Shown: positions 1 through 64,000 of the stretch, in pieces
Position numbering within the stretch: position 1 is the first letter of the stretch
How the letters are laid out: the number at the start of each line of letters is the position of its first letter
Assembly (NCBI GenBank): GCA_022565595.1
Contig: JAIUML010000020.1
Span: forward strand, 1-64,000
Direction of reading: 5' to 3'
Length of the DNA: 64,000 nucleotides
Origin: Saccharospirillum sp.
Lineage (GTDB): Bacteria > Pseudomonadota > Gammaproteobacteria > Pseudomonadales > Natronospirillaceae
Program-made: the position numbers and the translations under genes
The notes under the pieces: model-generated
What the model saw: only the letters and a program-made list of their open reading frames with translations
What the model was told of the DNA's origin: nothing
Database searches by the model: none

Positions 1-892
1 ACAGGCGGTGCTCGGCCAGGCGGTTGGCCAGGGCTTCGCCCTGGTCACTGTCGGTGTAGTTCAGGCCCCAGAGTTCGGTGGTGCCGGCCTGACCTTCGGT
101 GCTGTGGCGGTGGGTGGCGCTCAGGTCGGAACCGAGGTCGCTGTTGTGGTCGCCCAGGTGCAGCCGTTCCGGTTGCAGGTTGGCGGCGTAGTGGACGGCG
201 GCGATGTGATCCTGATCCTTGCTGTTGCCGGCATGGGTCATGAACGGCAGCACCATTGGGTCGGCGGCGACCGGCGATTGCGACAGATCATCGATGAGCA
301 ACACCTTTGCCTGGTCGTCTTCGTCCACCAGGTGCAGGGTGATGCCTTCCTTGGCCAGAATACGGCGCAGGAAGTCGTAGTCGGTCTCGTGGTATTGGCT
401 GATCATCGCCTGGCTGGGCGGCGTGCTGGCCTGGGCTTCGATGGTGCAGAGGTCGCCGAGCCGTTCGTTCAGGACTTTTCTGGCAACGGACAGGGCATCC
501 TGATCAATAAAAACACGGTTGTGACGTTGTTGTTTGAGCAGCGACAGCGGCGAGCTGATGGTCAGAGTCCAGGCCGGGTGGTTACCCACGGCGGGGGCCG
601 TTGCCAGGTGGCTGACCAGGCCGTGCGTCGGGATCAGGTCGCCCTTGCTGAACACCGAGAACCGCGCCGGGCGGCCCACCAGGGGTTGCATGTCCATGGG
701 GCGGCTGCACAGCACGGTGAGTTTGATCGAAAAATCGGCGTGCAAGGCCATTGGCTGTTGGGCGTCAGTGGCCACTGCCACGACCAGAAAGGCGTCGTCG
801 GCTTCCTGCTCCAGGTTCAAAAAGAACTGGCTGGTATCGGCCAGGCCAAAGTCGTTCAGGCGGCGGTTGATGGCGGTGAGGTCGAGGCTCAT
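1..892 (-). CDS. vgrG: VgrG spike protein TssI, 3' end cut by window edge
   Basis: VgrG is the trimeric spike at the tip of the T6SS Hcp tube; it is secreted with the effectors it carries. The ATG is at 892-890 and the frame stays open to base 1, so only about the first 297 residues are visible. They begin MSLDLTAINRRL and run through the gp27/VgrG-like N-terminal region, including ALHADFSIKLTVLC, LVSHLATAPAVGN, SQYHETDYDFLRRILAKEG and a later TEGQAGTTELWGLNY stretch. The central FHVDGHATRV-type segment of classical VgrGs is not obvious, so this is a somewhat divergent member. The start overlaps the clpV stop as ATGA, so translation is probably coupled. The C-terminal beta-helix, any effector domain and any PAAR gene lie outside the window. 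Confidence 0.85.
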   Translation of the reverse strand, partial: MSLDLTAINRRLNDFGLADTSQFFLNLEQEADDAFLVVAVATDAQQPMALHADFSIKLTVLCSRPMDMQPLVGRPARFSVFSKGDLIPTHGLVSHLATAPAVGNHPAWTLTISSPLSLLKQQRHNRVFIDQDALSVARKVLNERLGDLCTIEAQASTPPSQAMISQYHETDYDFLRRILAKEGITLHLVDEDDQAKVLLIDDLSQSPVAADPMVLPFMTHAGNSKDQDHIAAVHYAANLQPERLHLGDHNSDLGSDLSATHRHSTEGQAGTTELWGLNYTDSDQGEALANRLAEHRL

Positions 893-3744
893 AGCGGTAC
901 TCCCTGGGGTTCTTCTGCTTCAGCGGGTACGGCTTGATCCTGGCTGGTAGTGGTGTGGGGTGCGCGGTCGGCAAAGGTGCAGACCAGGCCTTCGTCGTCC
1001 TGGTAGTCCAGGCGCAGAATATCGGGCATGTCTTCTTCGGCCAGGTAACCCAGTATCTGGCTGGCCAGAGCGGGCATCAGTTGCTGTTCCAGCAGGGCAT
1101 TGACATGGCGTGCGCCGGAGTCGTTGAGGCGGCACTGGGCCGCCAGGTGGGCCATCACGGCTTCGGTGCACTGCACTTCCAGGCCATGTTGCTGGTGCAG
1201 ACGCTGCGCCAGTTGGTCCAGTTTGAGCGCAACAACGGCGCTCAGAGCGGCCTCGGAGAGGCTGTTGAAGGGGACGATCTGCATACGGGCGACCAGCGCC
1301 GGAGCAAAGTGGCGCAGCACTTCGGGCCGGACCAGTTCGACCAGTTCGCTGTAGCTCGGCGGTGCCCACTCTGGTTCGCTTGGCTCTGCCTCCAGTGGGG
1401 CTTCCAGCACTTCGGGTGCGTCAGTTGGCTCTGCTGCTTCGAGTGGGTTTTCTACGGCACTCGCTTCGTCTTCTACCTCGGGCGGCTCGAAGCGGCGTTG
1501 AATGACTTCAGCCCCCAGGTTGGAGGTGAGCAGTATCACGGTGTGGGTAAAGTCGATTTCGCGGCCTTCGCCATCGCGCATAAAGCCGCGATCAAACACC
1601 TGATAGAAGAGGTTCATCACATCCAGGTGGGCCTTTTCGGCTTCGTCGAGCAACACCACGCTGTAGGGGCGCTGGCGTACGGCTTCGGTCAGAATGCCGC
1701 CTTCGCCGTAACCGACGTAACCTGGTGGCGAGCCCTTGAGTTGGGAGACGGTGTGGGCTTCCTGGTATTCGCTCATGTTGATGCTGATCAGGGCTTTTTC
1801 GCTGCCAAACAACTGCCGTGCCAGGGCGCGTGCCGTCTCGGTTTTGCCGACACCGCTGGGGCCAGCCAGCAGGAATACGCCGAGCGGGCCTTCGCTGGTG
1901 CGCAGGCCGGCCTTGCTGGCGCGCAGGGTTTTGCCGATGGTGGCAATGGCGCCGTCCTGGCCGACAATGCCTTCGCTCAGTTTTTGCTCAAACTGCAGCA
2001 GGTTTTGCAGTTCGTCCTTGACCATGCTGCCGACGGGAATGCCGGTCCAATCGGCGACCACATCGGCAATGGCCAGGGTGTTCACCTCCGGCTGTACCAT
2101 GGGGCGTTCGGCCTGGATGCGGGCCAGGGTTTGGCGGCGCAACTGGCTGATGTCGAGCATGCCAGCAAGGGTGTCGTCTTCATCGGTGTTTTCGAGTGCC
2201 TTTGTGCTCAGGTACTGCTGCAGGGTATCGCTGTCCTTGCGAATGGCCTTGACCAGGTCGCTTTGTTGTTGCCACTGGGTAGTCAGCGCTTCCTGCTCGC
2301 TGGTCGCCTCTTTGAGCTCCTGCTGCAACCGCTCCATTACGTCGGTCTGAATGTTCAGGCCTTGGGCGCGTTCGCCGTTCAGGGTGTCGATACGGGCGTT
2401 CAGGTAGTCGATGCGGGCCTGCAGGGCTTCCAGGCTTTGCGGGGCTATGGCCTGGCCCAGTTTCACGCGGGCGGATGCGGTATCGATCAGGTCGATGGCC
2501 TTGTCCGGCAGGTAGCGGCCGGTGATGTAGCGCTGCGAATAGGTCACGGCGGTTTCGATGGCATCGTCGGTGATCATGACGCCGTGATGCTGTTCGTAGT
2601 GCTTTTTCAGGCCACTGAGCATCAGGATGGCAGCATCGGTGCTGGGTTCTTCGACCTTTACCAACTGGAAACGGCGGGCCAGTGCCGGGTCGCGCTCGAA
2701 ATATTGTTTGTACTCACTCCAGGTGGTGGCCGCCAGGGTACGCAACTCGCCTCGGGCCAGCGCCGGTTTGAGCAGATTGGCGGCATCGCCCTTGCCGGCT
2801 TCGCCACCGGCACCGACAAGGGTGTGGGCTTCGTCGATAAACAGCATGACCGGCTCAGGGGCATTCTGCACATCGTCAATTACCTGCTTGAGGCGTCGCT
2901 CGAACTCACCCTTGACGCCTGCCCCGGCTTGCAACAGGCCGAGGTCGAGCACACAGAGGCGAATGTCGCGCAGCATCTCGGGGACTTCACCGGCAACAAT
3001 CTTCTGTGCCAGGCCTTCGACGATGGCGGTTTTACCGACGCCGGGCTCGCCCACCAGAATGGGGTTGTTCTTGCGTCGTCGGCACAGAATGTCTATGGCC
3101 ATGCGAATCTCTTCGTTGCGGCCGGTAATGGGGTCCATGGCGCCCTCGCGGGCTTTGGCGGTCAGGTCGATGGTGAACTGATCAAGAGCCGTGCCGGGCT
3201 CGGTCTGCGCTGGTCGACCCAGGCTCTGGTGACCATGGCTCGGGCCTTCGCCGAGGCGATGCACCGTCTCGGAAGAGTCGGCGGTGATGCGGGCAAAGTG
3301 CTGATGCAGGGCGTCGAGGCTGACCACATCCAGGGCGCGAAAGGCCTGATGGCATGGCAGCGTCATCGCCATCTGGATGACGGCATCAACTATGCCGGCG
3401 GAATCGATGATGTCGGGCGCGTAATGCAGGGCGTTGGCCAGGCAGGCTTTTTCCAGCATCTGGTACAGCAAGGGCGACATCACCGGCTTGCCCTGATTGC
3501 CACCGCGCTGCTGGTGTATGTTTTCCAGCAGTTGCTGCCAGAGCGAATCCTGGTCGACCTCGAAGTGCTCGATGATGCAGTCAAAGTGCCCTTTCTGGCC
3601 TTCTTCCATCAGTTTGAGCAACAGGTGCTCGATGGTGATCTCGTATTGGCCACGGGCGGCGGCAAAGCCGGCGGCGGCTTCCAGCGCCAGGCCACAGTGG
3701 GCATTGAGTTTGTCGAGGAGAATGCGCAGTGTCTGATTGTCCAT
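889..3744 (-). CDS. clpV: T6SS AAA+ disassembly ATPase ClpV (TssH)
   Basis: ClpV unfolds and recycles the contracted TssB/TssC sheath in the cytoplasm. The 951-residue protein has the ClpB-type layout: an N-terminal domain (1-155), AAA1 with Walker A GEPGVGKT (232-239) and Walker B LFIDEAH (about 301-307), a coiled middle region (435-520), and AAA2 with Walker A GPSGVGKT (628-635) and Walker B VVLLDE (about 696-701). An acidic Pro/Ala/Glu-rich stretch at about 753-797 lies between the AAA2 core (after LLTSNLG) and the C-terminal lid. I do not know it from other ClpV proteins, and it explains much of the extra length over the usual 850-900 residues. The gene starts 24 bp after tssG ends and overlaps vgrG, so it is part of the leftward T6SS operon. 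Confidence 0.95.
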   Translation of the reverse strand: MDNQTLRILLDKLNAHCGLALEAAAGFAAARGQYEITIEHLLLKLMEEGQKGHFDCIIEHFEVDQDSLWQQLLENIHQQRGGNQGKPVMSPLLYQMLEKACLANALHYAPDIIDSAGIVDAVIQMAMTLPCHQAFRALDVVSLDALHQHFARITADSSETVHRLGEGPSHGHQSLGRPAQTEPGTALDQFTIDLTAKAREGAMDPITGRNEEIRMAIDILCRRRKNNPILVGEPGVGKTAIVEGLAQKIVAGEVPEMLRDIRLCVLDLGLLQAGAGVKGEFERRLKQVIDDVQNAPEPVMLFIDEAHTLVGAGGEAGKGDAANLLKPALARGELRTLAATTWSEYKQYFERDPALARRFQLVKVEEPSTDAAILMLSGLKKHYEQHHGVMITDDAIETAVTYSQRYITGRYLPDKAIDLIDTASARVKLGQAIAPQSLEALQARIDYLNARIDTLNGERAQGLNIQTDVMERLQQELKEATSEQEALTTQWQQQSDLVKAIRKDSDTLQQYLSTKALENTDEDDTLAGMLDISQLRRQTLARIQAERPMVQPEVNTLAIADVVADWTGIPVGSMVKDELQNLLQFEQKLSEGIVGQDGAIATIGKTLRASKAGLRTSEGPLGVFLLAGPSGVGKTETARALARQLFGSEKALISINMSEYQEAHTVSQLKGSPPGYVGYGEGGILTEAVRQRPYSVVLLDEAEKAHLDVMNLFYQVFDRGFMRDGEGREIDFTHTVILLTSNLGAEVIQRRFEPPEVEDEASAVENPLEAAEPTDAPEVLEAPLEAEPSEPEWAPPSYSELVELVRPEVLRHFAPALVARMQIVPFNSLSEAALSAVVALKLDQLAQRLHQQHGLEVQCTEAVMAHLAAQCRLNDSGARHVNALLEQQLMPALASQILGYLAEEDMPDILRLDYQDDEGLVCTFADRAPHTTTSQDQAVPAEAEEPQGVPL

Positions 3745-3768
3745 GAGTCAGTGCTTCCTTGAGTCGGT

Positions 3769-4845
3769 TCAAGCGGTTGATCGTTCGCCAAAGGCGGCGT
3801 GCAGGTATTGGGCACCATCCAGCACACGCCGGATTGGCTCGGGTTTTTCTCGGCTCTGGCCGAGGCAAAGCGGGCGCCCCAATTGGGTATCCGGGTGGCC
3901 GGGAATCAGCGCCACACTGCTTTCGGGTGGCATTTGCAGCTCAACATCGAAGGCGGTACCGGCGGGCAAAAAGGCCGCGGTCAGCTCGCTCAGGGTTTGC
4001 CCTAGTGGCTGGTCGGGCATCAACTGGTTGGCTTTGTCACGGTCGACCGGCCCGGTGTGAATGCGAATGGTGCGCCCCAGTACCGGCACTCGGTTACCCA
4101 CCAGGGTGCTGTGCCCCAGGCTCTGGCCGCCGTTGAGCTGTAGTGGGTTATCGACCGAACACCAGCGAATACGGGTTTTGTCCACCGCCAGGTGGGGCAG
4201 ACCCAGGGCGCTGCGCAGCGTCGCTGCCAGGGCGCTGGCGCTGCGGTTACGCGGCCGCTCGCTGTAGGGGCGGCTGCTGTCCGGGCGCTCGTCGTGCAGG
4301 CGCTGGCCGGTGCAGGCACTGGCCAGCCGTTGATACAGCCGGCCACTGGCGCGGCCGTTGACCAGCCGGTGTTTTTTCCAGGCCGCGTGGCGCAGCTCGT
4401 AGGCACGCTGGTTGAAGATGTCGAGAAAGGCCTTGAGCCGTTTGGCGTGTTCGGTTTCGAAGGTGGCGTCTTCCAGAAAGTACTGGGGCAGCGGCGCATC
4501 AACGCCGTAAAAGCCCCCCAGGGTGACTTCGACTTCAAAGCCTCCCTCGGCAGTACGCTTCGCCCGCCGCACATCGGCTGCGGGGAAAGACAACCCATCG
4601 GACGGGCGAATGCGTAAGCGTTGGCCACTGGCGTGATGCTCAAACAGCGTCAGTAGCTGGTGCAAATGAAAGGCATAGGGCTGCGCCAGCGCACGCGCCA
4701 GAACGGGGTCATCCGATTCGGCCGACGGGGTCGTCGCCTCAGGGGCTACCACTGCATCGGGTGTCAGCGAGGCCGGGTCTGGCTCGGTGCTGACAACAGC
4801 CGTCACAGCACTGCTTTCTGGCCGGTGCATGCCTTCCACGTCCAC
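3769..4845 (-). CDS. tssG: T6SS baseplate wedge protein TssG
   Basis: TssG forms the baseplate wedge with TssE, TssF and TssK. The 358-residue frame carries family signatures: PYAFHLHQLLTLFEHH near 53-70, LRIRPSDGLSFP, then VEVTLGGFYGVDAPLPQYF and FLDIFNQRAYELRHAAW in the first half, and the conserved C-terminal region. The ATG used here overlaps the end of tssF by 43 bp; an internal ATG five codons on (MHRPESS) is possible. The N-terminal 45 residues are low-complexity (E/A/T/P rich) and not obviously conserved, so the true start is uncertain by up to that amount. Position between tssF and clpV is standard T6SS order. Confidence 0.92.
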   Translation of the reverse strand: MDVEGMHRPESSAVTAVVSTEPDPASLTPDAVVAPEATTPSAESDDPVLARALAQPYAFHLHQLLTLFEHHASGQRLRIRPSDGLSFPAADVRRAKRTAEGGFEVEVTLGGFYGVDAPLPQYFLEDATFETEHAKRLKAFLDIFNQRAYELRHAAWKKHRLVNGRASGRLYQRLASACTGQRLHDERPDSSRPYSERPRNRSASALAATLRSALGLPHLAVDKTRIRWCSVDNPLQLNGGQSLGHSTLVGNRVPVLGRTIRIHTGPVDRDKANQLMPDQPLGQTLSELTAAFLPAGTAFDVELQMPPESSVALIPGHPDTQLGRPLCLGQSREKPEPIRRVLDGAQYLHAAFGERSTA

Positions 4846-6518
4846 TCCTTGTAGCTGGGCAGGGCCACTACCCGGGTTTCAACAAAATCGGACACGCTGG
4901 CCAGGGCGCCGAAAAACTGGTGCAACACCGTGCCCATCAGGAACAGATCGCTGCGCGAACTGAAACCGCGCTCGTCGATTTCCAGCGTCATGGTGACAAT
5001 CTGGCACAGCGCGCCACCTTCAATGCGATGTTGCAGCGCCTGAGCGAGACTGCTGATGGCGCGTATGCGTTGCCGGTTGTCGAGTTGATCGGACCAGTCG
5101 AACAGGCCGAGCACCTGTTGCAGCTTGTCCGCATTGTCGAGCGCGCTCAGCGTCAGCGACATCAGGGAAACCAACTGCCACTGGTGGTCGTGCAAGGCCG
5201 GTGGGCTTTGCATTCGGCTGGGGCGAGTCAGGTTGGTGACCGCCAGGCCATCGGGTAATTGCGTCGGGTCACCACTGAACTCACCAATGCCAAACAACCG
5301 TCTGGGCAGTTGTTCGTTACTGGCCAACACATCGATGCTCAACGACTCTTCGCGGATGTGACTGCCCTGATCCACCACCAGTTGCACCTGGCGTTGGTCG
5401 GCACCGACGCGTCGACTCTGTTCGCAATAGGTGGCATCGCTGTCGTCCCGGTAGCGCATGGCGTGTAACGGGTAGTAGCGGCGCACCTCACCGGAGACCA
5501 GATCACGCCCCTGCACCCCCGTTATCCGGTACACCTCAGCGCTGCCCCGGTGCGCGTTCTCGACCCACAACACCCGGCTGGCCTGCTGGTGTCGGTGCTT
5601 GATGGGCTCCGCCTCGGCCGGGAACAGGTTCACCGCCTGAGCGCAGTTCATTTGCAGGTTGCGAGCCGTTAACTGATGGCCCGCAGGCAAAGCCACCTGG
5701 CTGTGAATGTGCAGGTCAAAGGCGGTTTTTTCCGGGTCCAGTTGATCCAGCCGTAACCCCTGAACACTCACAAAAAGGAAGCGTTCGCGGGCACAGAAAT
5801 AATCGTGCAGCAAACTGAAGGCCGCATGCTCCTGCCCCGTCTCCGGCAGCACACCGGGTTGCTCTGCCCAGTCACCGGTACTCAGTGCCACTGGCTGGCG
5901 GTGACCCCCCTGATACAATTGCGCCTGAGTATCGCCCCGCGTCAGCAACTCGAACAGGCTATAGACCAGGCCCCAGTCGCCGTGCAAAAAAAGCGGGAAC
6001 TGAGCCAGGTCAAGGTCGGCCCATTCCAGATCGGCAGGTCGCTCAAAACGCAACGCCAGGTGAGTACCGCCGTCATTGGTTTCTTCACTCTGTACCTGAA
6101 CCAACCTTAGGGGGTGCACGCGCACCGCTGTGCTGGTGCGAAACTCACAGGTTGGCGACTCATCGTCGGTTTCATGGCCTTTAACAGCCTTCAGTATGCG
6201 CTGAGCCGGCATATCCAGGGTGCCTTTGGGGTAAGCGCCCGGATCAAACTGGACCACACAGTGCGACGGGTAGTCTCGACACAAGGCCGGATGCAGTTGA
6301 TTGAGCAGCGCCTCGCTCAGCTCCGGCACACTGTCGTCGATGCGTTTTTGTACCTGAGCAGTGAGGTAGGCCATGCCCTCAAGCAGCCGTTCAACATAGG
6401 GGTCACGATCCTTCACCGCGTTCAGGTTAAGCATGCGCGCCTGCTCTGGGTAGGCTTCGGCAAAATCCTGGGCCGACTCCAACAACTGGCGCATCTCTGC
6501 TTCAAAATACTCTTTCAT
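4803..6518 (-). CDS. tssF: T6SS baseplate protein TssF
   Basis: TssF is the large wedge subunit of the T6SS baseplate, contacting VgrG and TssG. The 571-residue protein begins MKEYFEAEMRQLLESAQDFA and continues with the hallmark DRDPYVERLLEGMAYLTA and LLNQLHPALCRDYPS, the typical TssF N-terminus. It also has the FPLFLHGD and NLFPAEAEPI stretches found in the middle of the family. Length is slightly under the usual 580-620. It starts 2 bp after the tssE stop and overlaps tssG at its 3' end, so the three baseplate genes appear translationally linked. Confidence 0.95.
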   Translation of the reverse strand: MKEYFEAEMRQLLESAQDFAEAYPEQARMLNLNAVKDRDPYVERLLEGMAYLTAQVQKRIDDSVPELSEALLNQLHPALCRDYPSHCVVQFDPGAYPKGTLDMPAQRILKAVKGHETDDESPTCEFRTSTAVRVHPLRLVQVQSEETNDGGTHLALRFERPADLEWADLDLAQFPLFLHGDWGLVYSLFELLTRGDTQAQLYQGGHRQPVALSTGDWAEQPGVLPETGQEHAAFSLLHDYFCARERFLFVSVQGLRLDQLDPEKTAFDLHIHSQVALPAGHQLTARNLQMNCAQAVNLFPAEAEPIKHRHQQASRVLWVENAHRGSAEVYRITGVQGRDLVSGEVRRYYPLHAMRYRDDSDATYCEQSRRVGADQRQVQLVVDQGSHIREESLSIDVLASNEQLPRRLFGIGEFSGDPTQLPDGLAVTNLTRPSRMQSPPALHDHQWQLVSLMSLTLSALDNADKLQQVLGLFDWSDQLDNRQRIRAISSLAQALQHRIEGGALCQIVTMTLEIDERGFSSRSDLFLMGTVLHQFFGALASVSDFVETRVVALPSYKEWTWKACTGQKAVL

Positions 6519-6520
6519 GA

Positions 6521-6934
6521 TCAGGCACTCGTTGGCGGCATGACTTCCGCTTCTGTACTGCTTTTAAAGAGGGTCTGGAAACGTACCAGGCCATTGCCGT
6601 CCACATCGCCAGTGATTTCCAGGCGCACAACGGCGTTGCGATAATCCCGAGACAGCGGCGTGACCTGAACTCGACGTAGGCGTGGCTCGTACTTTTCCAG
6701 AACCGCCTTGATCTGGCTGGCCAGATCGTTCTGTGAATAAGGCAAATTGCCGTAGCAAATGTTCATATCGGGCAGACCATAATCCGGCAGGTGGCTAAGC
6801 ACCCCCTGGCGTGCATTGAGCAAACGCGACAGATGATCGTGAATGCTTTTCAGCCGATCATGCGGGTCTGGCCTCAGTTCAGCCGACTCACCGTCCTGAA
6901 ACTGACTGGATAACACTTCATAGATTGATAACAT
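6521..6934 (-). CDS. tssE: T6SS baseplate protein TssE (gp25-like)
   Basis: TssE is the phage gp25-like subunit that joins the baseplate to the first sheath ring. The 137-residue product shows the family pattern: SIHDHLSRLLNARQGVLSHLPDYGLPDM near 29-56, then the core helix QIKAVLEKYEPRLRRVQV and the beta strand AVVRLEITGDV. Length fits (about 130-180). It is the first gene after hcp in reading direction, but a terminator-like hairpin and a dispersed repeat lie between them, so it may need read-through or its own promoter. Confidence 0.92.
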   Translation of the reverse strand: MLSIYEVLSSQFQDGESAELRPDPHDRLKSIHDHLSRLLNARQGVLSHLPDYGLPDMNICYGNLPYSQNDLASQIKAVLEKYEPRLRRVQVTPLSRDYRNAVVRLEITGDVDGNGLVRFQTLFKSSTEAEVMPPTSA

Positions 6935-6976
6935 TCGCGACTCATTTTTAAGCGTTTGACGTTGGCTAGCGCTGGA

Positions 6977-7074
6977 TACCGGGTATACCTATCCGGGGAT
7001 GTCGGCAGCCTGGACGGCTGCCGCCAAGCCCCCAGGGAAGGGTTTACGGCGACCCCGGATAGGTATACCCGGTA
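6977..7074 (-). repeat. Cloverleaf repeat, copy A
   Basis: Perfect 22-bp inverted arms (6977-6998 and 7053-7074) enclose two smaller hairpins. Read on the minus strand, the inside follows the pattern seen in the other copies: a GTCGCCGTAAACCC segment, a first hairpin with loop CTTCCCTG, a GGCGGCAGCC segment, and a second hairpin with loop GTCCAGG, then CCGACATC before the closing arm. The conserved flank ACCCGCACCGGCTA precedes it on that strand. It is the only copy inside the T6SS cluster. Confidence 0.8.
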
Positions 7075-7126
7075 GCCGGTGCGGGTTCCTGGTTTCCAAA
7101 ACTACCTAACCTCAAAAAAGCCAAAC

Positions 7127-7155
7127 AAAAAGGGGCACACCAAAAGGTATGCCCC
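7127..7155 (-). terminator. Rho-independent terminator after hcp
   Basis: On the minus strand a GGGGCATACC / GGTGTGCCCC stem (7132-7155) with a TTTT loop is followed at once by TTTTTG. It lies 9 bp past the hcp stop. It would cap a short, abundant hcp transcript and reduce expression of the downstream baseplate genes. Confidence 0.8.
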
Positions 7156-7163
7156 AGACCGAA

Positions 7164-7649
7164 TTACCGACCCTCTACCCAGGAGTCAGAGAATTCGATG
7201 TTCCCGTCCAGATAAGTCCAGGTGATTTTCTGGTAGCGTACTTTTACCTCTTCGAGGTGCGGGTAACGCTCTTTATCCAGGTCCTTCACATTGGCCATTT
7301 CTGGGCTAACCGAAGTCATCTTGACGCCTTCCAGAGTGTGGCGGAAGTACTCCACCTCCGTTCCGGTTTCGTCAATCTTGTACCAGCTCAACACCAGCTT
7401 TTGCAGGGTCTGGCCAGTGGAACAGGCTTTGTACAGGTACGGAGTCGCCGCATCGAACGCCTTGGTGATCACAAAGGGTTCGTGCTTGCGAGTACCAGTC
7501 AATTCGCCAGTATCGTCATCGGTTGGGATGCGCAGCTCGTGGTCAAATGCCAGTACTTCAATAGAGCCTTCACGACCCGCAACAGTTACGGAGCCTTGAA
7601 TCTCATTACCCTGGTCATCGGTGAGCCACATGTAGGCAGGAATTGCCAT
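7164..7649 (-). CDS. hcp: Hcp tube protein (TssD)
   Basis: Hcp hexamers stack into the inner tube that T6SS expels, and can chaperone small effectors. The 161-residue product begins MAIPAYMWLTDDQGNEIQGS and contains the Hcp1-family segments HELRIPTDDDTGELTGTRKHEPF and LKLVLSWYKI-like strands, ending in YLDGNIEFSDSWVEG. A strong ribosome-binding site (AAGGAG, 8 nt before the ATG) precedes it. It has its own terminator downstream and a structured leader upstream, suggesting higher or separately tuned expression compared with its neighbours. Confidence 0.96.
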   Translation of the reverse strand: MAIPAYMWLTDDQGNEIQGSVTVAGREGSIEVLAFDHELRIPTDDDTGELTGTRKHEPFVITKAFDAATPYLYKACSTGQTLQKLVLSWYKIDETGTEVEYFRHTLEGVKMTSVSPEMANVKDLDKERYPHLEEVKVRYQKITWTYLDGNIEFSDSWVEGR

Positions 7650-7703
7650 TGATAAATCTCCTTATTGGTGTAAAAGTTCCAATTGCATGGTGATGGGTAA
7701 AAA

Positions 7704-7776
7704 CCGGCAATGCCGGTATTCTCCTGGCTGCCCTAAACAGCCAATACCCGGGAGAATGCGTTACAAGCGGCATTGC
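7704..7776 (-). promoter_or_regulatory. Nested hairpins upstream of hcp
   Basis: Between tssC and hcp, GCAATGCCG (7707-7715) pairs with CGGCATTGC (7768-7776), ATTCTCC (7718-7724) with GGGAGAAT (7750-7757), and GGCTG with CAGCC inside. Together they give one long imperfect stem in the RNA upstream of the hcp ribosome-binding site. It could be a processing site, a stability element or a leader; the sequence alone does not decide. Confidence 0.5.
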
Positions 7777-7797
7777 AAACCTTTGCCCGCGCTTGCC

Positions 7798-7816
7798 GAG
7801 GGGGCTTCGCCCCCTC
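7798..7816. terminator. Hairpin just after tssC
   Basis: GAGGGGG-CTTCG-CCCCTC forms a 7-bp GC-rich stem with a tetraloop-like centre, 12 bp beyond the tssC stop. The T-run follows on the plus strand, opposite to the direction of transcription, so on the tssC transcript it is a stable hairpin without a U-tract. It may stabilise the tssBC 3' end or attenuate weakly. Confidence 0.45.
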
Positions 7817-7827
7817 GTTTTTCTTCC

Positions 7828-9351
7828 TTACTCTGGCATCTGCGACACCAGGGAGAGGCGAACATCGACGCCCTCAACCTGGAAGTGCGGTTGCACGAAC
7901 ATACTGACAGAATAAAAACCCGGATTGTCGGCAGACTCCTGAACGGTCACACCGCCATCCTTCAAAGGATGAGAAGCCGCCAGTTCGGGTTCCGGGTTGT
8001 TCATTTTGGTCACCAGGGTTTGCAGCCAGGCGTTCAGTTCGTTTTCCAGATCCTGACGTGACTTCAGCGAGCCAATGCTTTCGCGTTGCAGCACCTTGAG
8101 GTACTGCGCCAGGCGCGATACCAGGAAGATGTACGGCAGACGCGAATTGATACGTGCATTGGCCGTGGCCTCATCGGTGCTGTACTCCACCGGTTTTTGC
8201 GTGGAATTGGCCGAGAAGAAGCAGGCGTAGTCGCTGTTCTTGTAGTAGCTCAGCGGAATAAAACCATGCTCGGCAAATTCCAGTTCCTTGGTTTCGGAGA
8301 TCAGCACTTCGGTCGGAATCTTGGTTTCGGTGCCACGGCCGGATTCGTAGTGGTGAATCGGCAGGTTCTCCAGCTTGCCGCCGGCTTCTGGCCCACGGAT
8401 GTTTACCGTCCAGCCATGTTGCTTGAAACTGCGCGCCATGTTGGACGCAAAGGCAAAGGCCGAGTTACCCCAGAGGTAGCGGTCGTGCTGCTCGCCGGTG
8501 ACGGCTTCATCGTAATTGAAGCTGCGTACCGGGTTTTCTTCGCCGTAAGGGGTGCGCAGCAGGAAGCGCGGGAACACCATACCGACATAGCGCGAGTCTT
8601 CACTATCGCGGAAGCCTTTCCAGCGCAGGTATTCGGCGCGGTCCATGTAGCTGGCCAGGTCGTTGATCTTGGGGATGTCCTCAATGGACTCCTTGCCGAA
8701 AAACTGCGGGCCTACGGCACTGATAAAGGGACAGTGCGCGGCACTGGCCACCTTGGAGACTTCGGACAAGAGTTCGACATCCGGTGCTGTGCGGTCAAAC
8801 TCGTAGTTGGCGATAATGGCGCTGATCGGCTCACCCCCGGGCGTGTCGTATTCCTGGGTGTAAACATGATCAAAGAGGCCGGACTGGGTGGTGTCGGGCG
8901 ACTCTTCGAAGTCTTCGCGCAGGGCTTCTTTATCGAGGTCCAGCAGTTCGATTTTGGTATTGGCTTTGAAATCGGTGCGGTCGACCAGGAACTTGAGGCC
9001 ACGCCACGCCGACTCTACCTTCTGAAACTCGACATGGTGCAGCACCTCATCCAATTGCTGGCCGATGGTTTCGTCGATTTTGGCGATGTACTGATCCAGC
9101 AATGTCTTGTCGATGCGCTCAATCTGTTTGCCGGCTTCCATGGCCAGATCGAAAAAGACCTGCAGCGCAGCGGTGATCCGCTCGTTGGCTTCGGTGTTGG
9201 CCATCTTTTTCGGGTCGTTGAAATGGCTGATTTCAACCGGGCCCTTGATCGGTTCCATGTCCATCAAACCACAGAGACGATGGTAGACGCTGTCGGACTC
9301 TGTGGTGCTATCTGCGGCGCTATTGGCTGCGGATTCCTGAACCGTCATCAT
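7828..9351 (-). CDS. tssC: T6SS contractile sheath large subunit TssC
   Basis: TssC (EvpB/VipB family) builds the contractile sheath with TssB. The 507-residue protein has the family's conserved run: MEPIKGPVEISHFND, IDETIGQQLDEVLHHVEFQKVESAWRGLKFLVDRTDF, LFDHVYTQEYDTPGGEP, and the C-terminal AEHGFIPLSYYKNSDYACFFSA. It ends LSLVSQMPE. The start is MM; both ATGs overlap the tssB stop (ATGATGA), so either may be used, with translational coupling to tssB. Confidence 0.96.
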   Translation of the reverse strand: MMTVQESAANSAADSTTESDSVYHRLCGLMDMEPIKGPVEISHFNDPKKMANTEANERITAALQVFFDLAMEAGKQIERIDKTLLDQYIAKIDETIGQQLDEVLHHVEFQKVESAWRGLKFLVDRTDFKANTKIELLDLDKEALREDFEESPDTTQSGLFDHVYTQEYDTPGGEPISAIIANYEFDRTAPDVELLSEVSKVASAAHCPFISAVGPQFFGKESIEDIPKINDLASYMDRAEYLRWKGFRDSEDSRYVGMVFPRFLLRTPYGEENPVRSFNYDEAVTGEQHDRYLWGNSAFAFASNMARSFKQHGWTVNIRGPEAGGKLENLPIHHYESGRGTETKIPTEVLISETKELEFAEHGFIPLSYYKNSDYACFFSANSTQKPVEYSTDEATANARINSRLPYIFLVSRLAQYLKVLQRESIGSLKSRQDLENELNAWLQTLVTKMNNPEPELAASHPLKDGGVTVQESADNPGFYSVSMFVQPHFQVEGVDVRLSLVSQMPE

Positions 9352-9884
9352 TCTGCTCCTTCAGCGTCGGTGGTGGTTTCGGCGTCAGCCTTCTGGCTGG
9401 CGACCAGTTTCTTGAGCTCTTCTTTCAGGCTGGTCAAGTCAGCATCGGTTTGCAAAACACGCTCAACTTCCTTGCGGAAGGAGCCGTTATCGAGCAGGTT
9501 GGACTTGAGGTCCTTCAACAGGTTGCGCATCGACAGCAGTTCGTTGACTTCCGGAATCTGGTAGGCCACCTGTTCGGGGTGAAAGTCCTTGTAGCCTTCG
9601 ACTTTCAGCGCGACGCGAATCTCGCTGTCATCGTTGGTGATGCGGTTGGGCACCGAAAAGTTCATTTCCGGGGCCATGCCCTTCATTACCTGTTCCAGGT
9701 TGTCTTTGGTAATGTTGACGCGCTCGCGCTCATTCACAGCGCCTTCGCCTTTGCCATTACTGAAGTCACCCATGACGAGCATTTTCAGTGGCAGTTCCTT
9801 CTTCTTGGTGGCACCGCCGGTTTCCAGGTCCAGAGCGATATTGACTCGGGCACGTGGTATTTCGTTTTGAAAGCTGTTGGACAT
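9348..9884 (-). CDS. tssB: T6SS contractile sheath small subunit TssB
   Basis: TssB (ImpB/VipA family) is the small sheath subunit. The 178-residue product shows RARVNIALDLETGGATKKKELPLKMLVMGDFS at the N-terminus, the central VNITKDNLEQVMKGMAPEM and the YQIPEVNELLSMRNLLKDLKSNL segment characteristic of the family. The C-terminus is a charged, alanine-rich tail. The ribosome-binding site CAGGAGA lies upstream of the ATG. It overlaps tssC. Confidence 0.96.
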   Translation of the reverse strand: MSNSFQNEIPRARVNIALDLETGGATKKKELPLKMLVMGDFSNGKGEGAVNERERVNITKDNLEQVMKGMAPEMNFSVPNRITNDDSEIRVALKVEGYKDFHPEQVAYQIPEVNELLSMRNLLKDLKSNLLDNGSFRKEVERVLQTDADLTSLKEELKKLVASQKADAETTTDAEGAE

Positions 9885-9952
9885 ATCACCGTTCTCCTGT
9901 TTTATCCATCCTTAAGGAGCCTCTGAGCAACTCCCCCAGGGCTCTTTGCCTA

Positions 9953-11494
9953 CTAAAACCACTGAGCTGCTTGCGCAATGTCGGTGGTACAGATAAGTGA
10001 ATGCAGCCGCTCGAGCTGCTGATCGTTAGCGGCCTTCTGATCGTCTGGAAGATCGGCTGCTTGCCGATCCTGCAGTGCGAACTGCAACTGCCGCCATATC
10101 TGTACCGCCAGTTGTGGCTCGAGTTCAGCCAGCTGGCTTTGCTCTGCCTGTTCCCCGAGGCGCTGCAACATGGGCAGCGCCTCGGTGGTTTTCTGGTGCT
10201 CCATACACAAGCGTGCTTGAGCCAGGCGAACCCGCATGGAAGTCAGCTGGCTGCCATCGTGTTGCAGATTCAACCATTGCAAGGCCTTGATGACAGACTC
10301 GCTGTCGGCCGTTTCTCTGGCCTGCCCGAGCAGGTCCGGGCCTTGCTGCGTGGTGCTGCCCTGATCCCCGGCTCGGCTTTGCAATTGTTCGATCCAGGCT
10401 GCAGCGGCACCACTAACAAAGGGTTCGTCATTTTCGAATTTGAGTTGGGCCAGCTTTGGTAAACGCTCAAACAAGGTCAGGATGTGAGATTCGACAATGC
10501 AGGCCGCTGTTTTCATGGCGCCCCTGGTAGCGGCTTGATGCGCCAGATACTGGATGTCGAAACAGAATTGCCCACTTGGTTCAAAAAAGGCATCCTCGGC
10601 GGCCAGCCAGGCTTCTTGCCATTGCTCGGCCTCCAGCGCACTTTTGATGCGGTTCAAGCTGGGTTGGCGCGGCGCCGGGAGCCGAGTCTTGCCTTGCTCA
10701 TTCACCGGAAGTTTCAGATCTGCCCACTTGATGGCGCGAGCGATGCCGGCGGCTGTGGCAAAGAGTTGTTTCTCTCGATAGTGCTGCAGCAGTTGTTTGT
10801 AATGCTGCAAGAGGTCCTTCTCCGAGCCGATATTGCTTGGTATGGCGGGTGTGGATGAAGGCTCGTTCGACTGACTGGTTTCAGCAGCCGCAGGTTTAGC
10901 CGATTCTGGTGCGGTCGTGGTTTTCGGAGTGTTTTCGTCCTTGAGCTTTTTCAGCCATTGAGTCAGGTCTGGCCAGCCCGGTGGTTCATCCAGATAGTCT
11001 GTGGTGATCTGGCAGAATTCTTCAAAGGCCTGCAAGCTCCGCTCGATGGATTCGAGGTCGGGTTCTTTGGTGGCAGCCTGAGTGAAGCTGAGTATCTTGT
11101 CCTGGAGAACCCAACGTATTGCGCCTTGTCGGGCTTTGTCTCGAACCGGGTGCAGGGCCTGGCCGTAGGTGGTCAGCAGCTTGTTGTAGGCACTGAGCGC
11201 CTGGCCGAAACCGCTAAGCCCTTGCAGTCGGCCTGCCGACAATACCAGGTAACCGGCAACGCGAAGATCTTTACTAATCTGGCTCAGGATGTAGCAGGAA
11301 ATGTTGAAGATGGATTCGAAATCAACGTCCGCACGTTTTTCCACCTCAGTCTTCAATTGACTGAAGTGTTCGTTGTAACGCGGGTCTTCACCTGTTGCCT
11401 CGGGTGTCAGTGCGCAATGGATGGCTTGATGAAGCTCAGCCCAATCCATACTCAGGGCGTTGTCTGTTGAAATTGTCATGCCTGCCTGCTCCAT
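9953..11494 (-). CDS. tssA: T6SS protein TssA (ImpA N-terminal domain, VasJ-like)
   Basis: TssA proteins prime or cap assembly of the T6SS tail. The 513-residue frame has an ImpA-type N-terminal domain (about 15-130: ISTDNALSMDWAELHQAI, then CYILSQISKDLRVAGYLV and FGQALSAYNKLLTTYGQALHP), a linker rich in T/S/E/P (about 190-225), and a helical C-terminal half resembling VasJ-type proteins. The start overlaps the tagF stop by 19 bp; MTISTDN five codons in is an alternative start. Which TssA class it belongs to cannot be settled from motifs. Confidence 0.88.
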   Translation of the reverse strand: MEQAGMTISTDNALSMDWAELHQAIHCALTPEATGEDPRYNEHFSQLKTEVEKRADVDFESIFNISCYILSQISKDLRVAGYLVLSAGRLQGLSGFGQALSAYNKLLTTYGQALHPVRDKARQGAIRWVLQDKILSFTQAATKEPDLESIERSLQAFEEFCQITTDYLDEPPGWPDLTQWLKKLKDENTPKTTTAPESAKPAAAETSQSNEPSSTPAIPSNIGSEKDLLQHYKQLLQHYREKQLFATAAGIARAIKWADLKLPVNEQGKTRLPAPRQPSLNRIKSALEAEQWQEAWLAAEDAFFEPSGQFCFDIQYLAHQAATRGAMKTAACIVESHILTLFERLPKLAQLKFENDEPFVSGAAAAWIEQLQSRAGDQGSTTQQGPDLLGQARETADSESVIKALQWLNLQHDGSQLTSMRVRLAQARLCMEHQKTTEALPMLQRLGEQAEQSQLAELEPQLAVQIWRQLQFALQDRQAADLPDDQKAANDQQLERLHSLICTTDIAQAAQWF

Positions 11495-12492
11495 GCAATG
11501 GCAATGTCAAGAAGTGATCTGGACGGGTCCTTCAAGATCTTGTGTGAAAACCTGACTGAACTCGATTGACTACCAGCCTGGTTGTCCGTCAGTATTCTAT
11601 CATCAGAATGATCAATACCTGTCGATTGATCTTCGGTGCGCAGTGTAGAGTATAAAAGCCGGTCTAACTGTGAAACAGTTAACGGCTTGGGAAGAATGTG
11701 AGCTTTTGAGTCACTTTCATCTCGCTGCCACAGTACGTCGGGTCGCCACTGATTTCCCTCCTGTTGGCCTTCGAGAATCATCAACCAGAAACACAGGCTG
11801 GTGACACAGCAGTCTTCTGGTCCCAGGGGTAAAGTCAACACCCGGCTATGAGGATCTACTCTGCCTTGCTTGAATTGCTGTAACTGACAAACTGATTGAT
11901 CTATAAACTGCTGCCAATCTAGTGGATCCGCACCCACCATGGTGATCAGCCAGCGTTCCAGTGTCCAGTCAGACAGCCTGGTCATGGCATCCCGTACCGG
12001 GTTGGTTGGCAGGAGTTCGCGGCACTGGTCGTCGCTCAGGCTTAACAGTTGCTTCAAGGCCGAAAGTTGTGGAATGCCTTGATGATTCAGGCCGACATCG
12101 ATTTGCTCAAGTACAGTCTCGTTGGCGTGAAACAGTGTCGAAGGCCTGAAGTAGAGCGTTGCGAGTGACCAGCGCGTAAAATAGATCAACGGGTAGAGTC
12201 GGCCGTGGCTGTCCTGGCTCGGGAAAAAGTGGCCAGCCAACCCCTGGCGGTCGTGTCCGCCCGTCATCAGAAAACCAAAGGCCTGCAAGGGGGCATGGTC
12301 GAGCGCCTGTTGATGTTCAAGGTACCATTGACGCAACAGTGACTCGATCTCCTGCACCTCACGGTAACTGGCTCGAGCGCTGATGAAGTCGGCCAATTCC
12401 GGTGTTTTGCCCACACAGCCGGCCACCATCACAGGGGGTGGTGTCTGCACCTCCTCCGTTACCGCTGGTTTGCGCGTGCCAAAGCCGAACAT
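11476..12492 (-). CDS. tagF: T6SS-associated protein TagF
   Basis: TagF is a cytoplasmic negative regulator of T6SS assembly, acting in some species through Fha and in others fused to PppA. The 338-residue product shows the N-terminal TagF domain: VAGCVGKTPELADFISAR, then LQAFGFLMTGGHDRQGLAGHFFPSQDSHGRLYPLIYF (the conserved GR-YPL motif). The C-terminal 60 residues are S/D-rich and divergent. It starts 2 bp after tssM ends. No fha, ppkA or pppA is present nearby, so if TagF regulates here it does so without a visible threonine-phosphorylation partner. Confidence 0.88.
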   Translation of the reverse strand: MFGFGTRKPAVTEEVQTPPPVMVAGCVGKTPELADFISARASYREVQEIESLLRQWYLEHQQALDHAPLQAFGFLMTGGHDRQGLAGHFFPSQDSHGRLYPLIYFTRWSLATLYFRPSTLFHANETVLEQIDVGLNHQGIPQLSALKQLLSLSDDQCRELLPTNPVRDAMTRLSDWTLERWLITMVGADPLDWQQFIDQSVCQLQQFKQGRVDPHSRVLTLPLGPEDCCVTSLCFWLMILEGQQEGNQWRPDVLWQRDESDSKAHILPKPLTVSQLDRLLYSTLRTEDQSTGIDHSDDRILTDNQAGSQSSSVRFSHKILKDPSRSLLDIAIAWSRQA

Positions 12493-12494
12493 CC

Positions 12495-15400
12495 TTAGCT
12501 CCGAAATATCTGGCGGGGCAGACTGAACTGCTGGAACAATGAGCGGTTCAGGACGCTGCCTTCTCGGTCGGCGCGAATTCTGAACCGCGCTTGAGTGGCT
12601 CGGCCGGTGCCATTGTTGATCGACCAGGTCAGCTCAAATTCGGTGCCGCGCAAGTGAATGATGTCTGCCTGGTGCAGTAGCCTTATGAAAGCCCAGTAGC
12701 CCTCCTGCTGCAAGCTGGCAATATTTGACTGTTGGCCGTGTCGAGCATACACCCGAGCCTGGCCTGACTGGCTATGAGCATCCCATTGGAAATTGCGCCA
12801 CTCCTGGGGCTCGTTTCGATAACGGTAAGACTGACCGTTGTTCTCGAAATAGGACTCGGTCACACCGGGAACCTGAATGGGGTAAAGCGCATAGTCCATT
12901 CCGATCTGTTCGCTGCCGGACCGGAACAGCCCCTGTGCAATACGATCAGCGCGTGGCAAGGCTTCCAGCAACTGGTTGTTGAAGTGCAGGCCTCTACCCA
13001 GCCACTGGCGCGCCACCCAGCGATCACCGCTTCGGTTCAGGAAAGGCTGTAACTCTTCTTCAAAGAAGGCCCAGAGCACGCCTCTTTCCGGATGCAGAAT
13101 GCCGCTGACATCCCGGGGGGAGCTTTCGGCAGCACTGTCGGCAAAGGGAAAGCGTCCTTCCATATTGGCGCGATACGCCGAATACACGCGAGACTCCCAC
13201 TGTTGTTGCAGGGAGCGGTGGGCGCCAGCGAGGATCACGCTCCAGGCCTGGTTGACCGGTTGATGCATCAACGCCTGAACGCTGTCGCGGTTGCTGCGGT
13301 CGAGATCCCGAATCAGGTTGTTGATGGCAATGTGCGTGCTGTAGAGTTGCATGCCACCTGCATTGCCGGATAACACGTCTTCGGCATAGCGCCGAGCTTC
13401 GCGATCGCTGTCAGAGGCGTTTGCCAGGAATTCCAGCTCAATGGCCAGGGCGTCCAGTTCCTGTAGATAAGTGGTGACGACGGGGCTACCGGATTGACCT
13501 TCGACTGGTGCGGCCAGGCGCAACAGCTGCTCCGCGACGCGTGCAAAATCGGCAATCAGCCGCTCAGTCGCGGGTTCGTCATCGCTGTCGCTCAATTGTT
13601 GAGAGGCACGGTCGGCCAGGCCACTGGCCGATAGCGGGGCCTCTTTCAATTGCAGCTCATCCGCAAGGCGATGAAAGACACTGGCGATCGGGCCCTGGGG
13701 TTCACTGATGGCTTTGATATTGGCCAGGGCGTCGTTCAGGTTGCCATAGGAAGGCAGCGTCAGGCTCTCGATCAGTTGGGTCCAGTGGTTCACATAATCC
13801 TGGAAGTAGCGCTGGCGGATCTGTTGTTCGAGCTGTCGAATCTGGCGTTGATCGGGGGCCGCCTGATCCCGGTTGGCGAGGCCACCGAGCACCCAGTCGC
13901 CCGTCATGGCCTTGTCGGCCAGGGACTGAATTTCACCGGAAACGAATTGCTCCCAGGCAGTGCGTGTGTAGATACCGGGTATAGCGTGATCCGAGCGCAA
14001 TGCATTGGCAAAGTCACGATTGACCAGGGTGTTGAGGGTGACCGTTCTGAACCGGGTCTCACCGGAGCGCTGCACCTGTTGATACAACAGTTCGGCATCG
14101 GCCTGGGTGGCCAGGTTGCTTTGGGCGACTACAATGAGGTCGCGGCCAGCCAGCCAGGGGTTGCCGTGGTTCTCGGTTCGGCGGCTATGCACTTCGCGCA
14201 GATACTCGGCCATCATTTGTTGCATCAAATGGCCTTCCTGCTCGTAGGAGAGCAGCAGGTTGTCTTCACCGAAACTTTGATACCAGAGTTGGCTCAGCGT
14301 TGATGCGGCTCGCGCTTCCGAATAGTGCTGGCGATGACTGGTCAGCATCATATAGCTTTCGAGCAAGCCATAATATTGAGGTCGCATCCGCTCACGCTGG
14401 GCTTCTTCAGCTTCGGGCCAGTTTTGATTGTGTTCCGCGAGCTGTTGCTGCAGCAGTGGCGCCACTCGGCTTTCTATTTCATCCTGTAGGGTCGAAATAA
14501 AGAGTGCTTTCATCGGCTCAGCGTGAGTCTCGATCAGGTTGTGGCGCCGAATCATCGACACCGGCGAGTAGGTGCTGATGCTATTGAGTTTGTTATGGTG
14601 CTGGTAGATGCCTACCAGGGCATCGAAGCGCTCCAGTTCGGTGCTGTCCTGCTCGGTCAGGCGGGAAGTCAGAGTTTTGGCCTGGGTTTCGTAGTTGGTC
14701 AGTAGTCGCTGGTTGGCCGTGTAGGCACCGACCAGGGTGATGCCAGAAAAGGTCAGCAACACAGAGGCGGCAATAAAGCAGGTGGCTTTGGCGATCATGT
14801 GAAAGCGTTGGCGTTTGCGATTGCCACGAACCGCGTGCTGCAGCGGGAAGATAACTCGGGTGAACAATTGGTCAATAAAGTAGCTGCGCGGCTCCTGATA
14901 GCGTGGTCGCTGACCCGTCATGGCAGCAAAAACGTTTTTCAGGGCATTGGATTTGCGTTCCAGTGGCACGCCTTCCTGAGTGCTGGAGGTAAAGTACAGG
15001 CCAGCGAACCAGGGGGTTTCGTGGTAGGGGTTGGCCTTGAACAGCAGGTCGGTGAATTCCTGCAGCTTTTCAGTGGCACCGGAAAACTGGCTGGGAAACT
15101 GGTAAATGTCGACACGCTGGCCCTTGTTGCGAGCCAGATTGAGCTTGGCGTTACGCTGTTCAAGCAGGCGTTCGTGCAGTTGTGTCAGGTGCTTGCGGAT
15201 CAACTGCCGAATGTCGGTTTTCTTGTTTTCACTCTCTTCCAGAAGGTACACACCCCAGGGCTGCTTCACTTCTGTTTCGGAGAGATCATCAAAAAAGGCT
15301 TCGAAGCCCCGTAACAGGTCGCACTTGGTAATGACCAGGTAGACCGGGAACATGACACCGAGCTCACGAACCACTTCCTGGATACGGGCGCGCAGGTATT

Positions 15401-16088
15401 TAATGTGGGTTTCGCGCTCTTCGTTGGACGCCTGCAACAGCATATCCAGAGGCAGAGCCAGCAGCAATCCATTGATCGGCAGTACAGTGCGATTGGCCTT
15501 GAGCAGGCGCAGAAAGGTCAGCCACTCTTCGTTTTCGTCTTCCTGGGTGTAGCGACCGGCGGTATCGATCAGGATCGCCTGATCCGAGAACCACCAGTCA
15601 CAATCCTTGGTACCGCCAATACCGGAGACGTGAAAGCGTTCGTTGTCTTTCAGCGGAAAGTTCAGCCCGGATTTGGCAAAGAAGGTGCTTTTCCCGGCCG
15701 CCGAGGGCCCGATGACCATGTACCAGGGCAGGGCGTAAAGTGCACTCGAGCCGCGATAACGACTGCCCAGCTCAGATGCCTTGAGTTCCTTGATGACCTG
15801 ATCCAGCTTGGATTCGAGTGGGCTGATGCTGCCATCGGCCGATTGCAGTTTGTTGAGCTGACGCTTCAGGCGTCGGCCCTTTATCCAGACGATCAGCGCC
15901 TTGATTAGCGAAAACAGCAGGTAAGCAATGATCAGGGCACCAATGGCCAGTATTTTGCCGGTTTGGTCCAGGCCGATATGGTGACCCATAAACCAGATCA
16001 GCAGGGCAATGGAGAGGATGCCGACCAGTACCAGAGCGCCGCGCGACAATATCAAGGCCAGCAGGGGTTTGAGCAGGATGTTGATCAT
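12495..16088 (-). CDS. tssM: T6SS membrane complex protein TssM (IcmF)
   Basis: TssM spans the inner membrane and periplasm and links TssL to the lipoprotein TssJ. The 1197-residue protein has two N-terminal membrane helices (about 10-35 and 45-69), a cytoplasmic NTPase domain with Walker A GPSAAGKST near 128-136, a switch ILIDTAGRY and a G4-like ITKCDLL, a third helix at about 430-455 (FIAASVLLTFSGITLVGAY), and the large periplasmic IcmF-related and C-terminal TssJ-binding regions. Length is typical. It overlaps the 3' end of tssL by 4 bp. Confidence 0.96.
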   Translation of the reverse strand: MINILLKPLLALILSRGALVLVGILSIALLIWFMGHHIGLDQTGKILAIGALIIAYLLFSLIKALIVWIKGRRLKRQLNKLQSADGSISPLESKLDQVIKELKASELGSRYRGSSALYALPWYMVIGPSAAGKSTFFAKSGLNFPLKDNERFHVSGIGGTKDCDWWFSDQAILIDTAGRYTQEDENEEWLTFLRLLKANRTVLPINGLLLALPLDMLLQASNEERETHIKYLRARIQEVVRELGVMFPVYLVITKCDLLRGFEAFFDDLSETEVKQPWGVYLLEESENKKTDIRQLIRKHLTQLHERLLEQRNAKLNLARNKGQRVDIYQFPSQFSGATEKLQEFTDLLFKANPYHETPWFAGLYFTSSTQEGVPLERKSNALKNVFAAMTGQRPRYQEPRSYFIDQLFTRVIFPLQHAVRGNRKRQRFHMIAKATCFIAASVLLTFSGITLVGAYTANQRLLTNYETQAKTLTSRLTEQDSTELERFDALVGIYQHHNKLNSISTYSPVSMIRRHNLIETHAEPMKALFISTLQDEIESRVAPLLQQQLAEHNQNWPEAEEAQRERMRPQYYGLLESYMMLTSHRQHYSEARAASTLSQLWYQSFGEDNLLLSYEQEGHLMQQMMAEYLREVHSRRTENHGNPWLAGRDLIVVAQSNLATQADAELLYQQVQRSGETRFRTVTLNTLVNRDFANALRSDHAIPGIYTRTAWEQFVSGEIQSLADKAMTGDWVLGGLANRDQAAPDQRQIRQLEQQIRQRYFQDYVNHWTQLIESLTLPSYGNLNDALANIKAISEPQGPIASVFHRLADELQLKEAPLSASGLADRASQQLSDSDDEPATERLIADFARVAEQLLRLAAPVEGQSGSPVVTTYLQELDALAIELEFLANASDSDREARRYAEDVLSGNAGGMQLYSTHIAINNLIRDLDRSNRDSVQALMHQPVNQAWSVILAGAHRSLQQQWESRVYSAYRANMEGRFPFADSAAESSPRDVSGILHPERGVLWAFFEEELQPFLNRSGDRWVARQWLGRGLHFNNQLLEALPRADRIAQGLFRSGSEQIGMDYALYPIQVPGVTESYFENNGQSYRYRNEPQEWRNFQWDAHSQSGQARVYARHGQQSNIASLQQEGYWAFIRLLHQADIIHLRGTEFELTWSINNGTGRATQARFRIRADREGSVLNRSLFQQFSLPRQIFRS

Positions 16089-16819
16089 GGTTGGTTAAGC
16101 TCCCTGTGGGGTGGCGGCGCAGTTTCGGGTGCGGTCGGCAGGGTTTGAAGCTGGACAATGTTGGCTGAGCTCTGTTCGATCGATTCACGCGTAAAGTGAC
16201 CGTAGAGGGCGACCATGCCCATCAGCAGAGCGCCGCTCAGTGCGGCCATGACCCAGTAGGGTTGGCGACTCGACAGGCGATAAACCAGGCGGCTTTCCGG
16301 GGCGGCAGAGTCGGCCAGTTGCCGACTGACGGGCCCGCGCACATCATCGAGTTGTTCGCGTAATCGAGCCTGGAGGGCTTGCAAACGTTCATAGCCCAAT
16401 AGCCGGTAAATGCCCTCGAAACCGAACTGGATGCAGGTGTAGTAGTGTTCGAGCACGGCGCGGTTTTTGGCAAAATCCGTTTCCAGCTCGGTCAGGCGTT
16501 TGAAGAAGCCTTCGCCAGCATTGCTGTCGCCAAAAAACTCGACGCACAGCGGGCGACCCATCCAGCGTATCTTGCCAGGCCATTCCGAACTGAGCACCAC
16601 CTCATCGACATAGGCGGCGGTGGCGTATTTGATGTCTCGCACCAGGGCGCTCGGCAATTGCTTCTCGAATGCCTTGCGCTCAAAGGCCAGAAAGGCTTCC
16701 TCGGCCTCGCTGCGTAAGTTGACCGGAGAGTCGTCGTTCATGCCTTCGGCCAGAGTGAAGATGGGTGCACAACATTCAACAATGATGGCATCCACTTCAT
16801 GGTGTGATAAAGCATCCAT
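16085..16819 (-). CDS. tssL: T6SS membrane complex protein TssL (DotU)
   Basis: TssL is the inner-membrane DotU-like subunit that recruits the baseplate through its cytoplasmic hook domain. The 244-residue protein has the DotU core (AAYVDEVVLSSEW near 70-82, FFGDSNAGEGFFKRL, YYTCIQFGFEGIY) followed by one C-terminal membrane helix (about 188-208, PYWVMAALSGALLMGMVALY) and only about 35 periplasmic residues. It is the short form without a fused OmpA-like peptidoglycan-binding domain; no separate tag gene for that function is visible in the cluster. tssK ends 3 bp upstream. Confidence 0.95.
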   Translation of the reverse strand: MDALSHHEVDAIIVECCAPIFTLAEGMNDDSPVNLRSEAEEAFLAFERKAFEKQLPSALVRDIKYATAAYVDEVVLSSEWPGKIRWMGRPLCVEFFGDSNAGEGFFKRLTELETDFAKNRAVLEHYYTCIQFGFEGIYRLLGYERLQALQARLREQLDDVRGPVSRQLADSAAPESRLVYRLSSRQPYWVMAALSGALLMGMVALYGHFTRESIEQSSANIVQLQTLPTAPETAPPPHRELNQP

Positions 16820-16822
16820 GCG

Positions 16823-18169
16823 TTATTCCTCGATAACAATCAGTTCCAGATCAGCGGATTCGTAATCGCCCATGCAAAAGGCGCTGAGGCCGGCCTCGGC
16901 TGTAATGGTTTCCCACAGTGGCGTTCGCGTTTCGATTCTGAAATATTCATAGCCAGACTTGATGCGGATTTTCTGTGGCACCCGTTGGCAGTGGGTCAAA
17001 GGCACGCCGGGTACGGCGCTGGACAAGAGGGTGGCCATGGTAGAGGGCGCGCCCATCTTGCACAGGCCAGGGAAGTCGGCCACCCAGGACGGGTCATTGG
17101 CGTGATGGTTGACCGCCAGGTAGAAGCTGTACCGTTCAAAAACAGCCGCACTGATTCGGGAGGACTGGTAGACTCCGTTTTCGGCTCGAGTGAACTGAAT
17201 AGCGTTTTCCGGGCGCTCAGTCTGGGTACCCAGTACGGTTCGAATGTGGGTTTCCAGTGCCGGGAAGACGCTCTGAGGCTGAGCGTGGTCGTAAGGAATG
17301 CGCTCCTGGATGCGGCCAATGTCGAGGTAACATCTCAGAGTGTCCAGTGTCTTGTGTAACACCTGATAAAGCGCATAGGGCGACTGTTGTTTCTGGTGCA
17401 ACAGGTCTGACAACTCGCCATAGAGCAGTGCGATGTCCTTGCCAAAGAGGAAGTCGGACAGCTCAAGTGGCGAGAAGGTGCTGACGTCGCCCAATTGCTT
17501 GCGTTGTTCCTTGAAGGTAGTCAGATGGAACAGCAGGCTTTCGAGAATGCCCTTGCCCAAATTCTGCAGCGCCTGCGAGGCATTCAGTGTCAGGCAGGGC
17601 GAAAAGTCATCTCTGGCCAGTTCGTATGTACCCTGGTCGTTGCGTATCAGGGTTGTCACTTTCAGGCTACTGCTCTGGTCGGCAGCCGGGAGTTCAAGGC
17701 TCAACTGTACATTGGGCTGTGCCAGCAGCACGTCGCGCTGACGGTTGACGTCGTGATCGTCCTGCAGGGATTGGTTGGTGGCGCGCCAGGCAGGCTTGAA
17801 GCCGGTTGTGGGGTAGCCCGTTATCGGGTTGGCTGCCGCGTTGGTCGGTACTGACAGATAGACCGATACCCTCGACTCCTGTGCCTCAGTGACATCCAGG
17901 CTGGCGATGGGGGTGCCATCCTGCTGTAAATCAATCAGGCGACCATCTGGTAGAATGGCCGTACAGCTGACCAGTTCAAGCCGCCCGTTGATCAGAGCAG
18001 TGGTATCCCAGTGTGTATGAATAGCGCCCCATGGAAAGGGGTTTTGATGCTGTGAGCGCAGTATCTGAGCGTCTTGCTGATACTGGTCCCAGGCCTGAAA
18101 ATGCTGTTGACCAAGGAAGAGACCCTCGGCCCAAACGACACGTTTTAATCCTTTCATGGTGCAGTCCAT
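16823..18169 (-). CDS. tssK: T6SS baseplate adaptor TssK
   Basis: TssK trimers connect the baseplate to the TssL/TssM membrane complex. The 448-residue product has the family signature RVVWAEGLFLGQQHFQ at its N-terminus and the SPLELSDFLFGKDIALLYGEL and C-terminal ESADLELIVIEE segments. Two in-frame ATGs exist, at 18169 and 18157 (MKGLKRVVW); the second gives the N-terminus typical of the family. The gene lies between tssJ (37 bp away) and tssL (3 bp). Confidence 0.95.
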   Translation of the reverse strand: MDCTMKGLKRVVWAEGLFLGQQHFQAWDQYQQDAQILRSQHQNPFPWGAIHTHWDTTALINGRLELVSCTAILPDGRLIDLQQDGTPIASLDVTEAQESRVSVYLSVPTNAAANPITGYPTTGFKPAWRATNQSLQDDHDVNRQRDVLLAQPNVQLSLELPAADQSSSLKVTTLIRNDQGTYELARDDFSPCLTLNASQALQNLGKGILESLLFHLTTFKEQRKQLGDVSTFSPLELSDFLFGKDIALLYGELSDLLHQKQQSPYALYQVLHKTLDTLRCYLDIGRIQERIPYDHAQPQSVFPALETHIRTVLGTQTERPENAIQFTRAENGVYQSSRISAAVFERYSFYLAVNHHANDPSWVADFPGLCKMGAPSTMATLLSSAVPGVPLTHCQRVPQKIRIKSGYEYFRIETRTPLWETITAEAGLSAFCMGDYESADLELIVIEE

Positions 18170-18206
18170 ACTGTCCGGATGAATGGTTATGCGAGTATTC
18201 CGTTAA

Positions 18207-18671
18207 TCAGCGGTAGCTCAGTTCCAACTGGTTTTGAATCAGGTGCAGATGCAACTCTGTGGAGGCTGGAATAGGGCCGTTATTGACTTTTCTGACTTGC
18301 TTCCAATGTGCAGATTCGCTATCTCTGAAGAAGGCGACAACGCCGGTATAGCGTGCATCGTTTTCCTTGCGCAGCGACCAGGTGCGGCTTTCGCCGGGCT
18401 CCAGGGTGATTTCATGCTGGGCCAGCAGAGTGCCACTGAGTACAGTGTCGGAATGCCGCCAGAGATCGTCGAAGCTGGCGGTATTGAAGGAGTCGGGCAC
18501 TGTCAACTGATAGACACGAACGAGTACAGCGTAGTTGTTGCCTGTGCTGTCCGGGTTCAAACTGCCATCGGTATGGATGGTGTAATTAAGATGGGGGGTG
18601 CTGCAAGCCGAGATCAGGGCGACCATAAGGCCGATGAGGCTAACACGCAGCAGGTAGGCTTCCCGTTTCAT
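18207..18671 (-). CDS. tssJ: T6SS outer-membrane lipoprotein TssJ
   Basis: TssJ is the outer-membrane lipoprotein that anchors TssM. The 154-residue precursor has a signal peptide with lipobox LISAC (Cys23, Ser at +2). The mature domain has TssJ-like strands: YAVLVRVYQLTVPDSFNTASFDDLW and a later PGESRTWSLRKENDARYTGVVAFFRD. It is the first gene of the leftward cluster. A ribosome-binding site (AAGGAG) sits 6-7 nt before the ATG. The 175 bp upstream are shared with the divergent barrel gene and should hold the T6SS promoter, but no convincing sigma-70 or sigma-54 pair was found there. Confidence 0.93.
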   Translation of the reverse strand: MKREAYLLRVSLIGLMVALISACSTPHLNYTIHTDGSLNPDSTGNNYAVLVRVYQLTVPDSFNTASFDDLWRHSDTVLSGTLLAQHEITLEPGESRTWSLRKENDARYTGVVAFFRDSESAHWKQVRKVNNGPIPASTELHLHLIQNQLELSYR

Positions 18672-18846
18672 TGCAGCTCCTTGAATCAGTTCCTTGGGTG
18701 ATGCTGGCAGACCGTTGCCGACTGAACGATGCGCACATTAACACAATAAAAAATCGGTTTCGTGACCAGTGTCTCATTTCATAAAATTCATCTTCTATAC
18801 AATGCGCGTCGATTGATGCTCACAATAGCAACGTCAAGGATGCTTT

Positions 18847-19440
18847 ATGTTAAGGAAATATAAATACCTATCCATTGTTAGTTTATTGGCAAGCCTTCTG
18901 GCCATGAATCCCTCTTCTGCACTTGAGTGGGACGATGCCTTCTTCTCAGGTTCTTTTGGCGCCTATTATGTCATTCAACAGGAAGACGAACCCTACCCTT
19001 CGTCCCCTGCCGTAAATCTCGCTGCCGCCTACCATTTGCCGCTCTTCGTTGAGGGGCACGTCAAGGTTATTGCTCAAGGTCAATACGGTTGGTACGCCGC
19101 AACACCCAGGGTGCGTGATGGCAAGCGCGGTGCAGCCTCACACCGGCTGGCATTCAATGCCTTGTTGATGCGTGACGCCATGCTCGGCCAGCAGTCTGTC
19201 TGGTGGGGGGCGGGCCTGGGTGTGCAAGGGCGTTATCTGCATTACCACTACGAGTGGCAGCGAGAAGCCGGGGAGTGGAGTCTGGAAGTCTTCAAGGACG
19301 ACTGGATCGTCAGCCCGTCGTTGATTGCAGCCTTGCATTTTCCGCTGACTGGGCCACTGAGCATTGAAACGCGCTTTGAGTGGTCTGCATTCGATGACTC
19401 ACCTCATATCCTGGGCATAGACCTGGGGTATCGTTTTTAA
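18847..19440 (+). CDS. Hypothetical outer-membrane beta-barrel protein
   Basis: The 197-residue product has an N-terminal signal peptide ending near NPSSALEW, then alternating aromatic/hydrophobic strands (GSFGAYYVIQQ, VKVIAQGQYGWYAATP, VWWGAGLGVQGRYLHYHYEW, LSIETRFEWSAF) and a C-terminal phenylalanine (LGIDLGYRF). This fits a small 8-strand outer-membrane barrel of the OmpW/OmpA kind, but no named family is recognised. AAGGA lies 6 nt before the ATG. It diverges from tssJ and is followed 80 bp on by a lipoprotein gene. Confidence 0.7.
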   Translation: MLRKYKYLSIVSLLASLLAMNPSSALEWDDAFFSGSFGAYYVIQQEDEPYPSSPAVNLAAAYHLPLFVEGHVKVIAQGQYGWYAATPRVRDGKRGAASHRLAFNALLMRDAMLGQQSVWWGAGLGVQGRYLHYHYEWQREAGEWSLEVFKDDWIVSPSLIAALHFPLTGPLSIETRFEWSAFDDSPHILGIDLGYRF

Positions 19441-19520
19441 CTGGAAATCACTATCCAATCTACACGGTCTGCTGGACCAGAGTGTTTGATTCTCAAGGAA
19501 ATCTGTATCAGGAGAAGTTC

Positions 19521-21437
19521 ATGAAACCTATTACTGTGGGCGCTTTAGTAGCCACCCTGGTGGCTTTGTCGGCGTGTGACGTCGGCATTCCCGAAATACC
19601 AACAGAGGAAGAAATTGACCAGGCCAGCCTCGTCTTGTTGGACTCGGACATTGTGCTGAGAATTGGCACCACGACACGAGTTGATACGACTCTGGGTTCG
19701 ACGGTTGAAGAGATCGAATGGGAGATCGACGCCAACTGGACAGCGGAATTGACCATTGATGAGGGTGGTGGCTTTATCGAAGTCTATTTGCCCTGGCAAG
19801 CCATGGCCGATAATGAGTTGACCCTTAAAGCCTCAGTGATTGACGATCAGAGCCGCTTGACTCGCCTCGACTGGGCGTTACCTGTGCAGCGTCAGGCAGC
19901 GGTATTGTTTACTGGCGAGTTGAGCCGCCAGGGCGATGTGGAGCTCTATCGCACCGGCCTGGAAGAGAGTCTTCCTGTGCGTCTGCATGCACCCTTTACC
20001 ACCGAGACCAACCTGGGTCAGGTGCAGGTTTCACCATCCGGCCATCAGCTGACCTTTGCTCGTGAGCAGCCTGCCAGTGCATTAAACCCTGAGCGTTCTA
20101 TCGGAGTCTGGATGGTGGACCTGGCCAGCGGTGCAGATAGCCTGTTGCCACTTGATTTCAACAGCAATGGTGCCGTGATCAACCTGGTGTGGAGCCCGGA
20201 TGGCCAATACCTTGCCAGCCTTACGGCTGAAACCGGCGGTGTCAGCCGAACCCTGACCATATTTGATCCAGAACAAACGGCACCACTCTATCAGACCAAC
20301 ACCCTCGCTCAGGATCATTTAAGCTGGAGCAAGGATGGTCAGTATTTGGCCTACCTCAGTACAACCAGCGTTTTGAATGTTGTGGATACGGCTTCCGGGG
20401 AGTCCAGTGCTGTTCCAGTGCCGGCTGATGCACCTTCAGCGCTGATGGATATCGGTGCTTTTGACTGGAGCCCGGTCGATAATCAATTGGCGCTGTTGGC
20501 GGAGTACTCCAATGCCGATGTGCGTGACTTGATGCGTTATGACCCGGAACAGGATGCCACTGTATTGCTGGCAGTGCATGCTGGCCATATGGGCGCTGCG
20601 ACCTATGGTGACATTGTTGATTTTAGCTGGTCTCCGCTTGAGCCGATTGTTGCCTTTCTGGCGGATTTTGAAGCAGCTGATCAATATGCCCTCTTTTCGG
20701 TTGAGGCCGATGCAGAAACACCGATGTTCCGCAAGGTCAGTGGCAACCACAATTCGACCAGTGTGCTTGAGTACCAATGGTCACCAACGGGTGAGCGTCT
20801 GGCTTACTTGCTTCCGATAGAGGGCGTCGAGGCGCGGTATCATCTCTATTCTTCTCGGGTCAATGGTACCCAGAATCGCAGTTACAACCTGAGTGGCTAT
20901 GACCGGGTGCGTTACTGGAACTGGATTCCGCAACTGGATGAGCTGATCTTCGTGCATTTTGATGAAGGCCAGGAGCTGGCCTACTTCTTCCACGTTGACG
21001 ACCCGGATCGGAATGACAGCGCCAGCATTCTGAAAACGGACGAAGGTGAAGACTTGAGCGTCTGGACCGACGCCCAAAATGGACTGGGCGCTATTCTTCC
21101 GATTCAGTGGACTCGAAATGGCGAGCGTTTTGCCTTCCGGGGTCATGCGGTGTCGGGTGAGGACGCTCTACATCTGTACGCTTACAGCCTGGATGGAGGT
21201 AGCCTGAAAACCGTTTCTGAGCTGGTGGATTCCGTGCAAAGGGTTGCAGCCGACTTTGTTTGGTCGGATAATGATGAAGGTCTGATATATCGATTGATTC
21301 ATGATTCAGGCTTGGCGCGTGAGCTGGTGTACCAGCCATTGAGCGGTGATACTGTGCCCCTGGTCGGTGAACGAGCGCCGGTCCAAGGGGAGTTGGCATC
21401 GGGTGGTGAAGTCGTCGAGATTGTTGCACTTCCCTGA
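19521..21437 (+). CDS. Beta-propeller (TolB/PD40-like) lipoprotein
   Basis: The start is placed at the ATG at 19521, where AGGAG sits 5-6 nt upstream and the product begins with a lipoprotein signal (MKPITVGALVATLVALSAC, Cys19). The 638-residue protein has an N-terminal beta domain (about 30-130) and then seven WD40-like PD40 repeats, each with a W-S/T-x-D/N-G-type core: VWSPDGQYLASL, SWSKDGQYLAYL, DWSPVDNQLALL, SWSPLEPIVAFL, QWSPTGERLAYL, QWTRNGERFAF, VWSDNDEGLIYR. A seven-bladed propeller is the likely fold. Asp at +2 would favour inner-membrane retention by the E. coli rule. Function unknown; scaffold or sensor roles are possible. Confidence 0.75.
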   Translation: MKPITVGALVATLVALSACDVGIPEIPTEEEIDQASLVLLDSDIVLRIGTTTRVDTTLGSTVEEIEWEIDANWTAELTIDEGGGFIEVYLPWQAMADNELTLKASVIDDQSRLTRLDWALPVQRQAAVLFTGELSRQGDVELYRTGLEESLPVRLHAPFTTETNLGQVQVSPSGHQLTFAREQPASALNPERSIGVWMVDLASGADSLLPLDFNSNGAVINLVWSPDGQYLASLTAETGGVSRTLTIFDPEQTAPLYQTNTLAQDHLSWSKDGQYLAYLSTTSVLNVVDTASGESSAVPVPADAPSALMDIGAFDWSPVDNQLALLAEYSNADVRDLMRYDPEQDATVLLAVHAGHMGAATYGDIVDFSWSPLEPIVAFLADFEAADQYALFSVEADAETPMFRKVSGNHNSTSVLEYQWSPTGERLAYLLPIEGVEARYHLYSSRVNGTQNRSYNLSGYDRVRYWNWIPQLDELIFVHFDEGQELAYFFHVDDPDRNDSASILKTDEGEDLSVWTDAQNGLGAILPIQWTRNGERFAFRGHAVSGEDALHLYAYSLDGGSLKTVSELVDSVQRVAADFVWSDNDEGLIYRLIHDSGLARELVYQPLSGDTVPLVGERAPVQGELASGGEVVEIVALP

Positions 21438-21515
21438 GCAATAATACTAAAGCCAGTGGCTGATGGACAGCGGCTGGCCAGTTTGAAGATGGAAATACAC
21501 AAGGACGCGTTTTTT

Positions 21516-21920
21516 ATGGACGATGCAGACCCCTCTGTATGCAATACAATGGCCTTTCCTTATGCAACCTTCAGTTGCAATCGCTGCAATCACCAGTTGA
21601 ATTTGCGTTATCAGGATATCTTCTGGTTGATTAATGACGGCATCCTGAAGTGCGAATTTTGCGATTCTCGACTTGGCGTGGATGAGCCCAGCCGAAGGGC
21701 GCTTGGCAGGCAAGTGGCCAAAAAGTCAAGACAGGACCGGGTCATTGCTGCCTTTCTGATTCCCTACCTGCTGGTGTTGGCCATTGTCGCCTTTTTGTGG
21801 GGCGGGTTGGCGGTGATTTTCCTCTCCGGCATGGGTACGCTCGGCTTTCTGTTGCTCAAGGCCATTTTTCGGCCGGAGCGTAACCAGCAATATCGGTTGA
21901 TTAGCCAGGCCAGGTGGTGA
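21516..21920 (+). CDS. Small zinc-ribbon membrane protein
   Basis: The product has two CxxC pairs (CNRCNHQLNL and CEFCDSRLGV, about 30 residues apart), a zinc-ribbon pattern, followed by two adjacent membrane helices (FLIPYLLVLAIVAFLWGGLAVIFLS and a second GTLGFLLLKAIF). The family is not recognised. The start is uncertain: GTG at 21456, ATG at 21489 and ATG at 21516 are in frame; the last is preceded by AAGGA. It lies just downstream of the propeller lipoprotein on the same strand and converges on the DUF1501 gene. Confidence 0.6.
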   Translation: MDDADPSVCNTMAFPYATFSCNRCNHQLNLRYQDIFWLINDGILKCEFCDSRLGVDEPSRRALGRQVAKKSRQDRVIAAFLIPYLLVLAIVAFLWGGLAVIFLSGMGTLGFLLLKAIFRPERNQQYRLISQARW

Positions 21921-21927
21921 CTCGGTT

Positions 21928-22974
21928 TTAACCGAGCATGGAGCGCAAGTCGAGGCTGCCGGTTTCCAATGGAAAGGTCGAGTTGTAGTGTTCAATATTG
22001 GCCCAGTAACGCAGCAGTTGTTGCAAATGGGCCGGCCGGATAATGCGCTCCTGCTGGGTGGCTTGTGGATCCGGGTTCAGGCTCAGATCGCCGTTCAGGC
22101 TGAGTGCTTCTACCTGGTCACTGGTGCCACCAACACTGTTCCGAGAAAAGCCGTTGTCTCGCATCAGAATGGCGCTGCCCAGCGGCCAGTGATCCTTGCC
22201 ATCGCCATCGTTGTACCAGGGGGTGCGACCGAAATCTGAAGCGACCACGACGCGCAGTCGGCTGACCAGGTTGGTGCCGAAGCGTTGATCCATATCGGCG
22301 GCTTCCTGCAGCCGTTGCCTCAGTTGTTGTTGTCCCAACAACCGATCCAGCCTGGCCTGACGTGCCTGGGCAATCAGATCGAGACTCTCAGGGCGATGGT
22401 AGTGACTGTCGACCCAGGTCGGGTCGTTCGGGTTGATCAGGTCGTTCAGGGTGCTTGGGTCCTGCATCAGGGTAAACTGCGTCAGGCCTGCGGTTTCTCG
22501 ATAGCCACCATTGCTGAGAAAAGCCAATGGCAAGCCGGCGCCGTGGCGAGCGGCGGCCAGCGCCGTCTGGGCCGGGTAGCCATCGGCGAAGCGACCGCTG
22601 AAGGTATGGCGCACGCCGGCATTGTGGGCGTTGGTCTGGGTATCAATGCCATTGATGACCAGCATTTTTGAACCCAAGGTCTGAAACAGTCGTTCGTTGT
22701 CGGCAAAGGGGGCATAGCGCAAGCCGTTGTTTGTGGTGGCGATGCTCTGGCCTGCCTCGGCCCAATGATTGATCCAGACGGTGTTGCCATTGGCCGGGTT
22801 CAACCGTTGGCCGTCCTTGGGGTCACACAGGCTGGTGACATCCCAACCGCCTTCGGCAAAAACGGTGATATAGATCGGCCCTTCATAGCGCCGGTTCTCG
22901 GCCATCGCCCAGGGGCCCAGAACGGGGGTGAGCCCGGCGGCAAAAAACGCTTTGAGCAGGTCGCGACGATGCAT
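21928..22974 (-). CDS. DUF1501 family Tat-exported protein
   Basis: The start is set at 22974 because the product then begins MHRRDLLKAFFAAGLTPVLGPWAMA, a twin-arginine-type signal peptide (RRDLL), and sits 3 bp after the upstream stop. DUF1501 proteins are alkaline-phosphatase-superfamily-like periplasmic proteins of unknown activity, often paired with a DUF1800 gene. Matching features include FAEGGWDVTSLCDPKDG near 38-54, the NAHNAGVRHTFSGRFADGYP block and VVVASDFGRTPWYNDGDGKDHWP, the metal-site-like FGRT...DHW motif. The mature protein is about 320 residues. The next gene upstream is not DUF1800 but a short frame (22977-23498). Confidence 0.82.
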   Translation of the reverse strand: MHRRDLLKAFFAAGLTPVLGPWAMAENRRYEGPIYITVFAEGGWDVTSLCDPKDGQRLNPANGNTVWINHWAEAGQSIATTNNGLRYAPFADNERLFQTLGSKMLVINGIDTQTNAHNAGVRHTFSGRFADGYPAQTALAAARHGAGLPLAFLSNGGYRETAGLTQFTLMQDPSTLNDLINPNDPTWVDSHYHRPESLDLIAQARQARLDRLLGQQQLRQRLQEAADMDQRFGTNLVSRLRVVVASDFGRTPWYNDGDGKDHWPLGSAILMRDNGFSRNSVGGTSDQVEALSLNGDLSLNPDPQATQQERIIRPAHLQQLLRYWANIEHYNSTFPLETGSLDLRSMLG

Positions 22975-22976
22975 TC

Positions 22977-23498
22977 TTATTCCGTCAGAAACTGAATGTC
23001 GGTCAAGAGGTAAACCAGCACTCCGACCCAGGGCCTGAGTGTCTGCTCGGGGTTGTAGAAGCTGCCAAGGTGCGCTCTGACCGGTTCCGGGTAGCCATTG
23101 CTGGCGGCCACCCAATCGCTGTTGCTGATGTCATTCCAGTTCAGGGAGATGTCTATGCCGTCGTTCGGGTCTCTGTCCCGAACGGTACGGTACTCGTCTT
23201 CATCCGGGTTGGCGTCCGGGCCACTCCAGGCGGCGACCTGAGACAAATAAGGCGTCGGATCTTCCCAGCTCAGCCGCTGTTCATAAAGGGCCTTGTACAG
23301 AGCCCAGGCTGCGTCGACTTCGACAGAGCCGGTGGTGCCCCAGAGCCGCCACAGGAGGTGGCGCAGATTGCTGCGAATGGCCGCTTCACCGGCTTCGGTC
23401 GTCGGGTCGGTGGTGATCTCTACCATGGGAAAAAGGGTGCGTGGCATGCCCGGCCAGAACTCCTGGAAGACCAGTTCGCAGGCGAGAATTAGCGGCAA
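22977..23498 (-). CDS. Unrecognised short protein upstream of DUF1501, possibly a 5'-truncated gene
   Basis: The frame is 173 residues from a TTG at 23498 or 156 from an ATG at 23447 (MPRTLFPMVE). No signal peptide is present, though its neighbour is exported. In-frame protein-like sequence continues upstream of both starts (for example SLEQRSRVLPLILACELVFQ) to a TAG at 23546-23544, inside the rep promoter region. The product has LRHLLWRLWGTTG and YGV-type helices and an acidic D/N-rich middle. It reads like the C-terminal part of a larger DUF1501 partner. It may be intact from the TTG or a remnant; no family is recognised. Confidence 0.5.
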   Translation of the reverse strand: MPLILACELVFQEFWPGMPRTLFPMVEITTDPTTEAGEAAIRSNLRHLLWRLWGTTGSVEVDAAWALYKALYEQRLSWEDPTPYLSQVAAWSGPDANPDEDEYRTVRDRDPNDGIDISLNWNDISNSDWVAASNGYPEPVRAHLGSFYNPEQTLRPWVGVLVYLLTDIQFLTE

Positions 23499-23521
23499 TA
23501 CTCTGGATCGCTGTTCCAGGC

Positions 23522-23550
23522 TTGGGGCCGTTGAACGGTCCTGCTACACT
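23522..23550 (+). promoter_or_regulatory. Possible sigma-70 promoter for rep
   Basis: TTGGGG (23522-23527) and TACACT (23545-23550) are separated by 17 bp, about 38 bp before the rep ATG. The -35 match is weak. Confidence 0.35.
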
Positions 23551-23587
23551 GCGCAGGCTGTTTTACCCCCTTCACTCAGGAACCTCC

Positions 23588-25609
23588 ATGGCCCAGCTTA
23601 ATCCACGTCAACAGGAATCGGTCAATGACATCAGTGGACCATTGTTGGTGCTGGCCGGTGCGGGCAGTGGCAAGACCTCCGTTATTACCCAGAAAATTGC
23701 TTATCTGGTCAACGAGTGTGGCTACAAGGCCCACAACATAGCGGCCGTCACCTTTACCAACAAAGCCGCCAGGGAGATGAAGGCACGGGTCAGCAAGCTG
23801 ATCAAAGGCAAGGCCGGGCGTGGCCTGATCGTCTCCACTTTTCACAACCTGGGCCTGAACATTCTGCGTCGTGAAGGCACCCATCTCGGGCTCAAGAGCG
23901 GCTTTACCCTGTTTGATGATCACGACTCCAAAGCCCTGATCAAGGATATTGTATTGCGTGAAGTGCCCAACGCAGTCGATGAAGTGGACTACTTTCGCAA
24001 TATGATCAGCCTGTGGAAGAACGACCTGGTCGAACCCGATGAATTGCGCGGCAAGCTGGACGATGCCCGCGACGCCCTCGCCCTGGAAGTTTACGACCAG
24101 TACAACCGCATGTTGAGCGCCTATAATGCGGTTGACTTTGACGACCTGATTCGTTTGCCGACCTTGCTCTTTCGGGGGTACCCCGAGGTATTGGCACGCT
24201 GGCAGCGACGTATTCGCTACCTGCTGGTTGATGAGTATCAGGACACCAACATCTCTCAGTATCTGTTGGTCAAGTATCTGGTGGGCGATCAGCCCCGCTT
24301 TACCGTGGTGGGCGATGACGATCAGTCCATTTACTCCTGGCGCGGTGCTCGGCCCGAGAACCTGGTACAGCTACAGACCGACTTCCCCGGCTTGCGCATC
24401 GTCAAGCTGGAGCAGAACTACCGCTCCACCGGCCTCATTCTGAAGGCCGCCAACACCGTCATCGACAACAATCCCCATGTATTCACCAAAAAGCTGTGGA
24501 GCGAGATGGGCTTTGGCGACCCGATTCGCGTGATCCGCATGGCCAGCGATGAAGCCGAGTCGGAGCGCATCGCCAACGAGATTCTGCACCAGCACTTGAT
24601 GCGCAAAGGAGAGTATCGCGACTTCGCCGTGCTCTATCGGGGCAATCACCAGGCTCGGATACTGGAAATCAAGCTGCAACAGAACCGCATCCCTTACAAG
24701 ATCAACGGCGGCACCTCCTTTTTTGCCAAAGCCGAAATCAAGGACATCATGTGTTACCTGCGCCTGCTGGTGAACCCGGATGACGATGCCGCCTTTCTGC
24801 GCATCATCAACACCCCCAGACGCGAGATCGGCCCCGCCACCCTGGAAAAGCTCAACGACTACGCAGCCGGGCGCAGCATCAGCCTGACCAAAGCCTGTGA
24901 AGAGATGGGGCTGCAGCAACACCTGCCAGACAAGGCCGCCCAGCGCCTGAGCCGGTTCGCCGACTGGTTGCAGCGCACCATTCAGAAACTGCACACCGAA
25001 GCCGACCCGACCATGGTCATACGAGAGTTGGTGACCGACATCAACTACGAAGCCTGGTTGCGCCAGGACAGCGTCTCCGACCGACAGGCGGAAAAGCGCC
25101 TGGCCAACGTCCATATCCTGATCGACAGCCTGAAATCCATGCTTGAGCGCGGTGACGAAGACGACGATTCCGACCTTCAGGTACAGGACGCCATCGGCAA
25201 GCTCTTGCTGCGCGACATCATGGATCGCCAGGAAGAGGAAGACGACGAAGACGCCGTCCAGTTGATGACCCTGCACGCCTCCAAGGGCCTGGAATTCCCG
25301 CATGTCTTCGTCATAGGCCTGGAAGAAGAACTGCTGCCGCACCGCAACAGCATCGAAAGCGGTGATATCGAAGAAGAGCGCCGGCTGATGTACGTCGGCA
25401 TCACCCGGGCGCAACGCACCCTTACCCTCACCTACGCCGCCCGGCGCAAACAGTTCGGCGAAATCATCGACTGCACCCCAAGCCGCTTTCTGGACGAACT
25501 GCCCGCCGAAGACCTCGTCTGGGAAGGCCAGGAACAGAGCAATGCCGAAGTCACCAAGGCGGCAGGTCAGGCGACGTTTGCCAGCCTGAGGGCCTTGATG
25601 AACTCCTGA
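23588..25609 (+). CDS. rep: ATP-dependent DNA helicase Rep
   Basis: Rep is a superfamily 1A 3'-5' helicase that helps replication forks pass protein roadblocks. Starting at 23588 (MAQLNPRQQESVNDISGPLL) the product is 673 residues, the length of E. coli Rep. All helicase motifs are visible: Walker A GAGSGKTS, Ia TFTNKAAREMK, II LLVDEYQDTN, III VVGDDDQSIYSWRGA, IV EQNYRS, V LMTLHASKGLEFPHVF and VI RRLMYVGITRA. An upstream in-frame start (23441) would add 49 residues overlapping the divergent gene and is unlikely. Confidence 0.96.
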   Translation: MAQLNPRQQESVNDISGPLLVLAGAGSGKTSVITQKIAYLVNECGYKAHNIAAVTFTNKAAREMKARVSKLIKGKAGRGLIVSTFHNLGLNILRREGTHLGLKSGFTLFDDHDSKALIKDIVLREVPNAVDEVDYFRNMISLWKNDLVEPDELRGKLDDARDALALEVYDQYNRMLSAYNAVDFDDLIRLPTLLFRGYPEVLARWQRRIRYLLVDEYQDTNISQYLLVKYLVGDQPRFTVVGDDDQSIYSWRGARPENLVQLQTDFPGLRIVKLEQNYRSTGLILKAANTVIDNNPHVFTKKLWSEMGFGDPIRVIRMASDEAESERIANEILHQHLMRKGEYRDFAVLYRGNHQARILEIKLQQNRIPYKINGGTSFFAKAEIKDIMCYLRLLVNPDDDAAFLRIINTPRREIGPATLEKLNDYAAGRSISLTKACEEMGLQQHLPDKAAQRLSRFADWLQRTIQKLHTEADPTMVIRELVTDINYEAWLRQDSVSDRQAEKRLANVHILIDSLKSMLERGDEDDDSDLQVQDAIGKLLLRDIMDRQEEEDDEDAVQLMTLHASKGLEFPHVFVIGLEEELLPHRNSIESGDIEEERRLMYVGITRAQRTLTLTYAARRKQFGEIIDCTPSRFLDELPAEDLVWEGQEQSNAEVTKAAGQATFASLRALMNS

Positions 25610-25691
25610 TCGAGCGTCTGGTAAATCCATAGGCAGGGAGGTGCAATATCGTTTATGCTTTAGGCTGTTATAAAAATAAAGCGCAGGCCCT

Positions 25692-28352
25692 GTGTCAAAC
25701 GAGCCACCCATCACAATCGCCACGGCCAAGCTCATGCTGGACCGTGATTATCGAGTATTGCATTTCAGCGATACCAGTAGACTTCTTTTGGACACGCCCG
25801 TGTCCGAAGGCGTCCCATTGCTTGAAGCCTGGCCCGGTTTTGAGTCCTGGCTGAACCAGTACCTCAACCAGCCTTCGCCTGGTAACAACTTCAGTAGTTG
25901 CGTACCTGGCACCCTGGCGTCGTTGACGCATCTTGGCGACGAGTTTGAGTTGTTGCACATCTGGCGCCAATTGGATGTACTGAAGAGTAGCCTGACACTG
26001 CTGCAGTTCAATGCCCTGGTCTTCGATCGGGACGCCAGACTGGTGTTCTCGAACCAGGCCGCTCAGCGGTTTCTTCAGCGCCAGCGGGTAGAAGACTGGT
26101 TGCCGTTGTTGCCTGATGAATGGCATAGCGACTTTTCCGACTGGCTGAGCAGCGATGCACCCACTGAGTATGAGAAAGAATTCAATGGACAGTTTTTGCG
26201 GTGGGAAATCAGCAGCGACCCCAGCCATCAGCACCTGGTCATGGTCTGCCATCCCATGCTTGATCGTGAAAACTACCGGCGCATCCTGGAATACTCGGTC
26301 GATGGTATCTACCAGACCAGTGGTGCTGGCGAACTGGTTTATGCCAATCAGTCACTCGCCCAGCTGTTTGGCTACAGCAACCCGAGTGACATGAAGCAAC
26401 GCATTCGTCATGTTGAGCACGATATCTATCGCTACCCGGAGGATCGTCGGCGCTTTGTCAATCAGCTCAGAGAGCAGGGTGAAGTGGTCGGTTTTGAGTG
26501 TGAAATGTTCGACAGATACGGAAACAGTATCTGGATTCGACAGAACGCGCGCGCCATTTCTAACGAAGAGGGCCAACTGGAGCATATTATCGGCACCGTT
26601 GCCGACATGAGCGATTACAAGCGTTCCGAATTGGCCAGGCTCAAGGCGGAAAAACAATACCAGCGCTTGTTCAATACCGCCCAGGCTGGGCTCTACCAGT
26701 CCGTTGCCAGTGCCGGCACCAATCATGGTGGGCGGTTGTTGCGCGTCAACCAGATGTTTGCGCACATGCTGGGCTATTATTCACCCGAGCATTGCGTGCA
26801 ACAGGTCACGGATATCGGCAAAGATATTTACGCCGAACCGGATCAGCGCGAGGCATTGCTCCAGCGCTTGCGTGCCGAGTCCGTAGTCAGCAGTGAGCGG
26901 GTGCTGTTCAAACGCAGAGATGGCTCACTCATCTGGGTCATGCTCAATGCCCAATACATCGAGTCAGCAGAACCTGAAGAGACGCTTATTGAAGGCTCTA
27001 TTTACGACATTACTCACCTGGTTGAAGCGGAGAATGAGATCCGTTTTCTGGCGGAGCACGACCCGTTAACACGCCTGCCTAATCGCAGTCAGTTCCAGCA
27101 ACAACTCCAGGCCCTCCATGGCTATTGGCAAGCCCTGCCGGGCCATGAGTTTGTCGTTGTTTTTCTGGATCTGGATCACTTCAAGGACATTAACGATACC
27201 CTGGGTCATCTTGTGGGTGACTCCCTGTTGCAGGAAGTTGCGCGCCGTTTGCAGCAACCCTTGAACGTCGCCTACGAGACGTTCCGACTCGGTGGTGATG
27301 AGTTTGGTATTCTGATTGATGGCGCCGTCTCTGATTCCGAGCTTGATGTGTTGTGCCGACAAATCATTGAGCGCATCAGCCGCGAATACCGCTATCAGGA
27401 TAACATTCTCAGAGTGTCTGCCAGCCTGGGGGTGGTGCGCAGTAATCAGTTGGCTATGTCCGACCCGGGCGCAGTGCTGGAAGAGATCATGAGTGCTGCC
27501 GATCTGGCACTCTATAGCTGTAAACGGGCAGGTCGTGCGGGTTATCAACTCTATCAGGAGCCAATGAAAACCCGATTGCTGGCCGAAAAAGAGCTAGAGC
27601 AAAGGCTTGAACAGGCCTTGAGAGACGATCAACTGCAACTGTATTTCCAGCCAATTTTCTGTACAAAGTCCGACCGAATAATCGGTGCCGAGGCCCTGAT
27701 TCGTTGGCCAACGGAAGATGGCATGATCAGCCCGGCTACCTTTATTCCCCTGGCAGAACGCTGCGGGCTGATCGCCAACATAGATGCCTGGGTCATCCGC
27801 AAGGTCGTGCACTATCTGCGTTTGCTGGCTGGTAACCACCCCGACATCAACATCAGCTTCAACCTCTCGGCGTACCACTTCAACTACAACAGCTTTAACG
27901 AGTTGTTTGACCCGTTGGCCGATCAGATCCAGCGCTGGGGTTCGAGGATGACGGTCGAGTTGACCGAACGAGTGATGTTCGAACACACGGATAAGGTTCT
28001 TGAATCCTTGAACCTGTTGCGACAATTCGGAGTCAATATCTCTCTCGATGACTTCGGCACTGGTTACTCATCCTTGAGTTACCTGACCCAGTTTCCAATC
28101 AGCAAGATCAAGATTGACCAGAGCTTTATCCAGAACATGGATATAGACGCCACTGCCAGGGCTGTCGTTCAGGCTGCCACGCAGATCGGCAAGACACTGA
28201 AACTGCAGATCAACGCAGAAGGTGTAGAAACTCAGGCGCAATACGATTACGTGTGCGACCTTGGCATAGACGAGGCCCAGGGCTTTCACCTCGCACGACC
28301 CATGCCGATGGATGAACTGTTACAGCGGCTGAGTAAAGAGGCCAGCAAGTAA
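25692..28352 (+). CDS. PAS-GGDEF-EAL cyclic-di-GMP signalling protein
   Basis: A predicted dual-domain c-di-GMP enzyme of 886 residues with no membrane helix. The N-terminal 190 residues resemble sensory domains; two PAS-like domains follow (about 195-315, NYRRILEYSVDGIYQT; and 320-445, QYQRLFNTAQAGLYQS), then GGDEF (about 455-615) and EAL (about 635-880). GGDEF is intact (RLGGDEFGIL), but the inhibitory RxxD site upstream reads NVAY. EAL keeps EALIRW, the Asn of SFNLSA, ELTER, DDFGTGYSS, KIDQSFI and AEGVET, so it looks able to hydrolyse c-di-GMP. The start is a GTG. An AT-rich TATAAA lies about 25 bp upstream, without a good -35. Confidence 0.9.
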   Translation: MSNEPPITIATAKLMLDRDYRVLHFSDTSRLLLDTPVSEGVPLLEAWPGFESWLNQYLNQPSPGNNFSSCVPGTLASLTHLGDEFELLHIWRQLDVLKSSLTLLQFNALVFDRDARLVFSNQAAQRFLQRQRVEDWLPLLPDEWHSDFSDWLSSDAPTEYEKEFNGQFLRWEISSDPSHQHLVMVCHPMLDRENYRRILEYSVDGIYQTSGAGELVYANQSLAQLFGYSNPSDMKQRIRHVEHDIYRYPEDRRRFVNQLREQGEVVGFECEMFDRYGNSIWIRQNARAISNEEGQLEHIIGTVADMSDYKRSELARLKAEKQYQRLFNTAQAGLYQSVASAGTNHGGRLLRVNQMFAHMLGYYSPEHCVQQVTDIGKDIYAEPDQREALLQRLRAESVVSSERVLFKRRDGSLIWVMLNAQYIESAEPEETLIEGSIYDITHLVEAENEIRFLAEHDPLTRLPNRSQFQQQLQALHGYWQALPGHEFVVVFLDLDHFKDINDTLGHLVGDSLLQEVARRLQQPLNVAYETFRLGGDEFGILIDGAVSDSELDVLCRQIIERISREYRYQDNILRVSASLGVVRSNQLAMSDPGAVLEEIMSAADLALYSCKRAGRAGYQLYQEPMKTRLLAEKELEQRLEQALRDDQLQLYFQPIFCTKSDRIIGAEALIRWPTEDGMISPATFIPLAERCGLIANIDAWVIRKVVHYLRLLAGNHPDINISFNLSAYHFNYNSFNELFDPLADQIQRWGSRMTVELTERVMFEHTDKVLESLNLLRQFGVNISLDDFGTGYSSLSYLTQFPISKIKIDQSFIQNMDIDATARAVVQAATQIGKTLKLQINAEGVETQAQYDYVCDLGIDEAQGFHLARPMPMDELLQRLSKEASK

Positions 28353-28375
28353 TATTGAGCGCACAGTTCACTCTT

Positions 28376-29098
28376 CTATTGCAGACAACACTGCTTATAC
28401 TTCTTGCCACTACCACAAGGGCAGGGGTCGTTGCGGCCCACCTTGCCCTGGCGTTGCTCGGGCGTGCCTGATTCCAGCATGACGCGAAGGGACATCGACA
28501 AGCGGGCATGCAAATCGACTGCTTTCGGAAGTTGCTTGATCACTTCATCAGCAAGTTGATCCGGCCTCATGGCGGAGTTACGCTTGGCCAGAAACTGCCG
28601 CGCATGGTCGGGTGTAGCAAAGAACCGCAAAGCAAAGAGTTGGCTGTCGAGTTCCGATTGCAATTCAGCGGGTATCAAGTGCTGCCAGGAGTCTTCTGCC
28701 AATCGATAGCCAATGCTGAAACCCAGGCTCCAGTCATTCAAGATGCTGCCGGGTTTGATCTGCTCCACGGCATCCAGGTCATCAACCTTTGGCAGAGGGT
28801 AGCGCTGCTGCTGGCAACGTTTCTCCATTTGCAATTGATAGGACAGTACGGCATTAATCAGGTTCAGCGTCGGCTCAACCCTGGGCATCAATTGCGTAAA
28901 AGGCTCCAGCCAATCGCTCACCGAGATAGCGATCGGGGCCTGGCATATGGCAAACAGATAGCCATCTATGCCTGCCAGGCTGGCCGGTATCAGCGTCGGT
29001 TCGCTGCGATCTTCCTCGGGCTGTTGCTGCAGCCATTCATTGAGCAAGTTTCTGGCTTGCGCAAAGTCGAGGTTTTTCAGGTTCAGGTCTTCAGTCAT
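28376..29098 (-). CDS. YecA/UPF0149-family protein with SEC-C metal-binding tail
   Basis: The product ends with the SEC-C motif [17 protein letters not shown], a zinc-binding tail shared with SecA. The start is placed at 29098 ([16 protein letters not shown]), which overlaps the upstream stop by 8 bp; the longer frame adds 33 residues that lie inside the DUF1244 gene. The 240-residue body is helical with [13 protein letters not shown] and [10 protein letters not shown] segments typical of UPF0149. E. coli YecA binds ribosomes; no role can be deduced here. It is likely cotranscribed with the DUF1244 gene. Confidence 0.85.
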
Positions 29099-29402
29099 GC
29101 TTGTGTGATTGCTCAAAATGGGCCTTTTGCTCAGCGCTGGCTTCAGTCTGGAAACGTGCTTTCCACTCGGCGTAAGGCATTCCATAAATGATTTCACGAG
29201 CGGCTTCCTTGTCCAGCTCTATACCGCGTTCAGCCGCTGCCTCACCATACCAGCGAGACAAACAATTCCGGCAGAAGCCAGCCAGGTTCATCAGGTCAAT
29301 ATTCTGAACGTCCTTACGCTCATCCAGGTGTTGCAGCAACCGCCGAAAAGCGGCCGCTTCCAGTTCAGTTTGTGTGTCTTTGTTCATTTTGGTTTCTTCC
29401 AT
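29091..29402 (-). CDS. DUF1244 family protein
   Basis: A 103-residue cytoplasmic protein with the DUF1244 signature: [35 protein letters not shown] and the following [11 protein letters not shown]. The two cysteines in CRNC are conserved in the family. Function unknown. The next start, MNKDTQTE (five codons in), is an alternative. It overlaps the YecA-like gene. Confidence 0.88.
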
Positions 29403-29423
29403 CTTTTAAGGGTTGCGGCAATG

Positions 29424-29622
29424 GTCCGCACTCGCTACCCGGTAGCCCATCATAAGGGACGCTGTAAATACCTATAAGGCTCATCCCTGAGCCTTACCCT
29501 TCGGGCTCGCTTCGCTCATGCAAAAACGCTCCCGGCGTTTTTGTCCCTGTAAGCTCGGCGGTAGCCATCCATGGCTACCGACGCCCCTATGATGGGCTAC
29601 CGGGCATCGATTGCTCGCAATG
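29424..29622 (+). repeat. Cloverleaf repeat, copy B (extended)
   Basis: Outer arms at 29437-29458 and 29584-29604 pair over about 20 bp with one mismatch. Inside are the shared GGGACGCTGTAAATACCT start, an expanded first hairpin region (29474-29553) and the second hairpin GTAGCCATCCATGGCTAC, closed by CGACGCCCC. The expansion holds its own stems AAGGCTCATCCCTGAGCCTT and AAAAACGCTCCCGGCGTTTTT, with ACCCTTCGGGCTCGCT between, closely matching copy D. The flank TCCGCACTCGCTACC precedes it. Confidence 0.8.
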
Positions 29623-29642
29623 GTGGCTTCACTAAAACTTGG

Positions 29643-29984
29643 TTACCCACCCGCTTTCTTGACGGTAAAGCCACGCTTAGATAACTCTTCAACCAGGATG
29701 TCTCGTTGATCACCCTGTATCTCGATCACAAAATCCTTCACCGTCCCACCCGTTCCGCAACGCGCTTTCAATTGCTTGGCCAGGGCTTTCAGTTCTTTCT
29801 CCGCCATGGGGACACCCGTTATCAGCGTAACCCCCTTGCCCTTGCGGCCTTTGGTTTCTCGGCTGACACGGACGATGCCATCGCCAGCCGGAGGTGCTGA
29901 TGATTGTTTGCATTGGCATTGTTTAAGGGGCTGATCACAGTCAGGACAGGTGCGTCCGGATTCTGTGCTGTATACCAGGGCCAT
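29643..29984 (-). CDS. yciH: YciH/SUI1-type translation factor
   Basis: YciH is the bacterial SUI1/eIF1-like protein, which can influence start-codon selection. The start is set at 29984 (MALVYSTESGRTCPDCDQPL); the longer frame starts in the repeat-flanking region. The 113-residue product has a CPDC...CQC cysteine cluster near 14-28 and the SUI1 core VTLITGVPMAEKELKALAKQLK and CGTGGTVKDFVIEIQGDQ, where GGTVK is the family's key motif. It stands alone between two dispersed repeats. Confidence 0.9.
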   Translation of the reverse strand: MALVYSTESGRTCPDCDQPLKQCQCKQSSAPPAGDGIVRVSRETKGRKGKGVTLITGVPMAEKELKALAKQLKARCGTGGTVKDFVIEIQGDQRDILVEELSKRGFTVKKAGG

Positions 29985-30020
29985 GGTAACTCCGAGGGTT
30001 AGGCGGGTGCATTGCAAAAT

Positions 30021-30151
30021 TGAGCGACGGTGGCTGGGTAGTCCTCTGAAGGGGCGTCGATCCCCAGGGATGGGGATCGCCGAGCTTACAGGGATGTACT
30101 TGCAGCGTCCCCTGCAGAGGACTACCCAGTTACCGGCGCGGGCTCAAGTCG
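30021..30151 (-). repeat. Cloverleaf repeat, copy C
   Basis: Perfect 21-bp arms lie at 30034-30054 and 30109-30129 except for one position. On the minus strand the inside reads GGACGCTGCAAG, hairpin TACATCCCTGTA, AGCTCGGCGA, hairpin TCCCCATCCCTGGGGA, then TCGACGCCCC. This is the canonical, uninterrupted form. It lies upstream of yciH and downstream of frnE. Confidence 0.85.
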
Positions 30152-30188
30152 CTACAGTATACCAAACCGACAAAGACGGGTCTTCGAA

Positions 30189-30842
30189 TTACTCGGCTGC
30201 CATCTCAGCCGCTATCTGCGTCAGGGCCTGTTTGAAGGTGTCGGCAGGCTGGCCGCCGGTGATGGCGTATTTGTTGTTGATGATGAAGGTGGGTACGGAC
30301 TGTACGCCCAATTGCTGGTAGTGGGCCTCTTCGCCGCGAACCTCGTCTGCGTAAGCGTCGCTGGCCAGGATGTCGGCGGCTGCTTCAGCGTCCAGTCCGG
30401 CTTTTGCGGCAGCGGCTTTCAGCACGGCGGGGTCGTTTACGTTAGTGCGCTCGGTGAAATAGGCCTCGAACAGTGCCAGTTTCAGCGCCGTTTGCTGACC
30501 GCTGTCTTTGGCCCAGTTCAGCAGCCGGTGGCAGTTGAAGGTGTTCTGGGTTTTCATGTCATCGGTGAAGTTGAACTGGAAGCCCACCTGGTCGCCAGCA
30601 CTGCTGATGCGTTTGCGGTTTTCTTCGCTTTGCTCATAACTCATGCCGTATTTCTGCATGATGTGCTCGCGCCAGTTTTCACCCTCCAACGGAGAATCCG
30701 GCCGCAGCTCAAAGGCGTGCCAGTTCAGCTCAACCGAGAGCTCGTCGGACAGCGCTTCCAATGCCTGCTCCAGGTTCTTATAGCCAATGACGCACCAGGG
30801 GCAGGCAACGTCCGAGACTATATCGATATTCAGTTTTTGCAC
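30189..30842 (-). CDS. DsbA-family oxidoreductase, FrnE type
   Basis: A cytoplasmic thioredoxin-fold disulfide oxidoreductase of the FrnE/2-hydroxychromene isomerase-like group. The 217-residue product has the active site CPWC (Cys14, Cys17) in IDIVSDVACPWCVIG, the helical insertion with GYxMSYEQSEENRKR and NTFNCHRLLNWA, and the cis-Pro strand QSVPTFIINN near the C-terminus. There is no signal peptide. It starts 3 bp after the upstream FAD protein ends, so the two form an operon. Confidence 0.9.
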   Translation of the reverse strand: MQKLNIDIVSDVACPWCVIGYKNLEQALEALSDELSVELNWHAFELRPDSPLEGENWREHIMQKYGMSYEQSEENRKRISSAGDQVGFQFNFTDDMKTQNTFNCHRLLNWAKDSGQQTALKLALFEAYFTERTNVNDPAVLKAAAAKAGLDAEAAADILASDAYADEVRGEEAHYQQLGVQSVPTFIINNKYAITGGQPADTFKQALTQIAAEMAAE

Positions 30843-30845
30843 GAC

Positions 30846-31829
30846 TTAACTCCAGGCCTGTTGTACAGCTTTTGATAATCGCATGGCACTCAGCCAGGCG
30901 TCTTCCAATCGGTCGCCAATGGTCCAGTCGCCAGCCAGGCCCAGGTTGTTCTCAGCATCCCATTGCTGAATTTCCGCATGGGCCGGGCCTGTGCGCGCAT
31001 AGAGCCAACGGTGCTTGAAGCTGTCGACCATGGGCGGCAGGTCCTTAGGCGCCAGCTTGCGCAGCATGGTCAGGCACTGTTGCTGCATCAGGTCTTCTCG
31101 AGCGTCCAGGTGGTTTGCAGTCCACTGCGCAGTGAAATGCATCACCCAGACTTCCGGCTCAGGTTCCCGGCCCGGCTTGCTGCTGTCTCGCGCTGCCCAA
31201 CTGATCACGCCTTCTTTGGTGAAAACACCGTCAAATTCGATGCCCGTAGGCTGCTCGAAAGCCATCGCCACGGCCCAGGTTGGCAGCATGGTGGTGCGGC
31301 GCAAGGGGACTTCCAGGCGCGAGCCCGAGGGCAAGAGGGCCAGGCTCTGGGCCAGAGGCGCCGTCAGCAGAATGGCATCAAACAAGCCGTATTGCTCGCC
31401 AGAGTCGTCCCAGAGGCGCCATTGATTCTCGACCCGTTCAAGCCGGTCAATGCGCGTTTTGGTGTAGAGGTCGATGCCCTCGCTCATGCCATGTACCATG
31501 GCATTCATGGTGGGAGAGCCTACATAGCGGGCCTGATCATCAGGTGATTCAACAGCTTCACCCCGTTCAATAACCCCCAGTTTGGGTTGCCAGTGACTCA
31601 CCCAGCCTTGTTCCAGCCAGTGTTGCACCTCTGTTTCGAACGCAGCGTCTCGCACGGTGAAATATTGGGCACCGTGATCGGCCTGCCAGCCTTCCCGCCG
31701 ACGCGTCGCCAGGCGGCCACCACGGCCGCGGCTTTTCTCGAAAATCTGACAGCGGTGCCCGGCTCTTTGCAGCTCCCTGGCCAGGGTAATACCTGACAAA
31801 CCGGCACCCACTACCGCAAAAATTGCCAT
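30846..31829 (-). CDS. FAD-dependent amine oxidase/renalase-like protein
   Basis: A predicted FAD flavoprotein of 327 residues. It begins with the dinucleotide-binding fold VVGAGLSGITLARELQRAGH, then the conserved FEKSRGRGGRLATRR and the DHGAQYFTVRD segment seen in renalase-type NAD(P)/FAD oxidoreductases. The C-terminal FAD contact GLAGDWTIGDRLEDAWLSA is also present. The substrate cannot be assigned. It is cotranscribed with frnE. Confidence 0.88.
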   Translation of the reverse strand: MAIFAVVGAGLSGITLARELQRAGHRCQIFEKSRGRGGRLATRRREGWQADHGAQYFTVRDAAFETEVQHWLEQGWVSHWQPKLGVIERGEAVESPDDQARYVGSPTMNAMVHGMSEGIDLYTKTRIDRLERVENQWRLWDDSGEQYGLFDAILLTAPLAQSLALLPSGSRLEVPLRRTTMLPTWAVAMAFEQPTGIEFDGVFTKEGVISWAARDSSKPGREPEPEVWVMHFTAQWTANHLDAREDLMQQQCLTMLRKLAPKDLPPMVDSFKHRWLYARTGPAHAEIQQWDAENNLGLAGDWTIGDRLEDAWLSAMRLSKAVQQAWS

Positions 31830-32052
31830 CTGCGTTTACCTCCAGGTGAATGTTGCACAATGATCGATGTCGATGACCTATACTCTACTCTTTAGCGTAA
31901 GACTTGCCAGCCACAACAGCGATGTCGGCGGACACTCTGGTTGCCAAATCAGGACGATGCCACCAGAATACTGCTTTGGCCCCGCTATGGATCACCTTTT
32001 AATTTGCCACGGCGACCCTATTTAAAGGGCTGCAATTCGACCCGGGAACACC

Positions 32053-32670
32053 ATGACCGTCACTCAACGCGCCAGCGTCGCCATACCACTGGGCGAACAA
32101 GCCAAGCCAACCCGCTTTGTCAGCTTCGATCACCTGCACGATGGCAAGGAACACATCGCCATACTCTATGGTGAACCGGAAAAAGAAGAAGCGCCACTGG
32201 TGCGCCTGCACAGTGAATGCCTGACCGGGGATGTGTTTGGCTCGCAGCGCTGCGACTGCGGCGAACAACTGCATGAGGCACAACGGCTGCTGGCCGATCA
32301 GGGTGGGGTTCTGCTCTACTTGCGTCAGGAAGGCCGAGGCATCGGTTTGTACAACAAGCTCGATGCCTATGCCCTTCAGGATAAAGGGATCGATACCTAT
32401 ACCGCCAACGAAATGCTCGGTTTTGGCCACGACCTGCGCGACTTTCGACCGGCGGCGGAAATGCTGCAGTCTCTGGGTATTCTGTCCATCCGTTTGTTGT
32501 CCAACAACCCACACAAGGCCTCTCAGTTGGAGGAGTTCGGCATAACAGTGGTCGACCGCATCGATACTGGTGTCTATATCAATCGGCACAATGCTGCCTA
32601 CTTGAAAGCCAAGGTGGATCAGCAGGCGCATTCCATTCTGCTCGATCAGGATCACGAACCAGGGCAATGA
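32053..32670 (+). CDS. ribA: GTP cyclohydrolase II RibA
   Basis: RibA opens GTP to 2,5-diamino-6-ribosylamino-4-pyrimidinone 5'-phosphate, the first step of riboflavin synthesis. The 205-residue protein has the zinc cysteines in HSECLTGDVFGSQRCDCG (Cys56, Cys67, Cys69) and the GTP-binding YLRQEGRGIGLYNKL, then YTANEMLGFGHDLRDF and LLSNNPHKASQLEE. No FMN riboswitch-like leader was seen in the 220 bp upstream. The stop overlaps a small DUF2256 gene as ATGA. Confidence 0.96.
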   Translation: MTVTQRASVAIPLGEQAKPTRFVSFDHLHDGKEHIAILYGEPEKEEAPLVRLHSECLTGDVFGSQRCDCGEQLHEAQRLLADQGGVLLYLRQEGRGIGLYNKLDAYALQDKGIDTYTANEMLGFGHDLRDFRPAAEMLQSLGILSIRLLSNNPHKASQLEEFGITVVDRIDTGVYINRHNAAYLKAKVDQQAHSILLDQDHEPGQ

Positions 32671-32819
32671 AGCAGCAACGCAAGGCCGACCTGCCCAGCA
32701 AGCTTTGCCCGGTCTGTCAGCGGCCTTTTGTCTGGCGCAAAAAATGGGCGAGTTGCTGGGATGAAGTGCGTTACTGTAGCGAACGTTGCCGTCGACAGCG
32801 CAAGGCTTCAGAGCCCTGA
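32667..32819 (+). CDS. DUF2256 small zinc-finger-like protein
   Basis: A 50-codon gene whose ATG overlaps the ribA stop as ATGA, so translation is coupled. The product MKQQRKADLPSKLCPVCQ... contains CPVC, then the near-invariant DUF2256 run RPFVWRKKWASCWDEV and YCSERCRR, giving a C4-like metal site. Elsewhere DUF2256 genes are often near photolyase/cryptochrome genes; one lies 2.3 kb downstream here. Function unknown. Confidence 0.88.
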   Translation: MKQQRKADLPSKLCPVCQRPFVWRKKWASCWDEVRYCSERCRRQRKASEP

Positions 32820-32907
32820 TTATTGGCATCCGATAAAACAATGACCCAGCCAAAACCGCCCATTCATCCTTCTCGTCAACAATAAAAGCCATGCTTGAAG
32901 GGTGTTG

Positions 32908-32935
32908 GTGACAGCTGCGCCAGGCCTGTTATGCT
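32908..32935 (+). promoter_or_regulatory. Possible sigma-70 promoter for the hydrolase gene
   Basis: GTGACA (32908-32913) and TATGCT (32930-32935) are 16 bp apart, about 30 bp before the ATG at 32965. Confidence 0.4.
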
Positions 32936-32964
32936 GCAAGCCGTGCCAACAAAAGGTAAATGTC

Positions 32965-33867
32965 ATGCAGTACCTCGAAGAGCTGATCGACACACCGGAT
33001 GGTCATGCCATTCCGGTCAAGGCCTGGCGCCCGCGTGAGCCAGAGGCTATCCTGGTCATTGCCCATGGCATGGCCGAGCATGCCAGCCGCTACGCGCCGC
33101 TGGCCGAATGGCTGACCGAACAAGGCGTGGCTGTGGTAGCGCTGGAGCAACGTGGCCATTCCGACCACTGCCCGGAAGAAGACCTGGGCCACTACGCCGA
33201 TGAAGACGGCTGGAACAAGGTACTCAGCGACCTCAAGCAGGTGGTCGATTTTGCCAGAGAACTGGAGCCGGACTGCCCGGTGACTCTGTTCGGCCACAGC
33301 ATGGGCTCCTTTATCGCTCAGGCCTGGATACAGCGTTACGGCGCCAATATCGACAATCTGATGCTATGTGCGACGAACCGCATCAATCCGCTCGAATTGA
33401 AAGTGTCCAAAGCTCTGGTGGACAGCATCAAGCTATTGCGAGGACGCCGTCATGTCAGTCGAACCATCGAGGCCATGACTTTTGGCAAGTTCAACAAGGC
33501 CTTCAAACCCACTCGCACCAGCCATGATTGGCTCAGCCGTGATGCCGCCCAGGTCGATGAATACCTGGCCGATCCCTATTGCGGTTTCGGCTGTACGACC
33601 GGCCTGTGGAGTGACTTTCTCGGTGGCTTGTTGAGTATCGACCCAACCACCCGGCGCAAGGATTTACCGGTCCACATCCTGTCCGGCACCGCCGACCCGG
33701 TCGGGGAAAAGGGCTATGGCATTGGCAAACACATTGCTGCCCTGAAGGCCGCCGGCGTGAAGCTGGCCAGCGTGCAACTCTATGAAGGCGCTCGCCATGA
33801 GCTGGTCAACGAAACCAATGCCCGTGAAGTCTGGCAGCACATCAACCATTGCCTGGTCCGATGTTAA
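32965..33867 (+). CDS. Alpha/beta hydrolase, lysophospholipase/monoacylglycerol lipase type
   Basis: A serine hydrolase of 300 residues. The start is at 32965, with AAAGGT 7 nt upstream. Catalytic elements: the nucleophile elbow TLFGHSMGSF, the acid in HILSGTADPVGEKG and the histidine in YEGARHELVNE. The N-terminal VIAHGMAEHASRYAPLAEWL and VVALEQRGHSDH are typical of the monoglyceride-lipase branch. There is no signal peptide. The class V aminotransferase gene follows 33 bp on. Confidence 0.9.
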   Translation: MQYLEELIDTPDGHAIPVKAWRPREPEAILVIAHGMAEHASRYAPLAEWLTEQGVAVVALEQRGHSDHCPEEDLGHYADEDGWNKVLSDLKQVVDFARELEPDCPVTLFGHSMGSFIAQAWIQRYGANIDNLMLCATNRINPLELKVSKALVDSIKLLRGRRHVSRTIEAMTFGKFNKAFKPTRTSHDWLSRDAAQVDEYLADPYCGFGCTTGLWSDFLGGLLSIDPTTRRKDLPVHILSGTADPVGEKGYGIGKHIAALKAAGVKLASVQLYEGARHELVNETNAREVWQHINHCLVRC

Positions 33868-33900
33868 TCGGTGACTTTACACTCATCCACAGGAGTAACC

Positions 33901-35079
33901 ATGCCCATAAGCAGTTTCCAGCCCCCGGTGCGCACCCTGATGGGTCCTGGCCCGTCCGATGTGCACCCCCGTATTCTCAGCGCCCTGGCACGCCCGACCA
34001 TCGGCCACCTCGACCCGACCTTTGTCGGCATGATGGACGAAGTCAAAACCCTGCTGCAATACGCCTTCCAGACCCAGAATGCCCTGACTATACCGGTATC
34101 CGCACCCGGTTCGGCCGGTATGGAAGCCTGCTTTGCCAACCTGGTGGAGCCGGGCGATAGCGTCATTGTTTGCCAGAACGGCGTCTTTGGCGGCCGCATG
34201 AAAGAGAATGTGGAGCGCATGGGTGGCATCGCCATCATGGTGCAGGATGACTGGGGCCAGGCGGTGGATCCGAACAAGGTCGAGGCGGCGCTCAAGGCGC
34301 ACCCGGAAGCAAAGATTCTTGCTTTTGTGCACGCCGAAACCTCGACCGGTGCCCGCTCGGATGCCAAGACCCTCTGCGCCCTGGCGCATCAGTACGATTG
34401 TCTGGCGCTGGTCGATGCCGTGACGTCTTTGGGTGGCATTGAATTGCGGGTCGACGACTGGGGTATCGATGCCATCTACTCCGGTTCGCAAAAGTGCTTG
34501 TCCTGCACGCCGGGTATTTCGCCGGTCAGCTTCAGCGAGCGCGCAACCGAAGTCATCAAAAACCGCAAGTCACCGGTACAGAGCTGGTTTCTCGATATGA
34601 ACCTGGTCATGGGCTATTGGGGCGGCGACAGCAAACGCGCCTATCACCACACAGCGCCGGTTAATGCCATGTACGCACTGCACGAAGCCCTGGTCATGCT
34701 GCAGGACGAAGGCCTCGAGAATGCCTGGCGGCGTCATGCAAAGCAGCACAGGGCTTTGCGCGCTGGAATCGAAGCCATGGGTCTGGGTTTTGTCGTGCCC
34801 GAAGCCAATCGGCTGCCGCAATTGAACAGCGTCACCATTCCCGAAGGGGTCGACGATGCCGCTGTGCGAGCCCAGTTGTTGAACGATTTCAACCTGGAGA
34901 TCGGTGCTGGCCTTGGGGTGCTCGCGGGCAAAGTCTGGCGCATCGGTCTAATGGGCCATGCTGCTCGCGCCGAGAATATTCTGCTCTGTTTGAGTGCACT
35001 GGAAGCGGTACTCGGTGATCATGTGACTCAGGGTGTCGCGGTCGCGGCTGCCCAGTCAGAGCTGACTGGCAAGATTTAA
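33901..35079 (+). CDS. PLP-dependent class V aminotransferase, alanine/serine-glyoxylate type
   Basis: An aminotransferase that probably uses glyoxylate or pyruvate as acceptor. From the ATG at 33901 (AGGAG 6 nt upstream) the product is 392 residues. It opens with LMGPGPSDVHPRILSAL, has SAPGSAGMEACFANLVEPGD and the PLP-Asp region LALVDAVTSLGGIEL, and the Schiff-base lysine in YSGSQKCLSCTPG (Lys198). The C-terminal IGLMGHAARAENILLCLSALE matches the AGXT family. Substrate (alanine, serine or purine catabolite) is not resolved; serA lies 18 kb away, not adjacent. Confidence 0.88.
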   Translation: MPISSFQPPVRTLMGPGPSDVHPRILSALARPTIGHLDPTFVGMMDEVKTLLQYAFQTQNALTIPVSAPGSAGMEACFANLVEPGDSVIVCQNGVFGGRMKENVERMGGIAIMVQDDWGQAVDPNKVEAALKAHPEAKILAFVHAETSTGARSDAKTLCALAHQYDCLALVDAVTSLGGIELRVDDWGIDAIYSGSQKCLSCTPGISPVSFSERATEVIKNRKSPVQSWFLDMNLVMGYWGGDSKRAYHHTAPVNAMYALHEALVMLQDEGLENAWRRHAKQHRALRAGIEAMGLGFVVPEANRLPQLNSVTIPEGVDDAAVRAQLLNDFNLEIGAGLGVLAGKVWRIGLMGHAARAENILLCLSALEAVLGDHVTQGVAVAAAQSELTGKI

Positions 35080-35133
35080 GACATCCTTTTCAGGCATGGA
35101 GGCGTATCTCTGGTGTGACCGGAGACTACGCCT

Positions 35134-36372
35134 ATGCCCACTACCCTCGTACTGCTCGACCGCGCCTTGCGCCTGGACGATAACCCTACCCTGAATGCAG
35201 CCAGGCATGCCGGTCAGCCGCTGATTGTGCTGGTCGACACACCGGCCAGACCTCCCTGGTTGGCCCGTCATCTGCCGATGAACATGGCCTCGAATCAACC
35301 TGCTTTGGCGCGCACCAGGGCGTGGCAGGCGTTGGCAGCCGATTTGGCACGGTTCAATGTACCTGTCTGGCAAATGGGCCTGGCAAGCGCAGAGCAATGG
35401 CAAGCGTTGATCGAGCAAAGTGATGCCAACCAGATTTTTGCTCCGGCTCACGCTGACCCTGATCAGCAGCGTCTGTTGGCGAGCCTCTCCATAGCGTCCG
35501 TCTGCTGTGGTGACAACCATCTGCTCAGTCGGCAACAACATCAGACGTTGCCGGCAAAACTTCTGGGGCGTTTCACGCCTTTCTATCATGCGGTGAAGCA
35601 TTGGCCAACGCAGTCTCTGGAAGCATCGCCACAGTATTGGGTGCAGGCTGCCATGGGCCAAGCCGATGCCGCCACACTCATTGATGCCGAGACCAAAGTC
35701 CTGTCTTCAGTCAAGTTACCAGTGACCCCTGAAGAGACAGAGGAATGGCTCGAACGTTACCTTTGGCAGCAACAGGCTGTTCTGCATTACAAGTCGACAC
35801 GCAACGACCTGATGGGGGACTACAGCAGCAGCCGACTCAGCGCCGCCCTGGCCATGGGTACCTTCTCGGTGAGGCGATTGAACGAGCACTTGCAGCGTTT
35901 TGAACACAGTATGCAAAGCAATGCATCGACCGCCGCTTTGCGTTACGAATGGTATTGGCGCGAGTATTTTCAGTGGTTGGGAGGTCGCCTCGGTGACACA
36001 CTCTACCAGGCGCCAGTACCAGTGTTGACCGAAGAACAGCAAGACCGGCTGCACCGCTGGTGCAAGGCTCAAAGTGGCGTGGCCATTGTCGACGCGGCCA
36101 TGACCGAACTGCAACAGACCGGTTTTCTCAGCAACAGAGCGCGGCAACTGGCGGCTTCCTGCCTGGTGCATGACCTGGCGGTACCCTGGCAGTACGGCGC
36201 CGCCTGGTTTGAGCACAACCTGATCGACTTCGACCCGAACAGCAATACCGGAAACTGGGCGTACATTGCCGGTGGCAATGCCGTTTCCAATAAACCTCAT
36301 GCCTTTGATCTTAACTGGCAGGCCGAGCGCTACGACGCGAATTCACAATACAGGCGTTTCTGGTTGAGCTAA
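35134..36372 (+). CDS. Cryptochrome/photolyase, DASH-like
   Basis: A flavoprotein of the photolyase/cryptochrome family, 412 residues. The N-terminal Rossmann-type domain starts TTLVLLDRALRLDDNPTL. The FAD domain shows HYKSTRNDLMGDYSSSRLSAALAMGTFS, matching the YKxTRN...DYSS...LALG pattern of DASH cryptochromes, then YEWYWREYFQW and GFLSNRARQLAASCLVHDL. The end, NWAYIAGGNAVSNKPHAFDLNWQ, also fits DASH proteins. Blue-light repair of single-stranded DNA is the usual activity; it is not proven for this protein. The preceding gap is 54 bp. Confidence 0.85.
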   Translation: MPTTLVLLDRALRLDDNPTLNAARHAGQPLIVLVDTPARPPWLARHLPMNMASNQPALARTRAWQALAADLARFNVPVWQMGLASAEQWQALIEQSDANQIFAPAHADPDQQRLLASLSIASVCCGDNHLLSRQQHQTLPAKLLGRFTPFYHAVKHWPTQSLEASPQYWVQAAMGQADAATLIDAETKVLSSVKLPVTPEETEEWLERYLWQQQAVLHYKSTRNDLMGDYSSSRLSAALAMGTFSVRRLNEHLQRFEHSMQSNASTAALRYEWYWREYFQWLGGRLGDTLYQAPVPVLTEEQQDRLHRWCKAQSGVAIVDAAMTELQQTGFLSNRARQLAASCLVHDLAVPWQYGAAWFEHNLIDFDPNSNTGNWAYIAGGNAVSNKPHAFDLNWQAERYDANSQYRRFWLS

Positions 36373-36603
36373 GAAGGGCTCCTGATCAAGGTGGAAGGTG
36401 AGTTCAATAGCGATGGCATTGTGGTTGCCGAAGAAATTGAACTGCGCGAGACCGATACCGAACTGGAGGGCAAGGTCTCGGAAGTCAATGATGCCAAGCC
36501 AAGCCTGAATGTCGGCGGTGTACGAGTTGTGGTCAGCAATTCGACTTACCGGGTGAAGCCGACTAAAATCGGTCCCGACCTGTCAACGCAAAGAATGGAA
36601 TAA
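36373..36603 (+). pseudogene. DUF5666-domain fragment
   Basis: Directly after the cryptochrome stop an open frame reads EGLLIKVEGEFNSDGIVVAE, then EIELRETDTELEGKVSEV and a short beta region ending VRVVVSNSTYRV. This matches one DUF5666 repeat, normally found several times in larger exported proteins. There is no signal peptide and no room for one; the only candidate start is a GTG at 36391 (70 residues). Its stop overlaps the next start as TAATG. Best read as a remnant of a larger gene, though a short translated leader cannot be excluded. Confidence 0.5.
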
Positions 36604-39476
36604 TGACGTTGCTTAATACCCCGGGACGGTATCTATCGGGGCTTTTTCTGGCCTTTTTCCTGGCCACAACCAGCCTGGCTCTAACCCAACACCTGCCCAA
36701 CGAAGAATGGCAAAAACTGGATGGCGATCTGGTCTCGGTGATGTTTCCTCAGGGGGCGGAAGCCGAGGCCCGGCGTATTGCCGCCTATCTGGATGCCTAC
36801 TTGCCGGCCATGGATGCCACCCTTGATGCTGGCCCACTGTGGAAACCCTTTCCTGTTGTACTCTCTGCCAGCAGCCACGAATCGAATGGCTATGTTGGTC
36901 TGGCCCCGAGACGATCCTACTTCTACAACCGGCCCAGCAGTTTCTCTGGCAGTGAATGGTTGCGTGTGTTGGCCATCCATGAAGGGCGCCATATTCAGCA
37001 GTTTTCTGTCAGTCGCAACTCACCTGTGGGTGCCACATTATACGTTTTGCTGGGTGAACTGGGCCCGGGCTTTCTGATTGTTGCTCTCTACCCCGACTGG
37101 TTTCTGGAGGGCGATGCCGTATTGGAAGAAACTCTCTGGACCCGGGGTGGCCGCGGTAGAATGGCGTCGTTCAGCCTGATGCGGCGCACCCATGAACTCA
37201 GCGGCCAGCGCGACAACTACTATCGGGCCTATCTCGGGACTGGCCGTGATGCCATGCCCTTTGTCAGCCATTACGATCTGGGCTATTTCCTGGTCACCTA
37301 TTTCCGCAGACATTATGGAAACGACTTTTTTGCCGAAGTATTGGCAAATACCGGGAATTCATTGAACTGGCGTTTCAGTCGACAGATTTTGCATCGCACC
37401 GGCATCCCGCTTACCGACCATTACCAGCTTGCCATGGATGAACTCAATGCGCTTTGGCAAGCACAGCAGGACAGCATCAGCCTGACTACCGATCTCGAGG
37501 ACCTTCCGATCCCGGAGGCGGATGGTTGGCTCGGCGTCTACCCACTGGGCTATGCGGGCAATCAACTGCTGACCTTGACGGCGGGTGTCCGCCAGGCGCC
37601 GGGTTTGGCCTGGCTGGATCAGGAAGGTTATCGGTTCAAGACTAATGCGCCCATGGATCTGGTTCGCTCCTACGTAACCGCTATCAAGGAGCGCAACTAC
37701 AGCCTGGGTGGTGATCGCCTGTGCTGGGTGCGCGAGCAGGCACATCCGCGTTTTGCTCTGGCGTCCTTTGGCAACCTTCAATGTCAGGATCTGACCTCGG
37801 GTAAGGTCACCACCTTGAGTCGTCAGGAGAAGTATCTCAGTGTGGCTGTCAGCCCGGATGGCAACCAACTGGCGGCGCTGTCGTTCAGTCAGGATCGGCA
37901 GGTTGCTTTGCATCTCCTCAATGACCAGGGCGACCAGATGGCGCAATGGTCATTGCCTTACAACAGCTACCCCTTTGATCCGAGTATCGATGCCAGTGGT
38001 AAACGCCTGGTCTATTCCCGCCTGACCGAAGCCGGCTTTTCATTGCACGAGTTCGATCTGGTGAGTGGTGAAGAGCACACCCTTATTGCCCCGACCCATG
38101 CCGAGGCCATTCGCGGGCCTGTTTATGCCGACCGCTGGATCGCCTACAGCAGCGACTACAGCGGTATCGACCAGATCTGGCTGCTGGATCGCAGTAGCGG
38201 CGAACGTTTTCTGGCTGTGCAAAGGCCCTATGGCGCCTATTTCCCGGTCTACGATGCCGAGCAGAATCGACTGGTGTTCAGCGACTACGGCCCAGAGGGT
38301 GAGCGCTTGCGCGCTTACCGCTTGCCGGAACAGGGCCAGAACGACGACTGGCAAGCCCTGGCGGATGTCACCGTGCATCCTGTGCATTATTTTGAACCCT
38401 TGTTGAACGATTCCCATACAGCACTCGCCAGCCTGAGTGATACGGAACTTTCCGGTGATCGCTATGACGTCAGCGACCTGGGCTGGGCTGAGTGGGGGGT
38501 CAGGCCTTATTCCTGGGGTGCAATGGCAGCAGGCGAAGGGATTGCCGGCACCGTCTATATGACTAATGTGCTGGATACCCTGAGCCTGGGCCTTTACGCC
38601 GACCATGATTTCACGCTGGACGCGTCCAGTATCGTTGTTGATCTGGAATACCGGCGCTGGTTTCCAGTGCTGGGGCTGGAACTGGGCAGCAAGACCAATC
38701 AGCAGCTCGACAACGGCGAGATCAGCCTGGCCTGGCGGCAAAATCAGGTGCAGGCAAGCATTGGCCTGCCACTGGCGTGGCGCAGTGATTACCGCCAGCA
38801 CGAGCTGCTATTGCACACAGGGCTGGGCTGGAATGAACAACGCTCCTTGATCGGCAACCTGACGGATGATGAGGCGGCTGATGCACTGTCGCTCTATAGT
38901 TTCGGCCTGACTTATGCGCAGGGAGCAAGAGGCGCTTTCTGGGATGAAAGGCTGCGTCGTTTCTGGCAAACCGAATGGCAATGGCAAGGCACCTTGCCGC
39001 AGATCGAACAACCGGACTGGTCGAGACTGACAGGCCAGGGCCAGTGGGGGCTGCCCGGTCTGGCCGCAAATCACGCCGCTCGGTTGAGCCTGTCGGGAGA
39101 GCATCAGAGGGGCAGTGAAGCCGCCGTCTATCGAGCTTCCGACTTGCCCGGCGCACGCGGCTATCAAGAACCCCTCACCCGGGAAATCGGCGCTACCCTG
39201 GCACTGGATTACAGGATGCCGCTGCTGAATCTGGATCAGCCTCTGACTTCGGCGATTTACCTGAAACGTCTGTCACTGGGGTTCAGTGCCGATACCGAAT
39301 GGGCAAGAAGGCAAGGGCGGGAGCGCCAGCGCAGTTCGATCGGCACGACTGTTTTTATGCCCGCCAACCTGTTGAGCAATCGGTCCCTGGTGGTTGAGCC
39401 CAGGGCCAGCCTTTACTACTTGCCGGAAAGCGAGCGCTACAGCGCTCAGCTCAGCTTCGTGTTATCCGGTTTTTGA
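36603..39476 (+). CDS. Exported metallopeptidase-like, beta-propeller and outer-membrane barrel protein
   Basis: A 957-residue exported protein with three parts. After a signal peptide (cleavage near SLALTQ), residues 40-300 resemble a gluzincin peptidase: HEGRH (126-130, HExxH) with a downstream FLEGDA glutamate (169). Residues about 320-640 have PD40-like propeller strands (VAVSPDGNQLAALSF, IDASGKRLVYSRL, DRWIAYSSDYSGIDQIWLLD, DAEQNRLVFSDY). Residues about 650-957 are amphipathic strands ending in Phe (SAQLSFVLSGF), as in a 16-strand outer-membrane barrel. A surface-tethered protease or secretion channel is an inference. Its ATG overlaps the upstream fragment's stop; its 3' end is 1 bp from a convergent gene. 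Confidence 0.75.
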   Translation: MTLLNTPGRYLSGLFLAFFLATTSLALTQHLPNEEWQKLDGDLVSVMFPQGAEAEARRIAAYLDAYLPAMDATLDAGPLWKPFPVVLSASSHESNGYVGLAPRRSYFYNRPSSFSGSEWLRVLAIHEGRHIQQFSVSRNSPVGATLYVLLGELGPGFLIVALYPDWFLEGDAVLEETLWTRGGRGRMASFSLMRRTHELSGQRDNYYRAYLGTGRDAMPFVSHYDLGYFLVTYFRRHYGNDFFAEVLANTGNSLNWRFSRQILHRTGIPLTDHYQLAMDELNALWQAQQDSISLTTDLEDLPIPEADGWLGVYPLGYAGNQLLTLTAGVRQAPGLAWLDQEGYRFKTNAPMDLVRSYVTAIKERNYSLGGDRLCWVREQAHPRFALASFGNLQCQDLTSGKVTTLSRQEKYLSVAVSPDGNQLAALSFSQDRQVALHLLNDQGDQMAQWSLPYNSYPFDPSIDASGKRLVYSRLTEAGFSLHEFDLVSGEEHTLIAPTHAEAIRGPVYADRWIAYSSDYSGIDQIWLLDRSSGERFLAVQRPYGAYFPVYDAEQNRLVFSDYGPEGERLRAYRLPEQGQNDDWQALADVTVHPVHYFEPLLNDSHTALASLSDTELSGDRYDVSDLGWAEWGVRPYSWGAMAAGEGIAGTVYMTNVLDTLSLGLYADHDFTLDASSIVVDLEYRRWFPVLGLELGSKTNQQLDNGEISLAWRQNQVQASIGLPLAWRSDYRQHELLLHTGLGWNEQRSLIGNLTDDEAADALSLYSFGLTYAQGARGAFWDERLRRFWQTEWQWQGTLPQIEQPDWSRLTGQGQWGLPGLAANHAARLSLSGEHQRGSEAAVYRASDLPGARGYQEPLTREIGATLALDYRMPLLNLDQPLTSAIYLKRLSLGFSADTEWARRQGRERQRSSIGTTVFMPANLLSNRSLVVEPRASLYYLPESERYSAQLSFVLSGF

Positions 39477-39477
39477 T

Positions 39478-40239
39478 TCACACCTCAACCTGCTGGCGCC
39501 GGCTGCGCACCCAATCCAGGGTTTTGCGTGCCACCAGCGGGAACAAGCCCAACAAGGCAAAGGAAGCGATCAGTGTTGGCGAAAGTATGCCGCCAAGACT
39601 GTCAATTTGAGCCAACTGGGTGCCGGCGTTGACGTACACAGCGGTGCCGGCCAGCATGCCCACCTGGCTGACCCAATAGAAGGTCCAGGCTTTCAAGGGA
39701 GTCAGCCCCATTACCAGGTTGATCATGAAAAAAGGAAACAGCGGCACCAGCCGTAACGAGAACAGATAAAAAGCACCGTCCTTCTCGATGCCCCGGTTAA
39801 CCGGGGCAATGCGATCACCAAAGCGTTGCTGCACCCAATCGTGCAGCAGAAAACGCGCCACCAGAAAAGCCAGAGTCGCCCCCAGCGAACTGGCAAAGCT
39901 GACCAGCAACAACCCCTGAGTAAAGCCGAATATGGCGCCACCGGCCAGGGTCATGATGGTTGCACCGGGCAAGGACAGGGCGGTCACCACGACGTAGATC
40001 ACAAAGTAGCCGGCAGCCAGCAACAGAGGATTGGAGGCGCGAAAATCTGCGAGGCTGTCCTGCTGTGCCTTGAGGTTGTTCAATGTCAGGACTTCGCCCA
40101 GATCAAATAAAAAGAATGCGATCAGGGCCAGGGCAATAACGCCCAGCAGGATCCAGCGTTGCATGGTGGGCTTGCTCCATATCGGTTCGAGGACGGTACG
40201 TTGGAAAGGTGAGACCGGCTCAGTTGTAAGGAGTTCCAT
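39478..40239 (-). CDS. TVP38/TMEM64 (DedA-like) membrane protein
   Basis: An inner-membrane protein of the VTT domain group, whose members are linked to lipid scrambling and membrane homeostasis. The 253-residue product has about six membrane segments, with the family core LSLPGATIMTLAGGAIFG and the FASSLGATLAFLVARFLLHDWV region, then FYLFSLRLVPLFPFFMINLVMGLT. An internal ATG (MQRWILLG) about 25 residues in is an alternative start. It converges on the metallopeptidase gene with 1 bp between the stops. Confidence 0.88.
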   Translation of the reverse strand: MELLTTEPVSPFQRTVLEPIWSKPTMQRWILLGVIALALIAFFLFDLGEVLTLNNLKAQQDSLADFRASNPLLLAAGYFVIYVVVTALSLPGATIMTLAGGAIFGFTQGLLLVSFASSLGATLAFLVARFLLHDWVQQRFGDRIAPVNRGIEKDGAFYLFSLRLVPLFPFFMINLVMGLTPLKAWTFYWVSQVGMLAGTAVYVNAGTQLAQIDSLGGILSPTLIASFALLGLFPLVARKTLDWVRSRRQQVEV

Positions 40240-40358
40240 CCGTACCGGTAAAACCGAAGGGTTTCCGCGTCAACGCCCAGACTCGAGCGCCAGCGTTGCC
40301 CGGCACCAACCATCGGCAGTGCCAGCAACAGCGAAAAGACAAAGTGGAGGGTTGAAGC

Positions 40359-40988
40359 TTACTGGGTGTTTTCGGGCTCGATCCAGGGGCGGCCCTGTTG
40401 GCGTTCAAAAATAACCTTCATGCGCTCACGTTCGGCCTGGAAGCGTTCTTCAGCGGCCCGCTGACGCTGCTCGATTTCGGCGATTTCACCACGCAAAATG
40501 CCGACCTGGTCGTCCAGATTGGCCATGTCGGAGAGCAGATCAGAGCTGACTTCCTGGCCGGCACGTTCCAGGTTGGCGGCTTCGGCCTGCAAATCATTGA
40601 ACTCGGCACGCAGAATACTGATGCGGTTGTTTTTCAGGCGGATTTCCATATCCAGTCGGCTTAGCCAGGTGCGCATGGCGCGATCGACATCGGTCGGGTT
40701 GCGATACAGCCGCATCAACTCGGCATCGCGCGCGCGCTCTGCTTCCGCGCGAGACGACTCTTCGGCGCGCCGATTGATCTCTTCTTCACTGAGTTGAGGC
40801 TCTACCACGCGCAATACGATGCCCTTGTCATCGACGATTTCATAGCCGCGGCGAACGAACTCCGGCGGAATGGAGCTGTTGATCACAATCTGGCCGTCGT
40901 CGTCCTTGTAGCGGAAATACTGCCGGGCTTCTGCAGAAAGCGGCATTAAAAGCGTGACCACAATGGCAACTGACAGGAAGCGAAACAT
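40359..40988 (-). CDS. DUF4124 periplasmic coiled-coil protein
   Basis: A 209-residue exported protein: signal peptide (MFRFLSVAIVVTLLMPLSAEA), then a DUF4124 domain (RQYFRYKDDDGQIVINSSIPPEFVRRGYE, about 22-55) and a long helical stretch (70-205) with heptad-like E/R/L pattern, ending WIEPENTQ. DUF4124 is a small periplasmic domain with no agreed function. It lies downstream of pyrE by 60 bp on the same strand. Confidence 0.82.
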   Translation of the reverse strand: MFRFLSVAIVVTLLMPLSAEARQYFRYKDDDGQIVINSSIPPEFVRRGYEIVDDKGIVLRVVEPQLSEEEINRRAEESSRAEAERARDAELMRLYRNPTDVDRAMRTWLSRLDMEIRLKNNRISILRAEFNDLQAEAANLERAGQEVSSDLLSDMANLDDQVGILRGEIAEIEQRQRAAEERFQAERERMKVIFERQQGRPWIEPENTQ

Positions 40989-41048
40989 GGCTTACTCAGA
41001 TAAACATCTATTCAGCATTGTGCCCCCAGTCGGTCGGCTGAACAACCT

Positions 41049-41744
41049 TTAAACACCGCCATTGACGCCATATTGACGTCGATAGGACTCTACAGCGGGC
41101 AGATATTGGCCATATTCTGCGCGAGCCTTGATGAAGGCGACCAGTTGGCTGAAGCGGATAACCGGGACAATGGGGATGCCGAATTCAGCCCGCAGTTGAC
41201 CGATGGCCGATAATTCGCTGTCTGGTGCTTTTTCTTCTCGGTCCATGGCCACTACCACACCGGCCAATTGGGCGCCGGGGTGCTTGTTCAATATTGCCTG
41301 AACCTCGCGTATGGCGGTGCCAGCGGTGATGACATCGTCCACTATGACGACCCGGCCATGCAAGGGAGCTCCGACCAGATCTCCGCCTTCTCCGTGGTCC
41401 TTGGCTTCCTTGCGATTGAACGCAAAGGGAACCGAGCGTTGATGGTCACGGTTCAGCGCGACCACGGTGGTGGTGCCCAGAGGGATGCCCTTGTAGGCCG
41501 GGCCGAAGAGCATGTCGAATTGCAGGCCGGAGTCGATCAATGCCTGGGCGTAGTACCGACCGAGCCGATCCAGCGCATCACCGGTCTGGAATTTACCGGC
41601 ATTAAAGAAGTAAGGGCTGACTCGCCCGGATTTCAGGGTGAATTCACCAAAACCCAGCACTCCCTGGTCGATGGCAAAGCTCAGGAAGTCTGCTTGCCAT
41701 TCACTGAGCGATTCTGTATTAGTGTTAACGGTGGAGCTTTCCAT
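41049..41744 (-). CDS. pyrE: Orotate phosphoribosyltransferase PyrE
   Basis: PyrE converts orotate and PRPP to OMP in pyrimidine synthesis. The 231-residue protein has the family start [22 protein letters not shown] near 20-41, [23 protein letters not shown] and the PRPP-binding [13 protein letters not shown] (132-144). The N-terminal 13 residues ([13 protein letters not shown]) exceed the E. coli protein, so an internal start is possible. It is divergent from crc, as in Pseudomonas, which supports both assignments. Confidence 0.95.
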
Positions 41745-41963
41745 GGATTCCGATCCTAGAGTTCGTGTGGATGTATGGCGCCTGACAGTGGTGCTGGTGT
41801 CATCATTTTAACGAACATTCAGGCGTGCAGGGAGGCCTGAAGTCAACGGAACCAGCTTGGGTGCGCGAGTATAGTCGAAATCGCGTACTTAATAAAAATC
41901 GGGTCTGGATCACCGGGCTCGGTAAATAAGCGGTCAAACGGTGTTATTGATGGCGCCGAAGCC

Positions 41964-41992
41964 GTGACACCAGGGTGCTGCATCGCTATTAT
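41964..41992 (+). promoter_or_regulatory. Sigma-70 promoter of crc
   Basis: GTGACA (41964-41969), a 17-bp spacer and TATTAT (41987-41992) form a near-consensus promoter, each hexamer 5 of 6. The predicted transcript start lies about 22 bp before the crc ATG. Confidence 0.55.
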
Positions 41993-42020
41993 ACCCGCGC
42001 TTCTTGACTGGAAAGGCAGG

Positions 42021-42782
42021 ATGAAAGTCGTAACACTGAATTTGAATGGCATCGTCAACGCATCTGAACGCGGTTTCCTCGACTGGCTCGAGCACCTCGA
42101 CGCGGATGTTGTCTGCGTGCAGGAATTGCGCGCAAAGGAATACCAACTGCCGGAGGCCTTCCTCGAAGTGCCCGGTTACAACGCTTTTTTCTTCGACGCC
42201 GAAGAAGACGGTTATGCCGGCACGGCCATCTACAGCCGCGTGATGCCCAAAGCGATCATTCGTGGCCTCGGCTCACCGCAATGGGACCTCGAAGGCCGCT
42301 TTATCCAGGCCGATTTCGACAACGTCAGTGTTGCTTCGCTGTCGGTCCCCTATGCGCAAACAGAAGACGAGATCGAGCACAAGCTGGCCTTTCTCGAGGT
42401 GTTGCAGCAGCACCTGAAAAAAACCCGTCGCAAGCGCCGTGAATTCATCTTTGCCGGCAGCTATCAGATAGCGCACCGCTCGGTCGACCTCGGCAATTGG
42501 GAAAGTCACCAGCGTGAGTCCGGCTTCCTGCCCGAAGAGCGCGCCTGGATGGACCAGGTGCTCGGCCCAATCGGTTTTGTCGATGCCTTCCGCTTGATGA
42601 ACCGCAAGGACCGCCAGCACACCTGGTGGCCCTTTGATGAAGCTCAGGCCAATGGCATGCGGCTCGACTACCAGTTGATCACACCGAACATTGCCGATTT
42701 TGTGATGGACGTCAAAATCCTGCGTGAACCACGCATCTCTCCACACCTGCCGGTGCTGGTTGAATACGACATAGAAATGTAA
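42021..42782 (+). CDS. crc: Catabolite repression control protein Crc
   Basis: Crc belongs to the exonuclease III fold family but acts as a partner of Hfq in repressing translation of catabolic mRNAs. From the ATG at 42021 the product is 253 residues. It follows Pseudomonas Crc in MKVVTLNLNGIVNASERGFL, VCVQELRAK, the RRKRREFIFAGSYQIA block and GFLPEERAWMDQVLG. Nuclease residues are changed as in Crc: the GDWN motif is GSYQ (146-149) and SDH is SPH (240-242). The pyrE neighbour gives further support. A nuclease role is unlikely. Confidence 0.92.
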   Translation: MKVVTLNLNGIVNASERGFLDWLEHLDADVVCVQELRAKEYQLPEAFLEVPGYNAFFFDAEEDGYAGTAIYSRVMPKAIIRGLGSPQWDLEGRFIQADFDNVSVASLSVPYAQTEDEIEHKLAFLEVLQQHLKKTRRKRREFIFAGSYQIAHRSVDLGNWESHQRESGFLPEERAWMDQVLGPIGFVDAFRLMNRKDRQHTWWPFDEAQANGMRLDYQLITPNIADFVMDVKILREPRISPHLPVLVEYDIEM

Positions 42783-42949
42783 TCCCGCTTGCCTGCACTG
42801 ATGCCCAGTCAGGCAATCTCCTTCTAAAGTTCGACCCTTTTTCCTGTTTTCTCCCCCGAAAGGCGGGCAGGCGCGCGCTTGCGCCAGACCTAAAGTATTG
42901 CTCCAGATACGGAGCCCCTGTTCCGGGGCGCGCTGTATTGAACTCGGCT

Positions 42950-42976
42950 ATCGCTACCCCCGGTTGTATTAGCGAT
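42950..42976. promoter_or_regulatory. Inverted repeat upstream of 3HB-oligomer hydrolase
   Basis: ATCGCTA (42950-42956) and TAGCGAT (42970-42976) are perfect 7-bp arms 13 bp apart, about 40 bp before the gene start; this could be an operator. The rest of 42783-43013 holds small GC hairpins (TTGCCTG / CAGGCAA near 42790-42815) that may end crc transcription. Confidence 0.35.
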
Positions 42977-43013
42977 CAGACCGAAAGACAACCAATAGAA
43001 TGGAGCATTCTAG

Positions 43014-45176
43014 ATGCGAACAATAACAATGAAGCACCTGAGCCTTGTCGCTGCAAGTGGCCTGTTGCTGGCACTGGGCGGCTGCGACAGCAATGGCGCA
43101 AACGGTCAGACAGACAACGACAATGGCGATACGCCGCAGTTTACCTTGAATACTTTGCCTGCCGCAGTCATTGGCGATGTCATCCAGCGCAGCTATGACG
43201 GTATTAACGATGATTTGCTGACTGCCGGGCTGGGCGCCGACGGCCTTGCCAGCGGCACGGCGCCGGGCTACGCCAATGCCTATGTCCCAACCGTTGCCGA
43301 ATTGCGCCGCAATGCCATTTATGCCAACTATCGGGCTCTGGTACCAACAGGCACCGGTAGTGGCTACGGGGAATTTTTCGGCCCCACAGTCGGCACTGAC
43401 AGCACAACAGGCATGATCCCTGGTCAGGAATGGCTGGCCCTGACGCTGGACGGCAATGCCCCAGTCAGTGTCATGGTGCAGGTGCCGGAACACTTTAACC
43501 CGGAGGCCGCCTGTATGGTGACCGCACCAAGCTCCGGTTCAAGGGGTATTTATGGCGCCATCGGCACCGCCGGTGAATGGGGCCTGAAACGCGGCTGTGC
43601 CGTGGTCTATACCGACAAGGGTACCGGCACTGGCGCACACAACCTGACCGCCAACCGGGGTCAGAGCCTCGAAGGGTTGCTGGTGGATGCAGATGACCCC
43701 ACTGTGCTCTTCGCAGCGGATTTGAGCGATGCCGAGCGGGCCGCCTACTTGAATGACTACCCCAATCGACTTGCCTTCAAACATGCGCATTCCGGCGATA
43801 ACCCGGAAAGCGACTGGGGCAAGCATGTATTGGACGCCGTGCGCTTCGGTTTTTATGTGATCAACGAAATACAGGGTGAGCAAAACGAGGAAGGTCAGCG
43901 TGGGGTTAGTCTGGTACCAGACAACACCCTGGTCATTGCGTCCAGTGTCTCCAATGGTGGCGGTGCCTCAGTGCTTGCGGCTGAACTCGACAGCGAAGGC
44001 TTGATTGATGGGGTGGCGGTATCTGAACCCAACGTCAACCCGGCCCTGGGTGAGACCTTCAGCATTCAGCAGGGCACAGCGGATGCCATTACCGAACACA
44101 GCCGCAGCCTGCTCGACTACACCACCGCTTTGGCCGTCTATCAGGGTTGTGCCAATCGGGCGCCCAGCATAAAAGACGATGCGCCTCTCAATGCCGTATT
44201 CAATGATGCAACCATCAATGAAAACACCTGTGCCGCGCTGGAGGCAAAAGGCCTGGTGAGCGGAGCAACTCTGGATGAGCAAGCTGAAGATGCGTTGCGT
44301 ATCCTGGTCGAAGACTTTGCGCTGGCACCTGAACAGAACCTCGTTCAACCAGCCAATTACGGCATCAATGTGCCACAGTCCATTGCCATCAATTACGCTA
44401 ACAGCTATGGCCGCTTTAGTGTGACCGATAACCTTTGCGGCTTCAGCTACAGTGCTGTGGCCAGCAATGAGAGTACCCCCCTGGCAGAGATTGCCGAGCG
44501 GGCTCTCTTTGCCACCAGCAATGGCATACCACCCACCGGAGGAGTGGATGTGTTGTATAACGATGCCGACCAGGGCGTTGCAACCCAGATGCGTCAGGCA
44601 ACATCACCCAGCAGCGGGCTTCAGGATCATGCCCTGGACGGCTTTCTCTGCTTGCGTGCACTGGTTACAGGTATAGATCCAGTAACAGGAACGGCCCTCA
44701 CCGGTGAAGCCCTGGAGCACTCGCAGCGAGTACAGCAAGGCATTGAAGAAATTCGCGCCAGTGCCAACTTGCAAGGCAAGCCAGCGGTTTTCGTAACGCC
44801 ACGCAACGACCAGATACTGCCGATCAACCATTCGTCGCGCCCTTACTATGCACTCAATCAATTGGTAGAGGGTGAGGCCAGTCAGCTGCGTTACTACGAA
44901 GTGTTGAACGCACAGCACCTGGACTTGTTGAACGATTTCCCCGGCTTCAACGAACTCTACATCCCGCTGCACCACTACCTGTTTGAGGCGCTGGACCTGA
45001 TGTACGCCCACCTCACTGATGGTCAGGCATTGCCACCCAGTCAGGTAGTGCGCACCCTACCTCGTGGTGCCGGCGCACCGGCCATCAGCGCGACCAACTT
45101 GCCGGCCATTGCAGCCAGCCCGGATGAGGCAGATCGTATAACCTTCAGCGGTACTCTGCTGTCCATTCCGGACTGA
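43014..45176 (+). CDS. D-(-)-3-hydroxybutyrate oligomer hydrolase, lipoprotein form
   Basis: This enzyme family cleaves soluble 3-hydroxybutyrate oligomers released from polyhydroxybutyrate. The 720-residue precursor starts with a lipoprotein signal (LLLALGGC, Cys24, Asp at +2). The family's features are clear: RRNAIYANYRALVPTGTGSGYG, WLALTLDGNAPVSVMVQVP, SSGSRGIYGAIGTAGEWGLK, the DKGTGTGAHNL segment and the nucleophile SSVSNGGGAS (Ser313). Members with a lipobox would be membrane-tethered rather than freely secreted. TGGAG lies 8 nt before the ATG. No PHB synthesis genes are in the window. Confidence 0.9.
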   Translation: MRTITMKHLSLVAASGLLLALGGCDSNGANGQTDNDNGDTPQFTLNTLPAAVIGDVIQRSYDGINDDLLTAGLGADGLASGTAPGYANAYVPTVAELRRNAIYANYRALVPTGTGSGYGEFFGPTVGTDSTTGMIPGQEWLALTLDGNAPVSVMVQVPEHFNPEAACMVTAPSSGSRGIYGAIGTAGEWGLKRGCAVVYTDKGTGTGAHNLTANRGQSLEGLLVDADDPTVLFAADLSDAERAAYLNDYPNRLAFKHAHSGDNPESDWGKHVLDAVRFGFYVINEIQGEQNEEGQRGVSLVPDNTLVIASSVSNGGGASVLAAELDSEGLIDGVAVSEPNVNPALGETFSIQQGTADAITEHSRSLLDYTTALAVYQGCANRAPSIKDDAPLNAVFNDATINENTCAALEAKGLVSGATLDEQAEDALRILVEDFALAPEQNLVQPANYGINVPQSIAINYANSYGRFSVTDNLCGFSYSAVASNESTPLAEIAERALFATSNGIPPTGGVDVLYNDADQGVATQMRQATSPSSGLQDHALDGFLCLRALVTGIDPVTGTALTGEALEHSQRVQQGIEEIRASANLQGKPAVFVTPRNDQILPINHSSRPYYALNQLVEGEASQLRYYEVLNAQHLDLLNDFPGFNELYIPLHHYLFEALDLMYAHLTDGQALPPSQVVRTLPRGAGAPAISATNLPAIAASPDEADRITFSGTLLSIPD

Positions 45177-45184
45177 GTGACCTC

Positions 45185-45211
45185 ACCGGCACAAGGACGT
45201 GCCGGTTCTTT
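45185..45211 (+). terminator. Rho-independent terminator
   Basis: ACCGGCAC-AAGGAC-GTGCCGGT followed by TCTTT, 8 bp past the hydrolase stop. It also covers the end of the convergent yifB. Confidence 0.75.
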
Positions 45212-46709
45212 AAAAGGGTTTCAACAGCTTCTCCAGTTGCCGACAATTCAGCGCTTCGATCAGGGCCGACTTGTCGATGTCGGGCTGATCGCGCAGGTCT
45301 GCAATGGTGCGCGCTACTCTTAGTATTCGATGATAAGCACGGGCGCTGAGGTTTAGTTTATCCATGGTGGTTTCCAGCATGGTGCGTTCTGCAGTTTGCA
45401 AACCTCCATACCGATCCAGTGCCTTCCCCGATAGCTCTGCGTTGGCACAGCCCTGGCGTGCCAGTTGTCGCTCCCAGGCCGCGACCACCCGTTTTTGAAT
45501 GATGGCGCTGGGTTCTTCCTGGGTTGGGCGGGTCAGCATTTCTCTCGGCAGCATGGGGACTTCGATGTGCAGGTCCATCCGATCCAGAAAGGGGCCAGAG
45601 AGTCGCGACAGGTAGCGTTGCATCTGTTCGCGGCTGTAGCGTTGAGAGCGAGGGTCATCCGGGCTGTAGCCGCCAGGTGTGGGGTTCATGGCGGCGACCA
45701 ACTGGAAGCGAGCCGGAAAACGGGTCTGGCGGGCGGCGCGGGCGATGTTGACCTCGCCGCTTTCCAGCGGTTCCCGCAACACATCCAGCACCGAACGCGG
45801 AAATTCCGCCAGTTCGTCCAGAAACAGAACGCCTCTGTGGGCCAGGGTTACCTCACCGGGCCGGGGTACCGAGCCACCGCCAATCAGGGCGACACCTGAA
45901 GCAGTGTGATGTGGTGCTCGAAAAGGCCGGTGCCCCCAGTTCAGTGGCAAGCCGCTGATCGATTGAATGCTGGCGATTTCCAGCGATTCGGCTTCGGTCG
46001 GCGGTGGCAGCAGGCCGGGCAATCTTGAGGCAAGCAGGGTTTTGCCGGTGCCTGGCGGGCCAAAATACAGCAGATTGTGCTGACCGGCAGCGGCAATCTC
46101 CAGCGCTCGCTTGGCACTCTGCTGGCCCCGAACATCGGCCATGTCTGGCACATCGGCCCTTTCGCCACTGGGCTGATACTCGGCCCTGGGCAACTGGCTC
46201 TGGCCGCGAAAGTGAGCGGTCACTTGCAGTAGATGCTGCGCCGCCAGTACGCGGCTGTCGCTGGCCAGGGCGGCATCGGCAGCGTTTTCCTGGCTGGTGA
46301 TCAGGCTGCGACCTTCGGCGGTACAAGCAATGGCGGCCGGCAAGGCACCAGGGCCTGCGCGCAGCTCGCCACTGAGAGCCAACTCACCTAGGAACTCGTA
46401 GTCGTCGAGTTTGTCGGCGGGTAGCTGGTCGCTGGCGACCAGGATGCCAAGCGCGATGGCGAGGTCAAACTGGGCGCCCTGTTTGGGCAGATCGGCCGGG
46501 GCCAGGTTGACGGTGATGCGCCGGTCGGGAAAATCGAACTGGCTGTTAAGTAGGGCTGAACGCACGCGGTCGCGTGCTTCCTTGACGGCCGTTTCTGGTA
46601 GGCCAACCATGGTGAAGCCGGGAAGACCGTTGGTCAGGTGCACTTCGATAGTGACCTGCGGTGCTTCCATGCCCAGACGGGCGCGGCTGTAGAGAACCGC
46701 TAAACTCAT
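45210..46709 (-). CDS. comM: YifB/ComM-type AAA+ magnesium chelatase-like ATPase
   Basis: ComM is a hexameric helicase that promotes branch migration during natural transformation; E. coli YifB is its homologue. From the ATG at 46709 (MSLAVLYSRARLGMEAP, matching the E. coli start; AAGG 6 nt upstream) the product is 499 residues. It shows GLPGFTMVGLPETAVKEARDRVRSAL, LAPADLPKQGAQFDLAIALGIL, Walker A FGPPGTGKTLLASRL near 215, Walker B VLFLDELAEF and AARQTRFPARFQLVAAMNP. The presence of comM does not by itself prove competence. Confidence 0.93.
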   Translation of the reverse strand: MSLAVLYSRARLGMEAPQVTIEVHLTNGLPGFTMVGLPETAVKEARDRVRSALLNSQFDFPDRRITVNLAPADLPKQGAQFDLAIALGILVASDQLPADKLDDYEFLGELALSGELRAGPGALPAAIACTAEGRSLITSQENAADAALASDSRVLAAQHLLQVTAHFRGQSQLPRAEYQPSGERADVPDMADVRGQQSAKRALEIAAAGQHNLLYFGPPGTGKTLLASRLPGLLPPPTEAESLEIASIQSISGLPLNWGHRPFRAPHHTASGVALIGGGSVPRPGEVTLAHRGVLFLDELAEFPRSVLDVLREPLESGEVNIARAARQTRFPARFQLVAAMNPTPGGYSPDDPRSQRYSREQMQRYLSRLSGPFLDRMDLHIEVPMLPREMLTRPTQEEPSAIIQKRVVAAWERQLARQGCANAELSGKALDRYGGLQTAERTMLETTMDKLNLSARAYHRILRVARTIADLRDQPDIDKSALIEALNCRQLEKLLKPF

Positions 46710-46883
46710 ACTCATCCTTGGGGTACTGTGTGACACCCCGAAACATACGCGGTTATTTCGCGCTGGGCAATAATCCAGGGGGAAAGCTGTGATCGAGTCG
46801 ATAGTCGGTTAATATGTATCTGTTACATGATGCGGAGTTGGTCTGCTCATTTGAGTCTGAACACCTTGTAAGCTTTCGTAGCG

Positions 46884-47080
46884 GTGGCCCGCGCCTACTG
46901 CCACGGATGCCTCTGAGGGGTCGGTGTGAATCCATCCCTGGAACCTCGACCGCAGGATATGAATCCCTTCCATGGGATTCACCCTTCGGGCTCGCTGAGC
47001 TCGTGCTAAAACGCTCCTGGCGTTTTAGTCCGTGCTGCAGCCGCCCCCTCAGAGGCATCCGTGGCATCCGCCGCTGGTCA
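46884..47080 (+). repeat. Cloverleaf repeat, copy D (divergent, extended)
   Basis: Perfect 21-22-bp arms lie at 46899-46920 and 47045-47066. Inside are hairpins TGAATCCCTTCCATGGGATTCA and CTAAAACGCTCCTGGCGTTTTAG around ACCCTTCGGGCTCGCT, the same module as in copy B. The canonical CGCTGTAAATAC start is altered here, and a second pair GGTCG/CGACC opens the interior. The remaining 46737-46883 holds nothing I recognise. Confidence 0.7.
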
Positions 47081-47107
47081 TCGATAAAACATAATATCTA
47101 AAAGATA

Positions 47108-47638
47108 GTGAGACTACTTTTGCAACGTATTCGCCCCTGGCAGATGGTGACTGTAGTGATGGCATTTTTGGTGGTAGTCGCAGGTTACTGGGGCCTGCTG
47201 CAGTACCAGGACAAACAAGAACGAGAAGTTGAAGCGCCGCAGCAATTATTGATGGCCTTGCAGGCCGTTAGTCAGGGTGAGGCGTCACTCAGTGAAACCA
47301 TGATAGAGGCAGAGCGGTTGCGGGCTGATCTGATGGAGCGCATTGCAATTGAGCTGGTGTCGGACTTGGCCGAAACGGGTCATCCTGATCCTGAGAACGG
47401 AGCTCAGAAACTGCTGCAGAGTGCCAGTAGTTATCTGCAAACTCAGGAAGGCTTGATGGCCGGGCTGGAACAGACGCTGGTGGCTGTCAGTAATGGCGAT
47501 TGGCAACCCTTGATTCAGCAGCCAGAGGAATGGTTGGTCCAGATTGGGGAGGCTTGTCTATTGTTGGCCTATGCCGGTTCGGAGCCAGAACATTATTGGG
47601 TGTGGGTGAGCTTGACGTCCTGTGCTCGGGCGGAGTAG
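47108..47638 (+). CDS. Hypothetical single-pass membrane protein
   Basis: The 176-residue product starts with a GTG and has one N-terminal membrane helix (MVTVVMAFLVVVAGYWGLLQY, about 13-33), then a helical, acidic periplasmic-type region (QGEASLSETMIEAERLRADL and following). No family is recognised. A later ATG at 47144 would cut the helix short, so the GTG is preferred. It ends 2 bp before the convergent FIST-GGDEF-EAL gene. Confidence 0.55.
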   Translation: MRLLLQRIRPWQMVTVVMAFLVVVAGYWGLLQYQDKQEREVEAPQQLLMALQAVSQGEASLSETMIEAERLRADLMERIAIELVSDLAETGHPDPENGAQKLLQSASSYLQTQEGLMAGLEQTLVAVSNGDWQPLIQQPEEWLVQIGEACLLLAYAGSEPEHYWVWVSLTSCARAE

Positions 47639-47639
47639 C

Positions 47640-50180
47640 TCAGTTCACTACTCGGTGGCTGGTCTGAACAGAGAAGTCGCTGGCTGGTAGGGGTTCGGCG
47701 AGGTAAAAGCCCTGGAAGAAGTCGACGCCCATGATCTTCAGGGTGGTGTAGAGCGCTTCGTTGTGAACGTGCTCGGCTACGGTGCGAATGTGCAAGTCCT
47801 GGCAGAGTTGCACCACTCTTTTGACCAGGATGCGGTTGATGTCGCTGTCGTTGAGGTGGCGAATCAGGCTGCCGTCGAGCTTGATCCAGTCCGGTCGCAA
47901 GCGTAGCACTCGCTCCAGGTTGGAGTAGGCGCTGCCGAAGTCGTCGATGGCCAGTTTGCAGCCGAGGCGACGCAGCTCGTGCAGAGTGTAGGTGAAGCGG
48001 TCGAAGTCGCGCAGGCCGTCGGACTCCACGATTTCCAGGGTGACCCGGTTGGCGTCCAGGCCTTCACGGAACCAGTGTTTCAGGCGGTCGATCAACTGGG
48101 GGTTGCCCAGATCTCTGGCGGTGAAGTTCAGGGTGAAACCAACGTCCTGATCCTTGAGCAGGCGGCAGGTCTCGTCAATCATCATCATCGACAGGCGCGG
48201 GTAAAGCTGGGTCGGTTTGACCAGGTCGAGAAAAGCGCCGGGTGAATGAATCTCCCCGTCCAGCCGCAGTCGCATCAGGGCTTCAACGTGGTGTACCTGG
48301 CCATGGCGATCGAACAGGGGTTGTACATAGGGGACAACATCGTGGTTGGCCAGCGCTTTGCGAATACGGCTGAGCCACAACAAGCCGTCTTTTTTCTGGT
48401 GTTCTGTGCTGGGCAGTTCCACGGCTCGCGCTATGGGCAGCTGATGCAGATGCGCATGCCGCCGCGCTTCCGAAGCCTTGATCAGTAAATCCTCACCGCT
48501 GTTGGTCATGTCCGGTGGCAGCTCATCGAGGTGAGCGGTGCCGGCGGTCAGCAGGATGGGCAGAACATTCTGAACCAGTCGATCGCTGAACAGGTCGCTT
48601 TGGCTTTGCAGGCGTTCTGTCAGTTGTGCCATGCCCCTGAAAAACGCCTGATGACTGCAGGCATCCGGCGCGGAGATCAGAAACTCGTTGGGTGAGCCTC
48701 TATAGAGCAAGACGGTAGTAGGCAGTAGTTCAGGAAGCGCATCCTGGATGGCCCGGCTCAGGCTGCGCAGCAACTGATCACCAACAGTATAGCCATAGAG
48801 GTTGTTGATCTGACGCAGGTTGTTGATTTTCAGGCTGCACACCTGAACGATGGGCCAGGGGTCGTTGTCTTCCAGGCTTTGCAGCAGGGCAACCCGGTTG
48901 GGCAGGCCTGTTACGGCATCGGTTTCATAGCGGCGCAACAGCTCGTGGGTTTTGCGGTCGACCTCGGCGGCGAGATCCTGGTTGATCATATCCAGTTCCT
49001 TGGCCGAGGCCTGGATCAGCCGGAACAGGGGAGCCAGCGAAGGACGCTGGTAGATCGGCAAGGTTTTAGGTTGCATCGACTCTTCCGCCAGACCGACCAC
49101 CGTCATGCTGTGTTGCAGCATACGCGTTACGCCGCGTTCATGAGAAATCTCGCCAAAGCAGTAGATGCCTGTCAGCGGAGAAACCTGAGTAAGCGGAAGC
49201 AGATCGTTTTCCGGTTGCTGGGGTGAGAAATGCAAACGGCTGATGCAATTGAACGCCAGCATCAGTTCGGGAGGCGATTCATTGAAGCGCAACGCCCCAT
49301 CGCAGACCTGTTCAAAAGTCATGGAAGGGTGACTGTAGGCAAAGCGCAGCCGATCACCGGTTTGCAGGCGCTGAGACATGCGAAAGCCACCCTGGGGCAG
49401 CGCCATCATGGGCGTGATCAGTTCTTCTTTTTCACCGCTGATGCGGATCAGCGGAAAAGAGGCATAATCGGTCCCGCCCAGTGCCTTGCCCCGGTTCAAA
49501 TAGAGGTCGTACAAGGATTGAGCCGGCTGGTGGTCCAGTTCGAACAGCTGTTCGCCTTCGCTGCCGGTCACCGTCCAGGTCGGGCCGATCTGATGCCACT
49601 CGATGTAGGACTGACTCAACGCCTTGAACTCGCTCCCGGTAAAGGTCACCGCCAGGGCATGGTTGTACAGGAAGCGACCGTCCGCATAGAGCCAACCCTG
49701 GTCTGCGTCTCTGACCCGCCCGCCGGCAACGGTCACGCTGGGGTGTGTCTGGTCCAGCCAGTGAAAAAGCCGGTTATAATCGGTGCTGTCGGCACTGAGC
49801 AGGGTCAGCGCCAGTTGTGTATTCTCTTTGATGATGGGCGCATAGAGCCGCTCTCCAAGCTCGGCCGAGGGCTCCCGCCAGGGCAACAGGTTCATTTGGA
49901 CCTGACTGTGCTCAAGCTGGACGCATTGCACCAGAACGCTATCCTGCTCAACCTTGCCACGGTGAATAAAGGCGCCACAATAGCTGCCAACCACAGTTGC
50001 CTGAGGCCAGAGGGCTTCAAACCAGGGCAGGATTTCAGAGAGGGCATCGGGGTGGAGGTTGGCAAAAACGAGAATCAGCAGTGAAGGGTTGTCTTCGAGT
50101 GTTTGATGGAGTCGCTTTAGTTGCTGCAAGCCGCACTCAGCGTCGGGGTCTAATGTGAACGCATGGAGACGGGCAGCCAT
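47640..50180 (-). CDS. FIST-GGDEF-EAL signalling protein with degenerate GGDEF
   Basis: An 846-residue soluble protein: FIST N-terminal sensory domain (about 30-225), FIST C-terminal domain (about 235-375; LYDLYLNRGKALGGTDYASFPLIR), GGDEF (about 420-560; TDAVTGLPNRVAL) and EAL (about 590-835). In GGDEF the catalytic motif reads RGSPNEF, so cyclase activity is unlikely. EAL keeps EALMRL, the Asn in FTLNFTARDL, IDDFGSAYSNL, WIKLDGSLI and FFQGFYLAEP, with ELTE changed to EIVES; it is probably an active or binding-competent phosphodiesterase. FIST domains are thought to bind small ligands. The first codons lack a clear ribosome-binding site. Confidence 0.88.
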   Translation of the reverse strand: MAARLHAFTLDPDAECGLQQLKRLHQTLEDNPSLLILVFANLHPDALSEILPWFEALWPQATVVGSYCGAFIHRGKVEQDSVLVQCVQLEHSQVQMNLLPWREPSAELGERLYAPIIKENTQLALTLLSADSTDYNRLFHWLDQTHPSVTVAGGRVRDADQGWLYADGRFLYNHALAVTFTGSEFKALSQSYIEWHQIGPTWTVTGSEGEQLFELDHQPAQSLYDLYLNRGKALGGTDYASFPLIRISGEKEELITPMMALPQGGFRMSQRLQTGDRLRFAYSHPSMTFEQVCDGALRFNESPPELMLAFNCISRLHFSPQQPENDLLPLTQVSPLTGIYCFGEISHERGVTRMLQHSMTVVGLAEESMQPKTLPIYQRPSLAPLFRLIQASAKELDMINQDLAAEVDRKTHELLRRYETDAVTGLPNRVALLQSLEDNDPWPIVQVCSLKINNLRQINNLYGYTVGDQLLRSLSRAIQDALPELLPTTVLLYRGSPNEFLISAPDACSHQAFFRGMAQLTERLQSQSDLFSDRLVQNVLPILLTAGTAHLDELPPDMTNSGEDLLIKASEARRHAHLHQLPIARAVELPSTEHQKKDGLLWLSRIRKALANHDVVPYVQPLFDRHGQVHHVEALMRLRLDGEIHSPGAFLDLVKPTQLYPRLSMMMIDETCRLLKDQDVGFTLNFTARDLGNPQLIDRLKHWFREGLDANRVTLEIVESDGLRDFDRFTYTLHELRRLGCKLAIDDFGSAYSNLERVLRLRPDWIKLDGSLIRHLNDSDINRILVKRVVQLCQDLHIRTVAEHVHNEALYTTLKIMGVDFFQGFYLAEPLPASDFSVQTSHRVVN

Positions 50181-50195
50181 ATATAGGTCGGCAGA

Positions 50196-50540
50196 GTGAA
50201 TGTGTTTCGTAAGTCTATGTTAAAGAAACCTAAAGTGAAACCTCATGTAAGCCAAATCTCACAAAAAATCGGCGGGAAAGCTTACAAACACTGGTCGGTA
50301 TACATATTGCGATGTGCCGATGGCAGCCTTTACACAGGGGTCACGACAGACCTCGAAAGACGCATGCGTCAACATAATGGCGAAATTCTGGGCGGTGCAC
50401 GCTACACCCGAGGCCGCCGACCCGTCACCCTGGTCTACCAGGAAACCCACCCGGATCAAGTCTCCGCCTGCCAGCGGGAGGCCCTCATCAAGAAGCTGAC
50501 GCGTGTGGCCAAAGAGCGGTTGATCCTGGTCTCGGCTTAA
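50196..50540 (+). CDS. GIY-YIG nuclease-like protein (UPF0213/YhbQ)
   Basis: A small GIY-YIG fold protein. The core is WSVYILRCADGSLYTGVTTD and LERRMRQHN near 33-61, with GARYTRGRRPVTLVYQE after, as in the YhbQ group. The frame is 114 residues from a GTG at 50196 or 107 from an ATG at 50217; the basic N-terminal 25 residues are unusual. It diverges from the FIST gene by only 15-36 bp, so the two starts must share a very short promoter region. Confidence 0.85.
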   Translation: MNVFRKSMLKKPKVKPHVSQISQKIGGKAYKHWSVYILRCADGSLYTGVTTDLERRMRQHNGEILGGARYTRGRRPVTLVYQETHPDQVSACQREALIKKLTRVAKERLILVSA

Positions 50541-50559
50541 TTTACCCGGTACACATAAT

Positions 50560-50681
50560 CCGCAATGGCTACCCGGTATGCCTCTGAGAGGGACGCTGTA
50601 AATACCTCCATGTACGCTCGGCGGTTCCCATCCGTGGGAACCGACGCCCTCTCAGAGGCACACCGGGCATCCATCGCTCGA
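50560..50681 (+). repeat. Cloverleaf repeat, copy E (canonical)
   Basis: Arms at 50572-50592 and 50647-50667 pair with one or two mismatches. Inside in order: GGGACGCTGTAAATAC, first hairpin with loop CTCCATGTAC, GCTCGGCGG, second hairpin TTCCCATCCGTGGGAA and CCGACGCCC. The flanks TCCGCAATGGCTACC and CGGGCATCCATCGCTCG match the other copies. It is the clearest example of the consensus. Confidence 0.88.
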
Positions 50682-50764
50682 CTTTACGACAAGTCATGAT
50701 TTCTCAAAACAGCCAATTGCATATGGCAACAGTGGAGTTGTTTCTACTGAATGTGGCCGATATT

Positions 50765-50940
50765 GCAAGCGCCCGATGCCGGGTAGGCCTGTTTGAGGGC
50801 GTCGATCCCCAGGGCCGCTTTTTGCTCCTGCAAAAGCGGCACTTCCGCCATCCATGGCGGTCGGATAAGGATCGCCGAGCTTACATGGATGTACTTGCAG
50901 CGTCCCTCAAACAGGCCTACCCGGTAGCGGGTGCGAACCA
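50765..50940 (-). repeat. Cloverleaf repeat, copy F (nested insertion)
   Basis: Perfect 21-bp arms at 50779-50799 and 50904-50924. On the minus strand it reads GGGACGCTGCAAG, first hairpin TACATCCATGTA, AGCTCGGCGA, then a second hairpin whose stem GATCC/GGATC is opened by an insert carrying a CCGCCATGGATGGCGG stem and a GCCGCTTTTGC-type stem, then CGACGCCC. It lies 84 bp from copy E in the opposite orientation. The rest of 50541-51034 holds no coding sequence I can support. Confidence 0.85.
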
Positions 50941-51034
50941 CTGCTGCAAAACCAAACCTTGCCGAACAAAAACAACAGCGCCTTTGCAGCCAACCCCAAT
51001 TAAGCCAAACTGAGCAGACTAAAAAAACGAGCCG

Positions 51035-52891
51035 GTGGCTGTGGAACATAATCTCAAGCATTTTTATATTCCTGAGGAGCAGAGCATTTATCTGCTGTCG
51101 CATCAGGATGCGGCGAAGCTGAAGGCCTGGATCAAGCTGTGTATGCGGCAGCTTGAGCGGTTGGGGTATCAGGAAATTGAATTGATCGGTAAGGGTGCCT
51201 TCGGCTTTGTCTTTGCCGGGCGTACGCCTGCCGGTAACGAGTTGGTGTTCAAGTTCTCTCGTATCAACCTGCCGCAGCATGTGCAGGATAAACTGGAAGA
51301 AGAAGCCTACCTGCAGTCTTTGCTGGATCACCCGCAAATCCCCAGGGTGATCGACTTTGTTCGGGTGGGGAAACAGGCCATTCTGGTGATGACCCGGGCG
51401 CCTGGACTGGATCTTGACGAATATGGTTTACGCCAGGGTAAATTACCGCCCGCCCTGGTGCTTAAATTGGCGGCGCAGTTGGCCGACCTGCTTCAGTATT
51501 TACGCAATCAGAGCAATGGCGGCGGCCAGGCTCGGCCTGTTGTGCATGGCGATATAAAGCCCAGTAACCTGGTATTTGATCCGGCCAGCGAAACCCTGCA
51601 ATTGATCGACTGGGGTTCCTCAGTTTTTGCCCAGTTGGACAGCCAGAATCAGTTTTTGTCGACCAATGTCATGGATCTGATGTCCTCCGACCTGCAGTCA
51701 ACCAACGCCAAACTTGGCGATATCTACTTTATTGGCGACGAGCAACTCAATGGCGGCCTGTCGTCGCCGCGCTTCGATGAGCAGGGCAGTGCTGCCACCC
51801 TCTATGCTCTGGCGTCTGGCCAGGGCTGTCGTTATGGCCGCAAGGTGATAACGCCACAATCCCTGGGCTTGCCGGTCGAGTTTGCTCGCATGCTGGCCGC
51901 CTGGATGGACGACGACCCTCAGTTACGACGTCAGGCCGGTGACTACTTTTTGCAGCACATGCCCCGTATGCGCCGCATTGTGGCGCCTCATGTTGATGAG
52001 ACCGAGTTGCCCTTGATACCGGTTTGGGTCAGCAAGCGCCAGCGGGACATTGATACCGCAGTGTACAGCTCACGCAAGTCCTTCCTGCGTCAGCAGCACC
52101 CGGATGAGACGCTGATGGACATCGAAGATGAGCAGCTCGACAAGTATTACAAGAACTACCTTCAGGGCATGGGCGAGACCGAAAAAGCCTTTGTCTCGGC
52201 CGTTAGCCGACTCGGACGCTACCCCATAGTGGGTGGCCTGGCGGTGAAGTGGGTCAGCGGCGCGGTGCGCATTGAGTCGGCCTTCAGTCTACACGACCCG
52301 GATCTGCGTCGGTCCTTTATACAGTCGGTCAACAACGTGGTAAACCTGGCGCGTGGCATCTATCGCAAGGGCACCTTCAAAGCTGTCATGTATAACGCGC
52401 GCGATACCCTACACCTGGATCGGCGTACCCCGGAGGATGCTTTTGTCCCCCCCAAACTGATGCGGATTCCCTACCTGGTGACGCCAGCGCCTCAGGGTGA
52501 GCAAGAAGAGCGCATGCACTCCTATTTTGAAGACGGTCGTGACCCGGATGAGCATCTGGTTTTGCCGGAGAGCATGATGCGCGCCATAGAAGCCCTGGAT
52601 GAGATTCACCATACCGGCTGCATCATTTTCGAGGTATTGCCGCGCAACCTGAAGATCCACAATTACTATCGGTTACTCGATGCCAGTCAGGAAGAAGCGT
52701 TTCGCGCCCTGCTCGAGCGTATTCTGGAGTCAGTGAAAGACATCACTGGTCTGGGCATCTGCGGCTTCATGAAGTTGCCCTACAAGGACCCGCGCGCTTT
52801 CGATCACATCGACCACCTGCCTGAGAAATACGCACCGGTTCGCCCAGCGACAGTGAACCCGAAGAGTTTGGCTGATCACCCCCTGCAATAG
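51035..52891 (+). CDS. Eukaryotic-type protein kinase with unknown C-terminal domain
   Basis: A 618-residue cytoplasmic protein. The kinase domain (about 45-320) has the glycine loop GKGAFGFVF (52-60), catalytic-type Lys73 in VFKFSR, an alpha-C glutamate near 88-90, HGDIKPSN (171-178) and DWG (192-194) where DFG is usual. The C-terminal 290 residues (from about 330) show no known sensor, membrane or PASTA domain; they include TEKAFVSAVSRLGRYPIVGG and a GFMKLPYKD end. The start is a GTG. Substrates are unknown; no partner phosphatase is adjacent. serA is downstream with its own gap. Confidence 0.85.
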   Translation: MAVEHNLKHFYIPEEQSIYLLSHQDAAKLKAWIKLCMRQLERLGYQEIELIGKGAFGFVFAGRTPAGNELVFKFSRINLPQHVQDKLEEEAYLQSLLDHPQIPRVIDFVRVGKQAILVMTRAPGLDLDEYGLRQGKLPPALVLKLAAQLADLLQYLRNQSNGGGQARPVVHGDIKPSNLVFDPASETLQLIDWGSSVFAQLDSQNQFLSTNVMDLMSSDLQSTNAKLGDIYFIGDEQLNGGLSSPRFDEQGSAATLYALASGQGCRYGRKVITPQSLGLPVEFARMLAAWMDDDPQLRRQAGDYFLQHMPRMRRIVAPHVDETELPLIPVWVSKRQRDIDTAVYSSRKSFLRQQHPDETLMDIEDEQLDKYYKNYLQGMGETEKAFVSAVSRLGRYPIVGGLAVKWVSGAVRIESAFSLHDPDLRRSFIQSVNNVVNLARGIYRKGTFKAVMYNARDTLHLDRRTPEDAFVPPKLMRIPYLVTPAPQGEQEERMHSYFEDGRDPDEHLVLPESMMRAIEALDEIHHTGCIIFEVLPRNLKIHNYYRLLDASQEEAFRALLERILESVKDITGLGICGFMKLPYKDPRAFDHIDHLPEKYAPVRPATVNPKSLADHPLQ

Positions 52892-52978
52892 TCCATTGCA
52901 AAAAAGGCCCGCCGTTTGCGGATGCAGCTGTGGTATCATGCCGCCGCCATTCATTTTACCTGCACCAAGAGCCTGAGC

Positions 52979-54208
52979 ATGACGAAGAAGTCACTGGATA
53001 AAAGCAAAATCCGCATTTTGTTACTCGAAGGTGTGCATCAGAGTGCACTGGATACCTTTCAACGGGCGGGCTACACCAATATCGAACTCCACAAGGGGTC
53101 GCTGCCTGAAGAAGTGCTGATCGAGAAGGCGCGCGACGCCCATTTCATCGGCATCAGGTCGCGAACCCAATTGACCGAGAAAGTCTTTGCGGCGGCGGAA
53201 AAACTGGTTGCCGTGGGTTGTTTCTGCATCGGCACCAACCAGGTGGATCTGACCGCTGCCCTCGAGAGAGGCGTCGCTGTTTTCAATGCGCCCTTCTCCA
53301 ATACCCGATCGGTTGCTGAACTGGTGCTGGCCGAGGCCATTCTGCTGCTGCGTGGCATTCCCGAGAAAAACGCTGTTTGTCATCGGGGTGGCTGGCAAAA
53401 AACGGCCGTGAACAGTTTCGAGATTCGCGGTAAAAAACTGGGCATCGTCGGCTATGGCAACATCGGCACTCAATTGGGTGTGCTGGCCGAAGGTCTGGGT
53501 ATGGAAGTGCTGTTTTACGATATCGTTACCAAGCTGCCTTTGGGCAATGCCCGCCAGGTTGGATCGATGAACGAATTGCTCGAGCATGCCGACATTGTCA
53601 CGCTGCATGTCCCCGAAACGCGCGCGACCAAATGGATGATGGGGGCGGAGCAGTTTGCCCGCATGAAGCCAACATCCATCTTCATCAATGCGTCGCGTGG
53701 TACTGTGGTCGATATCGATGCACTGGCAGTGGCACTGCGCGAAAACCGCTTGCTGGGTGCGGCGATAGACGTATTCCCGGTAGAGCCGCGCAGTAACGAT
53801 GATGAATTCCAGTCACCGTTGCGTGACCTCGATAACGTCATTCTGACGCCTCATGTGGGCGGCTCCACCCAGGAAGCTCAATACAACATCGGCATCGAAG
53901 TGGCCGACAAGCTGGCGACCTACTCCGACAATGGCACCACCCTGTCGGCCGTCAACTTCCCGGAAGTCGCACTCCCGGCTCACCCCAGTGCGCACCGTCT
54001 GTTGCACATCCACCATAACATTCCAGGTGTCATGTCCGACATCAACCGTATCTTTTCGGAAAACAACATCAACATCATGGGTCAGTACCTGCAGACCAAT
54101 GACAAGGTGGGTTATGTGGTGATCGATGTCGCCGCCGAGAGCTCATTGACCGCACTGGAGAAAGTGCGCGAAGTGAAAGGCACCATCAGAGCGCGGGTGT
54201 TGTTTTAA
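52979..54208 (+). CDS. serA: D-3-phosphoglycerate dehydrogenase SerA
   Basis: SerA oxidises 3-phosphoglycerate in the first step of serine synthesis. From the ATG at 52979 the product is 409 residues, as in E. coli (410). It has LLEGVHQSALDTFQRAGY, the NAD fold GIVGYGNIGTQLG, catalytic residues in NASRGTVVD, FPVEP and TPHVGGST, and a C-terminal ACT domain (IPGVMSDINRIFSENNINI) for serine feedback. The longer upstream frame adds non-conserved residues. A TATCAT box about 45 bp upstream is a possible -10. Confidence 0.95.
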   Translation: MTKKSLDKSKIRILLLEGVHQSALDTFQRAGYTNIELHKGSLPEEVLIEKARDAHFIGIRSRTQLTEKVFAAAEKLVAVGCFCIGTNQVDLTAALERGVAVFNAPFSNTRSVAELVLAEAILLLRGIPEKNAVCHRGGWQKTAVNSFEIRGKKLGIVGYGNIGTQLGVLAEGLGMEVLFYDIVTKLPLGNARQVGSMNELLEHADIVTLHVPETRATKWMMGAEQFARMKPTSIFINASRGTVVDIDALAVALRENRLLGAAIDVFPVEPRSNDDEFQSPLRDLDNVILTPHVGGSTQEAQYNIGIEVADKLATYSDNGTTLSAVNFPEVALPAHPSAHRLLHIHHNIPGVMSDINRIFSENNINIMGQYLQTNDKVGYVVIDVAAESSLTALEKVREVKGTIRARVLF

Positions 54209-54210
54209 GC

Positions 54211-54265
54211 TGACAGCCGCAGGCCGGTAGGTTCCTCACCTTTGCACTATGGCCTGCGGCTGTCA
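54211..54265 (+). terminator. Long hairpin after serA
   Basis: A perfect 15-bp stem, TGACAGCCGCAGGCC with its complement at 54251-54265, starts 3 bp past the serA stop. No T-run follows, so it may be a 3' stability hairpin or a weak terminator. Confidence 0.55.
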
Positions 54266-54303
54266 TACTGACAGCGAACCTATTTCCTGGCAGCCCTCTC
54301 GAC

Positions 54304-54756
54304 ATGAAAGCACTGACCCGCTTCGCCACCATCAGCCTGACGTCACTTGTCCTGGCGGCCTGTGTCGGCAGCGGTGTCAGTACCGAACTTACCAGTTGCA
54401 CCTTCCCGGATACCGTCCGTACCCCAGCGCCAGCCTTTATTTGTGACCAGGCGCTTGAAGGTTACCCTGTCGCCAGGTTGACGCGTGTCCATGCCAGCAG
54501 CGACAGCAGCGCTGAACGCATGGAGCAAGGGCGTTTGGCTATACAGGCTGAGCTCAGCGAAGAATGGTTAAGCCTCTGGTATGGCGGTGCCATCACGCCA
54601 GAACTTGAACAGCTCATCGACGACTGGCTCGACGAAGTGTTGCGCGTAGTGCGAACTCGCAACAGCCCTACCGGAACCCTCTGGCTATTGGCCGGCATGG
54701 AATACACTGAAGAAGAAGCGCATCGCGCCTTCGAAGCCTTCGTCGCCGAGCGTTGA
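54304..54756 (+). CDS. Small lipoprotein of unknown function
   Basis: A 150-residue lipoprotein precursor: signal MKALTRFATISLTSLVLAAC (Cys20), then an acidic, helical mature part (HASSDSSAERMEQGR, EQLIDDWLDEVLRVVRTR, EEEAHRAFEAFVAER). No family is assigned; LPP20-type proteins have a similar size and layout. It lies between serA and the mal genes. Confidence 0.6.
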   Translation: MKALTRFATISLTSLVLAACVGSGVSTELTSCTFPDTVRTPAPAFICDQALEGYPVARLTRVHASSDSSAERMEQGRLAIQAELSEEWLSLWYGGAITPELEQLIDDWLDEVLRVVRTRNSPTGTLWLLAGMEYTEEEAHRAFEAFVAER

Positions 54757-54802
54757 GCAACGAAGTCAGGCCGATCACATTGCGCCTCTATTGTCCTGAT
54801 AC

Positions 54803-54870
54803 AAAATCCACCCCAGCCCGGAATCCAACTCCAGTTGGTTAAAAAACTCCAGCCGGAGCAGGTGGATTTT
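54803..54870 (+). other. Three-stem inverted repeat upstream of malE
   Basis: AAAATCCACC (54803-54812) pairs with GGTGGATTTT (54861-54870) and encloses CCAACTCCAGTTGG (54825-54838) and CTCCAGCCGGAG (54847-54858). The sequence is unrelated to the cloverleaf family. It lies 113 bp before malE and could be a terminator for the lipoprotein gene or a regulatory structure. No convincing MalT box was found in 54757-54983. Confidence 0.5.
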
Positions 54871-54983
54871 CATATCCGTCGCAAAAACCCGACTAGTCTC
54901 TGTACTGCCTCTCCGCTACTTTAAGCGTCACGCAAGGTTGGAATGAACCTGGGTACAACAACAAAGAGACAGGAAGAACCGCT

Positions 54984-56165
54984 ATGATGAAGAAAACACT
55001 GGTAACCGCTCTGGCCATCGCTGGCATGACCTCTGCCGGTTCAGCGCTCGCCTGGGAAGACGGCGAACTGCTGGTCTGGATCAATGCCGACAAAGGCTAC
55101 AATGGTTTACAAGCCGTAGGCGATCGCTTTGCCGCCGATACCGGCATCCCGGTTACGGTGCAAACGCCGGACGCCGTCACCGAAGCTTTCCAGCGCGAAG
55201 CCGCTATTGGCCAAGGGCCTGATATCTTTATCTGGGCACACGACCGCTTTGGTGACTGGGCCAAGTCAGGGCTGCTGGCCACAGTTGACCCCAGCCCCGC
55301 TGTTATGGCGGCATTGGATGAGAACTTCTGGGGTGCAGTGCAATACAACGGCGAAACCTATGGCTATCCCATTGCCATTGAAGGCCCGACCCAGATCTGC
55401 AATACCGATATCGTCGACCGTCCTTTTGAATCCTGGGAAGAAGTTCGCGCCTCAGCGCCAGACCTGCTGGATCAGGGCATTTACCCACTGCTCTATGCCT
55501 ACGGCAATGGTTACTTCAACTACGGTGTGTTGACGGTCAAAGGTGGCTATGCCTTCCAGGAGATCAACGGCCAATATAACCCGAGAAGAACCGGTGTTAA
55601 TGAGCCCGGAGCCATCGAAGCCATGGAAATGGTGCGTGGCCTGATCGTCGATGGCATCATGCCCGAAGGTGTTGACTATGGCGTGTTTGACGCAGCGTTC
55701 AGAAACGGTGAGGCGGCCTGTGTCTTCAATGGCCCATGGGCATGGGGCGATTATGAAGCCGCAGGTATCGACTTCGTATTGGGCCCATACCCGACTCTGG
55801 ACGGTGAAACACCTCGTGGCTTCAGCGGCATTCTGTCTGCCGGCATCAACGCCTCTTCACCCAACAAGGATCTGGCCGTCGAGTTCCTGGAAAGCTATGT
55901 GCTGACCACCGAAGGCTTGCGCACCATTGACAACGATCGCACTCTGGGTGCCGTTACGCACAAAGCCTTTATGGCCGAACTGTCTGAAGGTAACGAGCGT
56001 TTGGCGACCGCCTTTGCCGTTTGGCAGCAAGCCGAGCCAATGCCGAACATTCCAGAAATCTCAGCTTTCTGGAGTAACATTGAGCCGGCTCTGGAAGCCA
56101 TTATGCAGGGTCGTCAGTCTGCCGCTGGCGCTTTGAATGACGCCGCAGCACGCATCATTCGTTAA
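54984..56165 (+). CDS. malE: Maltose/maltodextrin-binding protein MalE
   Basis: The periplasmic receptor of a maltose-type ABC importer. The 393-residue precursor has a signal peptide (TSAGSALAWEDG) and MalE landmarks: LLVWINADKGYNGLQAVGDRF, GQGPDIFIWAHDRFGDWAKSGLL, YGYPIAIEGP, GEAACVFNGPWAW and FLESYVLTTEGL near the C-terminus. Two ATGs start the frame (MM); AGGAAG lies upstream. It is separated from malF by an attenuator-like terminator, a common way to keep the receptor in excess. Confidence 0.93.
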   Translation: MMKKTLVTALAIAGMTSAGSALAWEDGELLVWINADKGYNGLQAVGDRFAADTGIPVTVQTPDAVTEAFQREAAIGQGPDIFIWAHDRFGDWAKSGLLATVDPSPAVMAALDENFWGAVQYNGETYGYPIAIEGPTQICNTDIVDRPFESWEEVRASAPDLLDQGIYPLLYAYGNGYFNYGVLTVKGGYAFQEINGQYNPRRTGVNEPGAIEAMEMVRGLIVDGIMPEGVDYGVFDAAFRNGEAACVFNGPWAWGDYEAAGIDFVLGPYPTLDGETPRGFSGILSAGINASSPNKDLAVEFLESYVLTTEGLRTIDNDRTLGAVTHKAFMAELSEGNERLATAFAVWQQAEPMPNIPEISAFWSNIEPALEAIMQGRQSAAGALNDAAARIIR

Positions 56166-56191
56166 TCTTACAAGCGATTGTTGAGCGATAG

Positions 56192-56218
56192 ACGGGGAGC
56201 CACTGGCTCCCCGTTTTG
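56192..56218 (+). terminator. Hairpin terminator/attenuator between malE and malF
   Basis: ACGGGGAGCC-ACT-GGCTCCCCGT then TTTT; a 10-bp stem placed 26 bp after malE. It would lower malFG expression relative to malE. Confidence 0.8.
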
Positions 56219-56254
56219 TGAGTGAGCAGTACACCAAACGTTAGAGGCAATTCC

Positions 56255-57832
56255 ATGGCAAACCCCAACGCCATTCCCATGGTTCCACAGTCCGCCGAGC
56301 AGGACGCCTGGAAACGATGGCTGTTACGCGGTATCACCGCCATTGTGACTGTATTCCTGTTGTACGTTGCACTGGTCATGTATAGCCAGGCTGAAACACT
56401 GTTCGCGGTCATCACCCTGGCATTCGCCGTGGCCTTCGCATTCATCTTTATCAGCGAAAAAGCTTACGTCTGGCGTTATGTATTTCCGGGTCTGGCCGGC
56501 ATGATGCTATTCATCATCTTCCCTATTCTGTACACCCTGGGCATCGGTTTTACCAATTACTCCAACTTGCACCTGATCAGCTACGACCAGGCGCGAGGGT
56601 TTTTTCTCAATCAGCGCTATGCCGCCGAAGGTGGCACGGCTTATGATCTCAGCCTCTATGAAGAAAGCGATGAATACAGGATCGCCCTGCAGAGCGTCGG
56701 TGATGGCACTTTCTATATCAGTACCGAAAGCCTGCCCATGACGCATGAATTGATCGTCGAGGTGACCATGGAAGCCATGGACACACCACCGAGTGACCTC
56801 GTACAGGCGCCACGCAACGCCGCCATACAGTTGCGTCGGCCGCTCGACCTGGTGGCTGCCGAAATGCCTGATGGCACCATACTGTTCAAGTCGAGGCTAA
56901 CGCAATTTTCAAGTAGCTATCCGCTATGGCTCGAGGGCGATGGCGACTCACTGGTCAATCAGCGCGACGGCTCCATCATCACCCCGGATTTTGATCGGGG
57001 TTACTTTGCTGACGAAAACGGCAATCGCTTGAACCCCGGTTTTACCGTAGGTGTGGGCTTCGACAACTTCGTCAAAGTGTTGACCGATGAAGGCATTTCA
57101 GGGCCTTTCTTCCGCATTTTCAGCTGGACCATGTTCTTTTCCGGTTTTACTGTGGTGACCACCTTTATCATAGGGGTGACTCTGGCCTCCCTGGTACAGT
57201 GGGAGCCGGTGCGCGGCCGGGCGGTATATCAACTGTTGCTGATATTGCCTTACGCCATTCCAAGCTTCATTTCCATCATGATCTTTCGCGCCATGTTCAA
57301 CCAGAACTTTGGTGAGATAAATTACATCCTGACGTCGCTCTTTGGGGTGGCACCGAACTGGAACTCCAACCCGACCTCGACCCGAACCATGTTGCTGATG
57401 GTCAATACCTGGCTCGGTTACCCCTATATGTTTATTCTCTGCCTGGGCATGTTGCAGTCCATACCCAAGGATCTGTATGAAGCCTCTGGTCTGGAAGGCT
57501 CGGGGCCGTTCAACAACTTTTTCCGTATCACCTTGCCGCTGATCATTCGGCCACTGTTGCCCTTGTTGATCGCCTCCTTCGCGTTCAACTTCAACAACTT
57601 CGTGTTGATTGAATTGTTGACTCGCGGTGGGCCTATACAGATCGGCTCCAACCCGCCAGCCGGTGAAACCGACCTGTTGGTGAACTACGCCTATCGACTC
57701 GCCTTCCGAGGGGACACCCAGGATTTCGCACTGGCATCGGCTATCTCGACCTTCATCTTCATGTTGGTTGGGGTCATCGCCTTCATTTATTTGAAAGTCG
57801 CCAAGGTCCAGGTTGGCCGCAAGCCACACTGA
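56255..57832 (+). CDS. malF: Maltose ABC permease MalF
   Basis: Inner-membrane permease subunit. The start at 56255 follows AGAGG with 7 nt spacing; an upstream GTG would add 11 residues. The 525-residue protein has three N-terminal membrane helices, a long periplasmic P2 loop (about 110-270, with the insertion typical of MalF), further helices, and the EAA loop [20 protein letters not shown] that docks the ATPase. Length is close to E. coli MalF (514). Confidence 0.92.
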
Positions 57833-57843
57833 GGAGTATTCGC

Positions 57844-59064
57844 ATGGTCAAATCAAAAAACTACTTTTTACGAGTCCTCAGTGCCCACGCCATTCTGATT
57901 GTCTTTCTGGGTGTGGTCATTTACCCCATGGCTTACCTGGTGTCGGTGTCCTTCCGAACCGGCCATACCCTGGTGGACAGCATTATTCCATCCAACCCGA
58001 CGCTGGAGCATTGGTACCTCGCCTTTGAGCGGCCTTATGTCGGCGTTAACCCCCGGCGCATTGACATTGGCACGGACACCATCCGCTTCAACAACGCTCT
58101 GGGCACAGTCGAAGTGCACCCGGATGGGCGCTGGACTCTGGTTGCAGCACCGGAAATCGACGAACAGTATTTCCCACTGGAATCTTATCTGAACGTTAAT
58201 TTCCTGAATCGCGTTGGCCAGTCTGTAGAGCGAACCGAGCGCATTGATATCGTGCTGGACCTGGCCGAGAACGCCAGACGACATGCAGACTCGCGTTTCG
58301 TTTCCCCAGGAGATGAACTGTCCGGGCAATTGGTGATACCACCACGACCGGAGGGCGCTACCAGAACCACCATTGAATATGGCCGTGCCTATGTTGCCCG
58401 GCCAAACTTCCCGGTGCTCTCCTGGTTGATGAACACCATCAAGATTGCGGCCATCAGTGCCATCTTGATACTGCTGTTATCGACCACCAGTGCCTACGCC
58501 TTTGGCCGCCTGCCTTTCCGAGGCAAGTCACCAATGCTGAAATCGCTACTGGTGTTGCAGATGTTCCCCAATACCCTCTTTCTGGTTGCGTTGTACCTCC
58601 TGTTCGACAAGTTGGGCAACTTTGTTGGCTTTTTGTCGCTCAATACCCATTCGGCGTTGATCATCGGCTATCTGGGCGGGCTGGCGTTGAACATCTTCAT
58701 GATCATCGGCTACTTCGACACCATCGACCCCTCGATGGAGGAGTCGGCCGCCATCGATGGCGCCACCCCCTGGCAGACCTTCTACAAGATACTGCTGCCT
58801 TTGAGCGTGCCCATTCTCGCCGTGGTGTTCATTCTGGCCTTTATCGGTCTGGTGAATGAGTACCCCCTGGCATCGGTGATCATCAGCGATCTCGATAAGA
58901 TGACACTGGCTGTTGGTGCTCAGCAATACATCCAGGACCAGAACCAGCTCTGGGGTGACTTCGCTGCGGCGGCGGTACTCTCTGGCGTGCCCATTACCAT
59001 TGTCTTCCTGATTGCCCAGCGGTTTCTTGTGGGTGGTTTGACGGCTGGTGGAGTTAAAGGATAA
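57844..59064 (+). CDS. malG: Maltose ABC permease MalG with enlarged periplasmic loop
   Basis: The second permease subunit. The 406-residue protein is about 110 longer than E. coli MalG (296). The extra length is between the first helix (about 8-33) and the second (about 197-220): a 160-residue periplasmic region (for example [19 protein letters not shown] and [20 protein letters not shown]). The rest is standard, with the EAA loop [21 protein letters not shown] and a C-terminal LTAGGVKG tail that reaches into MalK. It starts 11 bp after malF. No malK follows; the ATPase must be encoded elsewhere. Confidence 0.9.
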
Positions 59065-59089
59065 AAACGCCTTGCGGCGTTTTTATCCT
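59058..59089. terminator. Bidirectional rho-independent terminator after malG
   Basis: A perfect 14-bp palindromic stem, AGGATAAAAACGCC with its complement, around a TTGC loop. It overlaps the malG stop and has T-runs on both strands. Confidence 0.85.
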
Positions 59090-59105
59090 TTGCTGTGTGA
59101 ATACT

Positions 59106-59214
59106 GGAGTGTCGATATCATCATCGACACTGTGGCCCTTTGGGCCGCCGGTTTAGTGTCCTCTTAATTGCCAGTCGGCTACGCCGACCACGTCGATGAT
59201 GATATCGACGCTCC
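59106..59214. repeat. Three-stem palindromic element
   Basis: Arms at 59106-59128 and 59192-59214 pair over 23 bp with one G-T wobble. They enclose GGCCC-TTT-GGGCC and GTCGGC-TAC-GCCGAC. The layout of one outer stem with two hairpins resembles the cloverleaf family, but the sequences are unrelated. It contains no coding sequence and sits between malG and the FAH gene. Confidence 0.7.
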
Positions 59215-59283
59215 ATTGTTAATCTTTGGCTTTCTCCCTATTCCCCGTTACAGTAAGTGTTAAACCATTCGTAGGGGAGTTGT

Positions 59284-59949
59284 ATGTACCAGCATCAATG
59301 GGTATCCGGTGAATCCATTTTATTGCCAACCGGCAAGGCCGTCTGTGTCGGTCGCAATTACGCCGCCCACGCCGCGGAACTGAATAACCCGGTACCGGAA
59401 CAGCCACTGCTGTTCATCAAGCCAGCCAGTGCCTTTGTGAATCTGGATGAACAACTGGTATTGCCGCGCCCCAATCTGCATTTCGAGACCGAACTGGCAC
59501 TGCTGATCGGCGCTCAGTTGTCGGCAGACCATGCGCATGACCCCATCAAGGCAATTACCGCCGTGACTCTGGGCCTGGATTTGACCGACCGCACCCTGCA
59601 GGACGAACTCAAGGCCAAGGGGCAACCCTGGGAGCGCGCCAAGGCGTTTGATGGCGCTCTGCCGCTGGGTACCTGGTTGCCCATCAATCAGATGCCGGAA
59701 AATCCGAACGACTGGTCGTTTACTCTGGAACTGAACGGCGAGCGCCGCCAGCATGGCGAGTTGTCCCAGCTGTTGTTTCCACTCGAAGCCCTGCTTCTGG
59801 AAATTGTTCAAAACTTCCGACTGGAACCTGGCGATGTCGTGCTTACAGGCACACCCGCAGGTGTCGGGCAATTAAAGCCCGGAGACAGCCTGGAGCTGAG
59901 CATTGAACAGACAGAATGGCGGCATAAAACCGTAGTGGCGTCAGACTGA
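59284..59949 (+). CDS. Fumarylacetoacetate hydrolase-family protein
   Basis: An FAH-fold enzyme of 221 residues, resembling E. coli YcgM and FAHD1, acylpyruvase or oxaloacetate-decarboxylase-like. Metal-binding elements are visible: AVCVGRNYAAHAAE near 19-32, PNLHFETELALLIG, GLDLTDRTLQDE and VVLTGTPAGVGQL. The true substrate is unknown. It follows the palindromic element and has no operon partner; the next gene converges. Confidence 0.88.
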   Translation: MYQHQWVSGESILLPTGKAVCVGRNYAAHAAELNNPVPEQPLLFIKPASAFVNLDEQLVLPRPNLHFETELALLIGAQLSADHAHDPIKAITAVTLGLDLTDRTLQDELKAKGQPWERAKAFDGALPLGTWLPINQMPENPNDWSFTLELNGERRQHGELSQLLFPLEALLLEIVQNFRLEPGDVVLTGTPAGVGQLKPGDSLELSIEQTEWRHKTVVASD

Positions 59950-59968
59950 CGCCACTAGTGCATTGATA

Positions 59969-60703
59969 TTATTGTAAGCCGTTGCGCAGGACGTTCTGAT
60001 AACTTTGTTCCAGTCGCTGCAGAATGTGAGCAGGTGTTCCCGGATTCATGGCGAGATACATATCCACCGTGCGCACCACCAGAGCCGGTTCGATGTCCGG
60101 AAAGCCTGCCTCGTCTGCCAGTGCCTGGGCATTCACGTCCGAAGCGATCCAGACGTCAATCTGGTTCCGTGCCAGACGTTGAGGGTTCAAGCTATCATTG
60201 GTCAGGGTGGAAACCTGAATGCCCTGAGCCTGAAGAAAGAGTGTGGTGGCTGAGTTGTCGTAGCCGCCAACTCTAAGATTGCGTAAATCATCAATGCTTT
60301 TGACTTCAACGTTGCTACCAGCGTAACGAAAGATGATCCAATTGTAGTCCGCAATGGGCCCTATCCAGTGAAAGAGGTTCTCACGTTGCTCGGTGCGAGC
60401 GGTAGAGAAGACGCCATGGTAGGGGCGTTCGAGCGCACGGCCATAGCTGACTCGCCAGGCGCGCAGCCGCATACGGTATTCCATACCGGCATCGGCCATA
60501 ATGGCTTTTACCATCTCGGTTGAGGTGCCACCTATATCATCGCGCCAGTGTTCGAAGTCGCGATTGTTCAGGCTGTAGTTGTAATTGCCGTAGTTTTCGG
60601 TGTATAGCAAAATTCTTTCTGAATTATCAGCATTATGCTCGTCGGCAGAACTGACTGCGGACAAGAGCAAAAAACAACACAAAGGAATCAACCAGAATTT
60701 CAT
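59969..60703 (-). CDS. Periplasmic solute-binding (SBP3-like) protein
   Basis: A 244-residue exported protein with a signal peptide (MKFWLIPLCCFLLLSAVSSA) and the type 3 solute-binding fold: LLYTENYGNYNY, GGTSTEMVKAIMADAGMEYRMRLRAWRVSYGRAL, then VGGYDNSATTLFLQAQG and RNQIDVWIASDVNAQALA. Members often lack a partner permease and may act as sensors. It is not in line with aapP, being 275 bp away with a hairpin between. Confidence 0.82.
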   Translation of the reverse strand: MKFWLIPLCCFLLLSAVSSADEHNADNSERILLYTENYGNYNYSLNNRDFEHWRDDIGGTSTEMVKAIMADAGMEYRMRLRAWRVSYGRALERPYHGVFSTARTEQRENLFHWIGPIADYNWIIFRYAGSNVEVKSIDDLRNLRVGGYDNSATTLFLQAQGIQVSTLTNDSLNPQRLARNQIDVWIASDVNAQALADEAGFPDIEPALVVRTVDMYLAMNPGTPAHILQRLEQSYQNVLRNGLQ

Positions 60704-60941
60704 CTACCAATCTCTCTATAGGTTTGATATCGATATCATTAGCTCGCCTGCCCACGGACAGCAAAATGGATTCGAGCGGTAAGAGTGTTTGCGAAATCCC
60801 TGGTATCGAGTGTTGTCTTTCCATGGCTGGGGTCTCACCTTCGGGCAAGGTCTGGAACACAGCGCTAGTAGTAAAAATTGGCCAATAAAAACCCTTCAAG
60901 AGTTAACTTGAAAATACGAATTGGCTGGTTTTATGGATTAG

Positions 60942-60971
60942 CTCCCGGTTTCGTCGAACCGAAACCGGGAG
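60942..60971. terminator. Hairpin downstream of aapP
   Basis: CTCCCGGTTTCG (60942-60953) pairs perfectly with 60960-60971 around TCGAAC, 8 bp past the aapP stop. It lacks a T-run on the minus strand. The remaining 60704-60941 shows only a GATATCGATATC palindrome and no gene. Confidence 0.6.
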
Positions 60972-60978
60972 TTATCGA

Positions 60979-61743
60979 TCAATGCCCCAGGATCTGGCTC
61001 AGGAAGAGTTTGGTCCGATCGTTCTGCGGGTTGTTAAAGAACTCATTCGGCTCATTCTGTTCAATGATCTGACCGGCATCCATGAAGATCACCCGGTCGG
61101 CGACCTTTTTGGCAAAACCCATTTCGTGGGTTACGCACAGCATGGTCATGCCCTCGCTGGCGAGTTCGACCATTACATCCAGTACTTCCTTGATCATTTC
61201 CGGGTCGAGTGCCGAGGTTGGTTCGTCGAACAACATGATCTTGGGGTTCATGCACAGCGACCGCGCAATGGCAACGCGCTGTTGTTGACCACCGGAAAGC
61301 TGGCCGGGGTATTTTAATGCCTGCTCGGCGATCTTGACCCGCTCCAGATACTTCATGGCAGTCGCTTCGGCTTCTTTTTTAGGTTGCTTCAATACGAACA
61401 TCGGTGCCAGCGTCAAGTTTTCCAGCACAGTCAGGTGCGGAAAGAGATTGAAGTGCTGAAACACCATGCAGACATCCTTGCGCACCTCTTCAATGTTTTT
61501 GACGTTGTCACCCAGCTCAATGCCGTTGACGATGATGTTGCCTTCCTGATGTTCTTCGAGGCGGTTGAGGCAACGAATCATCGTGGACTTGCCGGAACCC
61601 GATGGGCCGCAGATGACGATCCGCTCACCCTGCTTGACGTCCAGGTTGATGTCACGCAGTACATGAAAATCGCCGTACCACTTGTTCATGTTGGTGACCT
61701 GAATCACTGATTCGCGGTCTGCCAGTCGATTTTGCTCAGTCAT
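60979..61743 (-). CDS. aapP: Amino-acid ABC transporter ATPase AapP
   Basis: The ATPase of a general polar amino-acid importer. The 254-residue protein has Walker [10 protein letters not shown] near 46-54, the Q-loop [15 protein letters not shown], signature [15 protein letters not shown], Walker [14 protein letters not shown] and the switch His in CVTHEMGFA. The strong resemblance is to AapP/BztD/GlnQ. It lies 8 bp after aapM. Substrate specificity depends on the periplasmic receptor, outside the window. Confidence 0.93.
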
Positions 61744-61751
61744 ACAGGCTC

Positions 61752-62843
61752 CTAATGTGAGGTAGCTTTCTTCAATGAGCGGTCCAGGTAGAGGCTGTAA
61801 CGCGACATGAAGAAACAGAAACAGAAGTAAATCAGGGCAATGAATACATAGCCTTCAATGTAGTGCGGGCGCCACTCTGGGTTGTTGACCGCTGCGCGAG
61901 TCGCAGCCAGCAGGTCGAACAGACCGATGATCACAACCAATGAGGTGTCCTTGAACAAGGAGATGAAGGTACTCATGGTTGGTGGAATCACCAGACGCAA
62001 GGCCTGCGGCAGGATGATCTTGCCCATTTTCTGCCAGTAGGTGAGGCCGAGTGAGTCTGCCGCTTCGTATTGACCACTGGGAATGGCCTGCATGCCGCCA
62101 CGAAATACCTCTGCCAGATAAGCCGCCTGGAAGACAATGATGCCGACCTGTGCGCGTAGCAGCACGTCGACGCTGACCCCTGTGGGCAGGAACAACGGGA
62201 ACATCACCGAGGCCATGAACAGCACCGAGATCAAGGGGACGCCACGGAAGACTTCGATGAAGACGACGCAGATGACCTTGACCAGCGGCATTTCTGAACG
62301 ACGACCCAATGCCAGAATCAAGGCCAGAGGGGCAGCAAAGGCGATGCCGACTACGGCCAGAACCAGAGTCAACGTCAGACCACCCCAAAGACCGGTACGT
62401 ACCGGAGTCAGGCCAAAAACGCCGCCAGCCAGGATGTAGTAAACGGCGATAAAACCGATGATCCAGACAACCGGTAACCACTTGGTCCAGAAAGTACGAT
62501 TCATGGTCAACAACATGCCACCGGTCAGCATCATGATGGCCACGAAAGGCCGCCAATATTCTGCGGGTGGGAAGGTGCCGAACATCAGGAAGCGCCAGTT
62601 GGCGTGGACATAGCCCCAACAGGCCCCTGTGATTTCCGCACAAGCGTCTTTGCCCGGGATAAAGCTGGCGTTCACAATGGCCCAGGAAATCAGGCCACCC
62701 ACCACGTTCCAGATAATATAGATACACACCAGACTGATGAGGGTATTCAGCGGTGTTGAAAACAGGTTGTCCCGCATCCAGCGCCAGGAGCGTTTGGTAA
62801 CGGAACTTTGTACCGGCATGAGTCGTTCGCTGATCGTCGTCAT
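61752..62843 (-). CDS. aapM: Amino-acid ABC permease AapM
   Basis: A permease subunit of the Aap/Bzt family. The 363-residue protein has an extended N-terminal half (helices near 30-60 and 95-145, with [17 protein letters not shown]) typical of AapM/BztC, then the HisM-like core with the EAA-type loop [25 protein letters not shown]. It follows aapQ with 1 bp between and precedes aapP. Confidence 0.93.
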
Positions 62844-62844
62844 C

Positions 62845-64000
62845 TTACCGCTCCACCAGCGCCATGCGCTTGTTGTACCAGTTCATGAAATAGGAAATGC
62901 TCAAACTGATGCTCAGATAAACAGTCATGAAAATCGCCACGGCCTCAACCGCCTGACCGGTCTGGTTCATGGTGGTATTGGAAATGGATACCAGATCCGG
63001 ATAGCCAATGGCCACAGCCAACGAGCTGTTTTTGGTCAGGTTCAGATACTGGTTGGTCATGGGTGGAATAATGACACGCAATGCCTGTGGCAGAATGATC
63101 AGGCGCATGACCCAGCTGTATCTCAGCCCCAGTGAGGTCGCCGCTTCCGTTTGCCCTCTGGAAACCGAGAGAATACCGCTGCGAACCACTTCAGCTATGT
63201 AGGTGGTGGTGTAGAGTGTCAGGCCGAGCAGCAATGCTGTGAATTCTGGTGTCATGCGTATGCCGCCGCGCATGTTGAAGCCCTGCAAGGAAGGCGCATT
63301 CATGGCAGTGGGCGCACCGAACAATAACCAGACGAGAAAGGGCACCGCAAAAATGACAGCAATACCGACGCTCAAGTGAGGGAAGATCTGGCCGGTCGCT
63401 TCAAGACGTTTCAGGCTCCACTTGCGCAGCAGAAAGGCACCGATGATGCCGACAATGAACCCAATGCCAACCCAGCTCCAGGCAGGGTGATCGGCCATAA
63501 CGGGCAGATAAAGCCCTCGGTTGGATAGAAAAACATTCGGTAGAGGACTGAGTGCATCTCTGACTCCAGGTAGCCCGCGGTTGATGACGGCGTACCAGAA
63601 GATCAGTTGCAACAGTATGGGAATGTTTCTGAATGTTTCGATGTAGCCAAGACCAATGAAGCGCAGAAGCCAGTTCTTGGATACTGTCATGATACCGATG
63701 AAGGTCCCGAGAATGGTCGCCAGAATAACGCCAGTGGCTGAGACTTTTAAGGTGTTGGTAATGCCCACCAACAGGGCTCTACCGTAGTTGGATTCTGGCG
63801 TGTAGTGAATCAGCGATTCACTGATGCCAAAAGCAGCCTCACGCTCCAGAAAACCAAAGCCGGTCGCAATGTTCTGACGTTCGAGGTTGGCCATGGTGTT
63901 GCTGACCAGATACCAGCCAAGCAGAAACACACCGCCGAATACCAGAACCTGATACATGATCGAACGGAAGGTCTTGTCGTACAGTAGCTTGATGACTGGG
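62845..64000 (-). CDS. aapQ: Amino-acid ABC permease AapQ, 5' end cut by window edge
   Basis: The second permease subunit. The internal ATG at 63957 is probably not the real start: the frame is open to base 64000 and reads PVIKLLYDKTFRSIMYQVLV, which matches the usual AapQ/BztB N-terminal region (LLYD-R-R). Visible parts include NLERQNIATGFGFLEREAAFGI, the FRNIPILLQLIFWYAV segment, and the core EAA loop [25 protein letters not shown]. The aapJ receptor gene is expected just beyond the edge. Confidence 0.9.
   Translation of the reverse strand, partial: PVIKLLYDKTFRSIMYQVLVFGGVFLLGWYLVSNTMANLERQNIATGFGFLEREAAFGISESLIHYTPESNYGRALLVGITNTLKVSATGVILATILGTFIGIMTVSKNWLLRFIGLGYIETFRNIPILLQLIFWYAVINRGLPGVRDALSPLPNVFLSNRGLYLPVMADHPAWSWVGIGFIVGIIGAFLLRKWSLKRLEATGQIFPHLSVGIAVIFAVPFLVWLLFGAPTAMNAPSLQGFNMRGGIRMTPEFTALLLGLTLYTTTYIAEVVRSGILSVSRGQTEAATSLGLRYSWVMRLIILPQALRVIIPPMTNQYLNLTKNSSLAVAIGYPDLVSISNTTMNQTGQAVEAVAIFMTVYLSISLSISYFMNWYNKRMALVER

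What the first reader, a model, noticed from the sequence alone, without database searches (positions are those of the whole stretch)
50560..50940. Family of six dispersed cloverleaf repeats with covarying outer stems
Six intergenic elements (6977, 29424, 30021, 46884, 50560, 50765) share one plan: a 20-22 bp outer stem, two inner hairpins with CATCC(A/C)TG-type loops, a CGCTG(T/C)AA(A/G)TAC start and a CTCGGCG(G/A) linker. The outer stems have different sequences in each copy (for example CCCGGTAT.., CTGGGTAG.., GCCACGGA..) yet always pair, which indicates selection on structure or on replication as a hairpin. Terminal flanks are also conserved: a CCGC(A/G)C...GCTA block on one side and GGGCATC(C/G)AT(C/T)GCTCG on the other. 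No transposase is in the window. I have a general impression that hairpins with CATCCATG loops occur in other gammaproteobacteria, but cannot confirm it.
Basis: partly seen in the sequence, partly recalled or inferred. Interest (0 to 1): 0.8.

Follow-up and report, generated by a model that had tools for sequence, protein, structure and literature searches.

The report
Dispersed RNA-like repeats with CsrA-type loops
A bacterial genome carries well over a hundred copies of a small folded repeat whose stem changes its letters but keeps its shape, and whose loops show the motif that the global regulator CsrA binds; it belongs to a far wider family than the one known from Yersinia, and may be a scattered regulatory RNA.

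Summary
A covariance model finds all six elements and 139 matches in the genome; 140 copies were extracted. 70 of 369 genomes of the class match a second model.

The plan: a 7-bp basal stem, a 3x3 internal loop, a ~20-bp outer stem, and a junction with two hairpins. Covariation is strong and also occurs in place: at six sites shared by two sister species, 25 of 37 changed stem pairs changed both letters and still pair.

New here: mismatches in the two long stems are polarised. That strand probably acts single-stranded, most likely as RNA. On it the H1 loop reads A-N-GGA-N and H2 reads NGGAN, with the leading A in about 60% of own copies and 31 of 32 class copies. This is the published CsrA/RsmA consensus, twice, spaced to suit one dimer.

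The core is 84-90% identical (best matches), same strand, to Yersinia YPAL/RU-2. So this widens a known repeat; it is not a new kind. CsrA binding and expression are inferred. No dedicated transposase was found.

The parts
50561..50680 (-).
   Evidence: R1 131.3 bits; R2 on the minus strand 117.8 bits
50562..50568 (-). Basal stem, one arm; pairs with 50671-50677 across a 3x3 internal loop
   Evidence: columns 2-8/111-117 of A2; covariation of helix 1
50671..50677 (-). Basal stem, other arm
50572..50592 (-). Outer stem, one arm; pairs with 50647-50667
50647..50667 (-). Outer stem, other arm
50603..50614 (-). Inner hairpin H1; minus strand TAC-ATGGAG-GTA, GGA at 50607-50609
   Evidence: sequence; loop conservation
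50622..50643 (-). Inner hairpin H2; minus strand loop ACGGAT, GGA at 50631-50633
   Evidence: sequence; loop conservation
50681..50765 (.). Spacer of 85 bp between the two elements of the pair; functional strands point away from it
50766..50935 (+). Element 50765, functional strand +, with a ~51-nt extra module inside H2; H1 GGA at 50887-50889, H2 GGA at 50863-50865
   Evidence: R1 110.6 bits on the minus strand; sequence
30021..30140 (+). Element 30021, functional strand +
   Evidence: R1 127.4 bits on the minus strand
29427..29617 (-). Element 29424, functional strand -, with a ~75-nt module inside H1
   Evidence: R1 102.3 bits
6966..7083 (+). Element 6977, functional strand +
   Evidence: R1 106.1 bits on the minus strand
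46890..47077 (-). Element 46884, diverged, functional strand -, with a module inside H2; more copies of this type exist in the genus
   Evidence: R1 59.7 bits; further copies
50196..50540 (+). Neighbouring GIY-YIG gene; its stop codon ends 20 nt before the pair
51035..52891 (+). Neighbouring protein-kinase-like gene; starts 99 nt after the pair

Best explanation
The elements are copies of a mobile or once-mobile, intergenic, structured RNA repeat of the YPAL/RU-2 superfamily. It folds into a long stem closed by a junction that holds two hairpins, each showing (A)NGGAN in its loop. The most likely partner is the global regulator CsrA/RsmA: the two loops, about 20 nt apart, would be bridged by one CsrA dimer. 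A transcript carrying a copy (read-through from the upstream gene, a leader, or a stand-alone RNA) would be stabilised or repressed by CsrA, and the copies together could titrate it. SHOWN: family, structure, covariation, strand polarity of the long stems, conserved loops, maintenance in place in sister species, very different copy numbers within the genus. INFERRED: that the strand is transcribed, that CsrA is the ligand, that the effect is regulatory, and how copies spread.
For: Strand polarity of basal and outer stems: G.U 127 vs A.C 22 over 3360 pair cells of 140 copies; G.A 88 vs C.U 18 from the same pair table; 75 copies lean to G.U, 5 the other way, 60 equal. Independent class set of 32 copies (29 genomes): outer stem G.U 17 vs A.C 2, G.A 10 vs C.U 0.

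Loops: class set, GGA 32 of 32 in both loops, the A before N 32 of 32 in H1 and 31 of 32 in H2, both Ns variable; H1 and H2 stems vary but pair. CANGGANG on the functional strand in 138 of 140 own and 32 of 32 class copies (other strand 18 and 2); of 28 class copies with exactly two CANGGA, 26 have them 17 or 18 nt apart. The class copies were the best-scoring ones, so I checked 20 low-scoring ones (41.8-70.2 bits) from nine genomes: 20 of 20 have at least one CANGGA on the functional strand and 18 of 20 at least two. Published CsrA facts: SELEX consensus RUACARGGAUGU, ANGGAN hexaloop, bridging of sites 10-63 nt apart, optimum above 18 (PMC7652899, passages).

In place: 25 double Watson-Crick replacements among 37 changed pairs at six shared sites, while the centre is 41/48 to 51/52 identical in the four equal-length pairs.

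Expression of a relative: several Ysr224 copies with different profiles in Y. ruckeri (PMC12112432, passage). CsrA gene in 38 of 38 genomes of the relatives draw, own included, and in 27 of 29 element-bearing class genomes.
Against: No expression or binding data. The exact 12-base SELEX consensus is in only 2 of 140 own and 5 of 32 class copies; 58 of 140 own copies have only one CANGGA and one has none. The one annotated RNA of the family, Rfam Ysr224, lies on the other strand, the one without GGA loops. One inserted module in H2 has the opposite polarity. Orientation to neighbouring genes is nearly free: of 44 singles in tandem context 28 have the functional strand co-directional and 16 opposite, p = 0.096, so many copies would need antisense or separate transcription. 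Two of 29 element-bearing genomes show no CsrA gene; both are drafts, one of them 98% complete. The CsrA presence test has little power, since CsrA is almost universal there. G.T wobble in single-stranded DNA could give the same polarity.
Confidence: 0.5

Rival explanations
1. Non-autonomous transposon that moves as a folded single DNA strand, like REP/RAYT or integron attC substrates. Polarity and loops reflect recognition of one folded strand by an unidentified nuclease; host regulation is incidental.
For: Copy number within the genus runs from 6 to at least 95 scored. Eight G002 sites that hold an element have no model match at the orthologous G005 region; at one of them (L162/L177) about 1.3 kb of other sequence lies between the flanks, so seven are clean. 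A Y1-transposase gene is found in the four high-copy genomes of the genus and not in the two low-copy ones. Close pairs have one fixed orientation, 35 of 35. In one search (within 600 bp) 30 clusters are +-; the two -+ clusters are one element matched on both strands, and the one -+- cluster is such a double match plus a true +- pair.
Against: The own Y1 gene has no element in the 9 kb fetched around it, and of the five loci fetched around Y1 genes of G001, G003 and G004 only one holds an element, about 3.6 kb away. Outside the genus the correlation fails: G012, G015 and G021 have 27, 32 and 19 matches and no Y1 hit; G013 has 5 Y1 hits and no match. The two low-copy genomes are sister species. 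Structure is kept at sites shared by sister species, which spread alone does not explain. Loops that match CsrA would be a coincidence.
Confidence: 0.25
2. Pairing is kept not by selection but by arm-to-arm copying (template switching or hairpin-templated repair), so the arms drift freely as a palindrome.
For: Of 25 double replacements at shared sites 13 are transversions, which cannot pass through a G.U step (12 transitions; flanks 1660 transitions to 1070 transversions). Double replacements outnumber one-sided changes 25 to 11.
Against: Copying between DNA arms should be strand-neutral, yet G.U to A.C is 127 to 22 in the long stems. The short H1 and H2 stems covary too while their loops are nearly frozen.
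Confidence: 0.15
3. Simple mRNA 3'-end stabilisers or terminators; any hairpin would do, and the loops are relics of spread.
For: Singles in tandem or convergent context sit a median 32-39 nt from the neighbouring stop codon. At 3 of 7 G005 sites without the element another hairpin folds better than mononucleotide shuffles (L165 z -5.7, L173 -2.8, L167 -2.6); the other four do not stand out (z -1.2 to +1.1), and L177 was not folded. YPAL is reported to be inserted at or near dyad symmetry and might influence stability of upstream transcripts (PMC2229807, passage).
Against: It does not explain GGA loops conserved across 25 families of the class draw, nor polarity in copies antisense to both neighbours (42 to 7).
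Confidence: 0.1

Closest known systems
YPAL / RU-2 (Yersinia palindromic sequences, 167-168 bp)
   Same: RU-2 nt 64-118, on the functional strand, matches copies here at 84-90% identity over 42-56 nt in the eight best; the printed Y. pestis RU-2 has both CANGGANG loops (PMC2759123, Table 1b passage); intergenic and multi-copy (PMC2229807 and PMC2759123, passages).
   Different: Arms unrelated in sequence; own copies without modules are mostly 115-120 nt by the model, not 167-168; additional modules; reported from Yersinia and Erwinia, whereas 70 of 369 class genomes match here. In the passages seen no covariation, strand polarity or CsrA link is stated. The 2006 primary paper is not held, so what it says was not seen.
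Rfam RF02770 Ysr224
   Same: Its model contains the element core; sub-threshold hits in 7 of 19 class loci at E <= 0.1, best 34.5 bits.
   Different: Gathering score is 70; the model starts and ends at other places than the element and lies on the other strand.
CsrB / RsmZ-type CsrA-sequestering sRNAs
   Same: GGA in hairpin loops, two sites at a distance one dimer can bridge.
   Different: Well over a hundred dispersed copies instead of a few genes; mostly one or two CANGGA sites per unit; no Rfam family of that kind was hit in the window or in 19 class loci.
REP / BIME with RAYT; CGTC-REPs
   Same: Intergenic, near stop codons, pairs in inverted orientation; CGTC-REPs also lack a known transposase (PMC3733652, abstract and passages).
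   Different: About 118 nt three-way-junction structure, not a 20-40 nt hairpin; no repeat-flanked RAYT in the loci looked at.

Membership tests
YPAL/RU-2 | Homology to the repeat sequence | tested here: met
   RU-2 against 172 copies (140 own, 32 class); at E <= 10, 111 copies hit on the same strand and 13 on the opposite; 65 alignment rows at E <= 1e-3, none in 20 plain (mononucleotide) shuffles. Core only; the arms are not homologous.
YPAL/RU-2 | Length 167-168 bp | tested here: not met
   101 of 140 own copies pass a filter of 115-120 nt; longer ones carry modules.
YPAL/RU-2 | Inserted close downstream of stop codons | tested here: met
   singles, with genes called by a simple codon-usage script. 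That this defines YPAL is recalled from the 2006 paper, which was not seen.
YPAL/RU-2 | Target site duplications of 3-26 bp | tested here: inconclusive
   No direct repeat of 5 or more at a constant offset beyond 3 of 137 copies; duplications of variable length would be missed.
YPAL/RU-2 | Target spans or adjoins dyad symmetry | tested here: inconclusive
   3 of 7 folded G005 sites without the element have a hairpin more stable than shuffles.
Rfam Ysr224 (RF02770) | Score at or above the gathering threshold | tested here: not met
   None at gathering in the window; best 34.5 bits of 70 elsewhere.
REP/RAYT | RAYT gene flanked by the repeat | tested here: not met
   no element in the 9 kb around the own Y1 gene; one of six fetched Y1 loci holds an element, about 3.6 kb away.
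MITE | Terminal inverted repeats conserved between copies | tested here: not met
   Arms differ between copies: swapped arms pair at 52%, own arms at 90%.
CsrA-binding RNA | ANGGAN in hairpin loops, at least two sites 10-63 nt apart | tested here: met
   criteria from PMC7652899. Fully met by most class copies; 58 of 140 own copies have only one CANGGA.
CsrA-binding RNA | Binds CsrA | not testable with these tools
   Needs gel shift or CLIP-seq.
CsrA-sequestering sRNA gene | Own promoter and terminator, GacA control | not tested
   No promoter scan was run; flanks show only weak motifs.

The most novel reading that the evidence does not exclude
Many gammaproteobacterial genomes carry tens to hundreds of copies of a selfish-looking repeat that is a portable, bivalent CsrA/RsmA-binding RNA: a repeat that writes neighbouring genes into the Csr regulon, or forms a genome-wide CsrA sponge, and whose stems are kept paired in place by selection on one RNA strand.
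Probability: 0.4. Interest if true: 0.9.

Novelty: new variant of a known kind. Interest (0 to 1): 0.7.

Why it matters
If the loops bind CsrA, dispersed repeats long treated as MITE-like palindromes would be a movable part of a global post-transcriptional regulon across Gammaproteobacteria, and Ysr224, listed among the 20 most prevalent sRNAs in a 2022 review (PMC9029176, passages), would turn out to be a piece of such a repeat. Even without CsrA, this is an unusually clear case of strand-polarised structural maintenance in a bacterial interspersed repeat, and gives a tested model with which to annotate it.

Tried and rejected
Rfam at gathering threshold: nothing in the window. microRNA families that appear are taken as long-hairpin chance matches. 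Link to RAYT: not supported. Target duplications: no signal at constant offsets. Phages: no match. Plasmids: one partial 60-nt match on a 1.8-Mb Halomonas record, none with the class core. E. coli: none with the class core. Copying of the arms from a pre-existing target palindrome: considered, but orthologous arms at the two most changed sites are still 9/19 and 11/19 identical and compensated, so gradual change fits better, and the hairpins at G005 sites without the element have unrelated arms, judged by eye. A fixed relation to gene direction: not found. CGTC-tagged REPs: short 8-9 bp stems, not this plan (PMC3733652, passages). A likeness to the ERIC core was recalled and not tested. PMC9788540 (Alcanivorax CsrR1/CsrR2) describes Csr sRNAs, not this repeat (passages).

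Counting choices: of 139 matches (E <= 10), eight rows were dropped before extraction (three were the same element on the other strand, three were partial rows of elements re-entered with full coordinates, two had E above 3), and nine entries, including those three, were added, giving 140. 136 of these could be used from A3. 140 is a lower bound: 13 further stretches, chosen because one search showed matches there, gave an R2 match in 11 (nine in the own genome, two in G003), none of which is among the 140; L214 is an element by eye, and L222 gave no match and was not examined. The tools scored only part of the candidates per genome: 150, 9, 12. 'Relatives' counts include the own genome.

Full report
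WHAT IS THERE. The six elements were read directly. A covariance model R1 was built from three of them plus three copies found elsewhere in the same genome by a core pattern. R1 finds all six in the window and 139 matches at E <= 10 in the 4.77-Mb genome, 134 of them at E 2.3e-7 or better (150 of 888 candidates scored). After dropping eight rows and adding nine entries, 140 copies were extracted (the rows are told under Tried and rejected). A dna search with part of the window shows further copies carrying modules; of 13 stretches fetched for that, 11 matched, nine of them in the own genome and not among the 140. The host is probably close to Saccharospirillum: a strict core pattern scanned over named genomes hit two records, both Saccharospirillum.

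ANATOMY. From outside in: a basal stem of 7 bp, a 3x3 internal loop, an outer stem of about 20 bp, and a junction holding H1 (3-bp stem, six-base loop, on a short helix with a conserved internal loop) and H2 (7-9 bp, short loop). Extra modules occur inside H1 (~75 nt), inside H2 (~51 nt) and beside H1; in the 13 stretches they were seen within elements (11 by model, L214 by eye; L222 not examined).

STRUCTURE IS MAINTAINED. In 140 copies the basal and outer stem cells are Watson-Crick in 3008 of 3360; over outer-stem positions 12-28 own arms pair at 90%, arms swapped between copies at 52%, and slid by 1-3 at 24-35%. On 55 diverse copies, functional strand, 91.5% of cells pair (66.6 shuffled), 581 cells changed on both sides (156.4 +/- 11.1), covariation score 0.622 (0.174); 0 of 500 shuffles reach the observed value on any of the five measures, and slid versions score about 0.1. 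The weakest helix is the short one at the junction (73.3% of cells). Relatedness inflates shuffle tests, so the orthologous sites matter more: G002 and G005 share six element sites with flanks 81-88% identical. Over 156 stem positions 119 are unchanged, 25 are Watson-Crick to a different Watson-Crick pair with both letters changed (10, 6 and 9 in three of the six pairs, none in the other three), one changed both letters to a non-pair, and 11 changed one letter. Of the 25, 12 are transitions and 13 transversions; the flanks have 1660 and 1070. Transversions cannot pass through G.U, so one-step arm copying remains a serious contributor.

WHICH STRAND. 75 copies lean to G.U on the complement, 5 the other way, 60 are equal; 21 of 24 stem positions lean the same way, 2 the other. 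From the same pair table G.A against C.U is 88 to 18. The polarity does not depend on neighbouring genes: functional strand co-directional with both neighbours 53:9 (54 copies), opposite to both 42:7 (42), convergent 14:3 (18), divergent 12:0 (17); 9 copies had no pair of called neighbours (genes called by a simple codon-usage script). In 32 copies from 29 other class genomes, outer stem: G.U 17, A.C 2, G.A 10, C.U 0; that alignment was fitted to the model. Against this: the junction helix is mixed and partly reversed, and over the whole class structure the count is G.U 48 to A.C 25. Single-stranded DNA cannot be excluded by this test.

THE LOOPS. On that strand the H1 loop is A-N-G-G-A-N. In the 136 aligned own copies its four fixed letters are A 120 of 120, G 120 of 120, G 121 of 121 and A 121 of 123 where the columns are filled (13 to 16 rows are gapped there), and both Ns vary. 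H2 shows NGGAN; GG has no exception in the filled rows, the last A is 125 of 128, and the leading A is filled in only 83 rows (81 of them A; 53 gaps). In the class set GGA is 32 of 32 in both loops, the flanking C, A and G of H1 are 32 of 32, and the Ns vary. CANGGANG occurs in 138 of 140 and 32 of 32 copies on this strand (on the other: 18 and 2). 75 of 140 own copies have exactly two CANGGA (58 have one, one has none, six have three or four) and 28 of 32 class copies have two; 26 of those 28 have 17 or 18 nt between them. Because the class set was chosen by score with a model that knows the loops, I also took 20 low-scoring matches (41.8-70.2 bits) from nine genomes: 20 of 20 have at least one CANGGA on the functional strand, 18 of 20 at least two. 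The CsrA literature gives RUACARGGAUGU, ANGGAN loops and bridging of sites 10-63 nt apart (PMC7652899, passages). The exact 12-mer is in only 2 of 140 and 5 of 32 copies. CsrA genes: 38 of 38 genomes of the relatives draw, 27 of 29 element-bearing class genomes.

PLACEMENT. Of elements less than 400 bp apart, 35 of 35 pairs have reader-orientation + then -, i.e. functional strands pointing away from a 35-181 bp spacer in which I saw no common sequence; 70 copies are single. The same orientation holds for seven close pairs that I picked by eye from the partial listings for G003 (five), G001 (one) and G002 (one), but the class locus L207 has the opposite arrangement, so the rule is not universal. 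Singles in tandem or convergent context lie a median 32 to 39 nt from the neighbouring stop codon. The window pair lies between a GIY-YIG gene and a kinase-like gene.

DISTRIBUTION. 19 of 38 genomes of the relatives draw, own included, at E <= 1e-4; in the genus 6 to at least 95 scored copies. 70 of 369 class genomes, 63 of 272 genera, at E <= 1e-5 with R2. In a phylum-wide draw 17 of 299, all in the own class (the tool does not print how many of the 299 lie outside the class). No match in phages, one partial match on a large Halomonas replicon among plasmids, none in E. coli with the class core. Eight G002 sites with an element correspond to G005 regions without a model match at E <= 10; one of them has about 1.3 kb of other sequence between the flanks. 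At three of the seven others a different hairpin folds better than shuffles.

WHAT IS KNOWN. Rfam Ysr224 hits 7 of 19 class loci below threshold; its consensus contains the element core on the other strand. A 2007 paper prints Y. pestis RU-2 (= YPAL); its nt 64-118 matches copies here on the functional strand, 84-90% identical in the eight best (PMC2759123 passage). YPAL is described in Yersinia and Erwinia with 3-26 bp duplications, targets at or next to dyad symmetry and a possible effect on transcript stability (PMC2229807, passages). Ysr224 copies are expressed differently in Y. ruckeri (PMC12112432, passage). I found no paper linking Ysr224 or such repeats with CsrA in the searches (listings; one paper holds both words, and I read its Ysr224 passages only); the library lacks most subscription journals, and the 2006 YPAL paper could not be read.

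JUDGEMENT. Family, structure, long-stem polarity and loops are solid. CsrA binding is the best single explanation of the loops, at about even odds. Mobility is supported by copy-number differences and by sites filled in one species and lacking the element in its sister, but the agent is unknown.

Noticed in passing
G580:C1:94413-95665 (listing; not fetched): Six matches on one strand with a spacing of about 227 bp: apparently a tandem array of the element in another genus of the order.
   Followed up: no
L165, L167, L173 (G005 sites orthologous to filled G002 sites): Where the element is absent, a different hairpin, more stable than shuffles, is present (z -5.7, -2.6, -2.8).
   Followed up: partly
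window 50766-50935, H2 module, and similar modules in other copies: The ~51-nt module inside H2 shows ATGGAT and AGGA loops on the strand opposite to the element's own GGA strand.
   Followed up: partly
Rfam RF02770 Ysr224: The Rfam model looks like a mis-bounded piece of a repeat rather than a single sRNA gene, which would explain its high annotated prevalence.
   Followed up: partly
L237-L239 (genome G608): Three copies whose inner stem and core are strikingly close to the printed RU-2, by eye.
   Followed up: no
window 4803-6518: Type VI secretion TssF gene near element 6966-7083.
   Followed up: no
window 47640-50180: FIST-GGDEF-EAL protein (c-di-GMP domains) between elements 46890 and 50561.
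   Followed up: no
G035: Nine CsrA-family matches in a genome of the order that also carries the element; the other 37 genomes of that draw have one to four.
   Followed up: no
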